Source: a virus. Taken from it: a stretch of DNA of 40,556 nucleotides. Below the pieces are notes generated by a model, which saw only the letters and a list, made by a program, of their open reading frames with translations, did not search any database and was not told where the DNA came from. The DNA lies in IMG/VR virus record IMGVR_UViG_3300042904_000068, positions 1 through 40,556 of that record; one strand, 5' to 3'. The translations under genes were made by a program, and so were the position numbers. This document shows positions 1-40,556 of this stretch, one piece after another; the stretch's first letter is position 1, and each line of letters begins with the position of its first letter.

Positions 1-127
1 CAGCGCCGCCGCTGCCTGCGCCAGCGGCGATTCCGCCGCCTCCTGTGACGCTGGCGGCACCGTGCCCACCGCCCGCTGACCTGCCGGCCGTGGCGAACGC
101 CCGCGACCTGGCTGAGTGGGCGGGGGA
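1..127. repeat. Terminal direct repeat, left copy
   Basis: These 127 bases recur exactly as the last 127 of the window. The Rz1 reading frame continues through the join without interruption, so the molecule is circular or circularly permuted and this copy is redundant. A length of exactly 127 is a common maximum k-mer size in de Bruijn assemblers, so an assembly overlap is more likely than a biological terminal repeat. The true unit is then 40,429 bp. Confidence 0.95.
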
Positions 128-194
128 ATGGATCGCCGCCTATGGATGCGAGCGGGGAAAACGCGCGGCCCTGCTGGAATCCTGGCCGCGCTGA
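1..194 (+). CDS. Rz1: Rz1-like outer-membrane spanin lipoprotein, C-terminal part (continues from the right edge)
   Basis: This is the 3' portion of an 83-aa lipoprotein whose start codon is at 40372 at the other end of the window. The first complete codon here begins at base 3 and the stop codon is 192-194. This part carries the proline-rich stretch typical of o-spanins (PPLPAPAAIPPPP) and a C-terminal tail ending ALLESWPR. Rz1 proteins sit in the outer membrane inner leaflet, bind the periplasmic end of the inner-membrane Rz and fuse the two membranes in the last step of lysis. A strong terminator follows 34 bp later. Confidence 0.85.
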   Translation, partial: APPLPAPAAIPPPPVTLAAPCPPPADLPAVANARDLAEWAGEWIAAYGCERGKRAALLESWPR

Positions 195-227
195 CCTGTT
201 GAGTCCTCAGCCTTCGCAGGCTGCCTT

Positions 228-256
228 GCCCTCGGCCTTCGGGCCGGGGGCTTTTT
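228..256 (+). terminator. Rho-independent terminator of the late/lysis operon
   Basis: A perfect 10-bp stem (228-237 with 242-251, one G-T pair) closed by a TTCG tetraloop is followed by TTTTT at 252-256. It lies just after Rz1 and ends rightward late transcription before the convergent leftward genes. Confidence 0.9.
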
Positions 257-263
257 CCGTTGG

Positions 264-296
264 CGGAAAGAAAGCGGGCCCGCCGAAGCGAGCCCG
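264..296 (-). terminator. Rho-independent terminator of the leftward operon
   Basis: Read on the minus strand, a 9-bp stem (296-288 with 283-275) with a TTCG tetraloop is followed by a pyrimidine tract, CTTTCTTTCC. It lies about 100 bp downstream of the last leftward gene and, with the terminator at 228-256, forms a back-to-back pair between convergent operons. The stretch 297-395 between it and the gene holds nothing else I can recognise. Confidence 0.8.
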
Positions 297-395
297 AAGT
301 GCTAGATCAGGGCCGGGAGGATGGCCCGGGCCGCACAGGGGAGGCGGCCCGCTGCTGATTTTCCACAGTTCAGCGCGGCCGTGCGGTGAACTGCA

Positions 396-623
396 TCACC
401 GGCCGCGCCGGAACACCTTCCGCTCCTCTGGCGGCTCCGGGATGAACTCCCACTGCCCCTTCACCTTCGTGGCCGGGGTGGTGGTCCCATCCTTCCACAC
501 GACGTGCTTGTCGCCGCGGATGTCCATCCGCACGCCCACGATCACGGCGGTCTCGGGTGTCGGCTCCGTGCCCGGCGGCCAGAAGCGGTAAGCGCCAGCG
601 CGGATCGGACGGTCGTCGATCAT
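396..623 (-). CDS. Small hypothetical phage protein (75 aa)
   Basis: The start ATG at 623 overlaps the stop of the upstream gene in an ATGA arrangement. That overlap is why this start is preferred over a longer in-frame extension, which is Arg/Ala-rich and overlaps the neighbour completely. The protein has an acidic/hydrophobic N-terminal half (RFWPPGTEPTPETAVIVG) and a basic C-terminus ending KVFRRGR. No family is recognised. It is the last gene of the leftward cluster and lies beyond attP, so integration would separate it from the integrase side. Confidence 0.7.
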   Translation of the reverse strand: MIDDRPIRAGAYRFWPPGTEPTPETAVIVGVRMDIRGDKHVVWKDGTTTPATKVKGQWEFIPEPPEERKVFRRGR

Positions 624-817
624 GCCGGCACGAACTCGCCTGGCGTGGCGGCCACCTCGAACTCCAACCCGGCATCCTCCCCGTCGATCACCTCCGCCAC
701 CTGGACGCCATCGTGGAAGGTGACGTTCACCAGCTGGCCAGGGTCTTCCGGGTTCGACCGGTACAGGCGGCGGCCGCAGCAGGGGTCCGGCAGCCGGGAT
801 GGGCGCCGCCTCTCCAT
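620..817 (-). CDS. Small hypothetical phage protein (65 aa)
   Basis: ATG at 817 shares its first base with the stop codon of the upstream gene (TGATG), and the 3' end overlaps the next gene by 4 bp, so the three genes look translationally coupled. The N-terminus is Arg-rich and contains a CC pair (DPCCGRRLY). The remainder resembles a small beta-rich domain (QLVNVTFHDGVQVAEVIDGE). No function can be assigned from sequence. Confidence 0.7.
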   Translation of the reverse strand: MERRRPSRLPDPCCGRRLYRSNPEDPGQLVNVTFHDGVQVAEVIDGEDAGLEFEVAATPGEFVPA

Positions 818-1467
818 CAGACCACCCCGCCTTCCTGCTCCGCCATTGCCAGCAGGATCTCACGCATGCGTGCCGGCGTCGGGGTGCACAGCCACGCTTG
901 GCGCCGATCCGGATCCCCCCGGTCGCCGACCTCGATGCCGGCATATAGCCGCACGCCGCCGCTTTCGCGCTCCAGCTGCACGTGCATCAGCCGCGGCAGG
1001 ACCTCGCGCTCCATCTTCTCGTCGGCGAACAGGCAGCCGTACCAGGCGGGCTGCGTGTAACGGTCCATGCACACCAGCATGCCGCTGGGCGGCTCGGTGC
1101 GCAGCAGCTGGGCGGCCGGGATGCGTTCGCCGCGCCGGCGCAGCACCACGACGGTCGCGGGCAGGGCGGCCTCGCGCAGCTCGCGCCTATCCTGGACCGA
1201 ACTGGGCGCCGCCGAAGAGGAGGGGTACCAGCCGGAGCCGGGCCCGAAGGTCGGCTCGATCACGCGCCGGGTGCCCGCGCAGACCTCGCCGCGCACCTCC
1301 AGCGCCATCATGGCCATGGCCTGCCACGTCCAGTCGGACACCCATTGCGCGGAGCTGTGCTGGTCGCCGGGCGGAGGGTCAACGCGGCCCGGCTCGGCAG
1401 CCGGACGCCAGCCGGAGGCGATCAGGGCGTGGGCGCCGGAGACGGTGGAAAGGGGTAGCTGATGCAC
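817..1467 (-). CDS. Hypothetical phage protein (216 aa)
   Basis: The frame is open for 216 codons from a GTG at 1467. No convincing Shine-Dalgarno precedes it, so the true start could be further in. The protein contains Trp/Met-rich segments (WVSDWTWQAMAMMALEVRG) and a C-terminal segment that looks like a binding or assembly domain. No catalytic motif is seen. It heads a three-gene group between attP and the leftward terminator. One copy of the integrase arm-type repeat lies 12 bp upstream (1479-1488), so its expression may be influenced by integrase binding. Confidence 0.65.
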   Translation of the reverse strand: MHQLPLSTVSGAHALIASGWRPAAEPGRVDPPPGDQHSSAQWVSDWTWQAMAMMALEVRGEVCAGTRRVIEPTFGPGSGWYPSSSAAPSSVQDRRELREAALPATVVVLRRRGERIPAAQLLRTEPPSGMLVCMDRYTQPAWYGCLFADEKMEREVLPRLMHVQLERESGGVRLYAGIEVGDRGDPDRRQAWLCTPTPARMREILLAMAEQEGGVV

Positions 1468-1478
1468 CGGTCAGATTG

Positions 1479-1730
1479 TTCCGCAATTCGCGTTTGGGTC
1501 GCGACCTCTCCTCTGAGAATTGCGCGCTGGAATTCGGAAATTGCGGAATAGATTTGCGGCTAAGTGGCTGAATCTATTATCCTTCTGCGCGGACTTAAAA
1601 TCCGCCGCGCCTTAAAAGCGCGTACCGGTTCGATCCCGGTTCGAGGCACCACAGCGCTTAATTTAGTGCTATTGAAGGAATAGCGAGTAGGGGGCCGACT
1701 TCCGCAATTCCAGAGCACTGTTCCGCAATT
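1479..1730. repeat. Four copies of TTCCGCAATT: probable integrase arm-type sites
   Basis: The 10-mer TTCCGCAATT occurs exactly at 1479-1488, 1700-1709 and 1721-1730 on the plus strand, and as its reverse complement at 1539-1548. They flank the tRNA-derived core on both sides. The two right-hand copies are 21 bp apart, about two helical turns, and the last overlaps the integrase stop codon. Repeated decamers flanking a core next to the integrase gene are the usual signature of P and P' arm sites bound by the integrase N-terminal domain. Confidence 0.8.
1589..1651 (+). other. attP: attP core containing the 3' half of a tRNA-Leu(UAA) gene
   Basis: The sequence reads as a tRNA from the anticodon arm to CCA: anticodon stem 1589-1593/1601-1605 with loop CTTAAAA (anticodon TAA at 1596-1598), a class II variable arm (1607-1610/1618-1621), T-arm 1624-1628/1636-1640 with loop TTCGATC, and the 3' acceptor strand TCGAGGC-A-CCA at 1641-1651. 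No matching 5' acceptor strand or D-arm precedes it, so it is not a functional gene. Many tyrosine integrases target the 3' half of a tRNA and carry it in attP so the host tRNA is rebuilt on integration. Its place beside int supports this. Confidence 0.9.
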
Positions 1731-2895
1731 ACTTGCCGGTGCTCACCTTCTTGCCGACCTTGTTCCGGATGTAGCGGACCGTCATCGTCTCCGTGGTGTG
1801 GCCGAGCAGGGCCTGCGCAGCCCGCGTGCCCTGCGCCTCATCCATCTCGGTGGCCACCTTCGCGCGGAAGTCCCGGAACTGGAACAGTGCCTTCGGCACG
1901 CCGGCCGCCGCGCGCGCCGTGTCGAAGCGCTCGCGCAGCATGCTCTCGGTCAGGGCCTTGCCGTCTTCGTTCACCAGCAGGGCCATGGTGTGCACCACCG
2001 GCTTCCCTGCCGCGCGCCGGCGCTGGTCGATCTCGCGCTTGTATGCGCGGATCTCCGTGATCAGGTCCGCCAGCGCACCGTCGATCACGATGCGCAGCTT
2101 CATCCCCGTCTTGCCTTGTTGGACCTGCAGGACGCCGCCCGGCACCGGGCCGACGATGTGCGCCTCGCTGACGCGCCGCACGTCCGCCGGGCGCTGGCCG
2201 ATGATGTCCGCCAACCGCATCGCGAACGCCAGCGGCGCATCAGCCTCGGCCAGCACGCGCGCCACCTGGTCGATGTCCGGCGCGATGTCGCGGCCTTCCT
2301 CTTCGAAGCCGCTGACGCCGGCGCACGGGTTCGGCAGCTTCGTCAGCCCCTCCTCGCGCGCGTAGTTCCAGATGTGCGAGAACAGCGCCTTCTCGCGGTT
2401 GGCGCGCACGTGCCCCATGTCATGCGGCACCGGCTGCTCCGGCTTGCCTGCGGCCCGGCGCGCGGCGTTCTTCGCCTCTGCCGCCTCGCGCGTGGTCTTC
2501 ACTCGCCAGCGTAGGTACTGGCGGATGTGCACCGGTTCGATGCTGTCCAGCGGCGCCGGCGGGTCGCCGAAGAACTTCAGGAGCCACACCAACTCGTCCT
2601 CGTTGTCCTGCTGCGTGCGCGGAGCCTTGCCTGGCAGCACGTCCTTCCGGTACCCGGCAACCTTGCCGCGCCCGTTCAGTGCGTCCAGGAAAGTCACCGG
2701 TGCGTTCGCGGCTGCGGGCGTCGGGCGGCTGGTGAGCTCGGCCCACTTCGCCACCGCCAGCACGTAGTCGCTGCCGAGCGGGATCTCCTTGCGCGGCTTC
2801 TCGCCGGTGTCGAGGTAGTAGTGCACCAGGTTGCCACGCGGGCGCGCGCGCATGCCCTTGGGCAAGTTGCTCCAGCGGGTCGGCTTTCTTCCCAT
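1729..2895 (-). CDS. int: Site-specific tyrosine recombinase (integrase)
   Basis: This 388-aa protein is the right length for a phage integrase. The C-terminal catalytic domain shows Arg235 in GQRPADV, Lys262 in QQGKTG, the box II pattern R341-D-F-R344, His366 in LLGHTT and the nucleophile Tyr375 in TVRYIR. Box II has Arg where many family members have His; I believe this variant is common in integrases of this group. An N-terminal arm-binding region and a core-binding region (about 90-180) precede it. It catalyses recombination between attP and the host attB, probably the tRNA-Leu(UAA) gene. It lies last before attP and 3 bp after the DUF4224 gene, at the distal end of the PL operon. Confidence 0.95.
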   Translation of the reverse strand: MGRKPTRWSNLPKGMRARPRGNLVHYYLDTGEKPRKEIPLGSDYVLAVAKWAELTSRPTPAAANAPVTFLDALNGRGKVAGYRKDVLPGKAPRTQQDNEDELVWLLKFFGDPPAPLDSIEPVHIRQYLRWRVKTTREAAEAKNAARRAAGKPEQPVPHDMGHVRANREKALFSHIWNYAREEGLTKLPNPCAGVSGFEEEGRDIAPDIDQVARVLAEADAPLAFAMRLADIIGQRPADVRRVSEAHIVGPVPGGVLQVQQGKTGMKLRIVIDGALADLITEIRAYKREIDQRRRAAGKPVVHTMALLVNEDGKALTESMLRERFDTARAAAGVPKALFQFRDFRAKVATEMDEAQGTRAAQALLGHTTETMTVRYIRNKVGKKVSTGK

Positions 2896-2898
2896 GTG

Positions 2899-3120
2899 TC
2901 AGGCGCTCCCGGCAATCACACGCGGCGTCCAGCCCTGGCTCGGCGCCGGCGCGGGTGCAGCGGCTGGCCGACCGTCGACGGCGGACCTCGTCACCACCGG
3001 GTGACCGGTGGCGTTGACGCGGAATGGTACGCCCTCGGCTTTCAGCCACTCGATCTGGCGGCTCTTGTGCCGGCGGCCGGTGAGCTGGCGGAGCTCGGCG
3101 TCGTCCAGGAACAAGCTCAC
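2899..3120 (-). CDS. DUF4224-like small protein preceding the integrase
   Basis: This 73-aa protein starts at a GTG (3120) that overlaps the stop of the upstream gene (GTGA). Residues 3-40 (LFLDDAELRQLTGRR followed by KSRQIEWLKAEG) match the pattern I know from DUF4224 proteins, small DNA-binding-like proteins often found directly upstream of phage integrases. The C-terminus is a proline/alanine-rich tail. An excisionase or directionality-factor role is a reasonable guess from position and size; the family name is from memory. Confidence 0.75.
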   Translation of the reverse strand: MSLFLDDAELRQLTGRRHKSRQIEWLKAEGVPFRVNATGHPVVTRSAVDGRPAAAPAPAPSQGWTPRVIAGSA

Positions 3121-3842
3121 GGCTGCACCCTCCGAAACTCCACCACCCACACCCAAGGGTTCGCCTCCCAGCTGCCGGCGCCGTTGATGCTGTTCCAGAG
3201 CGCCTGATACCAGTCGCGCGCCGACCGTTCCAGGTGCTTCATGCGCTTCATCCGGTGCGGCTCGACCATCCAATCCGGCGGCGTGTCACCCGTCACCTGC
3301 TGGTGCATCAAGTCGCCGTTGTGCTCGCGGTAGCCCTGCCACCAGGTGTGTGGCTTGTCGGCGGTCACACCTTCGGCCGTTGCATCGGTTTCGCTGATAG
3401 CCTGGAGGCGTTCGACGCGAACGGCGGTGATCTCCAGCGTGATCCGGGAGACGTACCTGGGCATATGAATGCTGGGTCGCCAGCGGTCGCCGAGGCGGCC
3501 CTGAATCGAGTCTGTCGCGGCATACACGAATGGGCCGTCCTCATCGCGCAGCGCGGCCATCGCGTGTATGCCGTGCGCCCACGTCTCGCGCACCCACAGC
3601 CGGCCACCTGGCTGGCCGTATGGGCACGGTGTTGGTGCGCACCGTTCCTGCCAGCAACTGCCGCCCATGCTGGTGAGTACCCAGCCGCGCGCGTCCTGAT
3701 TGACCGCCTGCAGCCCGGTGAAGCCCAAGTTCAGGCCGGGCGACACGTCGCGCCATTTCACCTCCCGCCGCGTCTGCGTCTTCGTGCCAGCGAGCAGCGC
3801 GCGCACCATGGCGCCTTGGAACAGGATCGGGCGTTCCTTCAT
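3117..3842 (-). CDS. ASCH/PUA-like phage protein of unknown function
   Basis: The 241-aa protein starts at ATG 3842, preceded by GAGGA at a normal distance. The N-terminus (KERPILFQGAMVRALLAGTK, then TQTRR) is the typical opening of a widespread phage family of ASCH/PUA-like fold. A second conserved-looking block is GGRLWVRETWAHG. ASCH domains are thought to bind RNA or modified nucleotides; no role is established for the phage versions. The C-terminus is Trp-rich (RDWYQALWNSINGAGSWEANPWVWVVEF) and overlaps the next start by 4 bp. The longer frame starting at 3875 would run into the divergent gene and is less likely. Confidence 0.75.
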   Translation of the reverse strand: MKERPILFQGAMVRALLAGTKTQTRREVKWRDVSPGLNLGFTGLQAVNQDARGWVLTSMGGSCWQERCAPTPCPYGQPGGRLWVRETWAHGIHAMAALRDEDGPFVYAATDSIQGRLGDRWRPSIHMPRYVSRITLEITAVRVERLQAISETDATAEGVTADKPHTWWQGYREHNGDLMHQQVTGDTPPDWMVEPHRMKRMKHLERSARDWYQALWNSINGAGSWEANPWVWVVEFRRVQP

Positions 3843-3845
3843 ACT
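3816..3845 (+). promoter_or_regulatory. Possible weak sigma70 promoter for the 3869 gene
   Basis: TTGGAA at 3816-3821 and CATACT at 3840-3845 are 18 bp apart, each matching four of six consensus bases. This would start transcription near 3852, just before an AGGAGA ribosome-binding site (3858-3863). The match is modest and the region also codes on the other strand. Confidence 0.35.
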
Positions 3846-3868
3846 GGCATCCTCAACAGGAGAGACGC

Positions 3869-4132
3869 ATGGCAACGCCGATTACCGCAGTGGCCTTTCA
3901 CCCCGAAGCGCCGCTGGAAGCCTTCGCCTCGATGATGCGGACAATGAAGTCGGGGGAAAGCAGCCTGCGGTACATCGACTGCAAGAAGGTCGACATGACG
4001 GACTTCGGCATGCTGCGCCTCATCCCATCGGGGGAGAACCCGGGGGACATGGCGATCTACGTCCACCCGAGCTACGTCGCCTGGATGCTGCGTGCGGACG
4101 ACCGGAAGCAGGTCGGTTTCCTGCCGGCGTAG
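3869..4132 (+). CDS. Isolated rightward gene inside the leftward operon (87 aa, unknown)
   Basis: ATG at 3869 has a strong ribosome-binding site, AGGAGA, five bases upstream. The 87-aa product looks like a real protein, with balanced composition and a hydrophobic C-terminal half (FGMLRLIPSGENPGDMAIYV). Codon usage is GC-rich like the neighbours and no opposite-strand gene covers it well. It runs against the PL operon, diverges from the ASCH-like gene (26-bp gap holding both ribosome-binding sites) and converges with the next gene (5-bp gap). No family is recognised. Its placement resembles a moron: a small, separately expressed accessory gene. Confidence 0.65.
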   Translation: MATPITAVAFHPEAPLEAFASMMRTMKSGESSLRYIDCKKVDMTDFGMLRLIPSGENPGDMAIYVHPSYVAWMLRADDRKQVGFLPA

Positions 4133-4137
4133 AGAGC

Positions 4138-4590
4138 TCATTCCGCTCTGCCCCCATCCATCGGCGTGTGCTCGCGTTTCGTGTGCTCCGCACCCACCGT
4201 CACGCCACCAGTGGTAAGCCAGCGGTTCGCTGCCTCCCACCCGGCCCGCGCTGCGTTCTTGGTGTTGGACGGCCACTGGTATTCCGCCATCAGCGAGTCC
4301 ATCATTGCGGACGCTTCCGGCGAACCGGGGTGCGGCAGGGCACGGCTCGGCGTTGCACACGCATCCAAGCCATCGGCACGCAGCCGTGCCGCGATCTTGT
4401 CGGCCAGCGCGTCCAGTTCAGCATCCTTGCGCTTCGCCGTCTTGATTGCTTGGCAGGCTGGACACGGCATGTTGCTACCCAGCTTCCACTGGTAGTGCAG
4501 TTCCTGTTCGCCGCACGGCGCGGGATCGAGCGTCTTCACGAACTCGGCGAACGGCACTTCGGGCTCACGCTTCTTGAAGGGCCAGATCAT
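4138..4590 (-). CDS. Hypothetical accessory protein with a CPAC motif (150 aa)
   Basis: The ATG at 4590 overlaps the upstream stop by 4 bp. The protein starts IWPFKKREPEVPFAEFV, has a single C-x-x-C (CPACQ, about residues 43-46), a basic helical middle (KDAELDALADKIAARLR) and a C-terminal segment rich in Trp and Asn (AARAGWEAANRWLTTGG). The C-terminal pattern recalls mosaic Ea22-like accessory proteins of lambdoid phages, but this is only an impression. One copy of the TGGCGTG motif lies near its 3' end (4201-4207). Confidence 0.7.
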   Translation of the reverse strand: MIWPFKKREPEVPFAEFVKTLDPAPCGEQELHYQWKLGSNMPCPACQAIKTAKRKDAELDALADKIAARLRADGLDACATPSRALPHPGSPEASAMMDSLMAEYQWPSNTKNAARAGWEAANRWLTTGGVTVGAEHTKREHTPMDGGRAE

Positions 4591-5111
4591 TTGCCACCCT
4601 CCTTCACGCCATCACCACGCACAGCGAACCCTGCCGCCACCAGCACGTTGCCGATGTCATCGGGCGTCCTGCCGTTGCGCTCCATGAAGTCGCGCAGGCC
4701 ATCGACCCATGCGGGCAGTCCAGACGCCTTCACGCCAGCGGTGAGCATTGCGTCCACCTTCAAGATCACGGCGTTGGACAGGCGCTGCTCGAACTTGGAC
4801 AGCGGGGCCTTCTTCGCCAGCTCCACCGCGACGTTCCAACCCATCGGGAGCTTGTCGCGGATGCTCATCGGTGCAGCCGGTGCCACGCCAGCGGAGTAGC
4901 ACTTGCCGTAGAGGTCGAGTGCCAGTGCCTGATAGCGGACAACTTCCTTGTGCACCTCAGCGATTGCAATGTCGGCTCCAGGGAGCGGCTTGCCATCCTT
5001 CGTCTTTAGCCATGAAAGGTGTTGCTCCAAATCCGATCCGTATTTCAGGACGGCGTGGTAGACAAACTCCATGTCGTCGGCGCTGATCGTGACTGCTCGC
5101 AGCGGCTTCAT
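4587..5111 (-). CDS. Hypothetical accessory protein (174 aa)
   Basis: Starts at ATG 5111, overlapping the upstream stop by 4 bp. The N-terminal half is helical with a conserved-looking block (MEFVYHAVLKYGSDLEQHL). Most of the rest is also helical. The C-terminus (WVDGLRDFMERNGRTPDDIG) looks like a separate small helical domain. No catalytic or metal-binding motif and no membrane segment is visible. It holds three copies of the TGGCGTG motif (encoding DGVK, AGVK and AGVA), the most in any gene of the cluster, each falling between apparent modules. Confidence 0.7.
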   Translation of the reverse strand: MKPLRAVTISADDMEFVYHAVLKYGSDLEQHLSWLKTKDGKPLPGADIAIAEVHKEVVRYQALALDLYGKCYSAGVAPAAPMSIRDKLPMGWNVAVELAKKAPLSKFEQRLSNAVILKVDAMLTAGVKASGLPAWVDGLRDFMERNGRTPDDIGNVLVAAGFAVRGDGVKEGGK

Positions 5112-5521
5112 TTTTGGCCCCCATCAGGTAATGCCACGCCAACATTGCGCCCGCATTCCGGGCAGAACTCAACCGGCGTTCCGTCGCCCGTCTGCATCTG
5201 CCGCGTGTCCGTGTGGTGGCACGCCGTCACGCCAGCGGCACGTTCCTGTGCCAGTTCGCGCTGCCGCTTCGGGTCAGCAACGTGAGTGCCCAACACGCCA
5301 CGGGCGGCGCGCATGACGGCCCGGACCACCATCGCGGCGTTGTCGCCGGTGCAGTCGTCCTTGAAGGACAGCAGCGCTTCGTCCACCTCGGGCAAGTCGC
5401 GGATGCGCTCCACTTCGGCCCACTCGCTCGGCCAGTCCTTGCACTTCGGGTCGTGCTGCTCGGCCTCGTCGCACTGGTGGTGCTGGCAGCGCTCGTTCGT
5501 CCAGACTCCGGGCTCAGGCAT
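5108..5521 (-). CDS. Hypothetical accessory protein with zinc-binding motifs (137 aa)
   Basis: Starts at ATG 5521. The N-terminus is rich in Cys and His (ERCQHHQCDEAEQHDPKC) and the C-terminus carries a zinc-knuckle-like CPECGRN. Between them is a helical segment (DNAAMVVRAVMRAARGVLGTH). The Cys/His content suggests one or two bound metal ions. Function is unknown. Three copies of the TGGCGTG motif fall inside the gene, one immediately after the CPECG knuckle. Confidence 0.7.
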   Translation of the reverse strand: MPEPGVWTNERCQHHQCDEAEQHDPKCKDWPSEWAEVERIRDLPEVDEALLSFKDDCTGDNAAMVVRAVMRAARGVLGTHVADPKRQRELAQERAAGVTACHHTDTRQMQTGDGTPVEFCPECGRNVGVALPDGGQK

Positions 5522-5798
5522 TTCCGCCCTCCTGTTGATCGTTGTGAGTGCCCGGCACGCCAGGGGTCAGGTGCACCGTTTGCGCGTCCTCAAAGGCGCA
5601 GCGCAGGTCCATCGCGCTGCCGCGTAGGTCGTGCCTTTCGGCCCACTGGGCCACTTCGGCGTCCGAAGGCTTGCGCGGCGTCGCCAGCCGCTCCAGCCGC
5701 TCCCTCTCGGCCACATCCAGCACGCGGGCGGCGGCTCGCAGAATGTCGCCGGGCGAACTCACCAGCCCAATCGCGTTGGTGTGTTTCGGGTCAGCCAC
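5514..5798 (-). CDS. Hypothetical accessory protein (94 aa)
   Basis: GTG at 5798 is chosen because AAGGAGG sits six bases upstream, an almost perfect ribosome-binding site. An ATG further upstream lacks one and would add a run of arginines. The protein is mainly helical (DILRAAARVLDVAERERLER, then LATPRKPSDAEVAQWAERH). Its last part (GVPGTHNDQ) resembles GVLGTHVAD of the neighbouring protein, and the DNA there is near-identical (GAGTGCCC-nn-CACGCCA on the plus strand). It overlaps the upstream gene by 8 bp and the downstream one by 8 bp. Confidence 0.7.
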   Translation of the reverse strand: MADPKHTNAIGLVSSPGDILRAAARVLDVAERERLERLATPRKPSDAEVAQWAERHDLRGSAMDLRCAFEDAQTVHLTPGVPGTHNDQQEGGNA

Positions 5799-5994
5799 GG
5801 GCGGCCTCCTTGCTCGTCGGCGCAGGTCCATTCACGCCACAGGTGGCGTCCTCGTCGTCCTCGTCGGCGTGGTCCTCGATGTCGAACACATGGCGGCAGG
5901 ACGCGCACCGCTCCAGGCGCTCGTCGGTCTGCTCGCCGTCCCAGCCGTTGTCGTATTGGTAGCTGACCTTGCAGCCGCACTTCGGGCAGGCCAT
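5791..5994 (-). CDS. Zinc-ribbon small protein (67 aa)
   Basis: Two C-x-x-C pairs, CPKCGCKV near the N-terminus and CASCRHVF about 25 residues later, form a classic four-cysteine zinc ribbon. A strongly acidic tail follows (DIEDHADEDDEDATCG). ATG 5994 shares a base with the upstream stop (TGATG). Such proteins often bind nucleic acid or act as adaptors; nothing more specific can be said. The TGGCGTG motif lies just after the acidic tail. Confidence 0.75.
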   Translation of the reverse strand: MACPKCGCKVSYQYDNGWDGEQTDERLERCASCRHVFDIEDHADEDDEDATCGVNGPAPTSKEAARG

Positions 5995-6308
5995 CAGGAA
6001 CCCTCCTTCGCGCCAAGGGCGGCACGCTCATCTTCGTTGGCGTCTGCGTAGAAGGCTTCGGCGTTGCGCTCCACGCCGTGACCATCGCGGAACGTGGTGA
6101 AGTCTCCGATGTGCTTCACTTCCAGCTTGCCGCACACGTCGATGCGGATCAGGCCGGTCTGCACCTCGAAGTCGTTGATCGGCCACCACCAACCTCCGCG
6201 CGTCCGACCCATGAATGGGTGCGGCAGGCTGTTGATGTAGGCCATGTCGAGTAAGTCGCAGGCGCAGTCCTTGCCCCCGCTCTCTGAGTTGGGAGAGGTC
6301 ATGCTCAC
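5994..6308 (-). CDS. Hypothetical accessory protein (104 aa)
   Basis: Begins at GTG 6308 (overlapping the upstream stop as GTGA) or at ATG 6302, where GGGGTGA lies just upstream; the product differs by two residues. It contains CACDLLDMAYINSLPHPFMG followed by a Trp-rich stretch (GGWWWPINDFEVQTGLIRID). The second half (GHGVERNAEAFYADANEDER) ends in an acidic segment. No family is recognised. Near-copies of the TGGCGTG motif occur at 6009-6015 and 6072-6078. Confidence 0.7.
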   Translation of the reverse strand: MSMTSPNSESGGKDCACDLLDMAYINSLPHPFMGRTRGGWWWPINDFEVQTGLIRIDVCGKLEVKHIGDFTTFRDGHGVERNAEAFYADANEDERAALGAKEGS

Positions 6309-6592
6309 CCCGCGATCCGGTGCCGCGTGATGCTGCTGATGCCGTTCGGCAGGGGCACACCGGAGGTGCTGGCGTCGGTGGTGATCTGCGGCGGCTCCTC
6401 GAGGAACCCGGAGCGGTCCTGCCCGGTCGCCTTCAGGTAGTCGACCTCCACCTTCGCGGTGTCGACCAGCACGGAGGCGACCTGTGCGACGGCGCGCGCG
6501 CGATCCGGCTCCATTGGGGCCTCACGGTTGCGGAGGTCGGCCAGGGTGGCGAGCAGGTGCTCGCGCAGTTGGTTCATGTGGGGCGTTGTCAT
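6305..6592 (-). CDS. Conserved phage hypothetical protein (95 aa)
   Basis: The N-terminal pattern (NQLREHLLATLADLRNREAP, then MEPDRARAVAQVASVLVDTAKVEVDYLKATG) matches a small conserved protein that I recall near recombination genes in prophages of Pseudomonas and Burkholderia. It is entirely helical with a disordered C-terminus. No function is known. The ATG at 6592 overlaps the stop of the upstream gene. Confidence 0.75.
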   Translation of the reverse strand: MTTPHMNQLREHLLATLADLRNREAPMEPDRARAVAQVASVLVDTAKVEVDYLKATGQDRSGFLEEPPQITTDASTSGVPLPNGISSITRHRIAG

Positions 6593-6837
6593 GCTGCTTC
6601 AACCTCCCCGCGAAGGCGCTTCAGCAGCGCATCGAGCTTTTTGCGGCTCAAGCGAGTGAGGCCGCCGGCAGCCACCCGCTGCGCGCGCTCGTTGTCCGCT
6701 ACCCAGCGCCGCGTCGTCTGTACGCCCCCAGCGCTGACAAACTCCGGCACTTTGTTCGCTGCTGCTGCAACGTCGGCGCGGAGTCGCGCCTTCTCCTCCG
6801 ATACCTTGTTTCTGCGGGGGGGGGTCTGCTCGCTCAT
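6589..6837 (-). CDS. Small basic phage protein (82 aa)
   Basis: Starts at ATG 6837, overlapping the HNH gene by 4 bp. A longer frame exists upstream but is the out-of-frame shadow of the HNH gene. The protein is strongly basic with two helical segments (EEKARLRADVAAAANKVPEF and GLTRLSRKKLDALLKRLRGE). The charge suggests nucleic-acid binding. A run of eight Gs on the plus strand (6815-6822, C on the coding strand) near its 5' end is a possible slippage site. No family recognised. Confidence 0.7.
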   Translation of the reverse strand: MSEQTPPRRNKVSEEKARLRADVAAAANKVPEFVSAGGVQTTRRWVADNERAQRVAAGGLTRLSRKKLDALLKRLRGEVEAA

Positions 6838-7559
6838 GCTGCTTGCTCCTGTGCCTCTCGGGCGATTCGGTTGACCTGGCGCGTGATGGCGCCCTTCAGC
6901 TGCACCAGCTTTGCCAGTTCGGGCGAGCGGTTGCGCGGGTGGTTGCGGTTGGCGTGCTCGCCTCGGGTGATGCACTCCAGCCGGTCGGCGGTGACTTCCT
7001 CCAGCACTGCGGTCTTCATGCCTTCGCGGAAGCGCACGATGTGGCCGGCGGGGATCGGGCCGCGCTCGGCCTCCCACACCAGGCGGTGCACGGCAACCCA
7101 GCGCCGCGCGGGCACCGGGTGGTCGTCCGTCACCTTGCGTTCGAGGTAGCCATCCGCGCTGATGCGCAGGCTGCCGATAGGCTGGTAGTTGTGCTGCGCC
7201 GCGCCTGCCATCGCGCCCTTGCGGAACTGCGTGCGGCGGCTGTTCGGGTGATGGCCGGTGCCGGTCTCCAGGCTGCTGCGACCCTTGTTCCACGGGACTA
7301 GGCCGGGCTTGAACTGCGCGGCCTTCATGTTGGCGTGCTGCTTGCCGCGCGCGATCCGCCCAGAGCGATCCGACGCAAGGAACTCGGCCGACTTCTCCAG
7401 GCCGAGGGTTCGCGCACGCTGAAAGACGGAACTCACCGTGCGCGTCAGCACTTCCGCCATGTCCTTGCCGCGAAGCTGCGGATAGAACTGGCGCATGCAC
7501 TCATCCTCGGCAGCCGTCCAGGGGCGGCGGGGCGAGAGGATGCCGCGCGACTTCGTCAT
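6834..7559 (-). CDS. HNH endonuclease-like DNA-binding protein (241 aa)
   Basis: Starts at ATG 7559, sharing bases with the stop of the recombination nuclease gene upstream. Residues about 12-55 form a SANT/Myb-like or helix-turn-helix segment (RRPWTAAEDECMRQFYPQLR and TVSSVFQRARTLGL). The C-terminal half contains an HNH-type segment: the block around VAVHRLVWEAERGPIPAGH, then CITRGEHANRNHPRN. This architecture is typical of phage HNH homing-type nucleases. It is embedded in the recombination operon with coupled starts, so it may have been recruited to a phage function rather than being a recent invader. Confidence 0.75.
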   Translation of the reverse strand: MTKSRGILSPRRPWTAAEDECMRQFYPQLRGKDMAEVLTRTVSSVFQRARTLGLEKSAEFLASDRSGRIARGKQHANMKAAQFKPGLVPWNKGRSSLETGTGHHPNSRRTQFRKGAMAGAAQHNYQPIGSLRISADGYLERKVTDDHPVPARRWVAVHRLVWEAERGPIPAGHIVRFREGMKTAVLEEVTADRLECITRGEHANRNHPRNRSPELAKLVQLKGAITRQVNRIAREAQEQAA

Positions 7560-8287
7560 CACGCCGCCTCCAGCTTCCGGTGCTCGGTGAACGCCTCGAC
7601 GGTGCTGAGACGGGTGGGGGTGGGGCGCACCAGTTCCCGGTGGTTCGCGTCGAACTCGGCGATCACCTGCGCGTAGTAGGCGCGGGCGTGCTTCACCTTC
7701 TCCCGCATGGCCGCTTCCTTCGCCATGTCGCGCTCGATCGTCCAGATCGTCAGCCGCATGTGCTCGGGGATGTGGTCGACCAGGTGCAGCGACAGCGGCT
7801 CGAAGCGGATCAGGCGCTCCGGCGTGCTGACCAGGGCGTAGGCGATGTGCCAGCGCCGGGCGTTCCACAGCGCCATGTACGCGCGGCACTGCCACTCGTA
7901 CACCGTGCGGGCAGAGCCGCCGATGTCGTCCGCCAGGATCGGGAACGTTGCCGCGCTCCAGGCGGTTTTCAGGTCGTAGCCCTCGTCCGCGGGGGCGTCG
8001 TACAGGTCGCATTCGCCGGTCAGGTGCTCGTCCGTGCGCCGATCGGTGTTCTTCACCAGCGAGAGCCCGCGGACCCGGTTCAGGAGCGCGATGGAGTCGG
8101 GCTCGCACTCGATCCCCTTCTCCATTTCCTTGCTGCTCACCTCGAAGTCGATGCCGAGGATGTGCTGGGCGGCGATGTCGCGGATCGCGGTCTTTGCTCC
8201 CTGCGACAGCGGGCCTTCGGACTTGCTGCGCGGCTCGGTCATCAGGCGGCCGACCATCGAGGCGCGGATGATCAGGTCGGCCATCAC
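7559..8287 (-). CDS. YqaJ/lambda-Exo-like PD-(D/E)XK recombination exonuclease
   Basis: The 242-aa protein shows the restriction-like nuclease pattern: IECEPDSIALLNRV supplies the first acidic helix, GECDLYD the catalytic Asp region, and YDLKTAW the D-x-K core. This matches the YqaJ/lambda exonuclease family, which resects double-stranded DNA 5' to 3' to leave 3' tails. It is translated directly after the ERF-type annealing protein with a 4-bp overlap, giving the standard two-component phage recombination pair. Such pairs act in circularisation and recombination-dependent replication. Start ATG 8287; another in-frame ATG follows immediately. Confidence 0.85.
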   Translation of the reverse strand: MMADLIIRASMVGRLMTEPRSKSEGPLSQGAKTAIRDIAAQHILGIDFEVSSKEMEKGIECEPDSIALLNRVRGLSLVKNTDRRTDEHLTGECDLYDAPADEGYDLKTAWSAATFPILADDIGGSARTVYEWQCRAYMALWNARRWHIAYALVSTPERLIRFEPLSLHLVDHIPEHMRLTIWTIERDMAKEAAMREKVKHARAYYAQVIAEFDANHRELVRPTPTRLSTVEAFTEHRKLEAA

Positions 8288-9036
8288 TTCGGCTCCTTCA
8301 ATTCGCGATTGCGGCGAGCAACCTCGGAGGCGAAGCGGCGATAACCTTCGACGTCGCGAGCCTTCGTGAACGCCTGGGCGCCCTCGCTGGACAGCTTCTT
8401 CACCGCGTCCGGTGTCTCGGCGGCGTTGACCAGGTCCACCCAGGTATCCAGCAGGCTGCGCGCGGCGCCGTTGCCGTCGTCATCGTCACCGCCTTCCGCA
8501 ACGCCGCAGATAGCCTTGAGGGTGTACCGCTCCAGGTAGGTCTTCGTGCTGGCGCGCGCCTGGATCGCGTTCTTCGCGCCACCGGCATCGGGAGGCCCGC
8601 CCATGGAGACGGATTCTTCGTGCCCGTCGACGTGACGCAGGTAGCACGTCACCTCCATCCAGTCCTTTTCGTCCTTCGTCAAGCGCCAGCTGGCGGACAG
8701 TCCGTGACGGGAAAGCGCCGGGGTGAGGGCATCAACCACAGAGTGCAGCTCGGCGTAGCTCTTACCCTGAAGCGGGCCGGCGGTGACGTCGCGGTTCTTC
8801 ACGATGCGGACGGCCTCGGCCTTGAAGGCAGCGAACGCGGCGTTGTACGCCTTGCGCGCCTCGCCGGCCTCCCAGCGCGCTTGCAGGTCCATCATCTTTT
8901 CCACCTGCTCGAGGCTCGCGCCTTGGCGCAGGGCGGTCAGCATCATCCCGGCCGGGGAGGATTCGGAGAGGGTCGGCAGCTTGCGCTCGGGCGGCGCGCC
9001 AACTTCTTCGATGTCGAGAATTGCGAGGTCGGTCAT
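8284..9036 (-). CDS. erf: ERF-family single-strand annealing protein
   Basis: The 250-aa product begins at ATG 9036; a longer frame would extend over the neighbouring gene and is rejected. Residues about 45-190 carry the ERF core: an N-terminal helical block (AGEARKAYNAAFAAFKAEAV), GKSYAELHSVVDALTPALSRHGLS, WMEVTCYLRHVDG and the block TYLERYTLKAICGVA, followed by an acidic EGGDDDDGN. ERF proteins form rings on single-stranded DNA and anneal complementary strands. The paired nuclease follows immediately. Confidence 0.88.
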   Translation of the reverse strand: MTDLAILDIEEVGAPPERKLPTLSESSPAGMMLTALRQGASLEQVEKMMDLQARWEAGEARKAYNAAFAAFKAEAVRIVKNRDVTAGPLQGKSYAELHSVVDALTPALSRHGLSASWRLTKDEKDWMEVTCYLRHVDGHEESVSMGGPPDAGGAKNAIQARASTKTYLERYTLKAICGVAEGGDDDDGNGAARSLLDTWVDLVNAAETPDAVKKLSSEGAQAFTKARDVEGYRRFASEVARRNRELKEPK

Positions 9037-9040
9037 GTGG

Positions 9041-9364
9041 TCACTTCCAGAAAAGAGGGGAGAAGGCCGCAGCCAGGGCGGCAGCGCAGACAGCGGCGAC
9101 GAAATAAGCGGTGCGACGGCAGGCAAGCACCAAGTCGTCGGGGGTGGCGATCGCGTCGTCGTCGATTGCGTAACCGTCCTGAATGAGGGCGGTGGCCGAC
9201 TGGTGCCGGCGTTCCAGTTCGCCCTGCACCAGGCCGTGCTCGTCCTCCAGAAACATGACCGGCTGCAGTTCGCCCGCGCTGTAATGCGCGAACAGCTGCC
9301 CAGCGTCCATCTGCCCCGAGGCCGCGCACTCGCGCAAAAGCGCCTGATCGATTGACGCGGCCAT
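9041..9364 (-). CDS. Small C-tail membrane protein (107 aa)
   Basis: Starts at ATG 9364, sharing a base with the upstream stop (TGATG). The first 80 residues look soluble and acidic (QLFAHYSAGELQPVMFLEDE). A single hydrophobic segment at the extreme C-terminus (AYFVAAVCAAALAAAFSPLF) suggests a tail-anchored inner-membrane protein. No family is recognised. It lies 4 bp upstream of the ERF gene in the PL operon, the region where lambdoid phages keep small host-takeover or nuclease-inhibitor genes such as kil and gam. Confidence 0.7.
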   Translation of the reverse strand: MAASIDQALLRECAASGQMDAGQLFAHYSAGELQPVMFLEDEHGLVQGELERRHQSATALIQDGYAIDDDAIATPDDLVLACRRTAYFVAAVCAAALAAAFSPLFWK

Positions 9365-9600
9365 CACGCACCTCCCGGCAGCGCGCCCAGCGCCACCATC
9401 ACGATCAGGAAGACGCCAGCCAGGAGGCACGCGCCAGTGACGATGCTGTCCGCAGGGTCGAGCGGCGTCGGCGCGCTGTCGTCGTGCAGGCGGCGCACGA
9501 TCTCGGGGACCGCTGGGTGGGTCGGGTTCAACTGCGCGAGCGCAGCCGTCAGGACCGACCGCTCGCACAGCTGCAGCAGGGGGTGGAACACGCGCTTCAT
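9364..9600 (-). CDS. Small membrane protein (78 aa)
   Basis: Starts at ATG 9600, overlapping the upstream stop (ATGA). The N-terminal half is amphipathic (HPLLQLCERSVLTAALAQLN). Residues about 52-74 (DSIVTGACLLAGVFLIVMVA) form one transmembrane helix near the C-terminus. Together with the next gene it gives two consecutive small C-terminal-TM proteins made early from PL. Function unknown. Confidence 0.7.
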   Translation of the reverse strand: MKRVFHPLLQLCERSVLTAALAQLNPTHPAVPEIVRRLHDDSAPTPLDPADSIVTGACLLAGVFLIVMVALGALPGGA

Positions 9601-9878
9601 GCCGGCTCCTCGACGCTGATGTCCTTGGTGGACAGGCGGGTCAGGACTTCGCGCTCCATGGCCCTCAGGGCGACGCTAGCGAGCCATTCCGAGCCGCCGT
9701 GCACGAAGCACACCGGCTGCTCCTTGATGCCGCTGGTGGTGCTGATCGTCAGGGTGACGCGCTCGTCGGCCTTGAACTCGGCGTCGCGCAGCTCCTCGCG
9801 GGCGCGTCGGATGTCCTTCAGCAGCTCGAGGTCGGCGACGACGCCGTCGATCTGATCGTGGGCGAGGACGGCGCTCAC
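9597..9878 (-). CDS. Small hypothetical early protein (93 aa)
   Basis: GTG at 9878 overlaps the stop of the upstream gene (GTGA), which sets the start; upstream in-frame codons are Arg/Gly-rich shadow sequence. It has an acidic helical N-terminus (IDGVVADLELLKDIRRAREE) followed by a beta-rich part (ERVTLTISTTSG and PVCFVHGGSEWLASV). No family is recognised. Confidence 0.68.
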   Translation of the reverse strand: MSAVLAHDQIDGVVADLELLKDIRRAREELRDAEFKADERVTLTISTTSGIKEQPVCFVHGGSEWLASVALRAMEREVLTRLSTKDISVEEPA

Positions 9879-10129
9879 AGCGTGCCCCCAGCCGCGAAGT
9901 GCGCAGCGCACCCGCCGCAGACCTGCCCGGCCGACGGCGAGCCGCACAGGCTGCAGGTGGTGGTGAAGGGCGCGGGCTGCGCCGGCTTCACCGGGCCGAC
10001 GACGACGGCGCGGCGGGTGGGCCGCTGGTAGTCAGGAACCCGGGCACGCTGGCCAGCCAGCACCTGCTGCGCAAAGGCCGAGAGCACCGGCTGTGCCGGG
10101 GTCGTCTTGCCTGCCGTGAAGAACCGCAT
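9875..10129 (-). CDS. First PL gene: small zinc-ribbon protein (84 aa)
   Basis: ATG 10129 is preceded by AGGAGG at five bases, an excellent ribosome-binding site. The predicted PL transcript starts about 32 nt upstream. The C-terminus has a four-cysteine zinc ribbon, CSLCG and CGGCAAHF about ten residues apart. The N-terminal half is proline-rich and basic. As the first product of the leftward operon it could be an N-like antitermination or host-modulation protein, but there is no arginine-rich boxB-binding motif, so that is speculation. Confidence 0.75.
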   Translation of the reverse strand: MRFFTAGKTTPAQPVLSAFAQQVLAGQRARVPDYQRPTRRAVVVGPVKPAQPAPFTTTCSLCGSPSAGQVCGGCAAHFAAGGTL

Positions 10130-10167
10130 CTCGCCTCCTGGCGCCCTGTTTGGTGGGCGTGGAGGGA

Positions 10168-10196
10168 ATATTAGGCGTGCCTACCTTCTCTGTCAA
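10168..10196 (-). promoter_or_regulatory. pL: PL: early leftward promoter
   Basis: On the minus strand TTGACA (10196-10191, a perfect -35) and TAATAT (10173-10168, a five-of-six -10) are separated by exactly 17 bp. Transcription should begin near 10161, giving a ~32-nt leader before the first gene. Two repressor operators overlap or abut it: one covers the spacer and the edge of the -10, the other sits directly upstream of the -35. Confidence 0.9.
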
Positions 10197-10208
10197 TAGG
10201 CATCCCTA
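10172..10208. promoter_or_regulatory. OL operators (two sites)
   Basis: TAGGCGTGCCTA at 10172-10183 and TAGGCATCCCTA at 10197-10208, centre-to-centre 25 bp, each differ by one base from the palindrome TAGGCATGCCTA. The second is identical to a site in the cI-cro region. A bare half-site TAGGC also occurs at 10234-10238. Placement across PL means CI and/or Cro can shut off the leftward operon. Confidence 0.85.
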
Positions 10209-10240
10209 ACATTATGCCAACGCCGACGAACGGTAGGCGC

Positions 10241-10264
10241 AAAAAAGCCCGCGCGCGGCGGGCT
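10241..10264 (-). terminator. Terminator of the cI (lysogeny) operon
   Basis: On the minus strand a 7-bp stem AGCCCGC/GCGGGCT (10264-10258 with 10252-10246) with loop CGCGC is followed by TTTTTT. It sits 20 bp past the last gene of the cI operon and just upstream of PL, insulating the two leftward transcription units. Confidence 0.9.
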
Positions 10265-10283
10265 GGTCGTCGAGGAACTGCGG

Positions 10284-10589
10284 TTACTTCACGTGTCGCG
10301 CAATAAAGAACACTGCAGCGCTCAACAGGGTGCCGAAGGTGAGTGTCACCCCGATGACCTTCCAGGTCTGCTCATTTAATGCCTTGTGCAGCTCGGCGCG
10401 TAGATCCGACACGTCGCTCTTAGTAGCCATGGTCGCCTCGATCCGCGCGAGCCGCTCCCGCGCCGCGGTGGCGAAGTCTTCGAGGGCTTTGACGCGAGCG
10501 TCCATCTGGTCATTATCTGGGGGCTGTGGCCCACGAGGCAACCGGTTGTCGCGCCGAAGGAGCTCGTAAACGTTGCCCTCGTCAGCCAT
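10284..10589 (-). CDS. Coiled-coil protein with a C-terminal membrane anchor (101 aa)
   Basis: A heptad-like stretch (MDARVKALEDFATAARERLA, then RIEATMATKSDVSDLRAELHK) is followed by one transmembrane helix (WKVIGVTLTFGTLLSAAVFF) and a short basic cytoplasmic-type tail. The layout resembles XhlA/DUF1640-like small phage membrane proteins. The start ATG 10589 overlaps the upstream gene by 8 bp. It is the last gene of the cI operon, so it should be expressed in the lysogen. Confidence 0.75.
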   Translation of the reverse strand: MADEGNVYELLRRDNRLPRGPQPPDNDQMDARVKALEDFATAARERLARIEATMATKSDVSDLRAELHKALNEQTWKVIGVTLTFGTLLSAAVFFIARHVK

Positions 10590-10818
10590 TGTGTCGCTCC
10601 AAGTCCTCTAGCAACGTCATCACCAGTTGCATCGATCTGTCGTTGTCTTGGCCGAGTGGCGTGGTGGCCAAGTTCTTCATCCGCTGCAGGATCCGCTCCC
10701 CGAGCCGCGGATCGGTCTCATTCAGCGCAAGCACGGTCTGCCATACGAGAAGAAAAGCGGCATGCGAGACCGCGGTGTCGGCAGGCTGCTTCGGAGGTGG
10801 AGGGTCAAGGAGCCCCAT
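10582..10818 (-). CDS. Small helical protein in the cI operon (78 aa)
   Basis: Starts at ATG 10818; a much longer in-frame extension is a shadow of the HNH gene. The sequence is a short proline-rich head (GLLDPPPPKQPAD) followed by helices (HAAFLLVWQTVLALNETDPR, then RSMQLVMTLLEDLERH). No membrane segment or motif is seen. It overlaps both neighbours, consistent with coupled translation. Confidence 0.65.
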   Translation of the reverse strand: MGLLDPPPPKQPADTAVSHAAFLLVWQTVLALNETDPRLGERILQRMKNLATTPLGQDNDRSMQLVMTLLEDLERHNG

Positions 10819-11104
10819 GGGAGGCCTTTCGTGATCTGGCACATTCGCGCACATCCACCAGCGTCTTGAAGCGGTGGTCCTCTTTGCTGATCCACTGCAT
10901 GTTCGTGCGGTGGTCGGCGCCACCGGCGCACAGCGGCTGCACGTGGTCAACCTCCCAGCCTGGGCACGCGCCGCGTCGCTGGCCGGTAGTGGGGCAGGGC
11001 TCGCCCCGGATGAAGGCAAGGCGCTCCGCCGCAGAGCGCGGTGTCGCACCGGCCTCGGCCGCAGCGAGCAAAAGGAGTAGTGCAACTATTCCGTGAGGCC
11101 CCAT
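10805..11104 (-). CDS. Signal-peptide-bearing HNH nuclease (99 aa)
   Basis: Residues 1-20 form a signal peptide (GIVALLLLLAAAEAGA, likely cut after AGA). The mature part holds a compact HNH motif: DHVQPL supplies the first His, then HRTNMQW the Asn, and DHRFKT the last His, with Cys residues around it (CPTTGQ, GACPGWE, LCAGG, REC) that could bind zinc or form disulfides in the periplasm. Periplasmic export of a nuclease is unusual for a phage. Being in the repressor operon, it would be made by the lysogen and could cut DNA entering through the periplasm. ATG 11104 overlaps the lipoprotein gene by 19 bp. Confidence 0.8.
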   Translation of the reverse strand: MGPHGIVALLLLLAAAEAGATPRSAAERLAFIRGEPCPTTGQRRGACPGWEVDHVQPLCAGGADHRTNMQWISKEDHRFKTLVDVRECARSRKASHGAP

Positions 11105-11319
11105 ATCCTGCCGTTCGCCCCGCAGTTCCGTTCAAGGCCCGCCATCGAGTCATCAGCGTCGTAGCGCTTCGACCGGTAACCGTCTACAACAGCTTGCACA
11201 TAGGCGCGGCAGTTCACCGGTAACCCAGTCTCTTTCCCATAGATGGGTTTTGCATTCGGGTCTCCGTTGCATGCCACCAGCAGCAGGCAGAGGGCTGTCG
11301 TCAGCGGAGCTCTCACCAC
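11086..11319 (-). CDS. Small lipoprotein (77 aa)
   Basis: A GTG start at 11319 with AAGG upstream gives an N-terminus of basic residue, hydrophobic core and lipobox LLVAC-NGD, so Cys17 should be lipidated. Asp at +3 rather than +2 would favour outer-membrane sorting under the E. coli rule. The mature 61 residues contain two further Cys (VNCRAYVQ and LERNCGANG) that may form a disulfide, and a YDADDSMAGLE stretch. No family is recognised. It lies between the two-TM protein and the exported HNH nuclease. Confidence 0.75.
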   Translation of the reverse strand: MVRAPLTTALCLLLVACNGDPNAKPIYGKETGLPVNCRAYVQAVVDGYRSKRYDADDSMAGLERNCGANGRIWGLTE

Positions 11320-11352
11320 GGCATTGCCTTCGCGAACCGATTCATCGCCTTC

Positions 11353-11520
11353 CTACGGCTGATCGGACTTGAGCCACGTCGCCACGCGGCCGACGGCGTA
11401 CAGGATCGCGCCAAGCACCGCAATTCCAGTGCCCACGTGGTCGCCGGTGCCCGCGCGGATGATCACGCCCAGCAGCAGTACCAGGACGCCGACCACCTGG
11501 ACGATCTTCCAGGTCTTCAC
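11353..11520 (-). CDS. Two-TM small membrane protein (55 aa)
   Basis: GTG at 11520 overlaps the stop of the lipoprotein gene upstream (GTGA). The protein is almost entirely two hydrophobic helices (WKIVQVVGVLVLLLGVII and GTGIAVLGAILYAVGRVATW) joined by a short polar turn, with a basic start and KSDQP end. It resembles small inner-membrane proteins found next to lysogeny genes. Holin function is unlikely given its place in the repressor operon. Confidence 0.7.
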   Translation of the reverse strand: MKTWKIVQVVGVLVLLLGVIIRAGTGDHVGTGIAVLGAILYAVGRVATWLKSDQP

Positions 11521-12056
11521 GGCGTGATGGTCACTTCCACGGTCCGGCCGCCGCTCACCCTTGCGCGGCCGAGAAGGTACCCGCCCTGCTCGGTGTTGTA
11601 CCGCCCCGCGCTCCACACGACTCGCGTGATCAGAAAGAACTCGCCGTCCGCCAGCTCGGCGAAGCGGAAGAAGCCTTGTGCGTTGCAGGTGGTCTGCTTT
11701 GTATGCTCCGCGTACCCTGGCGGATCCGGGTTGAACTTCCGCCCTTGGTTCGTGCGCGCAAGACCGCCGCCCCCGTAGATTGCCGCCACCCGCTCCTTGG
11801 AGTATGCGGTGGCCGGAATGAGCAGCACGGGGTTTCCCGCGCAGGTGACGACACCGCCGCCCTGCTGCCGAATAAGCGCACTGCCGGTGATCGTGTTCGG
11901 ACCCGGCTTCATCAATGCCGCGGTTTCTGCGGCGTCGAATGGGGCGTGGATCTCTGTCACCTGCGGCGCGGGCGCCGCACACCCTGCGAGCATTGCCACA
12001 CTGGCAAATACTGCCAACAGCTTCGTCTTCAACCCATCCCTCACAGGTACCCCCAT
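11517..12056 (-). CDS. Lipoprotein with a carboxypeptidase-regulatory-like domain (179 aa)
   Basis: ATG 12056 overlaps the cI stop (TAATG), so it is translated directly after the repressor. Residues about 10-29 are a lipoprotein signal (LLAVFASVAMLAGC with lipobox LAGC-AA). The mature part (ITGSALIRQQGGGVVTCAGN, LIPATAYSKERVAA, and QGFFRFAELADGEFFLITRV) matches the pattern of carboxypeptidase-regulatory-like beta-sandwich domains. As the gene after cI it is probably the most strongly expressed envelope protein of the lysogen. Surface alteration or phage exclusion is an inference. Confidence 0.75.
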   Translation of the reverse strand: MGVPVRDGLKTKLLAVFASVAMLAGCAAPAPQVTEIHAPFDAAETAALMKPGPNTITGSALIRQQGGGVVTCAGNPVLLIPATAYSKERVAAIYGGGGLARTNQGRKFNPDPPGYAEHTKQTTCNAQGFFRFAELADGEFFLITRVVWSAGRYNTEQGGYLLGRARVSGGRTVEVTITP

Positions 12057-12757
12057 TAGAGTTTTTTTCCGTTCCACGCCCAGATCACGCGCCCCAGGAT
12101 GTGCACCGGCTCAGAACCATCCAGCAGCTGCACGGTCTTGACCTTGGGGTTGTCGCTGCTGATCTCGTGCCGCCCGTCAAACCTCTCCGTGACACGTTTG
12201 ACGAAAATCCGATTGTTTGCCTCTAGAACGTACACGCCGTCAATGTTCGCGTCCACGATCCCGCCGTCCACCAAAAGGATGTCGCCGTCGTTGAAGGTGC
12301 CCTCCATGGAGTCGCCGTAGCCATGGATGAACCGGAGGTTCTCCAGCGCGGTCGGCTTCAGCGTCTTGAGGATCCATTCCGGGGAGAGGGTCAGGCGGCC
12401 GACCACGACGTCATCGTGCTGCTCGGATCCCGGCCCCATTGAGGCGCTCGTTGCCAGCACGGGGACGCTGACCTTTTCAAAGCCAGGAAGGTACGGGGTC
12501 TCGACAGTCGCGAGCGCGGTCTCCGCTGACTCACCCGGTGCCAGGTGCTTTGGGCCGATCCCCGTCGCCAGCCACTTCGGATGCACCTCGAAGAAGCTCG
12601 CCGCGTTCAGCAGGTTGTCCGCCTCGAGCGTCTTCGTTCTCCCGCTGACCCAATCCGACACCGATGGCGCCTTGACGCCGCAGGCCTGGGCAAGCCGACG
12701 CTGCCATCCGCGGCCCTTGTCTTCCCCCAGCTCCTTCAAGCGATCCGCCAAGCTCAT
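12056..12757 (-). CDS. cI: CI-type prophage repressor (HTH + S24 peptidase)
   Basis: The 233-aa protein starts at ATG 12757; a longer frame would read through the operators. An N-terminal helix-turn-helix (RRLAQACGVKAPSVSDWVSG, about residues 20-40) precedes an S24/LexA-type domain with Ser150 in GDSMEGT and Lys187 in FVKRV, the Ser-Lys dyad for RecA-stimulated self-cleavage. The usual Ala-Gly or Cys-Gly cleavage dipeptide is not evident in the linker, so inducibility is uncertain. The operator at 12759-12770 abuts the start codon, and the predicted PRM start point is at or next to the ATG. Confidence 0.92.
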   Translation of the reverse strand: MSLADRLKELGEDKGRGWQRRLAQACGVKAPSVSDWVSGRTKTLEADNLLNAASFFEVHPKWLATGIGPKHLAPGESAETALATVETPYLPGFEKVSVPVLATSASMGPGSEQHDDVVVGRLTLSPEWILKTLKPTALENLRFIHGYGDSMEGTFNDGDILLVDGGIVDANIDGVYVLEANNRIFVKRVTERFDGRHEISSDNPKVKTVQLLDGSEPVHILGRVIWAWNGKKL

Positions 12758-12758
12758 G

Positions 12759-12819
12759 TAGGCAATCCTATCGAGACATTGATAGGCATCCCTATTGACA
12801 GATTCATAAGGCATGCCTA
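12759..12819. promoter_or_regulatory. OR operators (three sites) between cI and cro
   Basis: TAGGCAATCCTA (12759-12770), TAGGCATCCCTA (12783-12794) and AAGGCATGCCTA (12808-12819, with a perfect AGGCATGCCT core) are spaced 24 and 25 bp apart. They share the palindromic consensus TAGGCATGCCTA with the OL pair 2.6 kb away. The first overlaps the cI-proximal promoter, the middle one abuts the PR -35, and the last covers the PR spacer and -10 edge. This is the classic three-operator arrangement of lambdoid switches. Confidence 0.9.
12765..12793 (-). promoter_or_regulatory. Possible PRM promoter for cI
   Basis: On the minus strand TAGGAT (12770-12765) could be a -10. The hexamer 17 bp upstream (AGGGAT, 12793-12788) is a poor -35 that lies inside the middle operator, as expected for a promoter needing activation by repressor bound there. 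Transcription would start near 12758, i.e. at the cI ATG, giving a leaderless message as for lambda cI from PRM. Confidence 0.5.
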
Positions 12820-12823
12820 ACAT
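12795..12823 (+). promoter_or_regulatory. pR: PR: early rightward promoter
   Basis: TTGACA (12795-12800) and TAACAT (12818-12823) are separated by exactly 17 bp. Transcription should start around 12829-12831, right at the cro ATG (12832), so little or no 5' leader is available. Operators at 12783-12794 and 12808-12819 flank and overlap it. Confidence 0.9.
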
Positions 12824-12831
12824 GACTGCCT

Positions 12832-13110
12832 ATGGACATCCAGCACGCCCAACTCATTCAGCGGCTCGGCGGCGTCAGCGCCGTTGCTGCCCGTCTCGGC
12901 ATCAAGCCTCCCTCCGTCTCCGGGTGGATCGAAGACGGCCGAAACGGCATCCCGAAGGGCCGGCTGATCGAACTTGGGGCAGTGATCGAGCGCGAGCTGG
13001 GTATTGCCCGCTGGACGCTGTTCCCCACCGACTGGCACCAGATCTGGCCCGAGCTGATCTCCGCCAAGGGCGCACCGGCACTGCCGCAGCCCGAGCGGAA
13101 GGCGGCCTGA
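12832..13110 (+). CDS. cro: Cro-like repressor
   Basis: A 92-aa protein, divergent from cI, with an N-terminal helix-turn-helix of the YdaS/Cro type (LIQRLGGVSAVAARLGIK, PPSVSGWIEDG, then IPKGRLIELGAVIERELGIA). The start is the first in-frame ATG and lies 8 bp past the PR -10 box, so the message should be leaderless; no Shine-Dalgarno could exist. Another ATG at 12822 is out of frame. Cro would bind the TAGGCATGCCTA operators to lower cI and early transcription during lytic growth. Confidence 0.85.
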   Translation: MDIQHAQLIQRLGGVSAVAARLGIKPPSVSGWIEDGRNGIPKGRLIELGAVIERELGIARWTLFPTDWHQIWPELISAKGAPALPQPERKAA

Positions 13111-13198
13111 CTGGTGACGTGCTGCGGTGTTCATGCATCGCATCTTGCCGCCCCCTATTCCTCTCGTCAGTTCCAACAAACCTCCGGAGTTAACAAAC

Positions 13199-13666
13199 AT
13201 GGATGCCCTTACAGCAGCTGCCCGCTACGTGGCGGAGAAGCACCCCGGCGGCGCTACGGGCCTCGGTCGCGACATCAACCACCCGGCGCTGGTGAACGAA
13301 CTGCGTGAGAGCGGCACGGCGAAGCTGGGACTGAAGACGGCCGGCCTGATGACTGCGGTGAGCGGCAACCTGCGCATCCTAGAGGTGCTCGCGGAGCAGA
13401 ACGGCCAGATGCTGGTGCCGCTGCCGGCGACGGTCGACGCATCGAGCGATCTGACCATGCTGGCCTTGAGCCGCCTGGGCAAGGAGTTCGCCGACGTGGT
13501 GCAGGAGGTCTGCGCGACCTGTGCCGATGACGACGTCTCCGCCAACGAGCTGATGCGCGTAGAGAAGCAGTGGGGCGAGCTGGTGTCCGTCGGGCGTCAC
13601 CTGATCGCAGGCCTGCGCGCTAAGCACGAGGCCGGGAAGCCGGTGCAGCTGCGGAGCGCCGCATGA
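13199..13666 (+). CDS. CII-like regulator (Phage_CP76 family)
   Basis: ATG 13199 follows GGAG nine bases upstream. The 155-aa sequence follows the Phage_CP76/CII pattern: AAARYVAEKHPGGATGLGRD, then LVNELRESGTAKLGLKTAGL and VSGNLRILEVLAEQNGQMLV, followed by a helical C-terminus. By position (second gene from PR) and family it should be a lysogeny-promoting activator or a replication-linked regulator. The 88-bp gap between cro and this gene has no obvious terminator or nut site. Confidence 0.78.
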   Translation: MDALTAAARYVAEKHPGGATGLGRDINHPALVNELRESGTAKLGLKTAGLMTAVSGNLRILEVLAEQNGQMLVPLPATVDASSDLTMLALSRLGKEFADVVQEVCATCADDDVSANELMRVEKQWGELVSVGRHLIAGLRAKHEAGKPVQLRSAA

Positions 13667-13896
13667 CCCCGTGCACGTCGCCCTTCCGGTGGGCCGAGTA
13701 CCCGCGGCCGTCGATCTTCGCCTCTGACACCACCTTCACCGGCAGCAAGAGGACGGGGAAGACCGCGTCGCAGACCTCGACCGAGGCGGCGGACCGCTAC
13801 GTGCAGCGCACCGGCCGCAGCGCCGGGAGCATCCCTGGCATCAGCACCAAGGGCGACCTGCTGATCGAAGAGAGCAACCATCGGAGGGCCCGCTGA
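13663..13896 (+). CDS. Small hypothetical early protein (77 aa)
   Basis: Starts at ATG 13663, overlapping the CII-like gene by 4 bp (ATGA), and its stop shares a base with the next ATG. The product is polar and basic (SDTTFTGSKRTGKTASQTST, then DRYVQRTGRSAGSIPG) with no recognised domain. Tight coupling on both sides is the main evidence that it is translated. Confidence 0.6.
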   Translation: MTPCTSPFRWAEYPRPSIFASDTTFTGSKRTGKTASQTSTEAADRYVQRTGRSAGSIPGISTKGDLLIEESNHRRAR

Positions 13897-14243
13897 TGCT
13901 CGACGCGGTCGCCTCCCAGCGTGCGAAGGCCACGGGGCAGCAGCTGTCGATCATGTTCGACGGCGACTGGACGGCCGCCGTGATGGTGGAACTGCGCGCC
14001 TGGGTTGCCACCCGCCGCGCGCAGGGTCACATCGTGATGACCTTCGAGCAGTTCCGCCACGACGCCGTGGCAGTGCCGCACTCCCACAAGAGCTGGGGCA
14101 GCTTGCCGGCGATCGCCTGCCGCGCCGGGCTGATCTCCCCCATGAATCACGCCGACGGCTCGCCGGTCGTGCGCGCGGCCGAGTCCGTGAAGACCCACGG
14201 CCACTTCGTGCGCGTGTGGTCGCTGGAGGGCACCGGTGCCTAA
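13896..14243 (+). CDS. Hypothetical early protein (115 aa)
   Basis: ATG 13896 overlaps the previous stop (TGATG). The protein looks globular, with a first half around SIMFDGDWTAAVMVELRAWV and a second containing HIVMTFEQFRHDAVAVPHSH and KSWGSLPAIACRAGLISPM. The second half resembles a small helical domain seen in proteins adjoining phage replication genes, but I cannot name a family. It overlaps the replication gene by 8 bp. Confidence 0.7.
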   Translation: MLDAVASQRAKATGQQLSIMFDGDWTAAVMVELRAWVATRRAQGHIVMTFEQFRHDAVAVPHSHKSWGSLPAIACRAGLISPMNHADGSPVVRAAESVKTHGHFVRVWSLEGTGA

Positions 14244-15060
14244 CCGAATGATCCGCGAGGGCATCCTCACCAGCGATCGGATCGACCAGCTCGATCCGCC
14301 GTCGGAGGTGTTCTATCGTCGGCTCATGAGCAAGGTGGACGACCACGGCCTTTACGACGCCAGGCCGTCCATCCTCCGCAGTTCCCTCTATCCGCTACGG
14401 GTTGACCGCGTGCGGGAGGCCGACATTTCCCGTTGGATCGCTGCGTGCGAGAAGGCCGGACTGATCGCTCTCTACGCCCACGACGGTAAGCCATACCTGC
14501 AGATGCTGGACACGCGGTGGCAAGCGCGCTCAGAGCCGAAGTACCCGCTGCCGAATGCCGTCAATCGGGTGGTGGTGAGTGCAGCTGAAAACAGTTGCGC
14601 GCAACTGCCTGCAACTGCGCCCGTAGTCGTAGACGGAGTAGTAGTCGTAGACGAGGACGTACCGCGCGATGCCGCGCGACCTCCCCGTTCGACTGCCAAA
14701 CCCCGGAAGACGGCCATCCCGGCTGACTTCACCACCAGCGAGCGGGTCGCCGCATGGGCAGCGGAGAAAGGCTACGGGCAGCTGCCGGAGCACCTGGATG
14801 CCTTCAAGCGCAAGGCCGTCGCCAAGGGCTATGCCTACGTCGACTGGGACGCGGCGTTCATGGAGGCCATCCGAGAGGACTGGGCGAAGTTGCGCGGCCG
14901 CAGCAGGGAAGGCGTCGCGCCGCCGGCCGAAGCCCGCCACCACGACACCGCCGAGGACACCCGCCGGATGCTGGCCGACAAGGACCGGGACACCAAGCCG
15001 CCGCCGGCGCACATCCGCGCGCAGATCAACCAGGCGCTGAAGGGGAGGGCGCTGCAGTGA
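14236..15060 (+). CDS. Replisome organizer (O-like) with N-terminal winged helix and DnaT-like C-terminus
   Basis: GTG 14236 has GGAGGG five bases upstream, favouring it over ATG 14248. Residues 1-95 (RMIREGILTSDRIDQLDPPS, EVFYRRLMSKVDDHGLYDAR, then the DISRWIAACEKAGLI region) are the usual origin-binding winged-helix start of phage replication proteins. A low-complexity linker (VVVDGVVVVDEDV) follows. The region about 155-215 (IPADFTTSERVAAWAAEKGY, then HLDAFKRKAVAKGYAYVDWD) resembles the DnaT/replication C-terminal domain. No separate helicase or loader gene is evident nearby, so this protein probably recruits host DnaB directly or through DnaC. The linker-coding DNA holds repeat sequences (14592-14653). 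Confidence 0.82.
   Translation: MPNRMIREGILTSDRIDQLDPPSEVFYRRLMSKVDDHGLYDARPSILRSSLYPLRVDRVREADISRWIAACEKAGLIALYAHDGKPYLQMLDTRWQARSEPKYPLPNAVNRVVVSAAENSCAQLPATAPVVVDGVVVVDEDVPRDAARPPRSTAKPRKTAIPADFTTSERVAAWAAEKGYGQLPEHLDAFKRKAVAKGYAYVDWDAAFMEAIREDWAKLRGRSREGVAPPAEARHHDTAEDTRRMLADKDRDTKPPPAHIRAQINQALKGRALQ
14592..14653. repeat. ori: Origin-like repeat cluster inside the replication gene
   Basis: A perfect 16-bp palindrome CAGTTGCGCGCAACTG (14592-14607) is followed by a further GCAACTGC at 14611-14618. A 13-bp direct repeat GTAGTCGTAGACG then occurs at 14623-14635 and 14641-14653, 18 bp apart. All lie in the linker-coding part of the replisome organizer, where lambda O carries its iterons. An origin function is inferred. 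Confidence 0.6.
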
Positions 15061-15617
15061 AGAACCCGAATTTCCGGGGCATTGCCTCCGCGGTTGACCT
15101 GCAGGGTCGCTGCATCGTCGACGACTTCACCGAGTGCTGGCACTGGCAGGGCGCCATGAGGTCGGATAAGCGCGGTCTGCTGCTGCCGGCCATGTGGGTC
15201 TTCGACAGCCAGAAGGGCAAGTACCGCACGATGACGGGCCCACTGGCGGTTCTGGAGATCGTCGGCCGACGCGGCCTGGGTGTGCGCACCGCCTGGCGCA
15301 CCTGCGGCTGCGGAGACTGCGTGAACCCGCAGCACATCCTCGGTGGCACGAAGGCGGACTGGGGCCGCTGGATCAGGACCACCGGAGCGTGGAAGAACGT
15401 GCCGGCGCGGGTGGTGGCAAATCGCCGGTCTGCCCGCGCGCGCAGCGAAACCGGGCGGGAGATCGTTGCAGCTGTGTGCAGCAGCCCACTGAACGGACGT
15501 CAGGCCGCAGCCGAGTTCGGGATTTCGCCGCAGCAGGTGAGCAAGTACCGCACGGGCCGGTCCTGGGTCGATCCGGTTGTCGCCGGCGCCAGCGTGTTCT
15601 CTCTGGGGGCGCGATGA
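15057..15617 (+). CDS. HNH-fold DNA-binding protein with degenerate active site (186 aa)
   Basis: GTG 15057 overlaps the previous stop (GTGA). The middle follows the HNH_3 pattern (ECWHWQGAM ... GRRGLGVRTAWRTCGCGDCV, then NPQHILGGTKADW) but the position normally holding the catalytic His before the Cys is Thr (WRTCGCG). The His in NPQHI remains. The C-terminal part has a helix-turn-helix (NGRQAAAEFGISPQQVSKYR). It may bind DNA without cutting it. It follows the replication gene directly, where many phages have a helicase loader. Confidence 0.68.
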   Translation: MKNPNFRGIASAVDLQGRCIVDDFTECWHWQGAMRSDKRGLLLPAMWVFDSQKGKYRTMTGPLAVLEIVGRRGLGVRTAWRTCGCGDCVNPQHILGGTKADWGRWIRTTGAWKNVPARVVANRRSARARSETGREIVAAVCSSPLNGRQAAAEFGISPQQVSKYRTGRSWVDPVVAGASVFSLGAR

Positions 15618-15620
15618 CGT

Positions 15621-15827
15621 ATGCCGAAGATCGAGGAATGGCGCGCAGCCGCGCTGAAGCATTGCCTGTGGATGGCCGCGCGGGACGCGGAGTACGCGCA
15701 GTGGGCGGCCGACGAGGCGGAGCGCCTAGCCGGCGGACTGCTGGACGGACTAGCCGACAAGGTCCGAGCAGCTATCGAGAAACACACCCGCGCGCGAAAG
15801 GGGTTGCAGCGTGAAGTTCATTCGTGA
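15621..15827 (+). CDS. Small helical protein (68 aa)
   Basis: ATG 15621 lies 3 bp after the previous stop. The product is one long, mostly alpha-helical chain (EEWRAAALKHCLWMAARDAE, then YAQWAADEAERLAGGLLDGL) with a basic C-terminus. It overlaps the next gene by 17 bp. No family is recognised. Confidence 0.6.
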   Translation: MPKIEEWRAAALKHCLWMAARDAEYAQWAADEAERLAGGLLDGLADKVRAAIEKHTRARKGLQREVHS

Positions 15828-16296
15828 TGCCATCCTGCACTGGGCGCGCTCTCGTCAGCCCGACTTCGTCATCGGCGGCGCGGCGTCGCCTTACCTGCGC
15901 CGGCACTGGCTGCTGCCGCGGAATCGGTTCTTCAACGTCTACGTCCACGAGTTCCTGCGCTCGGACGAGGACCGGGCGCTGCACGACCACCCCTGGCTAT
16001 TCAATGCCTCGTGGCTGATCGCGGGGATGTACCGGGAGCACACCATCGATGCCGGTGGCGTCAGGCGCATGGTGCTGCGCTGGGCAGGCGCCTTCAAGTT
16101 CCGTTGGGGCCCTGCGCCGCACCGAGTCGAGCTCTTGGACGGCTACGACGGCTCGGCGGTGCACTGCTGGACCGTCTTCATCACCGGCCCGGTGGTCCGG
16201 ATCTGGGGCTTCCACTGCCCGAAGCGGTGGGTACCGTGGCGCGAGTTCGTCGACGATCGCGACGCTGGAGCCGTCGGCAAGGGCTGTGGCGAATGA
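15811..16296 (+). CDS. Cupin-like phage protein with an HDHPW motif (161 aa)
   Basis: GTG 15811 follows AAAGGGG. The sequence contains RALHDHPWLFNASWLIAGMY and later GPAPHRVELLDG, His-rich beta-strand signatures of a cupin/double-stranded beta-helix fold that would bind a metal. The C-terminal GPVVRIWGFHCPKRWVPWRE continues the pattern. Similar proteins occur in nin-like regions of phages, with no known function. It overlaps the next gene by 4 bp. Confidence 0.7.
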   Translation: MKFIRDAILHWARSRQPDFVIGGAASPYLRRHWLLPRNRFFNVYVHEFLRSDEDRALHDHPWLFNASWLIAGMYREHTIDAGGVRRMVLRWAGAFKFRWGPAPHRVELLDGYDGSAVHCWTVFITGPVVRIWGFHCPKRWVPWREFVDDRDAGAVGKGCGE

Positions 16297-16814
16297 GCGA
16301 GATCACCCTGGTCCGCCAGCAGCCCACCGATATTCCCGAGGCGGAAAAGCTGGCCGCGCGCAACGTGCTGTTCGGCATCGTCGACGGCCTGGGCGAGCAG
16401 GGCAAGCGGCAGTGGCGCCGCTTCTTCAACCGCCTGATGCGCCTGGAGCCGGGCGAAATCGTCGAGATCCGCACCCACCAGGAGCGGATCGGCTGGTACC
16501 ACCGCAAACACATGGCGCTGGAGCAGCGGGTCTTCGAGGCTCAGGAGAAGTTCGACAGCTTCGAGCAGTTCCGGGTGTGGCTGAAGGTCGGCGCGGGCTT
16601 TGTCCACTGGCTGCCGGGCCCGAAGGGCGGCGTCATTCCGGTGCCGCGGTCGATCAGCTACGCACGCCTGGAGCAGGGCGACATGGAGAAGGTGCACGCC
16701 GACATCGTCGAGTTCCTACGCACGGAGCACGCCGGCCGGACGCTGTGGAAGCACCTTTCCGAGCCGCAGCGCATCGAGAACATCGAGTTCCTGCTGGCGG
16801 GGTTCGGCGAATGA
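16293..16814 (+). CDS. DUF1367-like nin-region protein (173 aa)
   Basis: ATG 16293 overlaps the previous stop (ATGA). The core block LMRLEPGEIVEIRTHQER with YHRKHMALEQRVFEAQEKFD, followed by FRVWLKVGAGFVHWLPG, fits the DUF1367 family, which sits beside ninB/ninG in many lambdoid phages. A single-strand DNA-binding or recombination-accessory role is likely by context. It overlaps ninG by 4 bp. Confidence 0.7.
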   Translation: MSEITLVRQQPTDIPEAEKLAARNVLFGIVDGLGEQGKRQWRRFFNRLMRLEPGEIVEIRTHQERIGWYHRKHMALEQRVFEAQEKFDSFEQFRVWLKVGAGFVHWLPGPKGGVIPVPRSISYARLEQGDMEKVHADIVEFLRTEHAGRTLWKHLSEPQRIENIEFLLAGFGE

Positions 16815-17407
16815 CGTTCGCGACCACGAAGCCGCCGCGATGCAAGCACTGCAAGGCCCGCACCGACCGGCCAGGCAGGGTGCTGCACGACGACTGCGTG
16901 GGGCCGTGGTACGAGGCGAACCGGGAGAAGCTGGCCAGGAAAGCGGAACGCAAGAAAGAGCTCGCCGCGCGCGCCGAGAAGGCGAAGGACCGGCAGACGC
17001 TCGAGGCGATGAAGACGATGCCCAAGCTGCACAAGGAGGCGCGCTTCTGGTTCAACCGCTGGATTCGCCTTCGCGACGCTGAGAAGCCGTGCATTTCCTG
17101 CGGCGCACCACCGCCGGACCTCAGCGGGCTGCATGCCGGGCGGGACTGTGGCCACTTCCGCAGCGTCGGCTCTGCTGGCCACCTCCGGTATTCGGAGGAC
17201 AACGCCGCGGCGCAGTGCGTGCACTGCAACCAACACCTGAGCGGCAACTACCTGGGCTTCCGCAACGGACAAATCGAGCGGATCGGGCTGGCTCGGGTTG
17301 AGGCGCTGGAAAACGACAACCGGCCCGAGAAGTGGCAGCGCGACCAGGTGCGCGGCATCCGGGACACGTACCGCGCCCGTGTGCGTGAACTGAAGAAGGT
17401 GAAGTGA
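16811..17407 (+). CDS. ninG: NinG/Rap recombination protein
   Basis: This 198-aa protein aligns along its length with lambda NinG (Rap): an N-terminal zinc motif CKHCKA, a long basic helix (KLARKAERKKELAARAEKAK), KEARFWFNRWIRLRDAEKPC, then CISCGAP, GRDCGHFRSVGSAGHLRYSE and AQCVHCNQHLSGNYLGFRNG. Rap is a Holliday-junction/D-loop endonuclease that promotes phage recombination and packaging-competent concatemers. The start ATG 16811 overlaps the previous stop. Confidence 0.92.
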   Translation: MTFATTKPPRCKHCKARTDRPGRVLHDDCVGPWYEANREKLARKAERKKELAARAEKAKDRQTLEAMKTMPKLHKEARFWFNRWIRLRDAEKPCISCGAPPPDLSGLHAGRDCGHFRSVGSAGHLRYSEDNAAAQCVHCNQHLSGNYLGFRNGQIERIGLARVEALENDNRPEKWQRDQVRGIRDTYRARVRELKKVK

Positions 17408-17712
17408 TGCCCCGCGCCAAGGTTCTCGACGCCAATCCTTACGGCCTGTCCTACCGCGAGTGCGAGGTCCTGGAGGAGCTGATCCGCTTGGGCAGCCCGA
17501 AGGCGGTCGCGGCGTCCGAAGGGCTGGATCCCAAGACGGTCCGCAACGTGATGCGCAGCGCCGTCAAGCGCATGAAGGCGAAGACCCCGCTTCAGGCCGC
17601 GGTCATGTTCGACCGCGAGCTGCGGCGCGGCGCGACTTACGCCGGCCGGCAGAGCCCGGTCCGCAGCGTCTTCGACCTCGGAAACGACAACAGCAGGAGC
17701 GCAGCAGCATGA
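17407..17712 (+). CDS. LuxR/GerE-type helix-turn-helix protein (101 aa)
   Basis: ATG 17407 overlaps the ninG stop (TGATG); a GTG at 17404 is an alternative. Residues about 14-55 (LSYRECEVLEELIRLGSPKA, then VAASEGLDPKTVRNVMRSAV) form a GerE-like HTH closely resembling the LuxR DNA-binding domain, without a receiver domain. The location near the end of the early operon suggests a transcriptional regulator, possibly of late genes. Confidence 0.78.
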   Translation: MPRAKVLDANPYGLSYRECEVLEELIRLGSPKAVAASEGLDPKTVRNVMRSAVKRMKAKTPLQAAVMFDRELRRGATYAGRQSPVRSVFDLGNDNSRSAAA

Positions 17713-17942
17713 CCGAAGCAAAGCCGGAACCGTTCGACGTCCGATGGCTGGGCGAGCTGCAGGCGCTGAAGCTGAAGCCGGGCGAGAAGTTCGTGCTGCA
17801 GTTCCAGACCATCCTCAATCCCGAGCAGCGCGAGCGCGTGCTGGAGCAGTGGAACCGCTTCATGCCGGGAGTGGAGCTGCTGGTGGTCGAGGGCGGCGCC
17901 CGGCTCAGTGCGGCGCAGGTGCCGGAACAACAGAAGGAGTGA
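17709..17942 (+). CDS. Small hypothetical protein (77 aa)
   Basis: ATG 17709 overlaps the previous stop. It has a strand-helix pattern (KPGEKFVLQFQTILNPEQRE, then RVLEQWNRFMPGVELLVVEG). No domain is recognised, though the composition is that of a folded protein. Two bases separate its stop from the next ATG. Confidence 0.7.
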   Translation: MTEAKPEPFDVRWLGELQALKLKPGEKFVLQFQTILNPEQRERVLEQWNRFMPGVELLVVEGGARLSAAQVPEQQKE

Positions 17943-17944
17943 CC

Positions 17945-18586
17945 ATGCTGGCAGACACGAACGACCGCCCGAGCCTGGAGGAGCAGTACCTGCTCGCCAC
18001 CAGCAGCAGCAACTTGACGCTGAACCCAGACCGGACCTGCGCGGCGACGCACCTGATCGCCGCAGGCCTCACCGGCAACCGCATGGGCGAGGCGCTGAGC
18101 CATCTGCGCAGCGAGTGGCAGTCGGCCGGCAAGCCGCGCAAGGCGACGGAAGCTGAGATCCTGAAGCGCGCCGAGACTCTGCCGAAGCTGCGCGGCAAGC
18201 CGGACGTGAAGCGGGCGCGCACGGTGGTGCTGGTGGAGCACGCCGCGGCGATGCGGAAGCGCGCGCACCAGCTCCTCGGCTGGGCGCCGACCATGCGCCT
18301 GCTGCTGGAGTGGGCCGTCGCGCGCGGCATCGAGCCGGACATCCTGAGCCCGGCGCTGTACCACTGGCTGGCGCCGGCGTGCCCGGTGTGCGACGGACAC
18401 GGCCAGCGGAAGCTGCCGGACGCGCCGGTCCTGAGCACGAAGCGGTGCAACCACTGCGCCGGCACCGGGAAGTGGCCCCGGCCGCCGGGCGCGGAGGTGG
18501 TGCACGACTGGCTGCAGCGGTGCGCCGGGAAGGCGAAGCACGACCGCGGCGCGCTGGTGCGCGGGGCGCCGATCTTCGACCGTTGA
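17945..18586 (+). CDS. Zinc-finger protein; candidate Q-like late antiterminator (213 aa)
   Basis: ATG 17945 follows AGAAGGAG. The N-terminal two-thirds are helical. Residues about 143-180 hold two C-x-x-C-x-G-x-G knuckles, CPVCDGHG and CNHCAGTG, as in DnaJ-type zinc fingers and in several phage Q antiterminators. It lies near the end of the early operon, ~350 bp upstream of a PR'-like promoter with a terminator 110 nt downstream, exactly where a Q gene belongs. The assignment rests on position plus zinc motif and is not certain. Confidence 0.6.
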   Translation: MLADTNDRPSLEEQYLLATSSSNLTLNPDRTCAATHLIAAGLTGNRMGEALSHLRSEWQSAGKPRKATEAEILKRAETLPKLRGKPDVKRARTVVLVEHAAAMRKRAHQLLGWAPTMRLLLEWAVARGIEPDILSPALYHWLAPACPVCDGHGQRKLPDAPVLSTKRCNHCAGTGKWPRPPGAEVVHDWLQRCAGKAKHDRGALVRGAPIFDR

Positions 18587-18939
18587 TGGAAAATCGACCC
18601 ATGACCCAAGAGCGCCGAATGAAGCGAGTGGAGGTGTTTTCCAGAGAGCAGTACGACGAGCCCTGGCCACCTGAAGGGCTCGCCGAGTTCCGGGAGTGGG
18701 TCGACGACCTGCTGGAGGGTATCCCCGAGGAGTTCCGCGACTCGGCGAAGATCCAGATCGACAGCACCACCAGCTACGGCCAGTCCCTTGCTACGGTGAC
18801 CGTGTCATATGTGCGGCCGGAAACCGACGAGGAAGCGGCCCGGCGCGAGCATGAAGAGCGCGCAGGGTGGGAGCAGCAGCGGAATCGGCTCAGGCATGAG
18901 CTCGAGCAAATCGGACGAATGAACCCGGCGCGGAAATAG
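18586..18939 (+). CDS. Hypothetical last early gene (117 aa)
   Basis: ATG 18586 shares a base with the previous stop; later ATGs at 18601 and 18619 are also possible. The product is acidic and mostly helical (AEFREWVDDLLEGIPEEFRD), with a central beta part (SLATVTVSYVRPETDEEAAR) and a basic C-terminal helix. No family is recognised. It ends 2 bp before the PR'-like promoter. Confidence 0.65.
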   Translation: MENRPMTQERRMKRVEVFSREQYDEPWPPEGLAEFREWVDDLLEGIPEEFRDSAKIQIDSTTSYGQSLATVTVSYVRPETDEEAARREHEERAGWEQQRNRLRHELEQIGRMNPARK

Positions 18940-18941
18940 GC

Positions 18942-18971
18942 TTGACACGTATTGACGCGCTAGTGTAGGAT
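18942..18971 (+). promoter_or_regulatory. PR'-like late promoter
   Basis: TTGACA (18942-18947) and TAGGAT (18966-18971) are 18 bp apart; a second TTGACG at 18952-18957 may contribute to regulator binding. It starts transcription near 18978, after the last early gene and before the packaging genes, with an intrinsic terminator about 110 nt downstream. This is the arrangement of lambda PR'/tR'. Confidence 0.75.
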
Positions 18972-18977
18972 GCGCGC

Positions 18978-19113
18978 CATCACTCCGCGCGTCGGAGTCT
19001 CGCCCAACGCGGGCAGTCTGTCGAACCACACGCCCGGCGTTGCACCCGGGAGTCGATACCGCAACGGACCTGCTCGCCCTGAATTTGGCCGCCCACTGAG
19101 GCGGCTTTCGTTT
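18978..19113 (+). ncRNA. Short terminated late leader (6S-like) RNA
   Basis: About 136 nt lie between the PR'-like start point and the terminator. The segment has no plausible coding sequence but several stems: ACTCCG with CGGAGT near the start, CCCGG with CCGGG in the middle, and a GTTGC/GCAAC pairing. In lambda the equivalent transcript is the 6S RNA produced until Q allows readthrough. Exact ends are predicted, not observed. Confidence 0.6.
19088..19113 (+). terminator. tR'-like terminator
   Basis: GCCGCC (19088-19093) pairs with GGCGGC (19100-19105) around a CACTGA loop, followed by TTTCGTTT. The position fits the terminator a late antiterminator must overcome. Confidence 0.8.
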
Positions 19114-19115
19114 CT

Positions 19116-19235
19116 GTCAGCGTGCCAGAGAGTGCCGCAAGGCCGGTCGAATGGTGACTCACGCAAAAGGTATCCGGTGGCGCGTGTGAGCCTATACCGG
19201 GTTCCTCGCACGTTCGAATCGTGCCGCTGACACCC
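19116..19235 (+). ncRNA. tRNA-like cloverleaf of about 120 nt
   Basis: GTCAGCG (19116-19122) pairs perfectly with CGCTGAC (19225-19231), followed by A-CC. TG at 19123-19124 fits tRNA positions 8-9. A perfect T-arm GCACG-TTCGAAT-CGTGC occupies 19208-19224. Between them are a GCC-GCAA-GGC hairpin (19134-19143) in the D-arm position and a 7-bp stem 19158-19164/19184-19190 with a 19-nt loop where the anticodon arm should be. No standard 7-nt anticodon loop is found and the whole is some 30-40 nt too long. It may be a tRNA-like regulatory RNA, a degenerate or interrupted tRNA, or part of the late leader. Confidence 0.55.
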
Positions 19236-19440
19236 CCAAGCCGGGCGCCGATCCTCACTCCACCAGCTCGCGTAGCTACCGGATCGCCGCAGCCCGCGCC
19301 CTTCCTCTCCGCAGAGGCCAGCCTGCCCCCGATTCATGACGGGGCTCTCCGGGTGCCGCGCTCGCATGCAGGCATGAGCGAGAACGGCAGGCACGCTGCC
19401 GCCCCCGACCAAGGGCGGTAAGTCCGAAGCGAGCCAGAAC
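19236..19440 (+). other. Non-coding late leader with hairpins
   Basis: No gene is supported here. The strand contains several short perfect hairpins, including CCTCT/AGAGG, CCCCG/CGGGG, CTCGC/GCGAG and CGCCC/GGGCG. It precedes the first late gene, lies within the late transcript and could hold regulatory or packaging (cos) signals, but I cannot identify a cleavage site. Confidence 0.4.
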
Positions 19441-19848
19441 ATGCTGCACCTGAACCATTGCGCCATCGAGTGGGTCGTGTGCGGCGCGCGTGTGGTGTTC
19501 CCGAACGGCGCCGAGACGACGGCCTGGCCGCACCCGAAGGACTCGCACTACCACGTCATCAGCCACCGCCTCGGTTACGGGGACGACCTGCTGGCGTACT
19601 GCCGGGAACATGAGTTGGCCCACATCGTGGTCGCCGAGCAGTTCAGCGGCACGCCGTCGTGTGTGCTGTGGGCGCAGGCGAACCGCCTGACGGTAGACCC
19701 CGGCGCGGCAATGCTGGAAGAGATCGCAGCTCAGACGCTGCAGCGGTGGGTCAGGACGAACGAGCGGCCGATCCTCGCGGGGTGCGACTGGGATGCGCTG
19801 AAGGCGCGGTTCCTCGGGTATGTGGCGCAACTGGAAGGCACGGCATGA
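19441..19848 (+). CDS. Conserved phage protein with an HExxH-type motif (135 aa)
   Basis: First gene of the late operon. The sequence contains HYHVISHRLGYGDDLLAYCR followed by EHELAHIVVAEQF, where HELAH matches the zinc-metalloprotease HExxH pattern and further His residues lie upstream. The rest is helical. Whether it is an active peptidase is unknown; the family seems common near phage packaging genes. ATG 19441 follows GAGCCAGAAC, a weak ribosome-binding site. Confidence 0.7.
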   Translation: MLHLNHCAIEWVVCGARVVFPNGAETTAWPHPKDSHYHVISHRLGYGDDLLAYCREHELAHIVVAEQFSGTPSCVLWAQANRLTVDPGAAMLEEIAAQTLQRWVRTNERPILAGCDWDALKARFLGYVAQLEGTA

Positions 19849-20003
19849 CCGAAGACGACCGCGCCCAGCTCGCCCGCATCGAGCGGAAGCTCGACACCCT
19901 GATCGCCGCGCTGGCTTCCGACGAGGAAGACCAGCCCGAACTGGAAGACCTGGAGGGCCGGCAGTTCGGGGGCGAGCGGGACGGAACGCAGAGCTTGGAC
20001 TGA
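19845..20003 (+). CDS. Small acidic coiled-coil protein (52 aa)
   Basis: ATG 19845 overlaps the previous stop (ATGA) and its stop overlaps the next ATG (TGATG). The sequence (RAQLARIERKLDTLIAALAS, then an acidic DEEDQPELEDLEG) is a short coiled coil plus acidic tail. Function unknown. Confidence 0.65.
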   Translation: MTEDDRAQLARIERKLDTLIAALASDEEDQPELEDLEGRQFGGERDGTQSLD

Positions 20004-20335
20004 TGGGCCTGCGCACGCTACCCGCCAGGCTGGCCACGGTCGACACCCGCAAGGTGAGGACGCTGGAGACGAAGGCAGGGGCCACGCCGATGGAGCGAGG
20101 CCGAGCATGGATGGAGAAGCGGGAGCGGGTGGCAGCAGCCCACGGCTACCGATGCGCCAAGTGCGGGAAGGTCTGGGTCGCAGGCCGGGACCACATCGAC
20201 CACATCGTCCCGCGCGAGCAGGGCGGCAGCAACGACGAGAGCAACCTGCAGCCGCTGTGCAATGAGCCGTGCCATGCCGAGAAGACGGCGGCCGAGGCGG
20301 CGGCGCGAGCGGGGAGGGGCGGGGGAAAAGTCTGA
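20003..20335 (+). CDS. HNH endonuclease of the packaging module
   Basis: The 110-aa protein has a compact zinc-HNH motif: CAKCGKVWVAGRDHIDHIVP, REQGGSNDESNLQPLCN and CHAEKTAAE, with paired CxxC and the His-Asn-His set. HNH nucleases directly upstream of the terminase small subunit are a known part of HK97-like packaging modules and in HK97 help the terminase cut DNA at cos. ATG 20003 shares a base with the previous stop. The 100 bp between this gene and terS would be a natural place for cos. Confidence 0.88.
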   Translation: MGLRTLPARLATVDTRKVRTLETKAGATPMERGRAWMEKRERVAAAHGYRCAKCGKVWVAGRDHIDHIVPREQGGSNDESNLQPLCNEPCHAEKTAAEAAARAGRGGGKV

Positions 20336-20435
20336 AGGCCTTCGCCTTTGGAAACCAGCCGCTCCCTCACGCGGAGATTATTTCAGCCGTTTGATTTCCC
20401 TCAGCGGGCAACGGCACGATTTCAAAAGGACCGAC

Positions 20436-20894
20436 ATGCCCAGAGGCGGTGCGCGCCCGGGCGCTGGAAGGCCCCGGAAGAACCCCGAAACGAAGGCTAA
20501 GGCCCCGGCGAAGAAGGCCGCGGGTCGCGGCTACACGCTGCCGAACGGTGAGAAGTCGCCGGACGCGCCGAAGGACTGGCCGTTCGGCACGAAACCGCCG
20601 GAGCAGCCGGCCGAGCCGCCGCCGGCGCCCGATGTGGACTCCGACGACGGGCTGACGGACGAACAGCGCGCCGGCCTGACCCCGCTGGAGTACCTGCTGG
20701 CCGTGATGCGCAGCCCGAATGCCTCCAAGTCCGCACGGATGACGGCGGCGGTCCAGGCCGCCCCGTACATGCACGCGAAGCCGGCGCCGGTGGGGAAGAA
20801 GGAAGCGAAGGAGCAGGCCGCGAAGAAGGGCGGCGGGCGGTTCACCCCGAAGGCGCCGCCTCGCCTGGTCGCGGCCGGCGGTAAGAAGCTCTGA
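20436..20894 (+). CDS. terS: Terminase small subunit
   Basis: ATG 20436 follows AAAAGGA. The 152-aa protein begins with an AT-hook-like GGARPGAGRPRKN and a Lys/Ala-rich stretch. A helical segment near the middle (LTPLEYLLAVMRSPNASKSA, then RMTAAVQAAPYMHAKPAPVG) is typical of small terminase proteins of this class. It recognises the packaging site and loads the large subunit, whose gene begins 6 bp downstream. Confidence 0.85.
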   Translation: MPRGGARPGAGRPRKNPETKAKAPAKKAAGRGYTLPNGEKSPDAPKDWPFGTKPPEQPAEPPPAPDVDSDDGLTDEQRAGLTPLEYLLAVMRSPNASKSARMTAAVQAAPYMHAKPAPVGKKEAKEQAAKKGGGRFTPKAPPRLVAAGGKKL

Positions 20895-20899
20895 CCGTC

Positions 20900-22582
20900 A
20901 TGGAATGGACGACGGCGTGCCCAGATTGGGAGCGCCGGATCCTTGCGCGCGAGTCGCTGATCCCGTGCCCGCCACTGTTCCCTGACCAGGCCGAGGAGGG
21001 GCTGCGGATCTTCAAGGAACTGCGCGCGGTCGATGTGGCCGGCAGTCCCACGTTGGGCGAGATCAGCCGGGCGTGGATTCTGGACCTGGTGGCCGCGATC
21101 CGCGGCTCCTATGACCCGGAGACCGGGCGCCGCCTGATCCGCGAGGTGTTCCTGCTGATCTCCAAAAAGAACGGCAAGAGCACCGACGCCGCCGGAATCA
21201 TGCTGACCGAGCTGCTGCTCAACTGGCGGCAGTCGGGCGAAATGGGCATCCTGGCGCCGACCATCGAGGTGGCGAACAACGCCTGGCGGCCGGCGCGGGA
21301 CGCGATCAAGGCAGACGAGGAGCTTTCGGATCTGCTGCACGTGCAGGACCACATCCGAACCATCACCCACCGGGCCACGGGAGCCACGCTGCAGGTGGTG
21401 GCGGCGGACAGTGAGACGGTGGCCGGCAAGAAGTGGATCGTCACCTTCGTGGACGAACTCTGGCTGTTCGGGAAGAAGCCGAACGCCGACCGCATGCTGC
21501 TGGAGGCCACCGGCGGCATGGCGTCGCGTCCCGAGGGATTCGTGATGTATTCGACCACGCAGTCGGACGAGCCGCCGGCGGGCGTCTTCAAGGAGAAGCT
21601 GCAATACGCGCGGGACGTGCGCGACGGCAAGGTGATCGACCCGGCCTTCCTGCCCGTGCTGTACGAGTTCCCGGCGGCGATGGTCGCGGCTGGCGAGCAC
21701 AAGGACCCGAAGAACTTCTACGTCACGAACCCCAACCTGGGCGCGTCGGTGGACGAGGAGTTCCTGCTGCGGCAGTTCACGATCGCGGAGCAGGCCGGGG
21801 AAGCGGCGATGCGCGGCTTCCTGGCCAAGCACCTGAACGTTGAGATCGGCCTGAACTTGCGGTCGGATCGCTGGGCCGGCGCTGACTTCTGGGAGCGGCA
21901 AGGCCGGCGCGAGGTGACGCTGGACTACCTGCTGGAGTGGTCCGAGGTGATCGACTTCGGGATTGACGGCGGCGGTCTGGACGACCTACTGGGCGCCGCC
22001 GCGGTCGGCCGGCACCGCGTCACGCGCGAGTGGCTGCATTGGGCGCATGCGTGGGCACATGAGAGCGTGCTGGAGCGCCGGAAGTCGGAAGCTTCGCGGC
22101 TGCGCGACTTCGAGAAGGACGGCGACCTCACCATCGTGAAGCACATGGGTGACGACGTCGCCGAGCTGGCGGAGGTCGTGTCGCGTATCGAGGACTCCGG
22201 CCTCCTGGACAAAGTGGGCGCGGATCCGGCAGGGCTCGGCGGCGTGCTGGATGCGCTGATCGAAGCCGACGTCCCCGAGGAAAAGATCATCGGCGTGAGC
22301 CAGGGATGGAAGCTCATGGGAGCGATCAAGACCCTAGAGCGCAAGCTGGCCGAGGGCGTGTTCGTGCACGGCGCGCGAGCGATCATGGCCTGGAGCGCGG
22401 GCAACGCGAAGGTGGAGCAGCGGGGCAACGCCCTGATGATCACCAAGCAGGCATCCGGCACGGCGAAGATTGACTTGCTGATGGCGACGTTCAATGCGGT
22501 GACGCTGATGTCGCTGAACCCTGAAGGGATGGGCTCCATGGATGATTGGTTGAGCAGTCCCGCAAAGGGCGTGCGCGCATGA
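20900..22582 (+). CDS. terL: Terminase large subunit (HK97-type)
   Basis: The 560-aa product has a deviant Walker A (LLISKKNGKST, about residues 86-95), a Walker B (IVTFVDELW, 180-188, with catalytic Glu), and a C-terminal RNase H-like nuclease domain starting near VIDFGIDGGGLDD (Asp352/Asp356). It forms the motor that translocates DNA into the prohead and cuts concatemers. It overlaps the portal gene by 4 bp. Confidence 0.95.
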   Translation: MEWTTACPDWERRILARESLIPCPPLFPDQAEEGLRIFKELRAVDVAGSPTLGEISRAWILDLVAAIRGSYDPETGRRLIREVFLLISKKNGKSTDAAGIMLTELLLNWRQSGEMGILAPTIEVANNAWRPARDAIKADEELSDLLHVQDHIRTITHRATGATLQVVAADSETVAGKKWIVTFVDELWLFGKKPNADRMLLEATGGMASRPEGFVMYSTTQSDEPPAGVFKEKLQYARDVRDGKVIDPAFLPVLYEFPAAMVAAGEHKDPKNFYVTNPNLGASVDEEFLLRQFTIAEQAGEAAMRGFLAKHLNVEIGLNLRSDRWAGADFWERQGRREVTLDYLLEWSEVIDFGIDGGGLDDLLGAAAVGRHRVTREWLHWAHAWAHESVLERRKSEASRLRDFEKDGDLTIVKHMGDDVAELAEVVSRIEDSGLLDKVGADPAGLGGVLDALIEADVPEEKIIGVSQGWKLMGAIKTLERKLAEGVFVHGARAIMAWSAGNAKVEQRGNALMITKQASGTAKIDLLMATFNAVTLMSLNPEGMGSMDDWLSSPAKGVRA

Positions 22583-23859
22583 AACGGCCCGGCCCCCTGA
22601 GCCGCGTCCGCGCCGCGATCGACGGCTGGGTGCGGTCGTTTACGCTGAAGGACGCGGATCTGTACCGCGGCCCGATGGACAACGACGCTGGCGTGGAGGT
22701 GACGGCGCGCTCGGTGATGCAGCTCGACGCCGCCTGGAGCTGCGTGCGGCTGATCTCGGAGACGATCGCCACGCTGCCGCTGTCGATGTTCGAGCGGGCG
22801 TCCGGTGGCAAGCGCCTGGCGCCGCAGCATTCGCTGCACTTCGTCATCCACGACCAGCCGAACGCGGACAGCACCGCCTCGGTGTTCTGGGAGGCGATGG
22901 TCGCCTCGATGTTGCTGCGCGGCGCCGGCCGGGCGGAAAAGCTGTACGTCGGGCCGCAGCTGATCGGGCTGGCGTTCCTCGACCCCGACAAGCTGGTGAT
23001 CACGCGCGACGTGAACGGCCGGCGGATCTACCAGTACCCGCGCCCGAACGGCACGATGCGGGAGATCCCGGTCGACCGGATCTGGACGATTCCGGGTTTC
23101 ACGCTGGACGGCATCAACGGCGTGTCGGTGATCGCCTACGGGGCGAAGGTGTTCGGCGCTGCCATCGCGGCGGAGCAGGCCGCGGCGCGGACGTTCAAGA
23201 ATGGGTTGCTGCAGACCCTCTACTACAAGGTCAGCAACTGGCTGAAGCCGGCGCAGCGTGAGGAGTTCAAGAAGAACCTGGCCGGGTCGATCGAGCGCGG
23301 CGAAATGCCGCTGCTGGAGGGCGGCACCGAGGCAGGTTCGCTGGGGATCAAGCCGTCGGATGCGCAGCTGCTCGAGTCGCGCGCCTTCGGAGTCGAGGCG
23401 ATCTGCCGCTGGTTCCGCGTGCCGCCATGGATGGTCGGCCACACCGAGAAGTCGACCAGCTGGGGCACGGGCATCGAGCAGCAGATGATCGGCTTCCTGA
23501 CGTTCACGCTGGGACCGTGGCTGCGCCGCATCGAGCAGGCGATCAGCAAGGACCTGCTGACGCCGGGCGAGCGAGTGCGCTACTACCCGAAGTTCGCGGT
23601 CGAGGGCTTGCTGCGAGCCGACAGCGCGGGCCGAGCGGCCTTCTACGGCGCGATGGTGAACAACGGCATCCTCACGCGCGACGAGATCCGCGAGCTGGAA
23701 GACCGCGAGCCGATGGGCGGCAATGCGGCGGTGCTGACCGTGCAGTCGGCCATGACCACGCTGGACTCCGTCGGCACGACCGACGCGAGCGATGCGAACC
23801 AGGCGCGGGCCTCGATCCGCGCCTTCCTCGGATACGACGCCGAACCCCTGAAGGGCTGA
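22579..23859 (+). CDS. Portal protein (HK97 family)
   Basis: ATG 22579 overlaps the terL stop. The 426-aa protein shows typical portal blocks: AAWSCVRLISETIATLPLSM, DPDKLVITRDVNGRRIYQYP, RDEIRELEDREPMGG near the C-terminus, and VPPWMVGHTEKSTSWGTGIE, the best-conserved region of HK97 portals. It builds the 12-mer ring for DNA passage at one capsid vertex. The C-terminus is short, as usual in this family. Confidence 0.95.
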   Translation: MKRPGPLSRVRAAIDGWVRSFTLKDADLYRGPMDNDAGVEVTARSVMQLDAAWSCVRLISETIATLPLSMFERASGGKRLAPQHSLHFVIHDQPNADSTASVFWEAMVASMLLRGAGRAEKLYVGPQLIGLAFLDPDKLVITRDVNGRRIYQYPRPNGTMREIPVDRIWTIPGFTLDGINGVSVIAYGAKVFGAAIAAEQAAARTFKNGLLQTLYYKVSNWLKPAQREEFKKNLAGSIERGEMPLLEGGTEAGSLGIKPSDAQLLESRAFGVEAICRWFRVPPWMVGHTEKSTSWGTGIEQQMIGFLTFTLGPWLRRIEQAISKDLLTPGERVRYYPKFAVEGLLRADSAGRAAFYGAMVNNGILTRDEIRELEDREPMGGNAAVLTVQSAMTTLDSVGTTDASDANQARASIRAFLGYDAEPLKG

Positions 23860-23862
23860 ACC

Positions 23863-24729
23863 ATGAGCAAGAAATCGCTACCGGGTGCGCCGGAGGGGCG
23901 CCCCTGCGCCGCCGTCAGCAGCTACCTCCAGCCGCGCGCGCTGGACCGCTGGAATACCGGCGTCCGTGCGGCGGCCGACAAGGACGAGGAGCGGACGATC
24001 AGCGTCTACGACGTGATCGGGCAGGACTACTGGAGCGGCGAGGGCGTGACCGCCAAGCGCGTCTCCGCAGCCCTGCGCTCGATGGGCAAGGGGCCGGTCA
24101 CGGTGAACGTGAACAGCCCCGGCGGCGACATGTTCGAGGGGCTGGCGATCTACAACCTCCTGCGCGAGCACGACGGAGAGGTCACGGTCAAGGTGCTGGG
24201 GCTGGCGGCCTCCGCGGCTTCGATCATCGCCATGGCTGGCGACACCGTGCAGATCGCGCGCGCCGGCTTCCTGATGATCCACAACGCCTGGGTGATGGTC
24301 GTCGGCAACCGGAACGACCTGATCGAAGTGGCTGACACGCTCAAGCCGTTCGACGCCGCGATGGCGAGCATCTACGCCGCCCGCACCGGCCAGGACGTGA
24401 AGGCGATGGGCAAGCTGATGGACAACGAATCCTGGATCGGCGGCGAGGCCGCGGTCGAGGACGGCTTCGCCGACGAACTGCTGCCCTCCGACCAGGTGCA
24501 GAAGGGCGCCGGCAAGGCGAACGCCTCCGCGGTGCGCCGCATCGAGGCTGCCCTGCGCGCCTCCGGCATGCCGAAGTCCGAGGCCGTGCGCCTGATCTCC
24601 GAGTTCAAGTCCAGCGCGGGCGATCCCGCTGGCGGCGGTGAGGGTGATCCCACCGGACACGTCCACCCGGGCGTCGAAGTGCTCTCCGCCCTCCAGGGCT
24701 TCTCCCTTCCCGAAATCATCACCACCTGA
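23863..24729 (+). CDS. ClpP-like prohead protease (S14)
   Basis: The 288-aa protein has a ClpP fold: NVNSPGGDMFEGLAIYNLLR, the nucleophile region GLAASAASIIAM (Ser117) and the catalytic His in LMIHNAW (His140). The position between portal and capsid genes identifies it as the head maturation protease that trims the capsid N-terminal delta domain. The C-terminal ~70 residues are an extension (SSAGDPAGGGEGDPTG) that may serve a scaffolding role. Confidence 0.92.
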   Translation: MSKKSLPGAPEGRPCAAVSSYLQPRALDRWNTGVRAAADKDEERTISVYDVIGQDYWSGEGVTAKRVSAALRSMGKGPVTVNVNSPGGDMFEGLAIYNLLREHDGEVTVKVLGLAASAASIIAMAGDTVQIARAGFLMIHNAWVMVVGNRNDLIEVADTLKPFDAAMASIYAARTGQDVKAMGKLMDNESWIGGEAAVEDGFADELLPSDQVQKGAGKANASAVRRIEAALRASGMPKSEAVRLISEFKSSAGDPAGGGEGDPTGHVHPGVEVLSALQGFSLPEIITT

Positions 24730-24739
24730 AAGGTTCACC

Positions 24740-26098
24740 ATGCAACGCAAGTTCCTCGCGATCTCCGTGATCGCTCTCTGCGCCGTTTCCCTCGGCGCGC
24801 AAGCCATGGGCGTCGACGTGTCGGCGGCCGTGCACGGCTTCATGCTGTCCCACCCGGACGTCGCGCTGGCACTGGCCGGCCTCGCCTTCATCGGCGAGAC
24901 GCAGAACTTCAACCCGACCGAGATCAAGGCCGCGCTCGACAAGATCAGCGGCGAGGTCAAGGCCGCCGGCGAAAACGCGCTGAAGGAGGTCAAGACCTTC
25001 GGCAAGATGGCCGAGGACACCAAGGCCGAAGTAGACAAGCTGCTGATGAAGCACGGCGAGATCCAGGCCAATCTGCAGCACACGCAGCAGGCGCTCGCCA
25101 AGCTGGAGGCCAACGGCGCCGGCGGTGATGTGCAGCACCAGTCCCTGGGCGAGCAGTTCGTCAACGCCGACGCATGGAAGGCTTTCACCGGCCAGTCCCG
25201 CCCCCGTGGCCGCGTGGACATGCCGATCAAGGCGGCCATCACGACCCTGCGCACCGATGCCGACGGCTCGGCGGGCGACCTGATCGCGCCGACCCGGCTC
25301 CCCGGCGTGATCGCCCCTATGCAGCGCCGCATGACGGTGCGTGACCTGATCACTCCGGGCCGCATGGATGGCGACCTGCTGCAGTACGTGAAGGAGACCG
25401 GCTTCACGAACAACGCGGCGGGCGTAGCCGAGGGCGCCAAGAAGCCCGAGTCGACCATGAAGTTCGACCTGGTGGAGACCGGCCCCAAGGTCATCGCCCA
25501 CTTCGTGAAGGCATCCCGCCAGATCCTGAGCGATGCGTCGCAGCTGGCCAGCTACATCGACGGGCGACTGCGCTACGGCCTTGCCTACAAGGAGGAGCAG
25601 CAGCTCCTGAACGGCGATGGCACCGGCCAGAACCTGCTGGGCATCATCCCGCAGGCCAGCGCCTACGCCGCCCCGTTCGATCCGGCCGGCACCGAGACGA
25701 ACCTTGACATGATTCGCCTGGCCATGCTGCAGGCGGTGCTGGCCGAGTACCCCGCCTCCGGCGTCGTGATGCACCCCAGCGACTGGGCGCGCATCGAGCT
25801 GCTGAAGGACACGACCGGCCGCTACATCATCGGCAACCCGCAAGGCAGCATCGGCGCGCGCCTGTGGAACCTTCCGGTGGTGGAGACGCAGGCGATCACC
25901 GTGGACAAGTTCCTGGTGGGCGCCTTCCAGCTCGGCGCGCAGGTGTTCGACCGCTGGGACGCGCGGGTCGAAGTGGCCACGGAGAACGAGGACGACTTCG
26001 TGAAGAACATGGTGACGATCCTCGCCGAGGAGCGCCTGGCGCTGGCCGTGTACCGCCCCGAAGCCTTCGTCTACGGCGACTTCGGCAACGTCGCCTGA
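24740..26098 (+). CDS. Major capsid protein (HK97 fold), with a signal-peptide-like N-terminus
   Basis: ATG 24740 is preceded by GAAAGG at six bases. Residues 1-22 (KFLAISVIALCAVSLGAQA) look like a secretory signal, followed by another hydrophobic stretch. Residues about 60-130 form the coiled-coil delta domain (KAALDKISGEVKAAGENALK). The HK97-fold body follows (GDLIAPTRLPGVIAPMQRRM, VRDLITPGRMDG, VVMHPSDWARIELLKDTTGR, and EERLALAVYRPEAFVYGDF). The maturation protease is expected to remove the N-terminal part after assembly. A hydrophobic export-like start on a cytoplasmic capsid protein is odd. Confidence 0.93.
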   Translation: MQRKFLAISVIALCAVSLGAQAMGVDVSAAVHGFMLSHPDVALALAGLAFIGETQNFNPTEIKAALDKISGEVKAAGENALKEVKTFGKMAEDTKAEVDKLLMKHGEIQANLQHTQQALAKLEANGAGGDVQHQSLGEQFVNADAWKAFTGQSRPRGRVDMPIKAAITTLRTDADGSAGDLIAPTRLPGVIAPMQRRMTVRDLITPGRMDGDLLQYVKETGFTNNAAGVAEGAKKPESTMKFDLVETGPKVIAHFVKASRQILSDASQLASYIDGRLRYGLAYKEEQQLLNGDGTGQNLLGIIPQASAYAAPFDPAGTETNLDMIRLAMLQAVLAEYPASGVVMHPSDWARIELLKDTTGRYIIGNPQGSIGARLWNLPVVETQAITVDKFLVGAFQLGAQVFDRWDARVEVATENEDDFVKNMVTILAEERLALAVYRPEAFVYGDFGNVA

Positions 26099-26105
26099 TG
26101 ACGCT

Positions 26106-26127
26106 GGGGCCCGCTTCGGCGGGCTCC
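26106..26127 (+). terminator. Hairpin after the capsid gene (possible attenuator)
   Basis: A 9-bp stem (26106-26114 with 26119-26127, one G-T pair) is closed by a TTCG loop. Only TCGTTCC follows, so termination would be partial. Placed after the major capsid gene, it may stabilise the capsid mRNA or lower expression of later genes. Confidence 0.55.
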
Positions 26128-26153
26128 TCGTTCCAATCCAACGGGAGAGCAAC

Positions 26154-26390
26154 ATGCGCATCAAGTTCAAGGCTGGCGACCCGCGCGCCGGCACCATCGC
26201 GCAGATGGACAGCATCCGCGGCCAGGAGCTGATCGAAGCCGGCGCCGCCGTGAAGGTGAAGGATGACGGCAGCGACGCCGAAGTCGCAACCAACTCTGGC
26301 GATGCGGACACCACGGCAGACACCGCGGACACTGGCACCACCGCACGCAAGACGGCGGCGAAGTCCACTACCAAGGCGAAGGCGAAGTGA
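26154..26390 (+). CDS. Small head protein, unknown (78 aa)
   Basis: ATG 26154 follows GGGAGAG. The first 40 residues form a compact basic beta domain (MRIKFKAGDPRAGTIAQMDS), followed by a Thr/Asp-rich then Lys-rich disordered tail (ARKTAAKSTTKAKAK). Short proteins of this kind directly after the capsid gene are common in HK97-like phages and may be minor head or decoration proteins. Confidence 0.7.
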   Translation: MRIKFKAGDPRAGTIAQMDSIRGQELIEAGAAVKVKDDGSDAEVATNSGDADTTADTADTGTTARKTAAKSTTKAKAK

Positions 26391-26857
26391 GCCTCGTCGA
26401 CCTGCAAACCGCGCGGGAGCACCTGCGCTACGATCCGGCCTACCCGGAGGCGCAGGTCGCCATCTATCTGAACGCGGCCGAGCGACTGCTGGCCGAGTTC
26501 CTGAACCGGCGGATCTACGAGGACGCCGACGCGCTCGCCACCGCGATCGTCGCCGTGCCCGCCGCCCTGACCGCCGCGAGCGACGCCTACGACACGGCAC
26601 TGGAAGTGGCGGCCGACATCGAGGACGCCATGACGCAGGAGGAAGCGCGCCGCGCCGCCTGCCGCGCCCGGGATGCCGCCCGCGCCGCCGCCCGCGAGAC
26701 TTACGACGGCATCGTGCTGAACGACGCACTGACCGCAGCCATCCTGCTGACGCTGACCAGCCTGCACGAAAACCGTGGCGACGACGGCAAGCCGCCGGCG
26801 CTGCCCCGGGCCGCCGAGCAGCTGGCGTTCCCCTTCCGCGTGGGCCTGGGCGTATGA
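26387..26857 (+). CDS. Head-tail connector (gp6-like)
   Basis: GTG 26387 overlaps the previous stop (GTGA). The opening SLVDLQTAREHLRYDPAYPE, then AQVAIYLNAAERLLAEFLNR, is the standard N-terminus of HK97 gp6-type connector/adaptor proteins, and the C-terminal ALTAAILLTLTSLHENRGDD matches their last helix. An inserted Ala/Arg-rich helical hairpin of about 60 residues (ARRAACRARDAARAAARE) makes it longer than usual. It joins the portal to the tail. Confidence 0.85.
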   Translation: MSLVDLQTAREHLRYDPAYPEAQVAIYLNAAERLLAEFLNRRIYEDADALATAIVAVPAALTAASDAYDTALEVAADIEDAMTQEEARRAACRARDAARAAARETYDGIVLNDALTAAILLTLTSLHENRGDDGKPPALPRAAEQLAFPFRVGLGV

Positions 26858-27204
26858 ACGTCGGCAAGCTGCGCCACCGGGTCAAGCTGCAGACGCGGAC
26901 GGACGCGCAAGATCCCGACACCGGCGCGATCACGCAAGGCTGGTCGGACGTCGCCACCGTGTGGGCATCCGTCGAGCCGCTGAGCGCGCGCGAGTTCATC
27001 GCGAGCCAGGCGACGCAGGCGAAGGTAACGGCGCGCGTGACGATCCGGTACCGCGCCGACGTGGTGCCGACGATGCGTCTGGTGCATCTGAAGATGGGCA
27101 CGGAGGTTTTGTACAACGTCGAAGGTGTGCTCGCGGACAAGGACAGCGGCGTCGAGTACCTGACGCTGGTCTGCTCGAGCGGCGACAACGAAAGCGGCGC
27201 ATGA
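26854..27204 (+). CDS. Head closure protein (SPP1 gp16-like)
   Basis: ATG 26854 overlaps the previous stop. The 116-aa sequence follows the head-closure/head-tail adaptor pattern: GKLRHRVKLQTRTDAQDPDT, ITQGWSDVATVWASVEPLSA, REFIASQATQAKVTARVTIR. This small beta-barrel seals the portal after packaging. Confidence 0.88.
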   Translation: MNVGKLRHRVKLQTRTDAQDPDTGAITQGWSDVATVWASVEPLSAREFIASQATQAKVTARVTIRYRADVVPTMRLVHLKMGTEVLYNVEGVLADKDSGVEYLTLVCSSGDNESGA

Positions 27205-27695
27205 GGGTCGACGTCGACATCAAGGGCCTGGACGGCGTGCTGGACACGCTGCGCAGCCTGCCGCCGGAGCTGGTGTCGCGCCGCGGGGGCCCGGTGCTGG
27301 CCGCGCTGCGCAAGGGTGCGAAGGTGATCGACGCCCAGCGACGCGCGAACTTGCAGGCGGTGACGGCGAACGCGACTGACGCCGAGACGCGCGAGTCGAC
27401 CGGCTTCCTGCTGAAGAACCTGGCGGTCACGCGCGGGAAGGTGCCGATCGACGGCAAGGGCGAGCGCGTGCTGCTGCGCGTGCGACGCAAGGCATACCCA
27501 GGCCGCCAGGGAGCGACCACGCTGGCCGCCGCGCAGCTGCTGGAGTACGGATCGTCGCACCAGCCAGCGGAGCCGTGGATTCGTCCAGCCTTTCAGAGCC
27601 GCGCGCGTGAGGCGATCGAGACAACCGAGCGCGAGCTGCTGGCCGGCATCGACCGCGTGGTGAAGAAGCTGGCGCGCCAGAACCGGAGGAAGTGA
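27201..27695 (+). CDS. HK97 gp10-like tail component
   Basis: ATG 27201 overlaps the previous stop. The 164-aa protein matches the HK97-gp10 family: VDVDIKGLDGVLDTLRSLPP, RRGGPVLAALRKGAKVIDAQ, then QLLEYGSSHQPAEPWIRPAF near the C-terminus. It acts at the head-tail interface, between the head-closure and tail-terminator genes. Confidence 0.9.
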   Translation: MRVDVDIKGLDGVLDTLRSLPPELVSRRGGPVLAALRKGAKVIDAQRRANLQAVTANATDAETRESTGFLLKNLAVTRGKVPIDGKGERVLLRVRRKAYPGRQGATTLAAAQLLEYGSSHQPAEPWIRPAFQSRAREAIETTERELLAGIDRVVKKLARQNRRK

Positions 27696-28057
27696 TGCTG
27701 CCGCCGATCTTCGCTCTGCTGAAAGCCGCGCCGGCCGTCACGAACATCGTGGGCGCGAACCCGACGAAGGTGTATCACCGGCGCGCGCCGCAAGGCACTG
27801 CGGCTCCTTACGTCGTGTGGTTCGTGGTGAACGACACGCCCGAGAACAACCTGAGCGATCCTCCGCCGACCGATCGAGTCACTTTGCAGGTTGACGCCTT
27901 CACAGTTGCGAATGGCAATGTTGACGCACTGGCCGACGCCGTGCGCGATGCAATCGAGCCGTTGGCGCACATGACGGGGCGTCCGATTGACCAGCGAGAA
28001 GACGACACGAATCTTGATCGCATCGGCATGCAATTCGACTGGTGGCTGAATCGGTAG
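27695..28057 (+). CDS. Tail terminator / tail completion protein (DUF3168-like)
   Basis: ATG 27695 is chosen because GGAGGA at 27685-27690 suits it better than GTG 27692. The 120-aa protein has the DUF3168/gp17 pattern: PIFALLKAAPAVTNIVG, PTKVYHRRAPQGTAAPYVVW, DRVTLQVDAFTVANGNVDAL and a Trp-rich end. It caps the tail tube at its head-proximal end. A free-standing HNH gene follows instead of the major tail gene. Confidence 0.85.
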   Translation: MLPPIFALLKAAPAVTNIVGANPTKVYHRRAPQGTAAPYVVWFVVNDTPENNLSDPPPTDRVTLQVDAFTVANGNVDALADAVRDAIEPLAHMTGRPIDQREDDTNLDRIGMQFDWWLNR

Positions 28058-28072
28058 CTGCGTAAAATAAGC

Positions 28073-28130
28073 GAGCCCACGAAGGACGGCAATCCGACGC
28101 GGGCTCTAACCACTCAGACCGGGAAGGGTC
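28073..28130 (+). promoter_or_regulatory. Structured leader of the HNH gene that can hide its ribosome-binding site
   Basis: GAGCCC (28073-28078) pairs with GGGCTC (28101-28106), enclosing a small GGA/TCC hairpin (28084-28095). A second hairpin GACC (28117-28120)/GGTC (28127-28130) contains the AAGGG that should serve as Shine-Dalgarno for the ATG at 28134. The arrangement suggests a regulated 5' leader that keeps translation low from readthrough transcripts. I recall similar leaders before phage HNH genes but cannot name an RNA family. Confidence 0.55.
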
Positions 28131-28133
28131 CTC

Positions 28134-28742
28134 ATGGCTGAAAGCGATTCTACGGGCGCGACGCACAAGCGATGCACCCGATGCGGCGACACGAAGCTGC
28201 TGGTGGAGTTCGGAAAGTTCAAGCGCGGACAGTTTGGCCTACGCCCCACATGCAAGGTGTGTCGGCAAGCGGAGTGCGCGGCCTGGCGCGCGGCGAACCC
28301 CGACTACCGGGCGCGCTACTACGAGAAGAACAAGACCCGAGAGAGTGCAGTCGAGCGCGCGCATACGGCGCTGGGGCTTAGGAAGCCACGTAGGGGCAAA
28401 GAGGAACAGCAAGCCTACTACCAAGCGAACAAGGAGCGATTGCAGCAAGCGTCCTTGAAGTGGGCCAGAAAGCACGCAGGGAAGGCGGCTGCGCGTACCA
28501 GAATGCGTCAATGCCGGATGCGGCAAGCGACCCCGGCGTGGGCAAACAGTGAGGCGATACGTCATTTCTATGTGCTGGCGCAGGAATTGACGACGACCAC
28601 TGGCATCAAGCACCACGTCGATCACATAGTCCCCTTGGCGGGCGAGTCAGTCTGTGGCTTGCACGTCGAATGGAATCTTCAGGTTCTATCGTTCGACCAG
28701 AACATCAGGAAAAGCAACCGCCACTGGCCAGATATGCCGTGA
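28134..28742 (+). CDS. Free-standing HNH (homing-type) endonuclease between tail genes
   Basis: The 202-aa protein has an N-terminal zinc finger (Cys14-x-x-Cys17 and Cys40-x-x-Cys43), a long basic helical middle with a repeated YY/NKxR pattern (ARYYEKNKTR and AYYQANKERLQ), and a C-terminal HNH motif (HHVDHIVPLAG with His164, then EWNLQVLSFDQNIRKSNR with Asn181 and Asn190). It interrupts the usual order tail terminator to major tail protein, and has its own leader and terminator. Its codon use is visibly less GC-rich than its neighbours. These are signs of an inserted mobile gene. Confidence 0.9.
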   Translation: MAESDSTGATHKRCTRCGDTKLLVEFGKFKRGQFGLRPTCKVCRQAECAAWRAANPDYRARYYEKNKTRESAVERAHTALGLRKPRRGKEEQQAYYQANKERLQQASLKWARKHAGKAAARTRMRQCRMRQATPAWANSEAIRHFYVLAQELTTTTGIKHHVDHIVPLAGESVCGLHVEWNLQVLSFDQNIRKSNRHWPDMP

Positions 28743-28761
28743 GCGCGAACTGAGTAAGCGA

Positions 28762-28785
28762 ACCGCCCAGAGAGGCGGTTTTTTT
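28762..28785 (+). terminator. Terminator after the HNH gene
   Basis: ACCGCC (28762-28767) pairs with GGCGGT (28774-28779) around CAGAGA, followed by seven T. This is one of the strongest intrinsic terminators in the window, yet it lies within the late operon just upstream of the major tail gene. Antitermination of the late transcript would be needed to pass it. Confidence 0.9.
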
Positions 28786-28822
28786 ACGCCCCCGAAAACT
28801 CGACTCTCGAAAGGAAAACGTC

Positions 28823-29299
28823 ATGTCAGGATTGAAGACGCAGGGCACGCACCTGTATTTCGTGGACCGCTCCGGCGCGGCCGCGCTGGTCAAGATGGTC
28901 TGCCCCACGGGCATCAGCGGCGTGACCGACGGCAACCGCGACCAGATCGAGGACACCTGCCTGGACAACGAAGACGAGCGCACCTACATCGCCGGCCTGT
29001 CCAGCCCGGCCACGGTGACCGTGCCGTTCGTGCTGAACCCGCAGGAAGCCTCGCACCAGCTGCTGTTCGACCTGAAGGACACGGGCGAAATGGTCGACTG
29101 GATCGTCCTCCTGAGCGACGGCACTGCGGCGCCGACCCTGACGGCGGAGGAGATCGTGCCGCCGACGACCCGCTCCAGCTTCACGTTCGAAGGGTTCGTG
29201 ACCGGCGTTTCGCTGGACATCGCCACGAACGAGGTGGTCCGCGGCACGCTGACCATCCAGCGTTCCGGCGCCGTCACCACGACCTGGAAGACGCCCTGA
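28823..29299 (+). CDS. Major tail protein
   Basis: ATG 28823 follows GAAAGGA. The 158-aa protein has the tail-tube pattern of lambda gpV/HK97 gp19-type proteins: LKTQGTHLYFVDRSGAAALV, CPTGISGVTDGNRDQIEDTC, and the C-terminal FTFEGFVTGVSLDIATNEVV followed by RGTLTIQRSGAVTTTW. It polymerises around the tape measure to form the non-contractile tube. Its stop overlaps the next start. Confidence 0.9.
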   Translation: MSGLKTQGTHLYFVDRSGAAALVKMVCPTGISGVTDGNRDQIEDTCLDNEDERTYIAGLSSPATVTVPFVLNPQEASHQLLFDLKDTGEMVDWIVLLSDGTAAPTLTAEEIVPPTTRSSFTFEGFVTGVSLDIATNEVVRGTLTIQRSGAVTTTWKTP

Positions 29300-29682
29300 T
29301 GCTGAGTGACAGCCTGTTCGTCACCGACCACCTGCATGAGCGGGCGGTCGAACTCGCGGACGGTAGCAAGCACGTGCTGCACTTCCGCGAGGTGTCTTCT
29401 GCGGTCATGCGCCGTTACCAAATGGCCGAGAACAGCGCCAACGAAGACGTGCGCGTGTCCAGCATGGCGGTGCTGATCGCCTCCAGCGTGGTGAATCCCG
29501 ACGGGAGGCCCGCGATGGACGTGGAGCGCGCCCAGAAGCTGAAGCCGCAGGTCACGAATGCGCTGATGCGCGAGATCCTGGACCTGAACAGCATCGGGGC
29601 GGCGGAAAAAAAAGCCTCGCCGCCCGCGACGAGCGATGGTTCTGGCACGTCCTCGCCCTCGCCCTCGGCGGCAAATCCGTAA
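29299..29682 (+). CDS. Tail assembly chaperone, short form (G-like)
   Basis: ATG 29299 overlaps the previous stop (ATG within CTGATG). Zero-frame translation gives 127 aa: a chaperone domain (FVTDHLHERAVELADGSKHV, LHFREVSSAVMRRYQMAENS) and, past the slippery site, a low-complexity Ser/Pro tail (ASPPATSDGSGTSSPSPSA). Lambda G/GT-type chaperones bind the tape measure and recruit tail-tube subunits. The low-complexity end is what is seen when the ribosome does not shift. Confidence 0.88.
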   Translation: MLSDSLFVTDHLHERAVELADGSKHVLHFREVSSAVMRRYQMAENSANEDVRVSSMAVLIASSVVNPDGRPAMDVERAQKLKPQVTNALMREILDLNSIGAAEKKASPPATSDGSGTSSPSPSAANP

Positions 29683-29924
29683 CGGAGTGGCAGGCCAGCA
29701 TGCCGCTGGCCGAATTCCACGCCTGGATCGAGTTCTACAAGCTCTATCCGTTCGATGATTACCACCGCCACCACCGGCCCGCTGCGCTCGTTGCCCAGGC
29801 GATGAGCGGCGGCGACATCCAGCCGCGCCTTGACTGGCTGCAGCCGGATCGGTCGGCGGACGAACTGACGGACGCTGACGCGGCGACGATGCGCGCGTTC
29901 GGCTTCACACGGAAGGCTGGCTGA
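29299..29924 (+). CDS. Tail assembly chaperone, -1 frameshifted long form (GT-like)
   Basis: A -1 slip at A-AAA-AAA (29607-29613) joins the first 105 codons to an open -1 frame that runs to the stop at 29922-29924, giving 208 aa. The -1 frame reads SLAARDERWFWHVLALALGG, then KSVTEWQASMPLAEFHAWIE and FYKLYPFDDYHRHH, the recognisable T domain of GT proteins, continuous from the slip. It has no good start of its own (an internal ATG at 29700 would truncate the domain). The pair lies immediately before the tape measure gene, as in lambda and nearly all siphophages. The coordinates span both frames. Confidence 0.9.
29607..29613 (+). promoter_or_regulatory. Programmed -1 ribosomal frameshift site
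   Basis: The zero frame reads GAA AAA AAA GCC across a run of eight A (29606-29613). The heptamer A-AAA-AAA fits X-XXY-YYZ, allowing both tRNAs to re-pair one base back. A homopolymer this long is rare in such GC-rich DNA and sits where the conserved GT extension begins. Confidence 0.88.
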
Positions 29925-29925
29925 C

Positions 29926-32049
29926 ATGGCTGCTGGTGAGATCGTCGTCTCGCTGCTCGCGAAGACCGGCTCCTTCGACACCGACATCGCACGCTCCACG
30001 AAGGCTGCCGAGCGTCACATGAAAGAGATGAAGGAAACGGCAGCACAGTGGGGCGTCGCCGTGGGCGCTGCGTTCACCGCGGCCGCCGCCGCCGGCACGG
30101 TGATGGCGAAGCAGATCATCGACGGGATGGATGCTCTGAACGACGTGGCCGATGCCACGGGCGCCTCGATCGAGAACATCAGCGCGCTGGAGGACGTTGC
30201 TGTCCGCACCGGCAGCTCGATGGAGGCGGTGTCCGCCGCCTTGGTGAAGTTCAACGGAGCCCTCAAGGAAGCAGACGGCAAAAACGGCGCGTCGATGGCG
30301 CTGAAGGCGATCGGCCTAGAAGCCGACGCGCTGCGGAGCCTCGACCCTGCGGAGGCGCTGCGCCTGACCGCGGTCGCCCTGTCGAAGTTCGCCGACGACG
30401 GCAACAAGGCGCGGCTGGTGCAGGAGCTGTTCGGGAAATCAGTCGCTGAGGTCGGGCCGCTGCTGAAGGATTTGGCAGAGAAGGGCGAACTGGTCGCCAC
30501 CGTCACCACGGAGCAGGCGAAGCAGGCCGAGGCGTTCAACCAGCAGCTCGCCGGGATGAAGAAGAACGTCACGGACCTCGGCCGCTCGATTGCAGGCGAC
30601 CTTCTGCCGCGACTGAACGAATGGGCAACGGTGATCCGCGAGGGCGGGCTGATGACGTGGCTCGGGCTGGGCGGCAACCAGACCGGCAACCCCGGCAAGG
30701 CGCTGGACGAGATCTCCGGGAAGCTCGGGAACCTGCGGAAGATGCGCGACGACCTGGACCCCTCGAAGGGTATGGCGCAGAAGTGGGACGAGCGGCTGGG
30801 GGCGATGACGGGCGGCCTGATCGGCGGCGACTTGGCCGTCGTGAACTCCCAGATCAAGCGGCTGGAGGCGGAGCAGAAGGTGCTGCAGGCGCTGCAGTCG
30901 TCCCGCGCACTGGAGGGGCTGGGCGATACGAGCGATGCGCTCTCCCGGCGCGGCGCGGCGCGTCCGTCCGTAGGGGTGCTCCCCACGAAGGGGACGAAAG
31001 GACCGAAGGGGCCGGACCCCGACGCTGACTTCAAGAGCTACCTGAACAACCTCCAGCAGCAGATCCAGAAGGTCGGCGAAATGACCGTCTCGGAGAAGCT
31101 GTTGGACGACATCAAGCGCAAGTCGCTGAGCGTCACTCCCGCGCAGCAGAAGCAGCTCGCCGACCTCGCGGGGCAGATCGACCGCTCGAAGGCGTCGAAC
31201 GAGCTGTACGCGGACAGCTTCGAAGCGATCTCCGCGGCAGCGCGCAAGGCGAAGGAGACCGAGGACGAGTACAAGCGCACGCTCGCCGGCCTCCTGGACG
31301 GCGGGCCGGCGGCGAAGCTGGAGAAGCAGCGCAAGGACATGCAGATGCTGGCCGACGAGTTCCAGAAGGGGAACATCAACGCCGACCAGTTCAACGACGC
31401 GGCCACCGGCGCACTGAACCTCACCGCCGAGAAGGCGACCCAGGCGAAGACGATGACCGAAGAACTCGGCCTGACCTTCGCCAGCGCCTTCGAGCAGGCG
31501 GTGATCGGCGGCGGCAGCGTGAAGGACGTGTTCAAGGGCCTGCTTCAGGACATCGCCCAGGTCATCCTGCGCATGCAGGTCATCGAGCCGCTGATGAAGC
31601 AGCTCAAGGACTCCATGACGGACGACGGGGGCGGCGGTGGTGCGGGCGGGTGGTTCAAGACCATCGCCAGTGCGGTGCTGGGCAGCTTCGGAGGCGGCGG
31701 TGGGGTGACGCCGCCGAACCCGGACTTCGGTGGCTTCCGTGCAGCGGGCGGCCCAGTTGCGGCCGGCGTCCCCTACATGGTTGGCGAGCGCGGCCCCGAG
31801 CTGTTCACCCCGCGCACTGCCGGCGCCATCGTCCCGAACCACGCCATCGGCAGCGGCAAGGACAACATCACCATCGTCAACCAGACGACCGGCCGCATCG
31901 ACCGCGTGCAGGAGCAGCGATACGGCCCCGGCGAGCGCGCTCTGATCATCCAGGAGGCCGTTGAGGCCGCCTGGGCGCAGCCGAACGACCCGAACAGCCG
32001 GGCGAGCCGCACGCTGGCGCGCAACTTCAACGTCAGGCGGAACCGCTGA
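29926..32049 (+). CDS. Tail length tape measure protein
   Basis: The 707-aa protein is largely helical: N-terminal SLLAKTGSFDTDIARSTKAA and ERHMKEMKETAAQWGV, then the tape-measure hydrophobic region (AVGAAFTAAAAAGTVMA) and LNDVADATGASIENISALED. It ends with the typical Gly-rich block (PYMVGERGPELFTPRTAGAI, then VPNHAIGSG). At about 1.5 angstrom per residue the tail would be near 105 nm. It lies just after the frameshifted chaperone pair. Confidence 0.93.
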   Translation: MAAGEIVVSLLAKTGSFDTDIARSTKAAERHMKEMKETAAQWGVAVGAAFTAAAAAGTVMAKQIIDGMDALNDVADATGASIENISALEDVAVRTGSSMEAVSAALVKFNGALKEADGKNGASMALKAIGLEADALRSLDPAEALRLTAVALSKFADDGNKARLVQELFGKSVAEVGPLLKDLAEKGELVATVTTEQAKQAEAFNQQLAGMKKNVTDLGRSIAGDLLPRLNEWATVIREGGLMTWLGLGGNQTGNPGKALDEISGKLGNLRKMRDDLDPSKGMAQKWDERLGAMTGGLIGGDLAVVNSQIKRLEAEQKVLQALQSSRALEGLGDTSDALSRRGAARPSVGVLPTKGTKGPKGPDPDADFKSYLNNLQQQIQKVGEMTVSEKLLDDIKRKSLSVTPAQQKQLADLAGQIDRSKASNELYADSFEAISAAARKAKETEDEYKRTLAGLLDGGPAAKLEKQRKDMQMLADEFQKGNINADQFNDAATGALNLTAEKATQAKTMTEELGLTFASAFEQAVIGGGSVKDVFKGLLQDIAQVILRMQVIEPLMKQLKDSMTDDGGGGGAGGWFKTIASAVLGSFGGGGGVTPPNPDFGGFRAAGGPVAAGVPYMVGERGPELFTPRTAGAIVPNHAIGSGKDNITIVNQTTGRIDRVQEQRYGPGERALIIQEAVEAAWAQPNDPNSRASRTLARNFNVRRNR

Positions 32050-32531
32050 TGGCCACCATCCCCAGCGGCTTCAAGCCGATCATCCGCGACTACAGCATCG
32101 GCCCGCCTGGGGGTGTGCAGCGCACGGAAGTCGCCGGCGGCATGTCGCGCTACGCCTTGCAGTGGGATCGCGGCGTCCAGCAGTTCCAAGTGAGCATGGT
32201 CCTGCCGCCGGAGAAGTTCGCCGTGTGGACGGCGTTCTTCCACCACGTCATCAAGAAGGGTGCGATCTCGTTCGACATGCCGCTGGACAGCGGCTTCGGG
32301 CTGCAGACGCACTCCTGCAACATCGTGCCGGGCACCTATTCGGCGGCGCGGACCGGCGGGCAGATCACCACCATCAGCTTCATGGTGGAGGCCGAGAGCA
32401 AGGTCTACGACATGACCGCGGCCGAGGCCGTGACGCTGATCGACCTCTGGAACGAGTACGAGGGCAGCACTGACGACCTGCTCGCGCGCATCGCGCAGTT
32501 CGCCAACGTCGACACCCTGGTGCTGGCATGA
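32049..32531 (+). CDS. Minor tail protein (lambda gpM-position)
   Basis: ATG 32049 overlaps the tape-measure stop. The 160-aa protein is beta-rich (FKPIIRDYSIGPPGGVQRTE, VQQFQVSMVLPPEKFAVWTA, then KGAISFDMPLDSGFGLQTHS). It occupies the place of lambda M/distal tail proteins, and the motif of forcing an even response at the tail end (FFHHVIKKGAISFDMPL) is common among such proteins. It probably forms part of the tail-tip baseplate. Confidence 0.75.
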   Translation: MATIPSGFKPIIRDYSIGPPGGVQRTEVAGGMSRYALQWDRGVQQFQVSMVLPPEKFAVWTAFFHHVIKKGAISFDMPLDSGFGLQTHSCNIVPGTYSAARTGGQITTISFMVEAESKVYDMTAAEAVTLIDLWNEYEGSTDDLLARIAQFANVDTLVLA

Positions 32532-33034
32532 GCCTGGACATCGAGCAGCGGCTGCGGGTGTTCCTCGCCAGCGCGCCGCAGACCATCTACCCGGTGCAGA
32601 CGCTGGAGATCAGCCACTCGGCGATGTCGAAGACCTACTACCTCTGGCGGGAGCCGTTCACCGGCGAGATCACGACCGAGGACGGCGTGCGGACGGTGGA
32701 GCCGGTGAACCTGGAGATCGCCCTGGCCGGCACCGAGGGGCACCTCGATCAGAACTTCGAGATCCGCGTCGACACGACTGACATCGAAGACGAGTTCCGC
32801 GAGCAGATGGACCGCATTCCGCTGAACACGCTGGAGAAGATCCGATGCGTCTACCGGGAGTACCTGAGCGACGACCTGACGGACGTAGTGGCGCGGGCGG
32901 TGCTGGAGATCGAGTCGATCAGCTACCAGGTCGGGGCGGCGGCCATTCAGGCGGTGTCGCCCCGGTACAACCTCCTGGCCACGGGGGAGAAATACACCCC
33001 CCGGGACGTGCCCATGTTGAGAGGTTTCCTTTGA
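32528..33034 (+). CDS. DUF1833-like minor tail protein (lambda gpL-position)
   Basis: ATG 32528 overlaps the previous stop. The 168-aa sequence matches the DUF1833 pattern: EQRLRVFLASAPQTIYPVQT, LEISHSAMSKTYYLWREPFT, DQNFEIRVDTTDIEDEFREQ and VCYREY-like RCVYREYLSDD. In this gene order it is the equivalent of lambda gpL. It overlaps the next gene by 4 bp. Confidence 0.82.
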   Translation: MSLDIEQRLRVFLASAPQTIYPVQTLEISHSAMSKTYYLWREPFTGEITTEDGVRTVEPVNLEIALAGTEGHLDQNFEIRVDTTDIEDEFREQMDRIPLNTLEKIRCVYREYLSDDLTDVVARAVLEIESISYQVGAAAIQAVSPRYNLLATGEKYTPRDVPMLRGFL

Positions 33035-33411
33035 ACGTCGCGGCATATCAGGCGAAGGTCTACCCCTCGCCGCCTTGCTGGGAGCTGGTGGCGGACGTGC
33101 TGGTGTCGGAGCGCGGCGTCACCGCGACGGCCTACAAGACGATCAGCGGCTCTGTGCGAAGCATCGCCAGCGCGTTCCGCCTGCAGCTGCACAAGAGCGC
33201 CCACGGCTTCGAGCAGATCGGGGAGCCGGTCGACTTCGCGGTCGTGCTCATGGGCCGCACGCCGCGGCTGGGGATTCACCACTGCGGCATCTTCTACGAC
33301 GGCAAGGTGCTGCACGCGACGGATGGCGGCACGTTCTACCAGCCGCTGGTGCAGCTGCAGGCGGAGTACCAGGTGATCGAGTTCTGGGCAAAGGCCGAGG
33401 TCGAGGCGTGA
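33031..33411 (+). CDS. NlpC/P60-type tail peptidase (lambda gpK-like)
   Basis: TTG 33031 overlaps the previous stop (TTGA) with AGAGG upstream; no ATG or GTG fits, so a TTG start is likely. The 126-aa protein shows the NlpC/P60 catalytic Cys early (SPPCWELVADVL, Cys16) and the His in GIHHCGIFYDGK. Tail-tip NlpC/P60 proteins cut peptidoglycan cross-links during DNA entry. It lies between the L- and J-like genes. Confidence 0.82.
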   Translation: MNVAAYQAKVYPSPPCWELVADVLVSERGVTATAYKTISGSVRSIASAFRLQLHKSAHGFEQIGEPVDFAVVLMGRTPRLGIHHCGIFYDGKVLHATDGGTFYQPLVQLQAEYQVIEFWAKAEVEA

Positions 33412-36278
33412 TCATCCACCTGCACCAGCACCCATTTTCGGCAGAGCCGCCGCAGGTGTTCGAAGCCGACAGCCTGGCGCTGTGGCTGCTCGACCGATAC
33501 GGCGAGACGCCGAAGGTGACGCTTCAGGTGTTCCAGGGCGAGCCGTCGGCGGAGACGGACATCACCGGCGACGTTCGGGCCATTCTGCAGGGAGAAGCGC
33601 CGCTGTACGTGGTGCTGGAGAGCCCCGGCGACCCGATCAGCATCCTGATCAACATCGCGATCGCGGTGGCGCTGCAGGCGGTCTCGACGCTCCTGTTCGG
33701 CGGCAAGGACAAGCCGATCGACAAGGCGAACCGGACGCAGGAGAGCCCGAACAACCAGCTATCCGACCGCGAGAACCGCGTGCGGGTCATGGAGCGAGTG
33801 GAGGACATCTACGGCACGGTGCGGTCGATCCCAAGCCTGCTGATGCCGACCTATGCCAAGTACATCAACCACCAGAAGGTGGAGTACGGTTACTACTGCA
33901 TCGGCCGCGGCTACTACGACGTCGAGGACCTGCGCGACGGCGATTCGCTGCTGTCGGAGGTGAGCGGCGCCAGCGCGGCGGTGTATCAGCCCTTCAACTC
34001 GCCGAACCTGGGCGCGCCGCAGATCCAGATCGGCGACCCGATCATCGACGGCATCCTGAGCGTGCGGCGCAGCGGCTCGGTTGATGGCGTCACGCTGAAG
34101 GCGGCGAACCAGATCGAGCTGCAGCCGGGGGCGCCGTTCTACTTCTACGCCGGCGGCGGCCAGGGCGTGACCGACGTGATCGGCTCGCATGTGCAGGACT
34201 TGATCTACCAGGGCGAGGGGCAGCGCCGGCCGAACTTCGCGTCGATCGCGGAGGCGGGGCAGACGATCACCATCAGCATGGCGAACGTCTACCGCGAGCT
34301 GCTGGCCGAGGGCGGCATCGTCATCACGGTGGATGCCGCGTCGAAGACGTACACGGCCTCCGGCTCCGGTTCGGCGGGATTCTTTAATGCCGTGGTGGAT
34401 GGCGTCACGATGCTGATCGTCACCGCCGGGAACCCAGCCAACGGTGGCACGTTCACCATCGTCAGCCACACCGGAACTACGCTGACGGTGGCCGAGGCCG
34501 TGGTGAACGAAGGGCCGATCGCTGGCTTCGCCTTTCAAGCACAACTGAACTACAGCGGGACGCGCACGATCGCGAGCGTCGAGAGCGGCCTGGTCCGGCT
34601 GACCGGGCCGGCGCAGTGGAATCCGCAGGTCTACCCGCTCGCGCAGACGTTCGACGCGGACGTGCCGCCCGTGGCGCACGACACCGGCCTGGCGGCCACC
34701 ATCACGATCGACAACGGCCTTTCGCACTGGACGGACTGGTACACGCTGCCGGACACCGACCGCACGGAGGTGTGGGCGAATACGGTGGCGCGCGGCGGAC
34801 TCTACAAGGACGACGGGTCTAAGCAGTCGGTCACGGTCGACTACGAGATCGAGATTGAGCAGCTGGATGGAAGCCTCGCGCCGCTTGGCGTCGTGGAAAC
34901 CGTCACCGGCAGCCTGAACGGCGCGGAGAGCAAGGAACGGGCGGAAACGCTGGAGCAGATCACCGCGTGGGTGGGGCCGGCCCGTGTGCGCGCGCGCCGC
35001 ACCACGCCGTTCGACTACGACTTCAAGGGCAGCGTGGTGGACGAGATCCAGCTGGTGGACCTTTACAGCGTCTCGCCGGTGACGAAGGACCACTTCGGCA
35101 ACAAGACGACGGTCCACACGATCACGAAGGCGAACACCGATGCGACGACCCTGCGCCGGCGCGAGCTGAACTGCCTGGTGTCGCGCAAGCTGCCGATCTA
35201 CGACGGCACGACCTTCTCCGGCACGTTCAACGCCGAGGGCTACCACGACAGCGGCACCATCAGCGCAACCAGCAAGATCGTGGACATCATCGCGGCGGTG
35301 TCTGCCGACCCCAAGATCGGCAACCGCGTGCTGGCCGACGATGTCGACATGGCGCAGATCTGGGTCACGCAGCAGGCACTGGACGCCTGGCACGCCGAGG
35401 TGGGCCAGTTCAACCACACGTTCGACTCCGACGAGATCAGCTTCGAGGAGACGGTGAACGCGATCGCCAACGCGGCGTTCTGCGTGGCCTACCGGCAGAA
35501 CGGGAAGATCAGGCTGGCGCTGGACCGGCCGCAGTCGACCAGCGTGGCGCTGTTCACGCACCGCAACAAGAAGCCGAACGCCGAGACGATCACGCGCAAG
35601 TTCGCGAGCGAATCGGAATACGACGGCGTGGAGCTGGTCTACAACGACCCCGACACGGAGGACCAGGAGACGATCCGCCTCCCGCTGGACGGCAGCTACA
35701 CGAAGCTGAAGAAGGTCGAGATCACCGGCATCCGAAGCTACGAGCAGGCGTGGTTCCGGGCCAACCGGGAATACAACCGCCTGCTCTCTCAGCGCGTGAC
35801 GATCGAGACGGAGACGACCACCGACGCCCGATCCCTCCTGCCGAACTCCCGGATCGACATCGTCGACAACACCAGGTTCAAGAGCTGGGACGGTGAGGTG
35901 GTCGCGCAGAGCGGCCTAACGCTGACCCTGAGCCGCGACGTGGAGTTTCTGCCCGGCGAGCCGCACAGCATCGTCCTTATGAAGCGCGACGGCTCCCTCC
36001 AGAGCATCGCCTGCACCGCCGGCGCGAATCCTAACCAAGTGGTGCTGAGCGGCGCCCCCGCGGAGGCAATCGTTACCACACCGGCGCCCGACGACGGCGT
36101 GCGGACCATCTTCAGCTTCGCCGCCGACGTGGCGCGGCCCGCGCAGGCGTGGCTGGTGCAGGAGATCGGCTCCAGCGACGGCCAATACGTGCGCATTCGG
36201 GCGGTGAACTACAGCGATGACTACTACGCGGCGGACGACGAGGCGGTACCAGCGAAAGCCAGCGTGATCAACGACTGA
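33408..36278 (+). CDS. J: Host-specificity tip protein (lambda J-like)
   Basis: GTG 33408 overlaps the previous stop (GTGA). The 956-aa protein starts with an I/J-like N-terminus including a hydrophobic segment (PISILINIAIAVALQAVSTL), followed by ENRVRVMERVEDIYGTVRSI and PTYAKYINHQKVEYGYYCIG, typical of J proteins. A long middle domain is beta-rich, and DVDMAQIWVTQQALDAWHAE with the later SFEETVNAIANAAFCVAYRQ matches the J hub. It forms the central tail tip that contacts the receptor. The C-terminal part lacks the long variable fibre-like tail of lambda J, and a separate fibre gene follows after a terminator. Confidence 0.92.
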   Translation: MIIHLHQHPFSAEPPQVFEADSLALWLLDRYGETPKVTLQVFQGEPSAETDITGDVRAILQGEAPLYVVLESPGDPISILINIAIAVALQAVSTLLFGGKDKPIDKANRTQESPNNQLSDRENRVRVMERVEDIYGTVRSIPSLLMPTYAKYINHQKVEYGYYCIGRGYYDVEDLRDGDSLLSEVSGASAAVYQPFNSPNLGAPQIQIGDPIIDGILSVRRSGSVDGVTLKAANQIELQPGAPFYFYAGGGQGVTDVIGSHVQDLIYQGEGQRRPNFASIAEAGQTITISMANVYRELLAEGGIVITVDAASKTYTASGSGSAGFFNAVVDGVTMLIVTAGNPANGGTFTIVSHTGTTLTVAEAVVNEGPIAGFAFQAQLNYSGTRTIASVESGLVRLTGPAQWNPQVYPLAQTFDADVPPVAHDTGLAATITIDNGLSHWTDWYTLPDTDRTEVWANTVARGGLYKDDGSKQSVTVDYEIEIEQLDGSLAPLGVVETVTGSLNGAESKERAETLEQITAWVGPARVRARRTTPFDYDFKGSVVDEIQLVDLYSVSPVTKDHFGNKTTVHTITKANTDATTLRRRELNCLVSRKLPIYDGTTFSGTFNAEGYHDSGTISATSKIVDIIAAVSADPKIGNRVLADDVDMAQIWVTQQALDAWHAEVGQFNHTFDSDEISFEETVNAIANAAFCVAYRQNGKIRLALDRPQSTSVALFTHRNKKPNAETITRKFASESEYDGVELVYNDPDTEDQETIRLPLDGSYTKLKKVEITGIRSYEQAWFRANREYNRLLSQRVTIETETTTDARSLLPNSRIDIVDNTRFKSWDGEVVAQSGLTLTLSRDVEFLPGEPHSIVLMKRDGSLQSIACTAGANPNQVVLSGAPAEAIVTTPAPDDGVRTIFSFAADVARPAQAWLVQEIGSSDGQYVRIRAVNYSDDYYAADDEAVPAKASVIND

Positions 36279-36303
36279 CGCGACACGAACGAACCACAAC
36301 GAG

Positions 36304-36323
36304 AGCGCCTGCGGGCGCTTTTT
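36304..36323 (+). terminator. Terminator between tail-tip and fibre genes
   Basis: AGCGCC (36304-36309) pairs with GGCGCT (36314-36319) around TGCG and is followed by TTTTT. It separates the morphogenesis genes from the fibre/lysis genes, which must be reached by readthrough or antitermination. Confidence 0.85.
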
Positions 36324-36340
36324 GCATTTAAGGACCCGAC

Positions 36341-38662
36341 ATGCCGGCCATCAACATCACCGACCTGAACAACGCGAAGACCGACGTCGACCACATCGCG
36401 GCCATTGCCACATCGACGGCGCCCACCGCCACGGACCGGCTCGGCAACGTCAAGAAGACGATGGCCGGCGCGTCCGCCGATGTCGTGGCAAAGATCGCCG
36501 AAGTGGAAGCGGCGAAGAGTGACGCAGTGCTGAACGCGATTCCGGCCCGGGTGCAAGTCGTGGAGGACTTGAAGAACACCGCCGTGATCACGACGATTCC
36601 GACTGCAGTTGCGGCAGTTGAATCTGCCAAGAACGTCGCTGTCAGCACCACCATCCCAGCAAAGGTGGCGGAAGTCGAGGCCGCGAAGAACACCGCCGTC
36701 AACACCACGATTCCGGCAGCGGTGGCCACCGTCACCGCGATGGTGGAGGACGCGATCGACGAGGCCACCGGACCTATCGGCCAATCCGTGGCCGCGGCCG
36801 ACGCGAGCGCCACTTCCGCAGCCGATTCCGCCGCCGCAGCCTCTCTCAGTGAAGTGGCCGCAGAAACTAGCGAAACCAACGCAGGGGCGAATGCCGCGAT
36901 CGTCGCTGCGATCTCCGGCGTGACGGCGATGTATGCCACGGTCGCCGAGATGACTGCGGCAGTCGCAGGCATCGCGACTAGCGCGTTCGTCGGTGTACTG
37001 CAGGACGAGAACAACCAGGGCCAGAGCAGCATCTACCGAAAAGTGGCCGGGGTGATGGAGTACCAGCAGTACCTGTCGTACCCCCGCAAGTTCGCCGCCG
37101 GCGTTTCGGCCCTGCGCGCGTATCCCCGCGGCTCCGTCTTCGCCCATGTGGGCGACAGCCTGAGCGTGAAGAGCGGCGAGTGGGGCGTCGGTTACCTCAA
37201 TGGCTGGAATGCCGCCGGCGGGGTGTTCGAGGGCTGGACGCACTACAACATGGCGTCCAACGGATCGCCCGCGTCGTCGTGGGCGGCCCAGATTGCAGCC
37301 GGCAACACGGCAGAGGCGCCGGCCGACTATGCGAACAACCTCGGCTACAACCCCTGGGCAGTGGTCAACGCCGATCCGGACGTGATCGGCTTCCAGCTCG
37401 GGACAAACGACCTGCGCATGGATGGGTCGGCCAACGCAGTCACCACGCTGCGCGCGAATATCGCCAAGCTGATCACCCTGTTCCTGGCGCGCACTTCGGC
37501 GCACATCATCATGCAGGTGCCGCCGCCGATCGTGTACCTGAACCCGGACACCTACGGCTTCACGAACTGCACTAGCGCGGCCGACGCGGCCGCCCGCTCC
37601 GCAGCTCTGCGCACGCTGTATCTCGAATACGAGAACGTCAGCAGCCGGATCACGGTGGTCGACCTGCAGAAGCACCTGTACGGCTTCTCCGCTGTCGGTG
37701 TCGCCGCGTCGCAGGACCCGGAAGGGCAGGGCGCGCTGATGAAGGACACGCTGCACCTGACGAACCTGGGGCAGACGCGCCGCGCGCAAATCATCGCGCG
37801 AACGATCGACCCCACCCTGCCTTACACGACGGCGGTGACCGCCATCCCGATTCAGTCCGTCTACAAGGACAGCCTTCTCTCCACGCTGGTGAACGTGAAG
37901 GCCTCCGGGGCGGGGTACGTCGACATCTACGCGGACACCATCACGCAGCTGCTCGGTTCGCTGACTCGCGGATGGCCGCGCGGCCCGTTGAACAACATTC
38001 GGCGGTCAGAGCTCATGCTGATGGCGGGCACCGCGAGCAAGCTGCGCGAGCTGCTGCAAGGCTCCCAGATTCTCCTGTACTACCCGGCAACCGCCACCAG
38101 CGTCACGCTGAGCAATTTCACGGCGGCCTACAACCTCGTCGACGGCGTCAATGACTACTGGCGCGTGAGCGCGACCGGGACCTTCGCTGGGAGCGGCCCA
38201 GCGCTCGCCTACGTGACAGATGCGACGAAGCTGGCGCGGCGCATCCCCGACAACCTGTCGATGCAGATTCAGATCTGTGGCGCGTTGCCGCTGACGTCCG
38301 GTGCTGCTGCGGGTGCCGCGCCGGTTCCCCTGTCCGATACCAAGCCGGTGTTCAACGCGACGACGATGTCGGGTGTGCGCCAGGCGGCGAGCGGCACGGC
38401 GACGGTGGACCTGTACGTGACCAACGTCTGGAACAAGAGCTACAGCGGCAGCGTGGCGGCGGCGGCTCCTGGCTACAAGCTGGGCACGCTGTCGTTCGCC
38501 AACGGGTTCTTCCAGAGCCCCACGTGGGCAGCTGACCCGACGAACTTCCCCGGGGGCACGGCGACGCTGCCGGATACGCCCTCGAACCTGACGGTGCTTC
38601 ACGCGATTCTGTCGTCGGGGTCGATGGGCGATTACGGCGTGGTGACGATTCGGTGCAGGTAA
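36341..38662 (+). CDS. Tail fibre/receptor-binding protein with an SGNH (GDSL) esterase domain
   Basis: ATG 36341 follows AAGGA. The 773-aa protein has an Ala-rich coiled-coil stem with four 19-residue repeats (residues 61-136), a hinge, then an SGNH hydrolase domain: Gly-Asp-Ser at 271-273 (HVGDSLSV, nucleophile Ser273), GTND at 354-357 (oxyanion Asn356) and D-x-x-H at Asp469/His472 (DTLHL). A beta-rich C-terminal domain (residues ~530-773) follows. Such fibres deacetylate or de-esterify surface polysaccharide, likely host LPS O-antigen or capsule, during adsorption. Confidence 0.88.
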   Translation: MPAINITDLNNAKTDVDHIAAIATSTAPTATDRLGNVKKTMAGASADVVAKIAEVEAAKSDAVLNAIPARVQVVEDLKNTAVITTIPTAVAAVESAKNVAVSTTIPAKVAEVEAAKNTAVNTTIPAAVATVTAMVEDAIDEATGPIGQSVAAADASATSAADSAAAASLSEVAAETSETNAGANAAIVAAISGVTAMYATVAEMTAAVAGIATSAFVGVLQDENNQGQSSIYRKVAGVMEYQQYLSYPRKFAAGVSALRAYPRGSVFAHVGDSLSVKSGEWGVGYLNGWNAAGGVFEGWTHYNMASNGSPASSWAAQIAAGNTAEAPADYANNLGYNPWAVVNADPDVIGFQLGTNDLRMDGSANAVTTLRANIAKLITLFLARTSAHIIMQVPPPIVYLNPDTYGFTNCTSAADAAARSAALRTLYLEYENVSSRITVVDLQKHLYGFSAVGVAASQDPEGQGALMKDTLHLTNLGQTRRAQIIARTIDPTLPYTTAVTAIPIQSVYKDSLLSTLVNVKASGAGYVDIYADTITQLLGSLTRGWPRGPLNNIRRSELMLMAGTASKLRELLQGSQILLYYPATATSVTLSNFTAAYNLVDGVNDYWRVSATGTFAGSGPALAYVTDATKLARRIPDNLSMQIQICGALPLTSGAAAGAAPVPLSDTKPVFNATTMSGVRQAASGTATVDLYVTNVWNKSYSGSVAAAAPGYKLGTLSFANGFFQSPTWAADPTNFPGGTATLPDTPSNLTVLHAILSSGSMGDYGVVTIRCR
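36521..36748 (+). repeat. Four tandem 57-bp repeats in the fibre stem
   Basis: Units at 36521-36577, 36578-36634, 36635-36691 and 36692-36748 encode variants of TAVxTTIPxxVAxVExAKN (19 residues each). A partial copy (KIAEVEAAKS) precedes them. The repeat length suits a trimeric coiled-coil/beta-turn stem whose length could vary by recombination. Confidence 0.85.
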
Positions 38663-38665
38663 GCC

Positions 38666-39145
38666 ATGACCGTCACGGCACTGCTGCAGCCGCTGCTTGA
38701 AGGGACCGCCATGGCGCCGCCGAAGGACATACGCCGACGCGCGGCAGACGCGGAGGACATCATCAACGAGCGACTGCGACGCGGCGCTCCACCCGAAGAC
38801 CCGTTGGTGGAGGCCGACATGCGCAACAGTCTCAGCCGCATGGTCGACATGCGCATTCCGCTGTGGGGGATCCTCGGCGCCACCGGCACGCTGGCAATGG
38901 TGCTGATCACCATGTGGTTCAACGTCCAGGCGCTCACGGCCGGCATGGCCGAAATGCGCACGCTGATGCGCGAGAGCGTGACGACGGCGCAGGCGAACGA
39001 CCGCGAGATCACGCGGCTGATGGCGCGCCAGCAGCAGTCCGAAGAGACCATCCGCGACATGCGGCTGCGGCTGGACAACCTGCACACCCAGCTGAACGCG
39101 ATGTCCCGGCCGTACTTCCAGCAGCAGCCGAAGGAGCAGCGATGA
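38666..39145 (+). CDS. One-TM coiled-coil protein in the lysis region (159 aa)
   Basis: ATG 38666 starts four bases after the fibre stop. After a basic, acidic-patched N-terminus there is one transmembrane helix (PLWGILGATGTLAMVLITMW) and then a long coiled coil (EMRTLMRESVTTAQANDREI, then ARQQQSEETIRDMRLRLDNL). It may be a membrane partner of the lysis genes, such as an antiholin or spanin-like protein. No family is recognised. It overlaps the endolysin gene by 4 bp. Confidence 0.7.
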   Translation: MTVTALLQPLLEGTAMAPPKDIRRRAADAEDIINERLRRGAPPEDPLVEADMRNSLSRMVDMRIPLWGILGATGTLAMVLITMWFNVQALTAGMAEMRTLMRESVTTAQANDREITRLMARQQQSEETIRDMRLRLDNLHTQLNAMSRPYFQQQPKEQR

Positions 39146-39669
39146 ATTACCCCGCACAGTTCCTGACCTACTTCGAGCGCCTGATCGGCCATGAAGGGGT
39201 GTTTTCCAGCGACCCGCAGGACCCCGGCAACTGGACGAGCGGGCGCGTCGGTGTCGGCATCCTGAAGGGGACGAAGTACGGCATCGCGGCCAACACCTAC
39301 GGCTTCCTCGACATCCGCAACCTGACCCTAGACGACGCGCGGGCGATCTACTGGAACGACTGGTGGCTGAAGATCGGTGCCGACAAGCTGCCGCCGGCCG
39401 TGGCCTATCAGATGTGGCAGTTCGCGGTGAACGCCGGCATGGGGACCGCCCGCCGCGCCCTGCAGTACGCCGTGCGGGTGGCGCAGGACGGACAGGTCGG
39501 ACCGTTCACGCTGGCTGCCGTCGAAGCCACGCCAGTGAACGACATCCTGCTGCGCTTCAACGCCTTCGTGCTGCGGCACTACACCAGCCTGTCCACGTTC
39601 GACCGATACGGCCGGGGCTGGACGAACCGCGTCGCAGGCTCCCTCGACTACGCCGCCGCGGACAACTGA
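39142..39669 (+). CDS. Endolysin: glycoside hydrolase family 108 muramidase
   Basis: The 175-aa protein has the GH108 pattern: FERLIGHEGVFSSDPQDPGN with the catalytic Glu18 in GHEGV, GTKYGIAANTYGFLDIRNLT, and the C-terminal PG-binding_3-type segment (QDGQVGPFTLAAVEATPVND). It cleaves the glycan strands of peptidoglycan. There is no signal peptide or SAR segment, so release through the holin is expected. ATG 39142 overlaps the previous stop. Confidence 0.93.
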   Translation: MNYPAQFLTYFERLIGHEGVFSSDPQDPGNWTSGRVGVGILKGTKYGIAANTYGFLDIRNLTLDDARAIYWNDWWLKIGADKLPPAVAYQMWQFAVNAGMGTARRALQYAVRVAQDGQVGPFTLAAVEATPVNDILLRFNAFVLRHYTSLSTFDRYGRGWTNRVAGSLDYAAADN

Positions 39670-39971
39670 TGCCCTGCGCGCGCTGCGGCTCGCCGTCGCA
39701 CACGGCGCCGCATTGCCCCTGGCCGCTCAATCTCTGGAGAACCCATGAGCACACCGCCCACCGCCGACCGCCGCCGAGCGGACCCGCTGAACCTGACGCA
39801 CAGTTCGCCTGTCATGGTGCTGTCGTACATGATCACCATCGGCTTCTTTGCGGTGCTCGGCGCCCAGATGTACCGCGGGGACAACCCCGACATGATGATC
39901 GGCGCCCTGATCGGCGCCTTCACGTCTGGCGTGATCGGATTCCACTTCGGGCGGTCGAGCACCGACGATAA
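39669..39971 (+). CDS. Possible small zinc-knuckle protein overlapping the holin gene
   Basis: ATG 39669 shares a base with the endolysin stop. The first residues (PCARCGSPSHTAPHCPW) form a CxxC...H...C zinc knuckle like those of small phage proteins I have seen in similar positions. After about 25 codons the frame runs inside the holin gene and becomes His/Arg/Pro-rich, so either the protein is real with an overlapping tail or the frame is spurious. Confidence 0.3.
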   Translation: MPCARCGSPSHTAPHCPWPLNLWRTHEHTAHRRPPPSGPAEPDAQFACHGAVVHDHHRLLCGARRPDVPRGQPRHDDRRPDRRLHVWRDRIPLRAVEHRR

Positions 39972-40125
39972 GCAAGCCACCACGATCAGCGACCTGACCA
40001 AGACGGCGGCCGCCGTGGCGACGACCGCCCAAGCGACGCAAGCAGCGGCAGACCAGGCCACGCTGAAGGCTGGAGACGTGAAGATCGACGCCGACACGGT
40101 GACGGTGGACGGCAGACCAACGTGA
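39745..40125 (+). CDS. Holin (two transmembrane segments)
   Basis: ATG 39745 follows GGAGA. The 126-aa protein has two transmembrane helices (VMVLSYMITIGFFAVLGAQM and MMIGALIGAFTSGVIGFHFG) joined by a short polar turn, then a soluble Ala/Thr-rich C-terminus. It lies between endolysin and Rz genes, so it is the likely class II holin that times lysis by permeabilising the inner membrane. Confidence 0.82.
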   Translation: MSTPPTADRRRADPLNLTHSSPVMVLSYMITIGFFAVLGAQMYRGDNPDMMIGALIGAFTSGVIGFHFGRSSTDDKQATTISDLTKTAAAVATTAQATQAAADQATLKAGDVKIDADTVTVDGRPT

Positions 40126-40508
40126 TCCCTGTCCGGTTCCTGCTGATGGGCGTGGTCGCCGCTGCCGTCATCATCGGCACGCCCGTCCTGATCAAGCGGT
40201 ACAACGAAAGCCTGCGCGAGGATGGCCGGCGGGAGGTGCGCGAGCAGGTCCGCGTCGAGGCCGAGGCGCAGGCCGCGCGGAACCGCGAGCTGCAGCGCGC
40301 CGCCGAAACCCGCTACGTGGTCCAGGCTGAAACGCGCGACCGCTACATCACCCGCACCGTGAAGGAAATCCATGAAGTGGCCGCACCTCTGGCTGATTGC
40401 CGCGTTCCCGATGCTGTCCGCATGCGCCTCAGCGCCGCCGCTGCCTGCGCCAGCGGCGATTCCGCCGCCTCCTGTGACGCTGGCGGCACCGTGCCCACCG
40501 CCCGCTGA
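40122..40508 (+). CDS. Rz: Rz-like inner-membrane spanin
   Basis: GTG 40122 overlaps the holin stop (GTGA). The 128-aa protein has an N-terminal membrane anchor (FLLMGVVAAAVIIGTPVLI) and a long periplasmic helical region (EQVRVEAEAQAARNRELQRA, then AETRYVVQAETRDRYITRTV), the type II topology of i-spanins. Rz1 starts inside it in another frame at 40372. The two form the spanin complex. The 3' end falls in the terminal repeat, so the gene is complete here. Confidence 0.9.
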   Translation: MIPVRFLLMGVVAAAVIIGTPVLIKRYNESLREDGRREVREQVRVEAEAQAARNRELQRAAETRYVVQAETRDRYITRTVKEIHEVAAPLADCRVPDAVRMRLSAAAACASGDSAASCDAGGTVPTAR

Positions 40509-40556
40509 CCTGCCGGCCGTGGCGAACGCCCGCGACCTGGCTGAGTGGGCGGGGGA
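40372..40556 (+). CDS. Rz1: Rz1-like outer-membrane spanin lipoprotein, N-terminal part (continues at base 1)
   Basis: ATG 40372 lies inside Rz in a different frame. The signal sequence (KWPHLWLIAAFPMLSAC) ends in lipobox LSAC, so Cys18 is lipidated, followed by a Pro-rich region. Reading on through base 40556 into position 128 of the window, the frame stays open to a stop at 192-194, giving 83 aa. The nested Rz/Rz1 arrangement is characteristic of lambdoid phages. Confidence 0.88.
   Translation, partial: MKWPHLWLIAAFPMLSACASAPPLPAPAAIPPPPVTLAAPCPPPADLPAVANARDLAEWAG
40430..40556. repeat. Terminal direct repeat, right copy
   Basis: Exact copy of bases 1-127; see the left copy. Removing one copy closes the circle and restores Rz1. 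Confidence 0.95.

Follow-up and report, generated by a model that had tools for sequence, protein, structure and literature searches.

The window, that is, the whole stretch of DNA analyzed here, is IMG/VR virus record IMGVR_UViG_3300042904_000068 (40,556 bases, GC content of 67%), abbreviated W in comparisons with other contigs. Because it encodes an integrase, an excisionase, an ERF recombinase, an S24-type repressor (Table 1), a CII-like regulator, NinB-like and NinG-like proteins, TerL, and a portal protein, it is a lambdoid-like temperate phage, and its motif cluster sits where lambda has the exo-xis region with ea22. When some of the window's other genes were scanned against Pfam/PHROG, the NinB/Orf recombination mediator, NinG, and the excisionase were detected and no second recombinase was. 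Among the accessory genes, protein similarities suggest that the gene at 4138-4590 is likely chimeric. Protein searches found no relatives of the proteins encoded at 4587-5111 and 5108-5521, and no window protein matched Ea22.

Table 1. Genes and joints of the window discussed in the text
Feature	Position	Strand	Remark
Phage tyrosine integrase	1729..2895	-	
Excisionase	2899..3120	-	Pfam/PHROG scan
Accessory gene (MIWPFKKR...)	4138..4590	-	150 aa; similar to L009 over aa 1-86 and to L010, L011, and Acidovorax phage ACP17 over aa 79-138
Joint 1	4192..4216	-	Core TGGCGTG 4201-4207; 25-bp element, -9 to +15
Degenerate joint TGGCTTG	4366..4372	-	Within gene 4138-4590; when aligned, falls close to the joint of the L009 homologue; has T at +15
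Accessory gene	4587..5111	-	174 aa; three joints
Joint 2	4596..4620	-	Core 4605-4611; AAGGAGG and the next gene's ATG follow; L009 similarity begins here
Joint 3	4722..4746	-	Core 4731-4737; internal to gene 4587-5111
Joint 4	4875..4899	-	Core 4884-4890; internal to gene 4587-5111
Accessory gene	5108..5521	-	137 aa; three joints
Joint 5	5126..5150	-	Core 5135-5141; tail GVALPDGGQK (stop) common to L012/G3 and L027/G1
Joint 6	5219..5243	-	Core 5228-5234; internal to gene 5108-5521
Joint 7	5285..5309	-	Core 5294-5300; internal to gene 5108-5521; GVxGT type
Accessory gene	5514..5798	-	94 aa; GTG start; one joint
Joint 8	5547..5571	-	Core 5556-5562; GVxGTH type tail
Accessory gene	5791..5994	-	67 aa; one joint; weakly zinc-ribbon-like (below Pfam cut-offs)
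Joint 9	5824..5848	-	Core 5833-5839
Accessory gene	5994..6308	-	104 aa; degenerate joint; start MTSPNSESGGKDCAC identical in sister phage G3
Degenerate joint 10	6000..6024	-	TGGCGCG 6009-6015, end of gene 5994-6308; behaves as a joint
ERF-adjacent protein	7559..8284	-	Likely the exonuclease partner of ERF, judging by position; without a Pfam match
ERF single-strand annealing recombinase	8284..9036	-	Candidate enzyme for joint exchange
S24-type repressor	12056..12757		

The heptamer TGGCGTG occurs nine times exactly on the minus strand (cores of joints 1 to 9), every time in the phase NNT GGC GTG, and these copies are spread over five adjacent minus-strand genes. The original prediction had described nine exact and two one-mismatch copies, phase-locked and distributed over six adjacent genes. 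The nine copies and their single phase held, and the six genes held in part, as the sixth (5994-6308) contains only the one-mismatch form TGGCGCG. This copy is in phase, lies 8 codons before the stop, and has T at +15, and it behaves as a joint ending the sixth gene. The other mismatch copy, at 6072-6078 (CAC GGC GTG), is probably not a joint because both silent T's are missing. The retention of the third-position T in ten of the eleven copies held, as did the similarity of about 15 bp between the flanks at 5284-5300 and 5546-5562, which share GAGTGCCC-NN-CACGCCA.

Codon usage and amino acid sequence do not account for this number of copies. Synonymous shuffles contained a mean of 0.89 copies of TGGCGTG (maximum of 6 in 5,000) and codon-order shuffles a mean of 0.39 (maximum of 4), against nine observed. 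When any 7-mer was admitted, nine copies were reached in no shuffle of the five genes and in one shuffle of the six genes, out of 3,000 each. T precedes GGC in 44% of cases in the cluster versus 8% in the window's other 59 predicted genes, and Gly-Val is over-represented 2.7-fold, within the window only in the cluster. An unsupervised k-mer scan of fetched phage loci ranked the window second behind L018, whose signal, as read from the sequence, likely reflects a tandem-repeat gene. About a dozen tandem GAASATG-type repeats are found at 5990-6270 of L018, a relative detected by way of the gene next to ERF.

The heptamer is part of a longer element. Alignment of 64 copies on the 7-mer gives the consensus C-R-C-Y-N-N-TGGCGTG-N-N-R-G-N-R-N-N-T-G, in which the silent positions -6, -3, 0, and +15 are conserved. 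G is found at silent position -3 in only one of the 64 copies, and the silent T at +15 is present in eight of the nine window copies, on which no search selection acted (p of about 1e-7 at a local T3 of 0.105), and in 36 of 50 non-bait copies. The core is held far tighter than the flanks, as about 74 exact cores compare with about five clear one-mismatch forms. Exact sites scoring 12 or more are all in one orientation (71 plus, 0 minus). Once the background of codon position is removed, the two arms have the same consensus, G-N-C-R-C-Y-G-C, when the right one is read as its reverse complement, and an inverted repeat, GNCRCYGC-TGGCGTG-GCRGYGNC, surrounds the almost invariant asymmetric 7-bp core, the consensus of about 25 bp ending in -T. 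The dyad score is 0.71 versus 0.000 +/- 0.020 for random in-phase site sets and is the highest of 216 within-class permutations. This test was conceived after the consensus had been seen; it holds in the nine window copies taken alone (0.53). The arms are nevertheless weak: the outermost pair is asymmetric, with T+15 and G+16 lacking a strong partner at -9 and -10, and palindromy per copy is barely above column expectation (3.52 versus 3.33). A conserved RNA structure (hairpin CRCC-GGCG) was rejected, as neither compensatory pairs or covariation nor a consensus fold was found.

The element is also present in eight further viral contigs (G1, G2, L012/G3, L009, L140, L143, L124, and L139), giving in all 74 in-phase joints in 48 genes. 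L012/G3 was found through a neighboring gene rather than the motif and L009 through a window protein, while L027/G1 and L026/G2 were found with a 17-base tail pattern and L140, L143, L124, and L139 with two further patterns. Because several contigs were found with joint-containing baits, the copy number is biased; W, L012/G3, and L009 are free of this bias, which touches neither the window-only statistics nor the L012/L009 evidence. Matches to pattern B (TGGCGTGNNRGGCACTCA) came mostly from one repeated locus family without a joint cluster. A 47-nt joint had no significant match in cultured phages. The tail pattern had six matches in species genomes, and the joint pattern had two in 369 genomes belonging to the same class as the Herbaspirillum genome, all of them chance matches. 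A search with the integrase found no host.

Joints occupy gene ends. The last joint lies at most 26 codons from the stop in 47 of the 48 genes, and 47 of the 74 joints fall within this distance versus 16 expected. Several joints are present in 17 of the 48 genes, dividing modules of 18 to 106 amino acids, and internal joints with no gene start nearby are as exact as terminal ones. After a terminal joint there is usually a Shine-Dalgarno-like GGAGG, then the start codon of the next gene. The tail VAPCRDAQQEN is repeated in several G1 genes (L119 and L118), in one instance lying 15 bases more distant from the joint than in the rest. Contig G1 has 174 nt in common, at 99.4%, between its two ends (L118 6388-6561 and L119 1-174); this overlap lies inside the accessory cluster, through which the assembled ends therefore cut.

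The sister phage L012/G3, whose TerL is 97% identical to that of the window, has the same cluster borders (identical MTSPNSESGGKDCAC start and 91% identity past the last joint) with other genes between them and five motif copies of its own, four in phase. The motif cluster is absent from the L012-like relatives L013 to L019 despite the same neighbor gene. Next to the cluster, an 87-aa gene on the opposite strand (3869-4132, plus) is 95% identical in G3, while the neighboring accessory genes are entirely different. At the place of the window HNH_3 gene (6834-7559), L012 encodes an 832-aa protein (8714-11212) that contains a DNA-methylase domain and, probably, helicase motifs. The window integrase is 80% identical to that of G1, though G1 structural proteins are much more distant, and has no match in G3; integrase and virion genes likely differ in history. 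No relative of the window portal was detectable in L140, L143, and three other contigs tested, several of which are fragments, so that the element may possibly cross virion types.

Comparisons of accessory regions place breakpoints at the element. Most short DNA matches include the joint in register, and many begin 0 to 4 bases before it. Among 2,628 copy pairs, the right flank beyond the element is common in 12, none of which has a common left flank (null, 0 of 5,256), and the sole pair with both flanks alike is a single copy that appears twice, once on each of the overlapping ends of contig G1. At W 4605, identity with L009 is 20 to 30% upstream (chance level), rises to 100% in the core, and then declines to 87% over the following 23 nt and to 77% beyond them. 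The same L009 copy is 63 to 73% identical (gapped) to G2 upstream and unrelated to it downstream. L009 is thus a chimera that combines a G2-like module on the left of the joint with a W-like one on its right. The body homologies of G2/L009, G3/L143, L143/L009, and W/L009 stop at or a few residues from the joint, beyond which the sequences differ, in two cases by one or two extra modules. Matches on the left side are visible only at the protein level and with gaps, which indicates that these events are old. Homologues of the G2 module (MADPHFTLEAA...) form a whole small gene in Pseudomonas phage phiPA1-3 and the N-terminal part of an Ea22-annotated protein in Escherichia phage PhiR46_1, and both matches end just before or at the residue of the G2 joint.

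The motif had been interpreted originally as a set of short homology joints for in-frame shuffling of modules, an idea that would be refuted if codon-shuffled controls gave as many copies or if the relationship between related phages did not change at the motif. It survived both comparisons: shuffles gave far fewer copies than observed, and the relationship does change at the motif. The shuffling joint is thus supported, while short homology as its cause is not shown.

We consider it likely that TGGCGTG is the core of a joint of about 25 bp at the 3' ends of modules, where modules are exchanged in frame. That the breakpoints were made by recombination at the element, and not by chance plus selection, is an inference from a footprint, as no exchange has been observed. 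In this view, the joint would end each coding module of the accessory operon in a lambdoid-like phage and in at least eight other contigs, and modules would swap at it. Because the joint is always in the codon phase N-N-T GGC GTG, an incoming module would be joined without a frameshift; it could form a separate gene that brings its own ribosome-binding site, or it could lengthen a protein by one more segment. The enzyme may be an ERF/RecT single-strand annealing protein, with the joint serving as short homology, or a site-specific recombinase, which would bind the inverted arms and cross over within TGGCGTG. No enzyme has been identified, and we cannot favor a plain homology joint over an enzyme-recognized site, which is a comparably good candidate because of the 7-bp core, the variable bases beside it, and the inverted repeat around it. 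The window also encodes a small HNH endonuclease (10805-11104, minus strand) with a hydrophobic N-terminus and a PHROG match; related ORFs are found in G1, G2, and L140, and the G3 match is short. This endonuclease is a possible partner of the joint, although there are no functional data.

If short homology alone were responsible, ERF or RecT with an exonuclease would recombine modules at 25 to 50 bp of partial identity, and the core would have no special enzyme. ERF is encoded in W and L140 and RecT in G1 and L143, their activity being inferred, and experimental support comes from other phages, in which Rad52-like recombinases, including ErfD3, outdo RecA on short or diverged homologies (PMC3945230). 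However, homology alone predicts neither a near-invariant core beside variable bases nor dyad-symmetric flank bases, and we lean slightly against it. Seven invariant base pairs are too few for ordinary homologous recombination, an objection that bears on the preferred reading of an exchange joint. Alternatively, TGGCGTG could be the 7-bp asymmetric crossover of a site-specific system, in which the arms would bind a tyrosine-type recombinase and the modules would be in-frame cassettes. Inverted arms round an invariant asymmetric 7-bp center are the layout of a tyrosine-recombinase core, and in this the element looks more like a recombinase crossover site than like a simple patch of homology. 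The single orientation of high-scoring exact sites, the joint ending nearly every joint-bearing gene, and the breakpoints at the core also fit. Against this, a common recombinase was not identified across the nine contigs, the outermost T and G lack strong partners, and palindromy per copy is only slightly raised. Integrases are related in W, G1, and L140 and distant in G2 (28% identical to W), and a W-like integrase had no match in G3 or L143. The site-specific system is a possibility to be taken seriously, if a tentative one. A bolder and equally tentative reading is an integron-like system of this type whose 25-bp joint adds, removes, and fuses modules of 20 to 100 residues in frame; if true, it would be the prokaryotic equivalent of exon shuffling at phase-matched junctions.

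The remaining explanations are weaker than exchange at a joint. The element could be a functional mRNA or DNA signal before the downstream gene (for translation coupling, an RNA-binding protein, or transcription), with genes exchanged between signals. The GGAGG and start codon after terminal joints are consistent with this, but internal joints distant from gene starts are equally exact and no RNA structure is conserved, making a signal unlikely. A Chi-like hotspot for host RecBCD, an alternative named in the original prediction, is suggested by the resemblance of GC-TGGCGTG to the Chi of Pseudomonas, GCTGGCGC, and to a weak variant of it, GCTGGCGT, and by the possible recognition of GCTGGCG+T/G by P. 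syringae RecBCD, with weaker bands (PMC5959072). However, just 24 of 64 copies have GC in front of them, the rest of the window shows no enrichment of the motif, and there is no reason for Chi to keep codon phase or gene ends. As replicon-wide over-representation without codon phase was not met, and flank and distribution misfit, Chi is very unlikely and was rejected. A need of the encoded proteins for Gly-Val as a linker or C-terminal tag would explain why Gly-Val and Ala/Thr-X-Gly-Val recur, but it is all but excluded by the conservation of silent positions -6, -3, 0, and +15 and by synonymous shuffles, which cannot reach the observed count. The earlier argument that such a need cannot explain a silent T thus held.

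It has long been asked how phages assemble their mosaic accessory genes. The border found here is a defined, countable element in a fixed codon phase, which makes the mechanism directly testable. Accessory early genes often counter host defenses, and an in-frame connector would thus offer a route to new anti-defense accessory genes.

Several known systems share features with the joint. Integron attC cassettes likewise form a promoterless one-orientation gene array with a recombination-site-like element at each 3' end. Unlike attC, the joint precedes the stop codon, is about 25 bp long, has no hairpin, and permits in-frame fusion, and an integron integrase was not identified; the foldable single-strand hairpin with R/L boxes expected of attC was not met (no consensus structure and no compensatory pairs). 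The joint core does meet the 6- to 8-bp asymmetric identical overlap of a tyrosine-recombinase core site, and inverted-repeat arms surround it, though they are weak. Phage protein-fragment shuffling (PMC10684548) is alike in its domain mosaicism; that study treats protein domains, and the words linker and breakpoint are absent from its text.

The closest known kinds are the mosaic Ea22 genes of the lambda exo-xis region and lambdoid "boundary sequences." Ea22 genes of lambda and Stx phages (PMC10834534) lie in the same position between the recombination genes and xis-int and encode proteins of swapped segments. Only one module among the joint contigs, that of G2, matches an Ea22-annotated protein, a shared DNA joint is not mentioned in the passages of PMC10834534 bearing on Ea22, and the coliphage Ea22 locus had no over-represented phase-locked k-mer in our scan. 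Lambdoid boundary sequences or "linkers" were reportedly described by Susskind and Botstein in 1978 and by Clark et al. in 2001 (HK620), as cited in PMC3029335; our comparison rests on this citing text and on general knowledge. They are likewise short, lie at module borders of unrelated temperate-phage genes, and were proposed as recombination substrates. Conservation of the border while modules differ is met here, and a short-homology recombination system is encoded in W, L140, G1, and L143, its activity being inferred. Unlike boundary sequences, the joint lies within coding sequence in a fixed codon phase, has an invariant 7-bp core and inverted flanks, and recurs at the end of nearly every cluster gene and inside multi-module genes.

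Follow-up and report, generated by a model that had tools for sequence, protein, structure and literature searches.

The genes behind the repressor

The window, by which we mean the whole stretch of DNA analysed here (40,556 bp; IMG/VR virus record IMGVR_UViG_3300042904_000068), comes from a temperate phage. It encodes an integrase (Phage_integrase, E 1e-11), Cro-like and CII-like (Phage_CP76) regulators, an ERF recombinase, a terminase and a glycosyl-hydrolase endolysin. For the Cro-like gene (12832-13110, plus strand), the Pfam family YdaS_toxin (E 2e-8) outscores P22_Cro. The cI repressor matches Peptidase_S24 (E 2.5e-14) and the transcriptional repressors of PHROG 4 (E 9e-41). On the minus strand, 3' of cI, six short and mostly overlapping genes were found at positions 10284-12056, followed by one terminator. 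The features of the locus are:

12759..12823, plus strand: region with a pR-like promoter at 12795-12823 and three operator-like palindromes at 12759, 12783 and 12808
12056..12757, minus strand: cI-type repressor with HTH and S24 peptidase domains, which opens the lysogeny operon; gene calling and the positions of the operators led to the refined start
11517..12056, minus strand: LP1, lipoprotein (lipobox LAGC; PHROG 14789; PA1324-like beta-sandwich)
11353..11520, minus strand: TM2, 55 aa, two TM segments, GTG start; homologues in loci L005 and L018
11086..11319, minus strand: LP2, small lipoprotein (lipobox LLVAC); homologues directly before HNH in loci L015 and L111
10805..11104, minus strand: predicted exported HNH nuclease (~20-aa signal peptide and ~79-aa beta-beta-alpha-metal domain; D53, H54, N68, H77, K80)
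10582..10818, minus strand: small helical protein that matches no family; L005 and L018 have weakly similar genes at this place
10284..10589, minus strand: coiled-coil protein with C-terminal TM (PHROG 3556/6324); same-order homologues in L005 and L018
10264-10246, minus strand: terminator-like stem and T run in the sequence, the putative intrinsic terminator of the operon
10168..10208, minus strand: pL-like promoter TTGACA-17-TAATAT and, at 10172 and 10197, a pair of operator-like palindromes

The cI stop and the LP1 start overlap by 1 nt (TAATG), and overlaps of 4, 19, 14 and 8 nt join LP1 to TM2, LP2 to the HNH gene, the HNH gene to the helical protein and the helical to the coiled-coil protein, respectively. 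The sole junction with a gap (33 nt) is that between TM2 and LP2. Between these two genes is a ten-codon mini-ORF (MNRFAKAMPW, 11313-11345, minus strand) that has a strong ribosome site; its stop overlaps the GTG start region of LP2, and LP2 may be translationally coupled to it or have a different start.

The palindrome TAGGCATGCCTA (up to two mismatches) has five copies in the window, compared with 0.5 expected, at the leftward promoter (10172 and 10197) and in the cI-cro gap (12759, 12783 and 12808). Since these operator-like palindromes are confined to its two ends, the module sits between pL and cI, in the place of rexAB in lambda. The three sites in the cI-cro gap would fall inside the extra stretch of a cI gene starting at 12823, which makes the start at 12757 (233 aa) the likelier one. 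Inside the operon, we found just one weak promoter-like match (9/12). Barring an internal promoter, the module would thus be read from the cI promoter. A preliminary description of this DNA had placed six genes directly behind cI, with overlapping starts and stops and a single terminator, and had taken them to be co-transcribed with the repressor. The frames are all present and all junctions but one overlap as described; judging by gene order, the module can be co-transcribed with cI.

The HNH protein and its neighbours

Against the Pfam HNH family (PF01844), the HNH protein of the window scored 17.5 bits (E 0.0045; gathering cut-off 21.4), and against the HNH family PHROG 333 it gave an E-value of 5e-8. 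Judged by these profile scores, it is a divergent family member. Its AF2 model (pLDDT 92) shows a helical signal peptide followed by a beta-beta-alpha-metal domain, with strands at residues 50-54 and 69-73 and a helix at 74-96. Structural neighbours of the model (Foldseek/VIA) were the Cas8f HNH domain, the Gme HNH nickase 4h9d and McrA, and colicin DNases are also among the closest relatives of the domain. The beta-hairpin and helix, the D/H base, the N and the third metal ligand that characterize the HNH superfamily were all found in the window protein.

Profile-guided scans yielded homologues at no fewer than 142 loci, which gave 130 non-redundant sequences at 90%; the named hosts were mostly Comamonadaceae, with other Burkholderiales. 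In the alignment, D53 is present in 125 sequences, H54 in all 126 aligned, N68 in 128 of 130 and K80 in 129 of 130. The third metal position varies: 59 sequences have H77/T81, 61 have a small residue at 77 together with D81, and seven have N77/G81. Because the swaps at 77 and 81 are coordinated and the two positions lie one helical turn apart, the metal site appears to be maintained by ligand exchange. One close relative (L018, 5951-6151) has lost the N-terminal half of the catalytic domain by a deletion and a frameshift, with its flanking genes intact.

Four cysteines are conserved in the family (positions 37, 47, 59 and 88), and the mature part contains exactly four in 108 of 121 homologues; in several of them C59 is moved by one residue, not lost. 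In an exported protein, four conserved cysteines suggest two disulfides, which would suit the periplasm. Going by conservation, such disulfides are probably formed. The family thus has its fold and catalytic residues in common with other beta-beta-alpha-metal nucleases (Cas8f-HNH, 4h9d, McrA and colicin E9) but differs from them in its signal peptide, its four conserved cysteines and the absence of zinc CxxC pairs.

Localization was called by simple hydrophobicity rules. The window protein begins with the predicted signal peptide MGPHGIVALLLLLAAAEAGA, after which the mature part starts with TPRS. By the same rule-based test, 115 of the 122 full-length homologues have an export-type h-region, and every one of these 115 has an AxA-like site, so that both hallmarks of Sec export are kept across the family. 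A K or R is present in the n-region of 99 of the 115; the signal peptide of the window protein has none.

LP1 (...MLAGC) and LP2 (...LLVAC) carry lipoboxes, TM2 has two hydrophobic segments and the coiled-coil protein has a C-terminal TM segment. LP1 belongs to PHROG 14789 (E 3e-39), and its profile matches 3qec (E 2e-20) and 1xpn (E 8e-20), with a Foldseek match to 3qec at E 2e-11. Its closest solved relative is therefore PA1324 of P. aeruginosa (PDB 3qec, 1xpn), a pilin/SdrB-like beta-sandwich whose annotation stops at putative carbohydrate binding. With both a lipobox and this beta-sandwich, LP1 is by profile and by fold a clear member of the PA1324-like lipoproteins. In Pseudomonas phage Fyn8, LP1 alone follows the repressor directly, and several further loci likewise have it behind a repressor. 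Lipoproteins of PHROG 14789 with the PA1324 fold, annotated as hypothetical, lie directly or closely behind phage repressors in Fyn8 (L156, 3785-4986), L022-L026 and L028; they are a candidate exclusion lipoprotein family of P. aeruginosa phages. TM2 has homologues with 64-84% identity in L005 and L018. No family was matched by LP2, TM2 or the helical protein, and the matches of the coiled-coil protein were confined to the two PHROGs listed above, which have function-less annotations.

The HNH protein had been introduced in the preliminary description as carrying a signal peptide, and such a signal is found in the window copy as well as, in export-type form, in nearly all full-length homologues. 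The label 'carboxypeptidase-regulatory-like' given to LP1 was roughly right in view of its PA1324 relative. Envelope targeting of the module had been claimed for four of the six proteins; the targeting is borne out but the count is five, the helical protein being the one with no clear signal.

Linkage of the exported HNH gene to repressors

With a repressor profile seeded from the window and our own gene caller, on both of which the count depends, 54 of the 130 non-redundant HNH genes were found in one operon behind a CI-type repressor. The HNH gene follows the repressor directly in seven of these operons, with one gene between them in 28, two in 14 and three or four in five. The gap between the repressor and the next gene is mostly -29 to +50 nt. 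The other 76 homologues lie outside a recognized repressor operon; in 14 unlinked cases, the contig ends within 1.5 kb.

The linked repressors are unrelated to one another to the extent that they form 27 clusters at 40% identity, and the tree of the HNH proteins requires at least 31 changes of the linkage state. These numbers argue for repeated association and not for one inherited cassette. As a control, we used the cytosolic terminase-type HNH of the window (20003-20335). Among its 23 loci, none had the gene in a repressor operon (one had a repressor 3-4 kb away), and none of the 22 proteins called was exported. The difference in repressor linkage (54/130 versus 0/23) is significant (Fisher p 2e-5). 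The exported HNH in a lysogeny operon, first noted for the window alone, thus recurs in many prophages.

In the Mu-like phages L140, L049, L055 and L070, the exported HNH gene is located after gemA and/or mor-type genes, just before the lysis genes, and its start overlaps a lipoprotein or exported gene. A few copies are found in late regions or belong to larger phages (L128, L151 and MW202512), and two are on plasmids. In view of these exceptions, repressor linkage is a strong preference and not a rule. Only one match to the family was found among 50,697 isolated-phage records, a near-absence that makes the family easy to miss.

Among the genes between repressor and HNH, 52 of 73 (71%) have an envelope signal (signal peptide, lipobox or TM), compared with 182 of 1219 (15%) genes of like size from other parts of these loci (Fisher p ~1e-24, with genes treated as independent). 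The identity of these genes varies widely, the gene immediately 5' of HNH belonging to 41 families across 47 operons. Several partner proteins (L092, L031 and L131) carry a zinc-ribbon motif, MALIAC..C...KA..CPHCG, at the N-terminus, with a TM segment after it. The preliminary description had assumed that the gene set is kept as a block. This does not hold: no other locus was found with all six genes, and the order TM2, HNH, helical protein, coiled-coil protein, sought with TM2 and coiled-coil profiles, occurred only in L005 and L018 among the loci inspected gene by gene, with HNH broken in L018. The pair of LP2 and HNH recurs in L015 and L111. We therefore reject a conserved six-gene block; what is conserved is the pattern of a repressor, then variable envelope genes, then the exported HNH. 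In the prophages with the nearest cI genes that have no HNH gene, envelope genes again follow cI (L192, L194, L195, L202 and L203). The repressor-adjacent slot is thus a place for envelope proteins, and the exported HNH is the enzyme that recurs in it.

Possible function and relation to known systems

We propose that the module is an envelope exclusion cassette expressed in the lysogen, in which a periplasmic HNH DNase cuts the DNA of other phages at entry; whether this is so we regard as an even call. We infer that the DNase would be made in the lysogen together with CI, from the cI promoter, and that it would be exported to the periplasm by the Sec pathway and fold there with its conserved cysteines, probably as disulfides. 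Foreign phage DNA crossing the periplasm or stalled in it would then be nicked or cut before it could enter the cytoplasm. The DNA of host and prophage would be spared, as it is never in the periplasm. Since the compartment alone would protect the cell's own DNA, neither an immunity protein nor a recognition sequence would be needed, and in line with this, the module has no evident immunity gene. The neighbouring lipoproteins and membrane proteins could be exchangeable exclusion factors in their own right, or could help by keeping the nuclease close to where DNA enters; with partner genes this variable, cooperation with HNH is no more than a possibility. The chief doubt about exclusion at entry is a physical one: much phage DNA may cross the periplasm within a tail tube or channel and be shielded.

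An anti-phage role of the module is a reasonable reading of these findings. More tentatively, and somewhat short of probable in our estimate, the module may represent an undescribed, widespread prophage defence that combines a soluble periplasmic DNase with exchangeable envelope proteins and tells self from non-self by compartment alone. If true, this would be the simplest compartment-based immunity, consisting of one exported 10-kDa enzyme without a sensor or an immunity protein. The genes directly behind beta-proteobacterial prophage repressors would then hold a wealth of envelope exclusion proteins, most of them unannotated.

Exclusion might instead be the work of the lipoproteins and TM proteins, by a block of receptors or injection, with HNH as an unrelated passenger or selfish gene in a safe slot. 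Known exclusion factors are indeed mostly lipoproteins and membrane proteins, and both LP1 and the envelope genes after cI described above also occur without HNH. This explanation is nonetheless unlikely: HNH is the recurring member of these operons, in some of them with nothing between it and the repressor, its catalytic site is conserved throughout, and unlike homing HNHs it has a signal peptide and no intein, intron or homing context.

We give less weight again to the idea that the exported HNH keeps free DNA (natural transformation) or plasmids from being taken up and so guards the prophage against replacement by recombination. Transforming DNA is naked in the periplasm and would suit a DNase better than tail-delivered DNA, and for Campylobacter jejuni prophages, resistance to DNA transformation is recorded as an effect (PMC3995785). 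The plasmid-borne copies of HNH also fit. Left unexplained are the variable envelope neighbours, which resemble known exclusion factors, and the presence of HNH in several phage types, Mu-like phages included.

Least probable of the three is lysogenic conversion, in which an envelope or secreted DNase would degrade extracellular DNA for the host, as a nutrient, in biofilms or against predators. Small Sec-exported DNases are known prophage cargo in streptococci, and export is general in the HNH family. However, a Sec signal is all that we see, with no outer-membrane export system, and the placement behind the repressor and the membrane-anchored neighbours point to the cell's own envelope.

Two further candidates can be set aside: a bacteriocin-like toxin is unlikely, as receptor domain, translocation domain and immunity gene are all absent, and a homing or terminase-type HNH was rejected because the terminase-type control was in no case exported or part of a repressor operon.

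The six proteins of the module matched no defence model of PADLOC-DB 2.0, and the small proteins of the window matched no known defence family of PADLOC, NCBIfam or Pfam at their cut-offs. Of 57 HNH homologues, 20 weakly matched the type IV restriction (McrA-like) HNH model of PADLOC-DB 2.0 (best E 8e-5); we attribute the weak McrA-type and IscB matches of some homologues to the shared HNH domain only. A 2024 review of exclusion does not mention nucleases, and our literature search, outside which most subscription journals lay, found no description of an exported prophage HNH or of exclusion by a periplasmic nuclease. Nor did any curated family or defence model searched describe a cI-linked exported HNH; given the coverage of the literature search, an earlier description is possible. 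These results agree with the earlier impression that the layout is unlike described superinfection-exclusion systems.

By analogy, RexABpp, Ltp and SNIPE may serve as precedents for exclusion at the entry stage. SNIPE is a membrane-bound nuclease that cuts phage DNA during injection (PMC13190303). As proposed for the HNH protein, the nuclease is placed at the envelope, and location instead of sequence separates self from foreign DNA. However, SNIPE resides in the inner membrane and has its DUF4041 and GIY-YIG domains in the cytoplasm, whereas the window HNH is predicted to be a soluble Sec-exported 79-aa domain that acts outside the inner membrane, encoded by a prophage lysogeny gene; Pfam and PADLOC scans found no TM segment, DUF4041 or GIY-YIG in it.

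Ltp of TP-J34, a lipoprotein of the lysogeny module, blocks DNA injection (PMC3952083). Ltp and related lipoprotein exclusion factors resemble the module in this origin but are Gram-positive, involve no nuclease and are unrelated in sequence. In Pseudomonas phage Fc02, small genes co-transcribed with the repressor have exclusion activity (PMC9936078).

In position, the closest likeness is to RexAB of lambda and to RexABpp, which lies behind the CI-like repressor of P. putida prophage P1 and gives phage defence (PMC12894663). Like these, the module forms an operon behind CI that ends before pL, is bracketed by operators and promoters and would be expressed in the lysogen. The sequences are not similar. 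RexA, a DNA-binding sensor, is cytoplasmic and RexB is a membrane channel, and searches of Pfam, PHROGs and PADLOC found neither family in the module. What we propose as new is a periplasmic nuclease as an effector of prophage superinfection exclusion in the rexAB position.

Follow-up and report, generated by a model that had tools for sequence, protein, structure and literature searches.

Pseudoknotted tRNA-like RNAs lacking an anticodon loop form a family in phage genomes

In tmRNA (ssrA), tRNA-like ends without an anticodon are joined to a pseudoknot, and the mascRNA of MALAT1 is a tRNA-like element that RNase P and RNase Z cut out of a long transcript. Viral examples of tRNA mimicry combined with pseudoknotting are provided by the 3' tRNA-like structures of plant viruses such as TYMV (PMC4810234), and the tRNAs encoded by phages are thought to counter tRNA-targeting defences (PMC10264068). 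In this report, we describe an element in the late leader of a lambda-like phage that retains much of bacterial tRNA-Ser, carries a pseudoknot in place of the anticodon arm and belongs to a phage RNA family that appears to be undescribed so far; no description of such an RNA was found in the open-access literature.

The DNA under study, hereafter the window, covers positions 1 to 40,556 of the IMG/VR virus record IMGVR_UViG_3300042904_000068 (40,556 nucleotides). It represents a lambda-like phage with an integrase (1729-2895), an Erf-like annealing protein, CI- and CII-like regulators, a replication initiation protein, NinG/Rap, an HNH endonuclease, TerS and TerL. An unusual cargo gene (15811-16296) lies between the replication genes and NinG, and its product matches a cysteine dioxygenase PHROG (phrog_4786, E 4.5e-49) and no Pfam family. 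Upstream of the late promoter, a small LuxR-type helix-turn-helix protein (17404-17712) is a possible late regulator. The features of the late leader are collected in Table 1. By its position, the zinc-motif protein encoded just before the promoter is a candidate late antiterminator; a family search of the window proteins found no family match for a late antiterminator or Q homologue.

Table 1. Features of the late leader of the window and parts of its tRNA-like RNA
Feature	Coordinates	Strand	Remarks
CXXCXGXG zinc-motif protein, just 5' of the promoter	17744..18586	+	weak DnaJ_CXXCXGXG match below cut-off
Sigma-70-like promoter TTGACA-18-TAGGAT, candidate late promoter pR'	18942..18971	+	region about 90% conserved in L002
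tR'-like intrinsic terminator	19087..19114	+	hairpin 19087-19106 and T-rich tail
tRNA-like RNA, whole element including CCC tail	19116..19235	+	87-89 bits with family models, to which the window sequence itself contributed
Acceptor stem, 5' strand GTCAGCG	19116..19122	+	pairs with 19225-19231 (perfect 7 bp); covaries in family
D-arm	19125..19154	+	stem CCA 19125-19127 / TGG 19152-19154; seryl-type loop GAG-A-..GG..AA
D-loop insertion with GNRA hairpin GCC-GCAA-GGC (19134-19143)	19133..19144	+	private to window member
Conserved TGA after D-stem	19155..19157	+	partly ascertained: discovery pattern had TGAC
Pseudoknot helix H1, 5' strand CTCACGC	19158..19164	+	pairs with 19184-19190; covaries; 0/10000 permutations
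Arm S2, 5' strand	19168..19181	+	covariation, permutation test, single-member folds
Helix H1, 3' strand GTGTGAG	19184..19190	+	within S2 apical loop
Arm S2, 3' strand	19190..19206	+	3-nt bulge (UAU here, usually AAU); 1 nt short of T-stem
T-arm GCACG-TTCGAAT-CGTGC	19208..19224	+	perfect; covaries in family
Acceptor 3' strand CGCTGAC, discriminator A73, CCC	19225..19235	+	CCA not encoded

The initial annotation had placed a tRNA-like element just past the terminator; the element indeed starts 9 nt after the terminator hairpin, and all of the parts listed for it were recovered in place, including TG (U8-G9) at positions 8-9. A scan for an acceptor stem, T8R9 and T-arm found it as the sole match in the window and returned no match in 150 Markov-shuffled windows. 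Its folding energy is moderately better than chance (MFE z -1.87), and it is the covariation in homologues, described below, that is decisive for regarding the element as real. Two readings of its interior were correct in pairing but not in meaning. The 7-bp stem described as enclosing a 19-nt loop is present as CTCACGC/GTGTGAG but is a conserved pseudoknot helix, H1, rather than a plain hairpin, and the last G of its 3' strand (19190) is also the first base of the 3' strand of arm S2. Similarly, the GNRA hairpin exists but is an insertion in the D-loop of this member and not part of the common fold.

A close relative (L002/L011), whose TerL is 97% identical and whose promoter and leader are about 90% conserved, also has the sequence that follows the element in common with the window; however, it lacks the tRNA-like RNA and has some 150 nt of different sequence ahead of its terminator. 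Thus, the element is dispensable and is an exchangeable insert. The stretch in L002 (about 2690-2835), to which nothing corresponds at the equivalent place in the window, may be another RNA element.

The window element is not a one-off but one member of a family. No convincing direct DNA homologue was found in GenBank phages and plasmids, and exact-pattern scans using the window sequence gave no match. A TerL search of sequenced genomes led to prophages of Beta- and Gammaproteobacteria, and an Acidovorax bin (L157) contains a homologue with a GCAAAAGGT stretch in the same slot. Additional copies came from pattern scans, a covariance model recovered divergent members in four non-seed genomes among 399 of the seed family, and a pattern of D-arm plus TGAC matched 42 viral stretches, most with the full structure. 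Viral and genome collections yielded 41 members, most of the family being metagenomic contigs, and Vibrio phage V6Aob and Sphingobium phage Lacusarx were found in addition; one of the 41 (L272) sits in Erwinia phage Faunus. The records of these three named phages carry the element without any RNA annotation, and no convincing DNA homologue of the Faunus copy was found in E. coli genomes. Among the cellular genomes sampled, the family is rare and nearly absent: at the strict threshold, none of 299 genomes of another order matched and a class sample gave nothing beyond the seed, and in a phylum sample (Pseudomonadota, model R3) the seed alone stood out clearly from the tRNA background. Matches to host tRNA genes reach about 53 bits with model R1 and 60 bits with R3 and, judged by their lengths and scores and not by individual annotation, would be mainly tRNA-Ser. 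At a lax threshold over Pseudomonadota, the R3 matches were mostly at or below 60 bits and were read as host tRNAs; this range overlaps the weakest members, whose assignment rests on the H1/S2 pairing, and the E-values of the family models are rough.

The family and its fold are well supported. The consensus reads acceptor(7)-TG-CCN-GAGNGGNNNAA-NGG-TGAC, after which come a 13-nt strand and S2, a hairpin arm of about 13 bp. S2 is interrupted by a 3-nt AAU-like bulge and stops 1-2 nt short of the T-stem, and its apical loop base-pairs with the 13-nt strand over 4-7 bp (H1) to form a pseudoknot. The copies of V6Aob and Lacusarx read TGAT instead of TGAC, and the invariance of the D-arm and TGAC is partly built in, both having been fixed in the discovery pattern. 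It is likewise well supported that the family lacks an anticodon loop and bears the H1/S2 pseudoknot in its place between the D- and T-arms; with acceptor, D-arm and T-arm kept, the elbow is presumably kept as well. Seven members folded singly all gave an unpaired start of 13-14 nt and S2. In an alignment of eight members, 93% of cells were paired and double changes occurred at 20 of 32 pairs (0/500 shuffles), and the helices covaried among related phages as the initial annotation had anticipated for a genuine structure, with a structure score over 24 diverse members of 0.773 versus 0.203 when shuffled (0/500). In a purely sequence-based alignment of these 24, the acceptor, D, T and S2 helices were among the column pairs that covaried most strongly, and the H1 pairs ranked lower. 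H1 is just 65% paired in the 24-member alignment because its register shifts from member to member. A per-member permutation test copes with this shift, and over 28 members it gave mean scores of 5.07 versus 2.12 permuted for H1 and 19.6 versus 15.2 for S2, neither of which was reached in 10,000 permutations. Acceptor pairing is poor in four members (L271, L274, L276 and L262). The D-loop measures 11 nt in 36 of 37 distinct members and 24 nt in the window member. Over the distinct members, the discriminator N73 varies (A 16, T 8, C 7, G 6), and an encoded CCA is often lacking, yet the fold persists; this argues against one fixed amino-acid identity.

The element descends from, or resembles, a seryl-type tRNA, and that it goes back to tRNA is clear. 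It has the acceptor stem, a D-arm with GG and a T-arm with GTTCRANNC, and no 7-nt anticodon loop on a 5-bp stem; a pseudoknot stands in place of the normal anticodon loop, whose absence was noted at the outset. In the window element, ARAGORN reported no tRNA and no Rfam family exceeded its threshold; at E 10, the sole Rfam match in the window was unrelated, sub-threshold and outside the element. ARAGORN called no tRNA in the elements of the other members on which it was run, and Rfam at the gathering threshold gave no match to the element in 14 member loci. With permissive Rfam settings, one member (L286) reached 30.9 bits to RF00005 against a gathering threshold of 29, a marginal tRNA match, and one member gave a weak sub-threshold tmRNA match. 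The earlier proposal of an interrupted tRNA fails, because no excision restores a normal anticodon loop and the position of the supposed insert is occupied by a covarying pseudoknot common to dozens of phages; ARAGORN in its default intron mode found nothing, and its relaxed mode gave merely unrelated matches of low quality. A reading as an intron is thus disfavoured.

The genomic position of the element recurs among members. A terminator precedes it by 7-20 nt in 15 of 41 members, compared with 3.1% of random positions, and these 15 stand at the head of late operons, ahead of the terminase genes. In 10 loci a large downstream ORF was tested, the largest ORFs being picked, and in 9 of them it encodes a terminase large subunit; HNH or TerS genes are often found in between. 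In related phages, ordinary tRNAs or other odd tRNA-like elements fill the same slot, and several members adjoin tRNA genes: in L264 a tRNA-Gly begins at 3114, 3-4 nt past N73; in V6Aob the element lies 6 nt downstream of a tRNA-Gly; and in L256, L261 and L265 tRNA genes are found within about 16 nt. Two tRNA genes (Ile, Gly) immediately precede the V6Aob element (L321, 2808-2984) and are unannotated in its record, and in Lacusarx the tRNA-like RNA (L322, 2994-3116) is followed about 0.5 kb further on by a phage tmRNA gene (3633-4026).

Other tRNA-like elements were noted in late regions. A prophage of Cupriavidus respiraculi (L150, 3560-3700) has one in the late-leader slot that falls outside the family described here, with a long anticodon stem (GCTTGGG) and a loop carrying GGGTCAAAAGCCC twice. 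Another, in L087 (3972-4065), is leucyl-like and of class II, comes right after a terminator, has a 7-bp anticodon stem with a 12-nt loop and is Tyr(ata) according to ARAGORN. The late region of a Chitinasiproducens prophage (L169, 1340-1460) contains a T-arm-like element with GAAAAGG nearby and without a clear 5' half.

From the structure, the family and its genomic position, which are established directly, we infer a course of expression, processing and action in trans on a host target. The members are probably phage-made tRNA-like RNAs that are excised by tRNA-processing enzymes and serve in trans as non-decoding tRNA mimics. In lambda, late genes are expressed through antitermination by Q; in the window, promoter, terminator and element follow one another in that order, which suggests that the RNA would be made only if late antitermination succeeds. 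Given the tRNA-like ends and the members adjoining phage tRNAs, the RNA would then be released by RNase P and 3' tRNA-processing enzymes, with CCA added where needed; the adjacency to tRNA genes is suggestive of RNase P/Z cleavage at the acceptor ends. A mimic cut by RNase P/Z, as initially proposed, is plausible. The mature RNA would most likely engage host proteins that read the acceptor and elbow. Since it is structural parts that are conserved and N73 is variable, the RNA is unlikely to hinge on a single amino-acid identity. Perhaps the RNA is a decoy in tRNA-directed defence, although this particular role is a guess and a rather doubtful one.

Alternatively, the element might serve only as a mark for processing, where cleavage of the late transcript by RNase P and 3' tRNA endonucleases removes the structured leader, the excised RNA being inert. 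The many members right after a terminator and before packaging genes, and the ordinary tRNAs in the same slot of related phages, are what such a mark would produce; an ordinary tRNA would do, however, yet an elaborate pseudoknot is kept over very divergent phages, also in members without an upstream terminator and in members inside tRNA arrays. Because a mere cleavage signal has no need of a conserved pseudoknot, the RNA is likely to have a role of its own once excised, and we consider an inert product unlikely. It is also improbable, to a like degree, that the RNA is aminoacylated (seryl-like, judging by the D-arm and the placement of the arm, or leucyl, judging by A73) and either supplies or sequesters an amino acid, or else enters the ribosome, for example a stalled one, with the pseudoknot mimicking the codon-anticodon helix. 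The seryl-type D-arm, the arm beside the T-stem, which resembles a class II variable arm, the tRNA-Ser-like host genes that appear to be the best cellular matches (by inference, not individual annotation) and the anticodon independence of bacterial SerRS and LeuRS all fit this idea; the unconserved discriminator and the frequent lack of an encoded CCA speak against it. A regulator of aminoacylation, as once proposed, is possible but unsupported, again with a varying N73.

The remaining readings are disfavoured. Decay of a tRNA pseudogene by insertions could account for the missing anticodon, for the private D-loop insertion of the window and for the odd elements in the same slot of L087 and L150; it is contradicted by compensatory changes in all helices over the family and is very unlikely. 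An attP core or tRNA fragment for integration, suggested by the likeness of the T-arm and acceptor 3' half to tRNA attachment cores, is almost certainly wrong, with the integrase gene about 16 kb away and the whole structure covarying, 5' half included. Nor do we give any real credence to a chance fold, for which the modest folding z-score might be cited, against the shuffled windows without such elements and homologues in many phages.

We tentatively go further with the preferred reading, that of an excised mimic acting in trans, and suggest that the family may be a new functional class of anticodon-less, pseudoknotted tRNA mimics used against the tRNA-handling or translation machinery of the host and made with the late genes in lambda-like cases; we regard this as an open bet of nearly even chances. 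If it is true, phages ranging from small lambda-like prophages to jumbo phages have a structured RNA in common that annotation pipelines have missed, a natural tRNA mimic in which the decoding part has been swapped for a pseudoknot. The purpose of phage tRNA clusters would also become testable through an RNA that is unable to serve codon supply, and the family includes named phages in which the element can be deleted.

Among the known systems compared, bacterial class II tRNA-Ser shares with the family the acceptor stem with U8-G9 after it, a D-stem of 3 bp closed by a GAGNGGNNNAA loop, the T-arm and an arm beside the T-stem; in contrast, the family has no anticodon stem-loop, bears a 13-nt strand and a pseudoknotted arm of about 13 bp, varies at N73 and leaves ARAGORN silent. 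The phage tRNAs considered to evade defences (PMC10264068) are similarly phage-encoded, found in tRNA clusters and altered in the anticodon loop, but they decode, with mutations in the loop, whereas the family RNA cannot. Unlike TYMV-type structures, the family has an ordinary 7-bp acceptor stem, uses its pseudoknot to stand in for the anticodon arm and is a separate element inside the operons of DNA phages rather than the 3' end of an RNA genome. The mascRNA is unrelated in sequence and has no pseudoknot of the H1/S2 kind. In comparison with tmRNA, the family has no conserved tag frame, since the short GCA frame of the window (GCA-AAA-GGT to stop; AKGIRWRV*) and of L157 (AKGLRGA*) is open in L251 and L252; the window has C3-G70 in place of the alanine identity pair G3:U70, the full D-stem is kept, and the length is about 105 nt against about 350. 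We set the family apart as a new kind, because it departs from every known tRNA-like class in features that define that class. If the new-class reading holds, which we leave close to balanced, the relation of the family to tRNA-Ser would roughly mirror that of tmRNA to tRNA-Ala.
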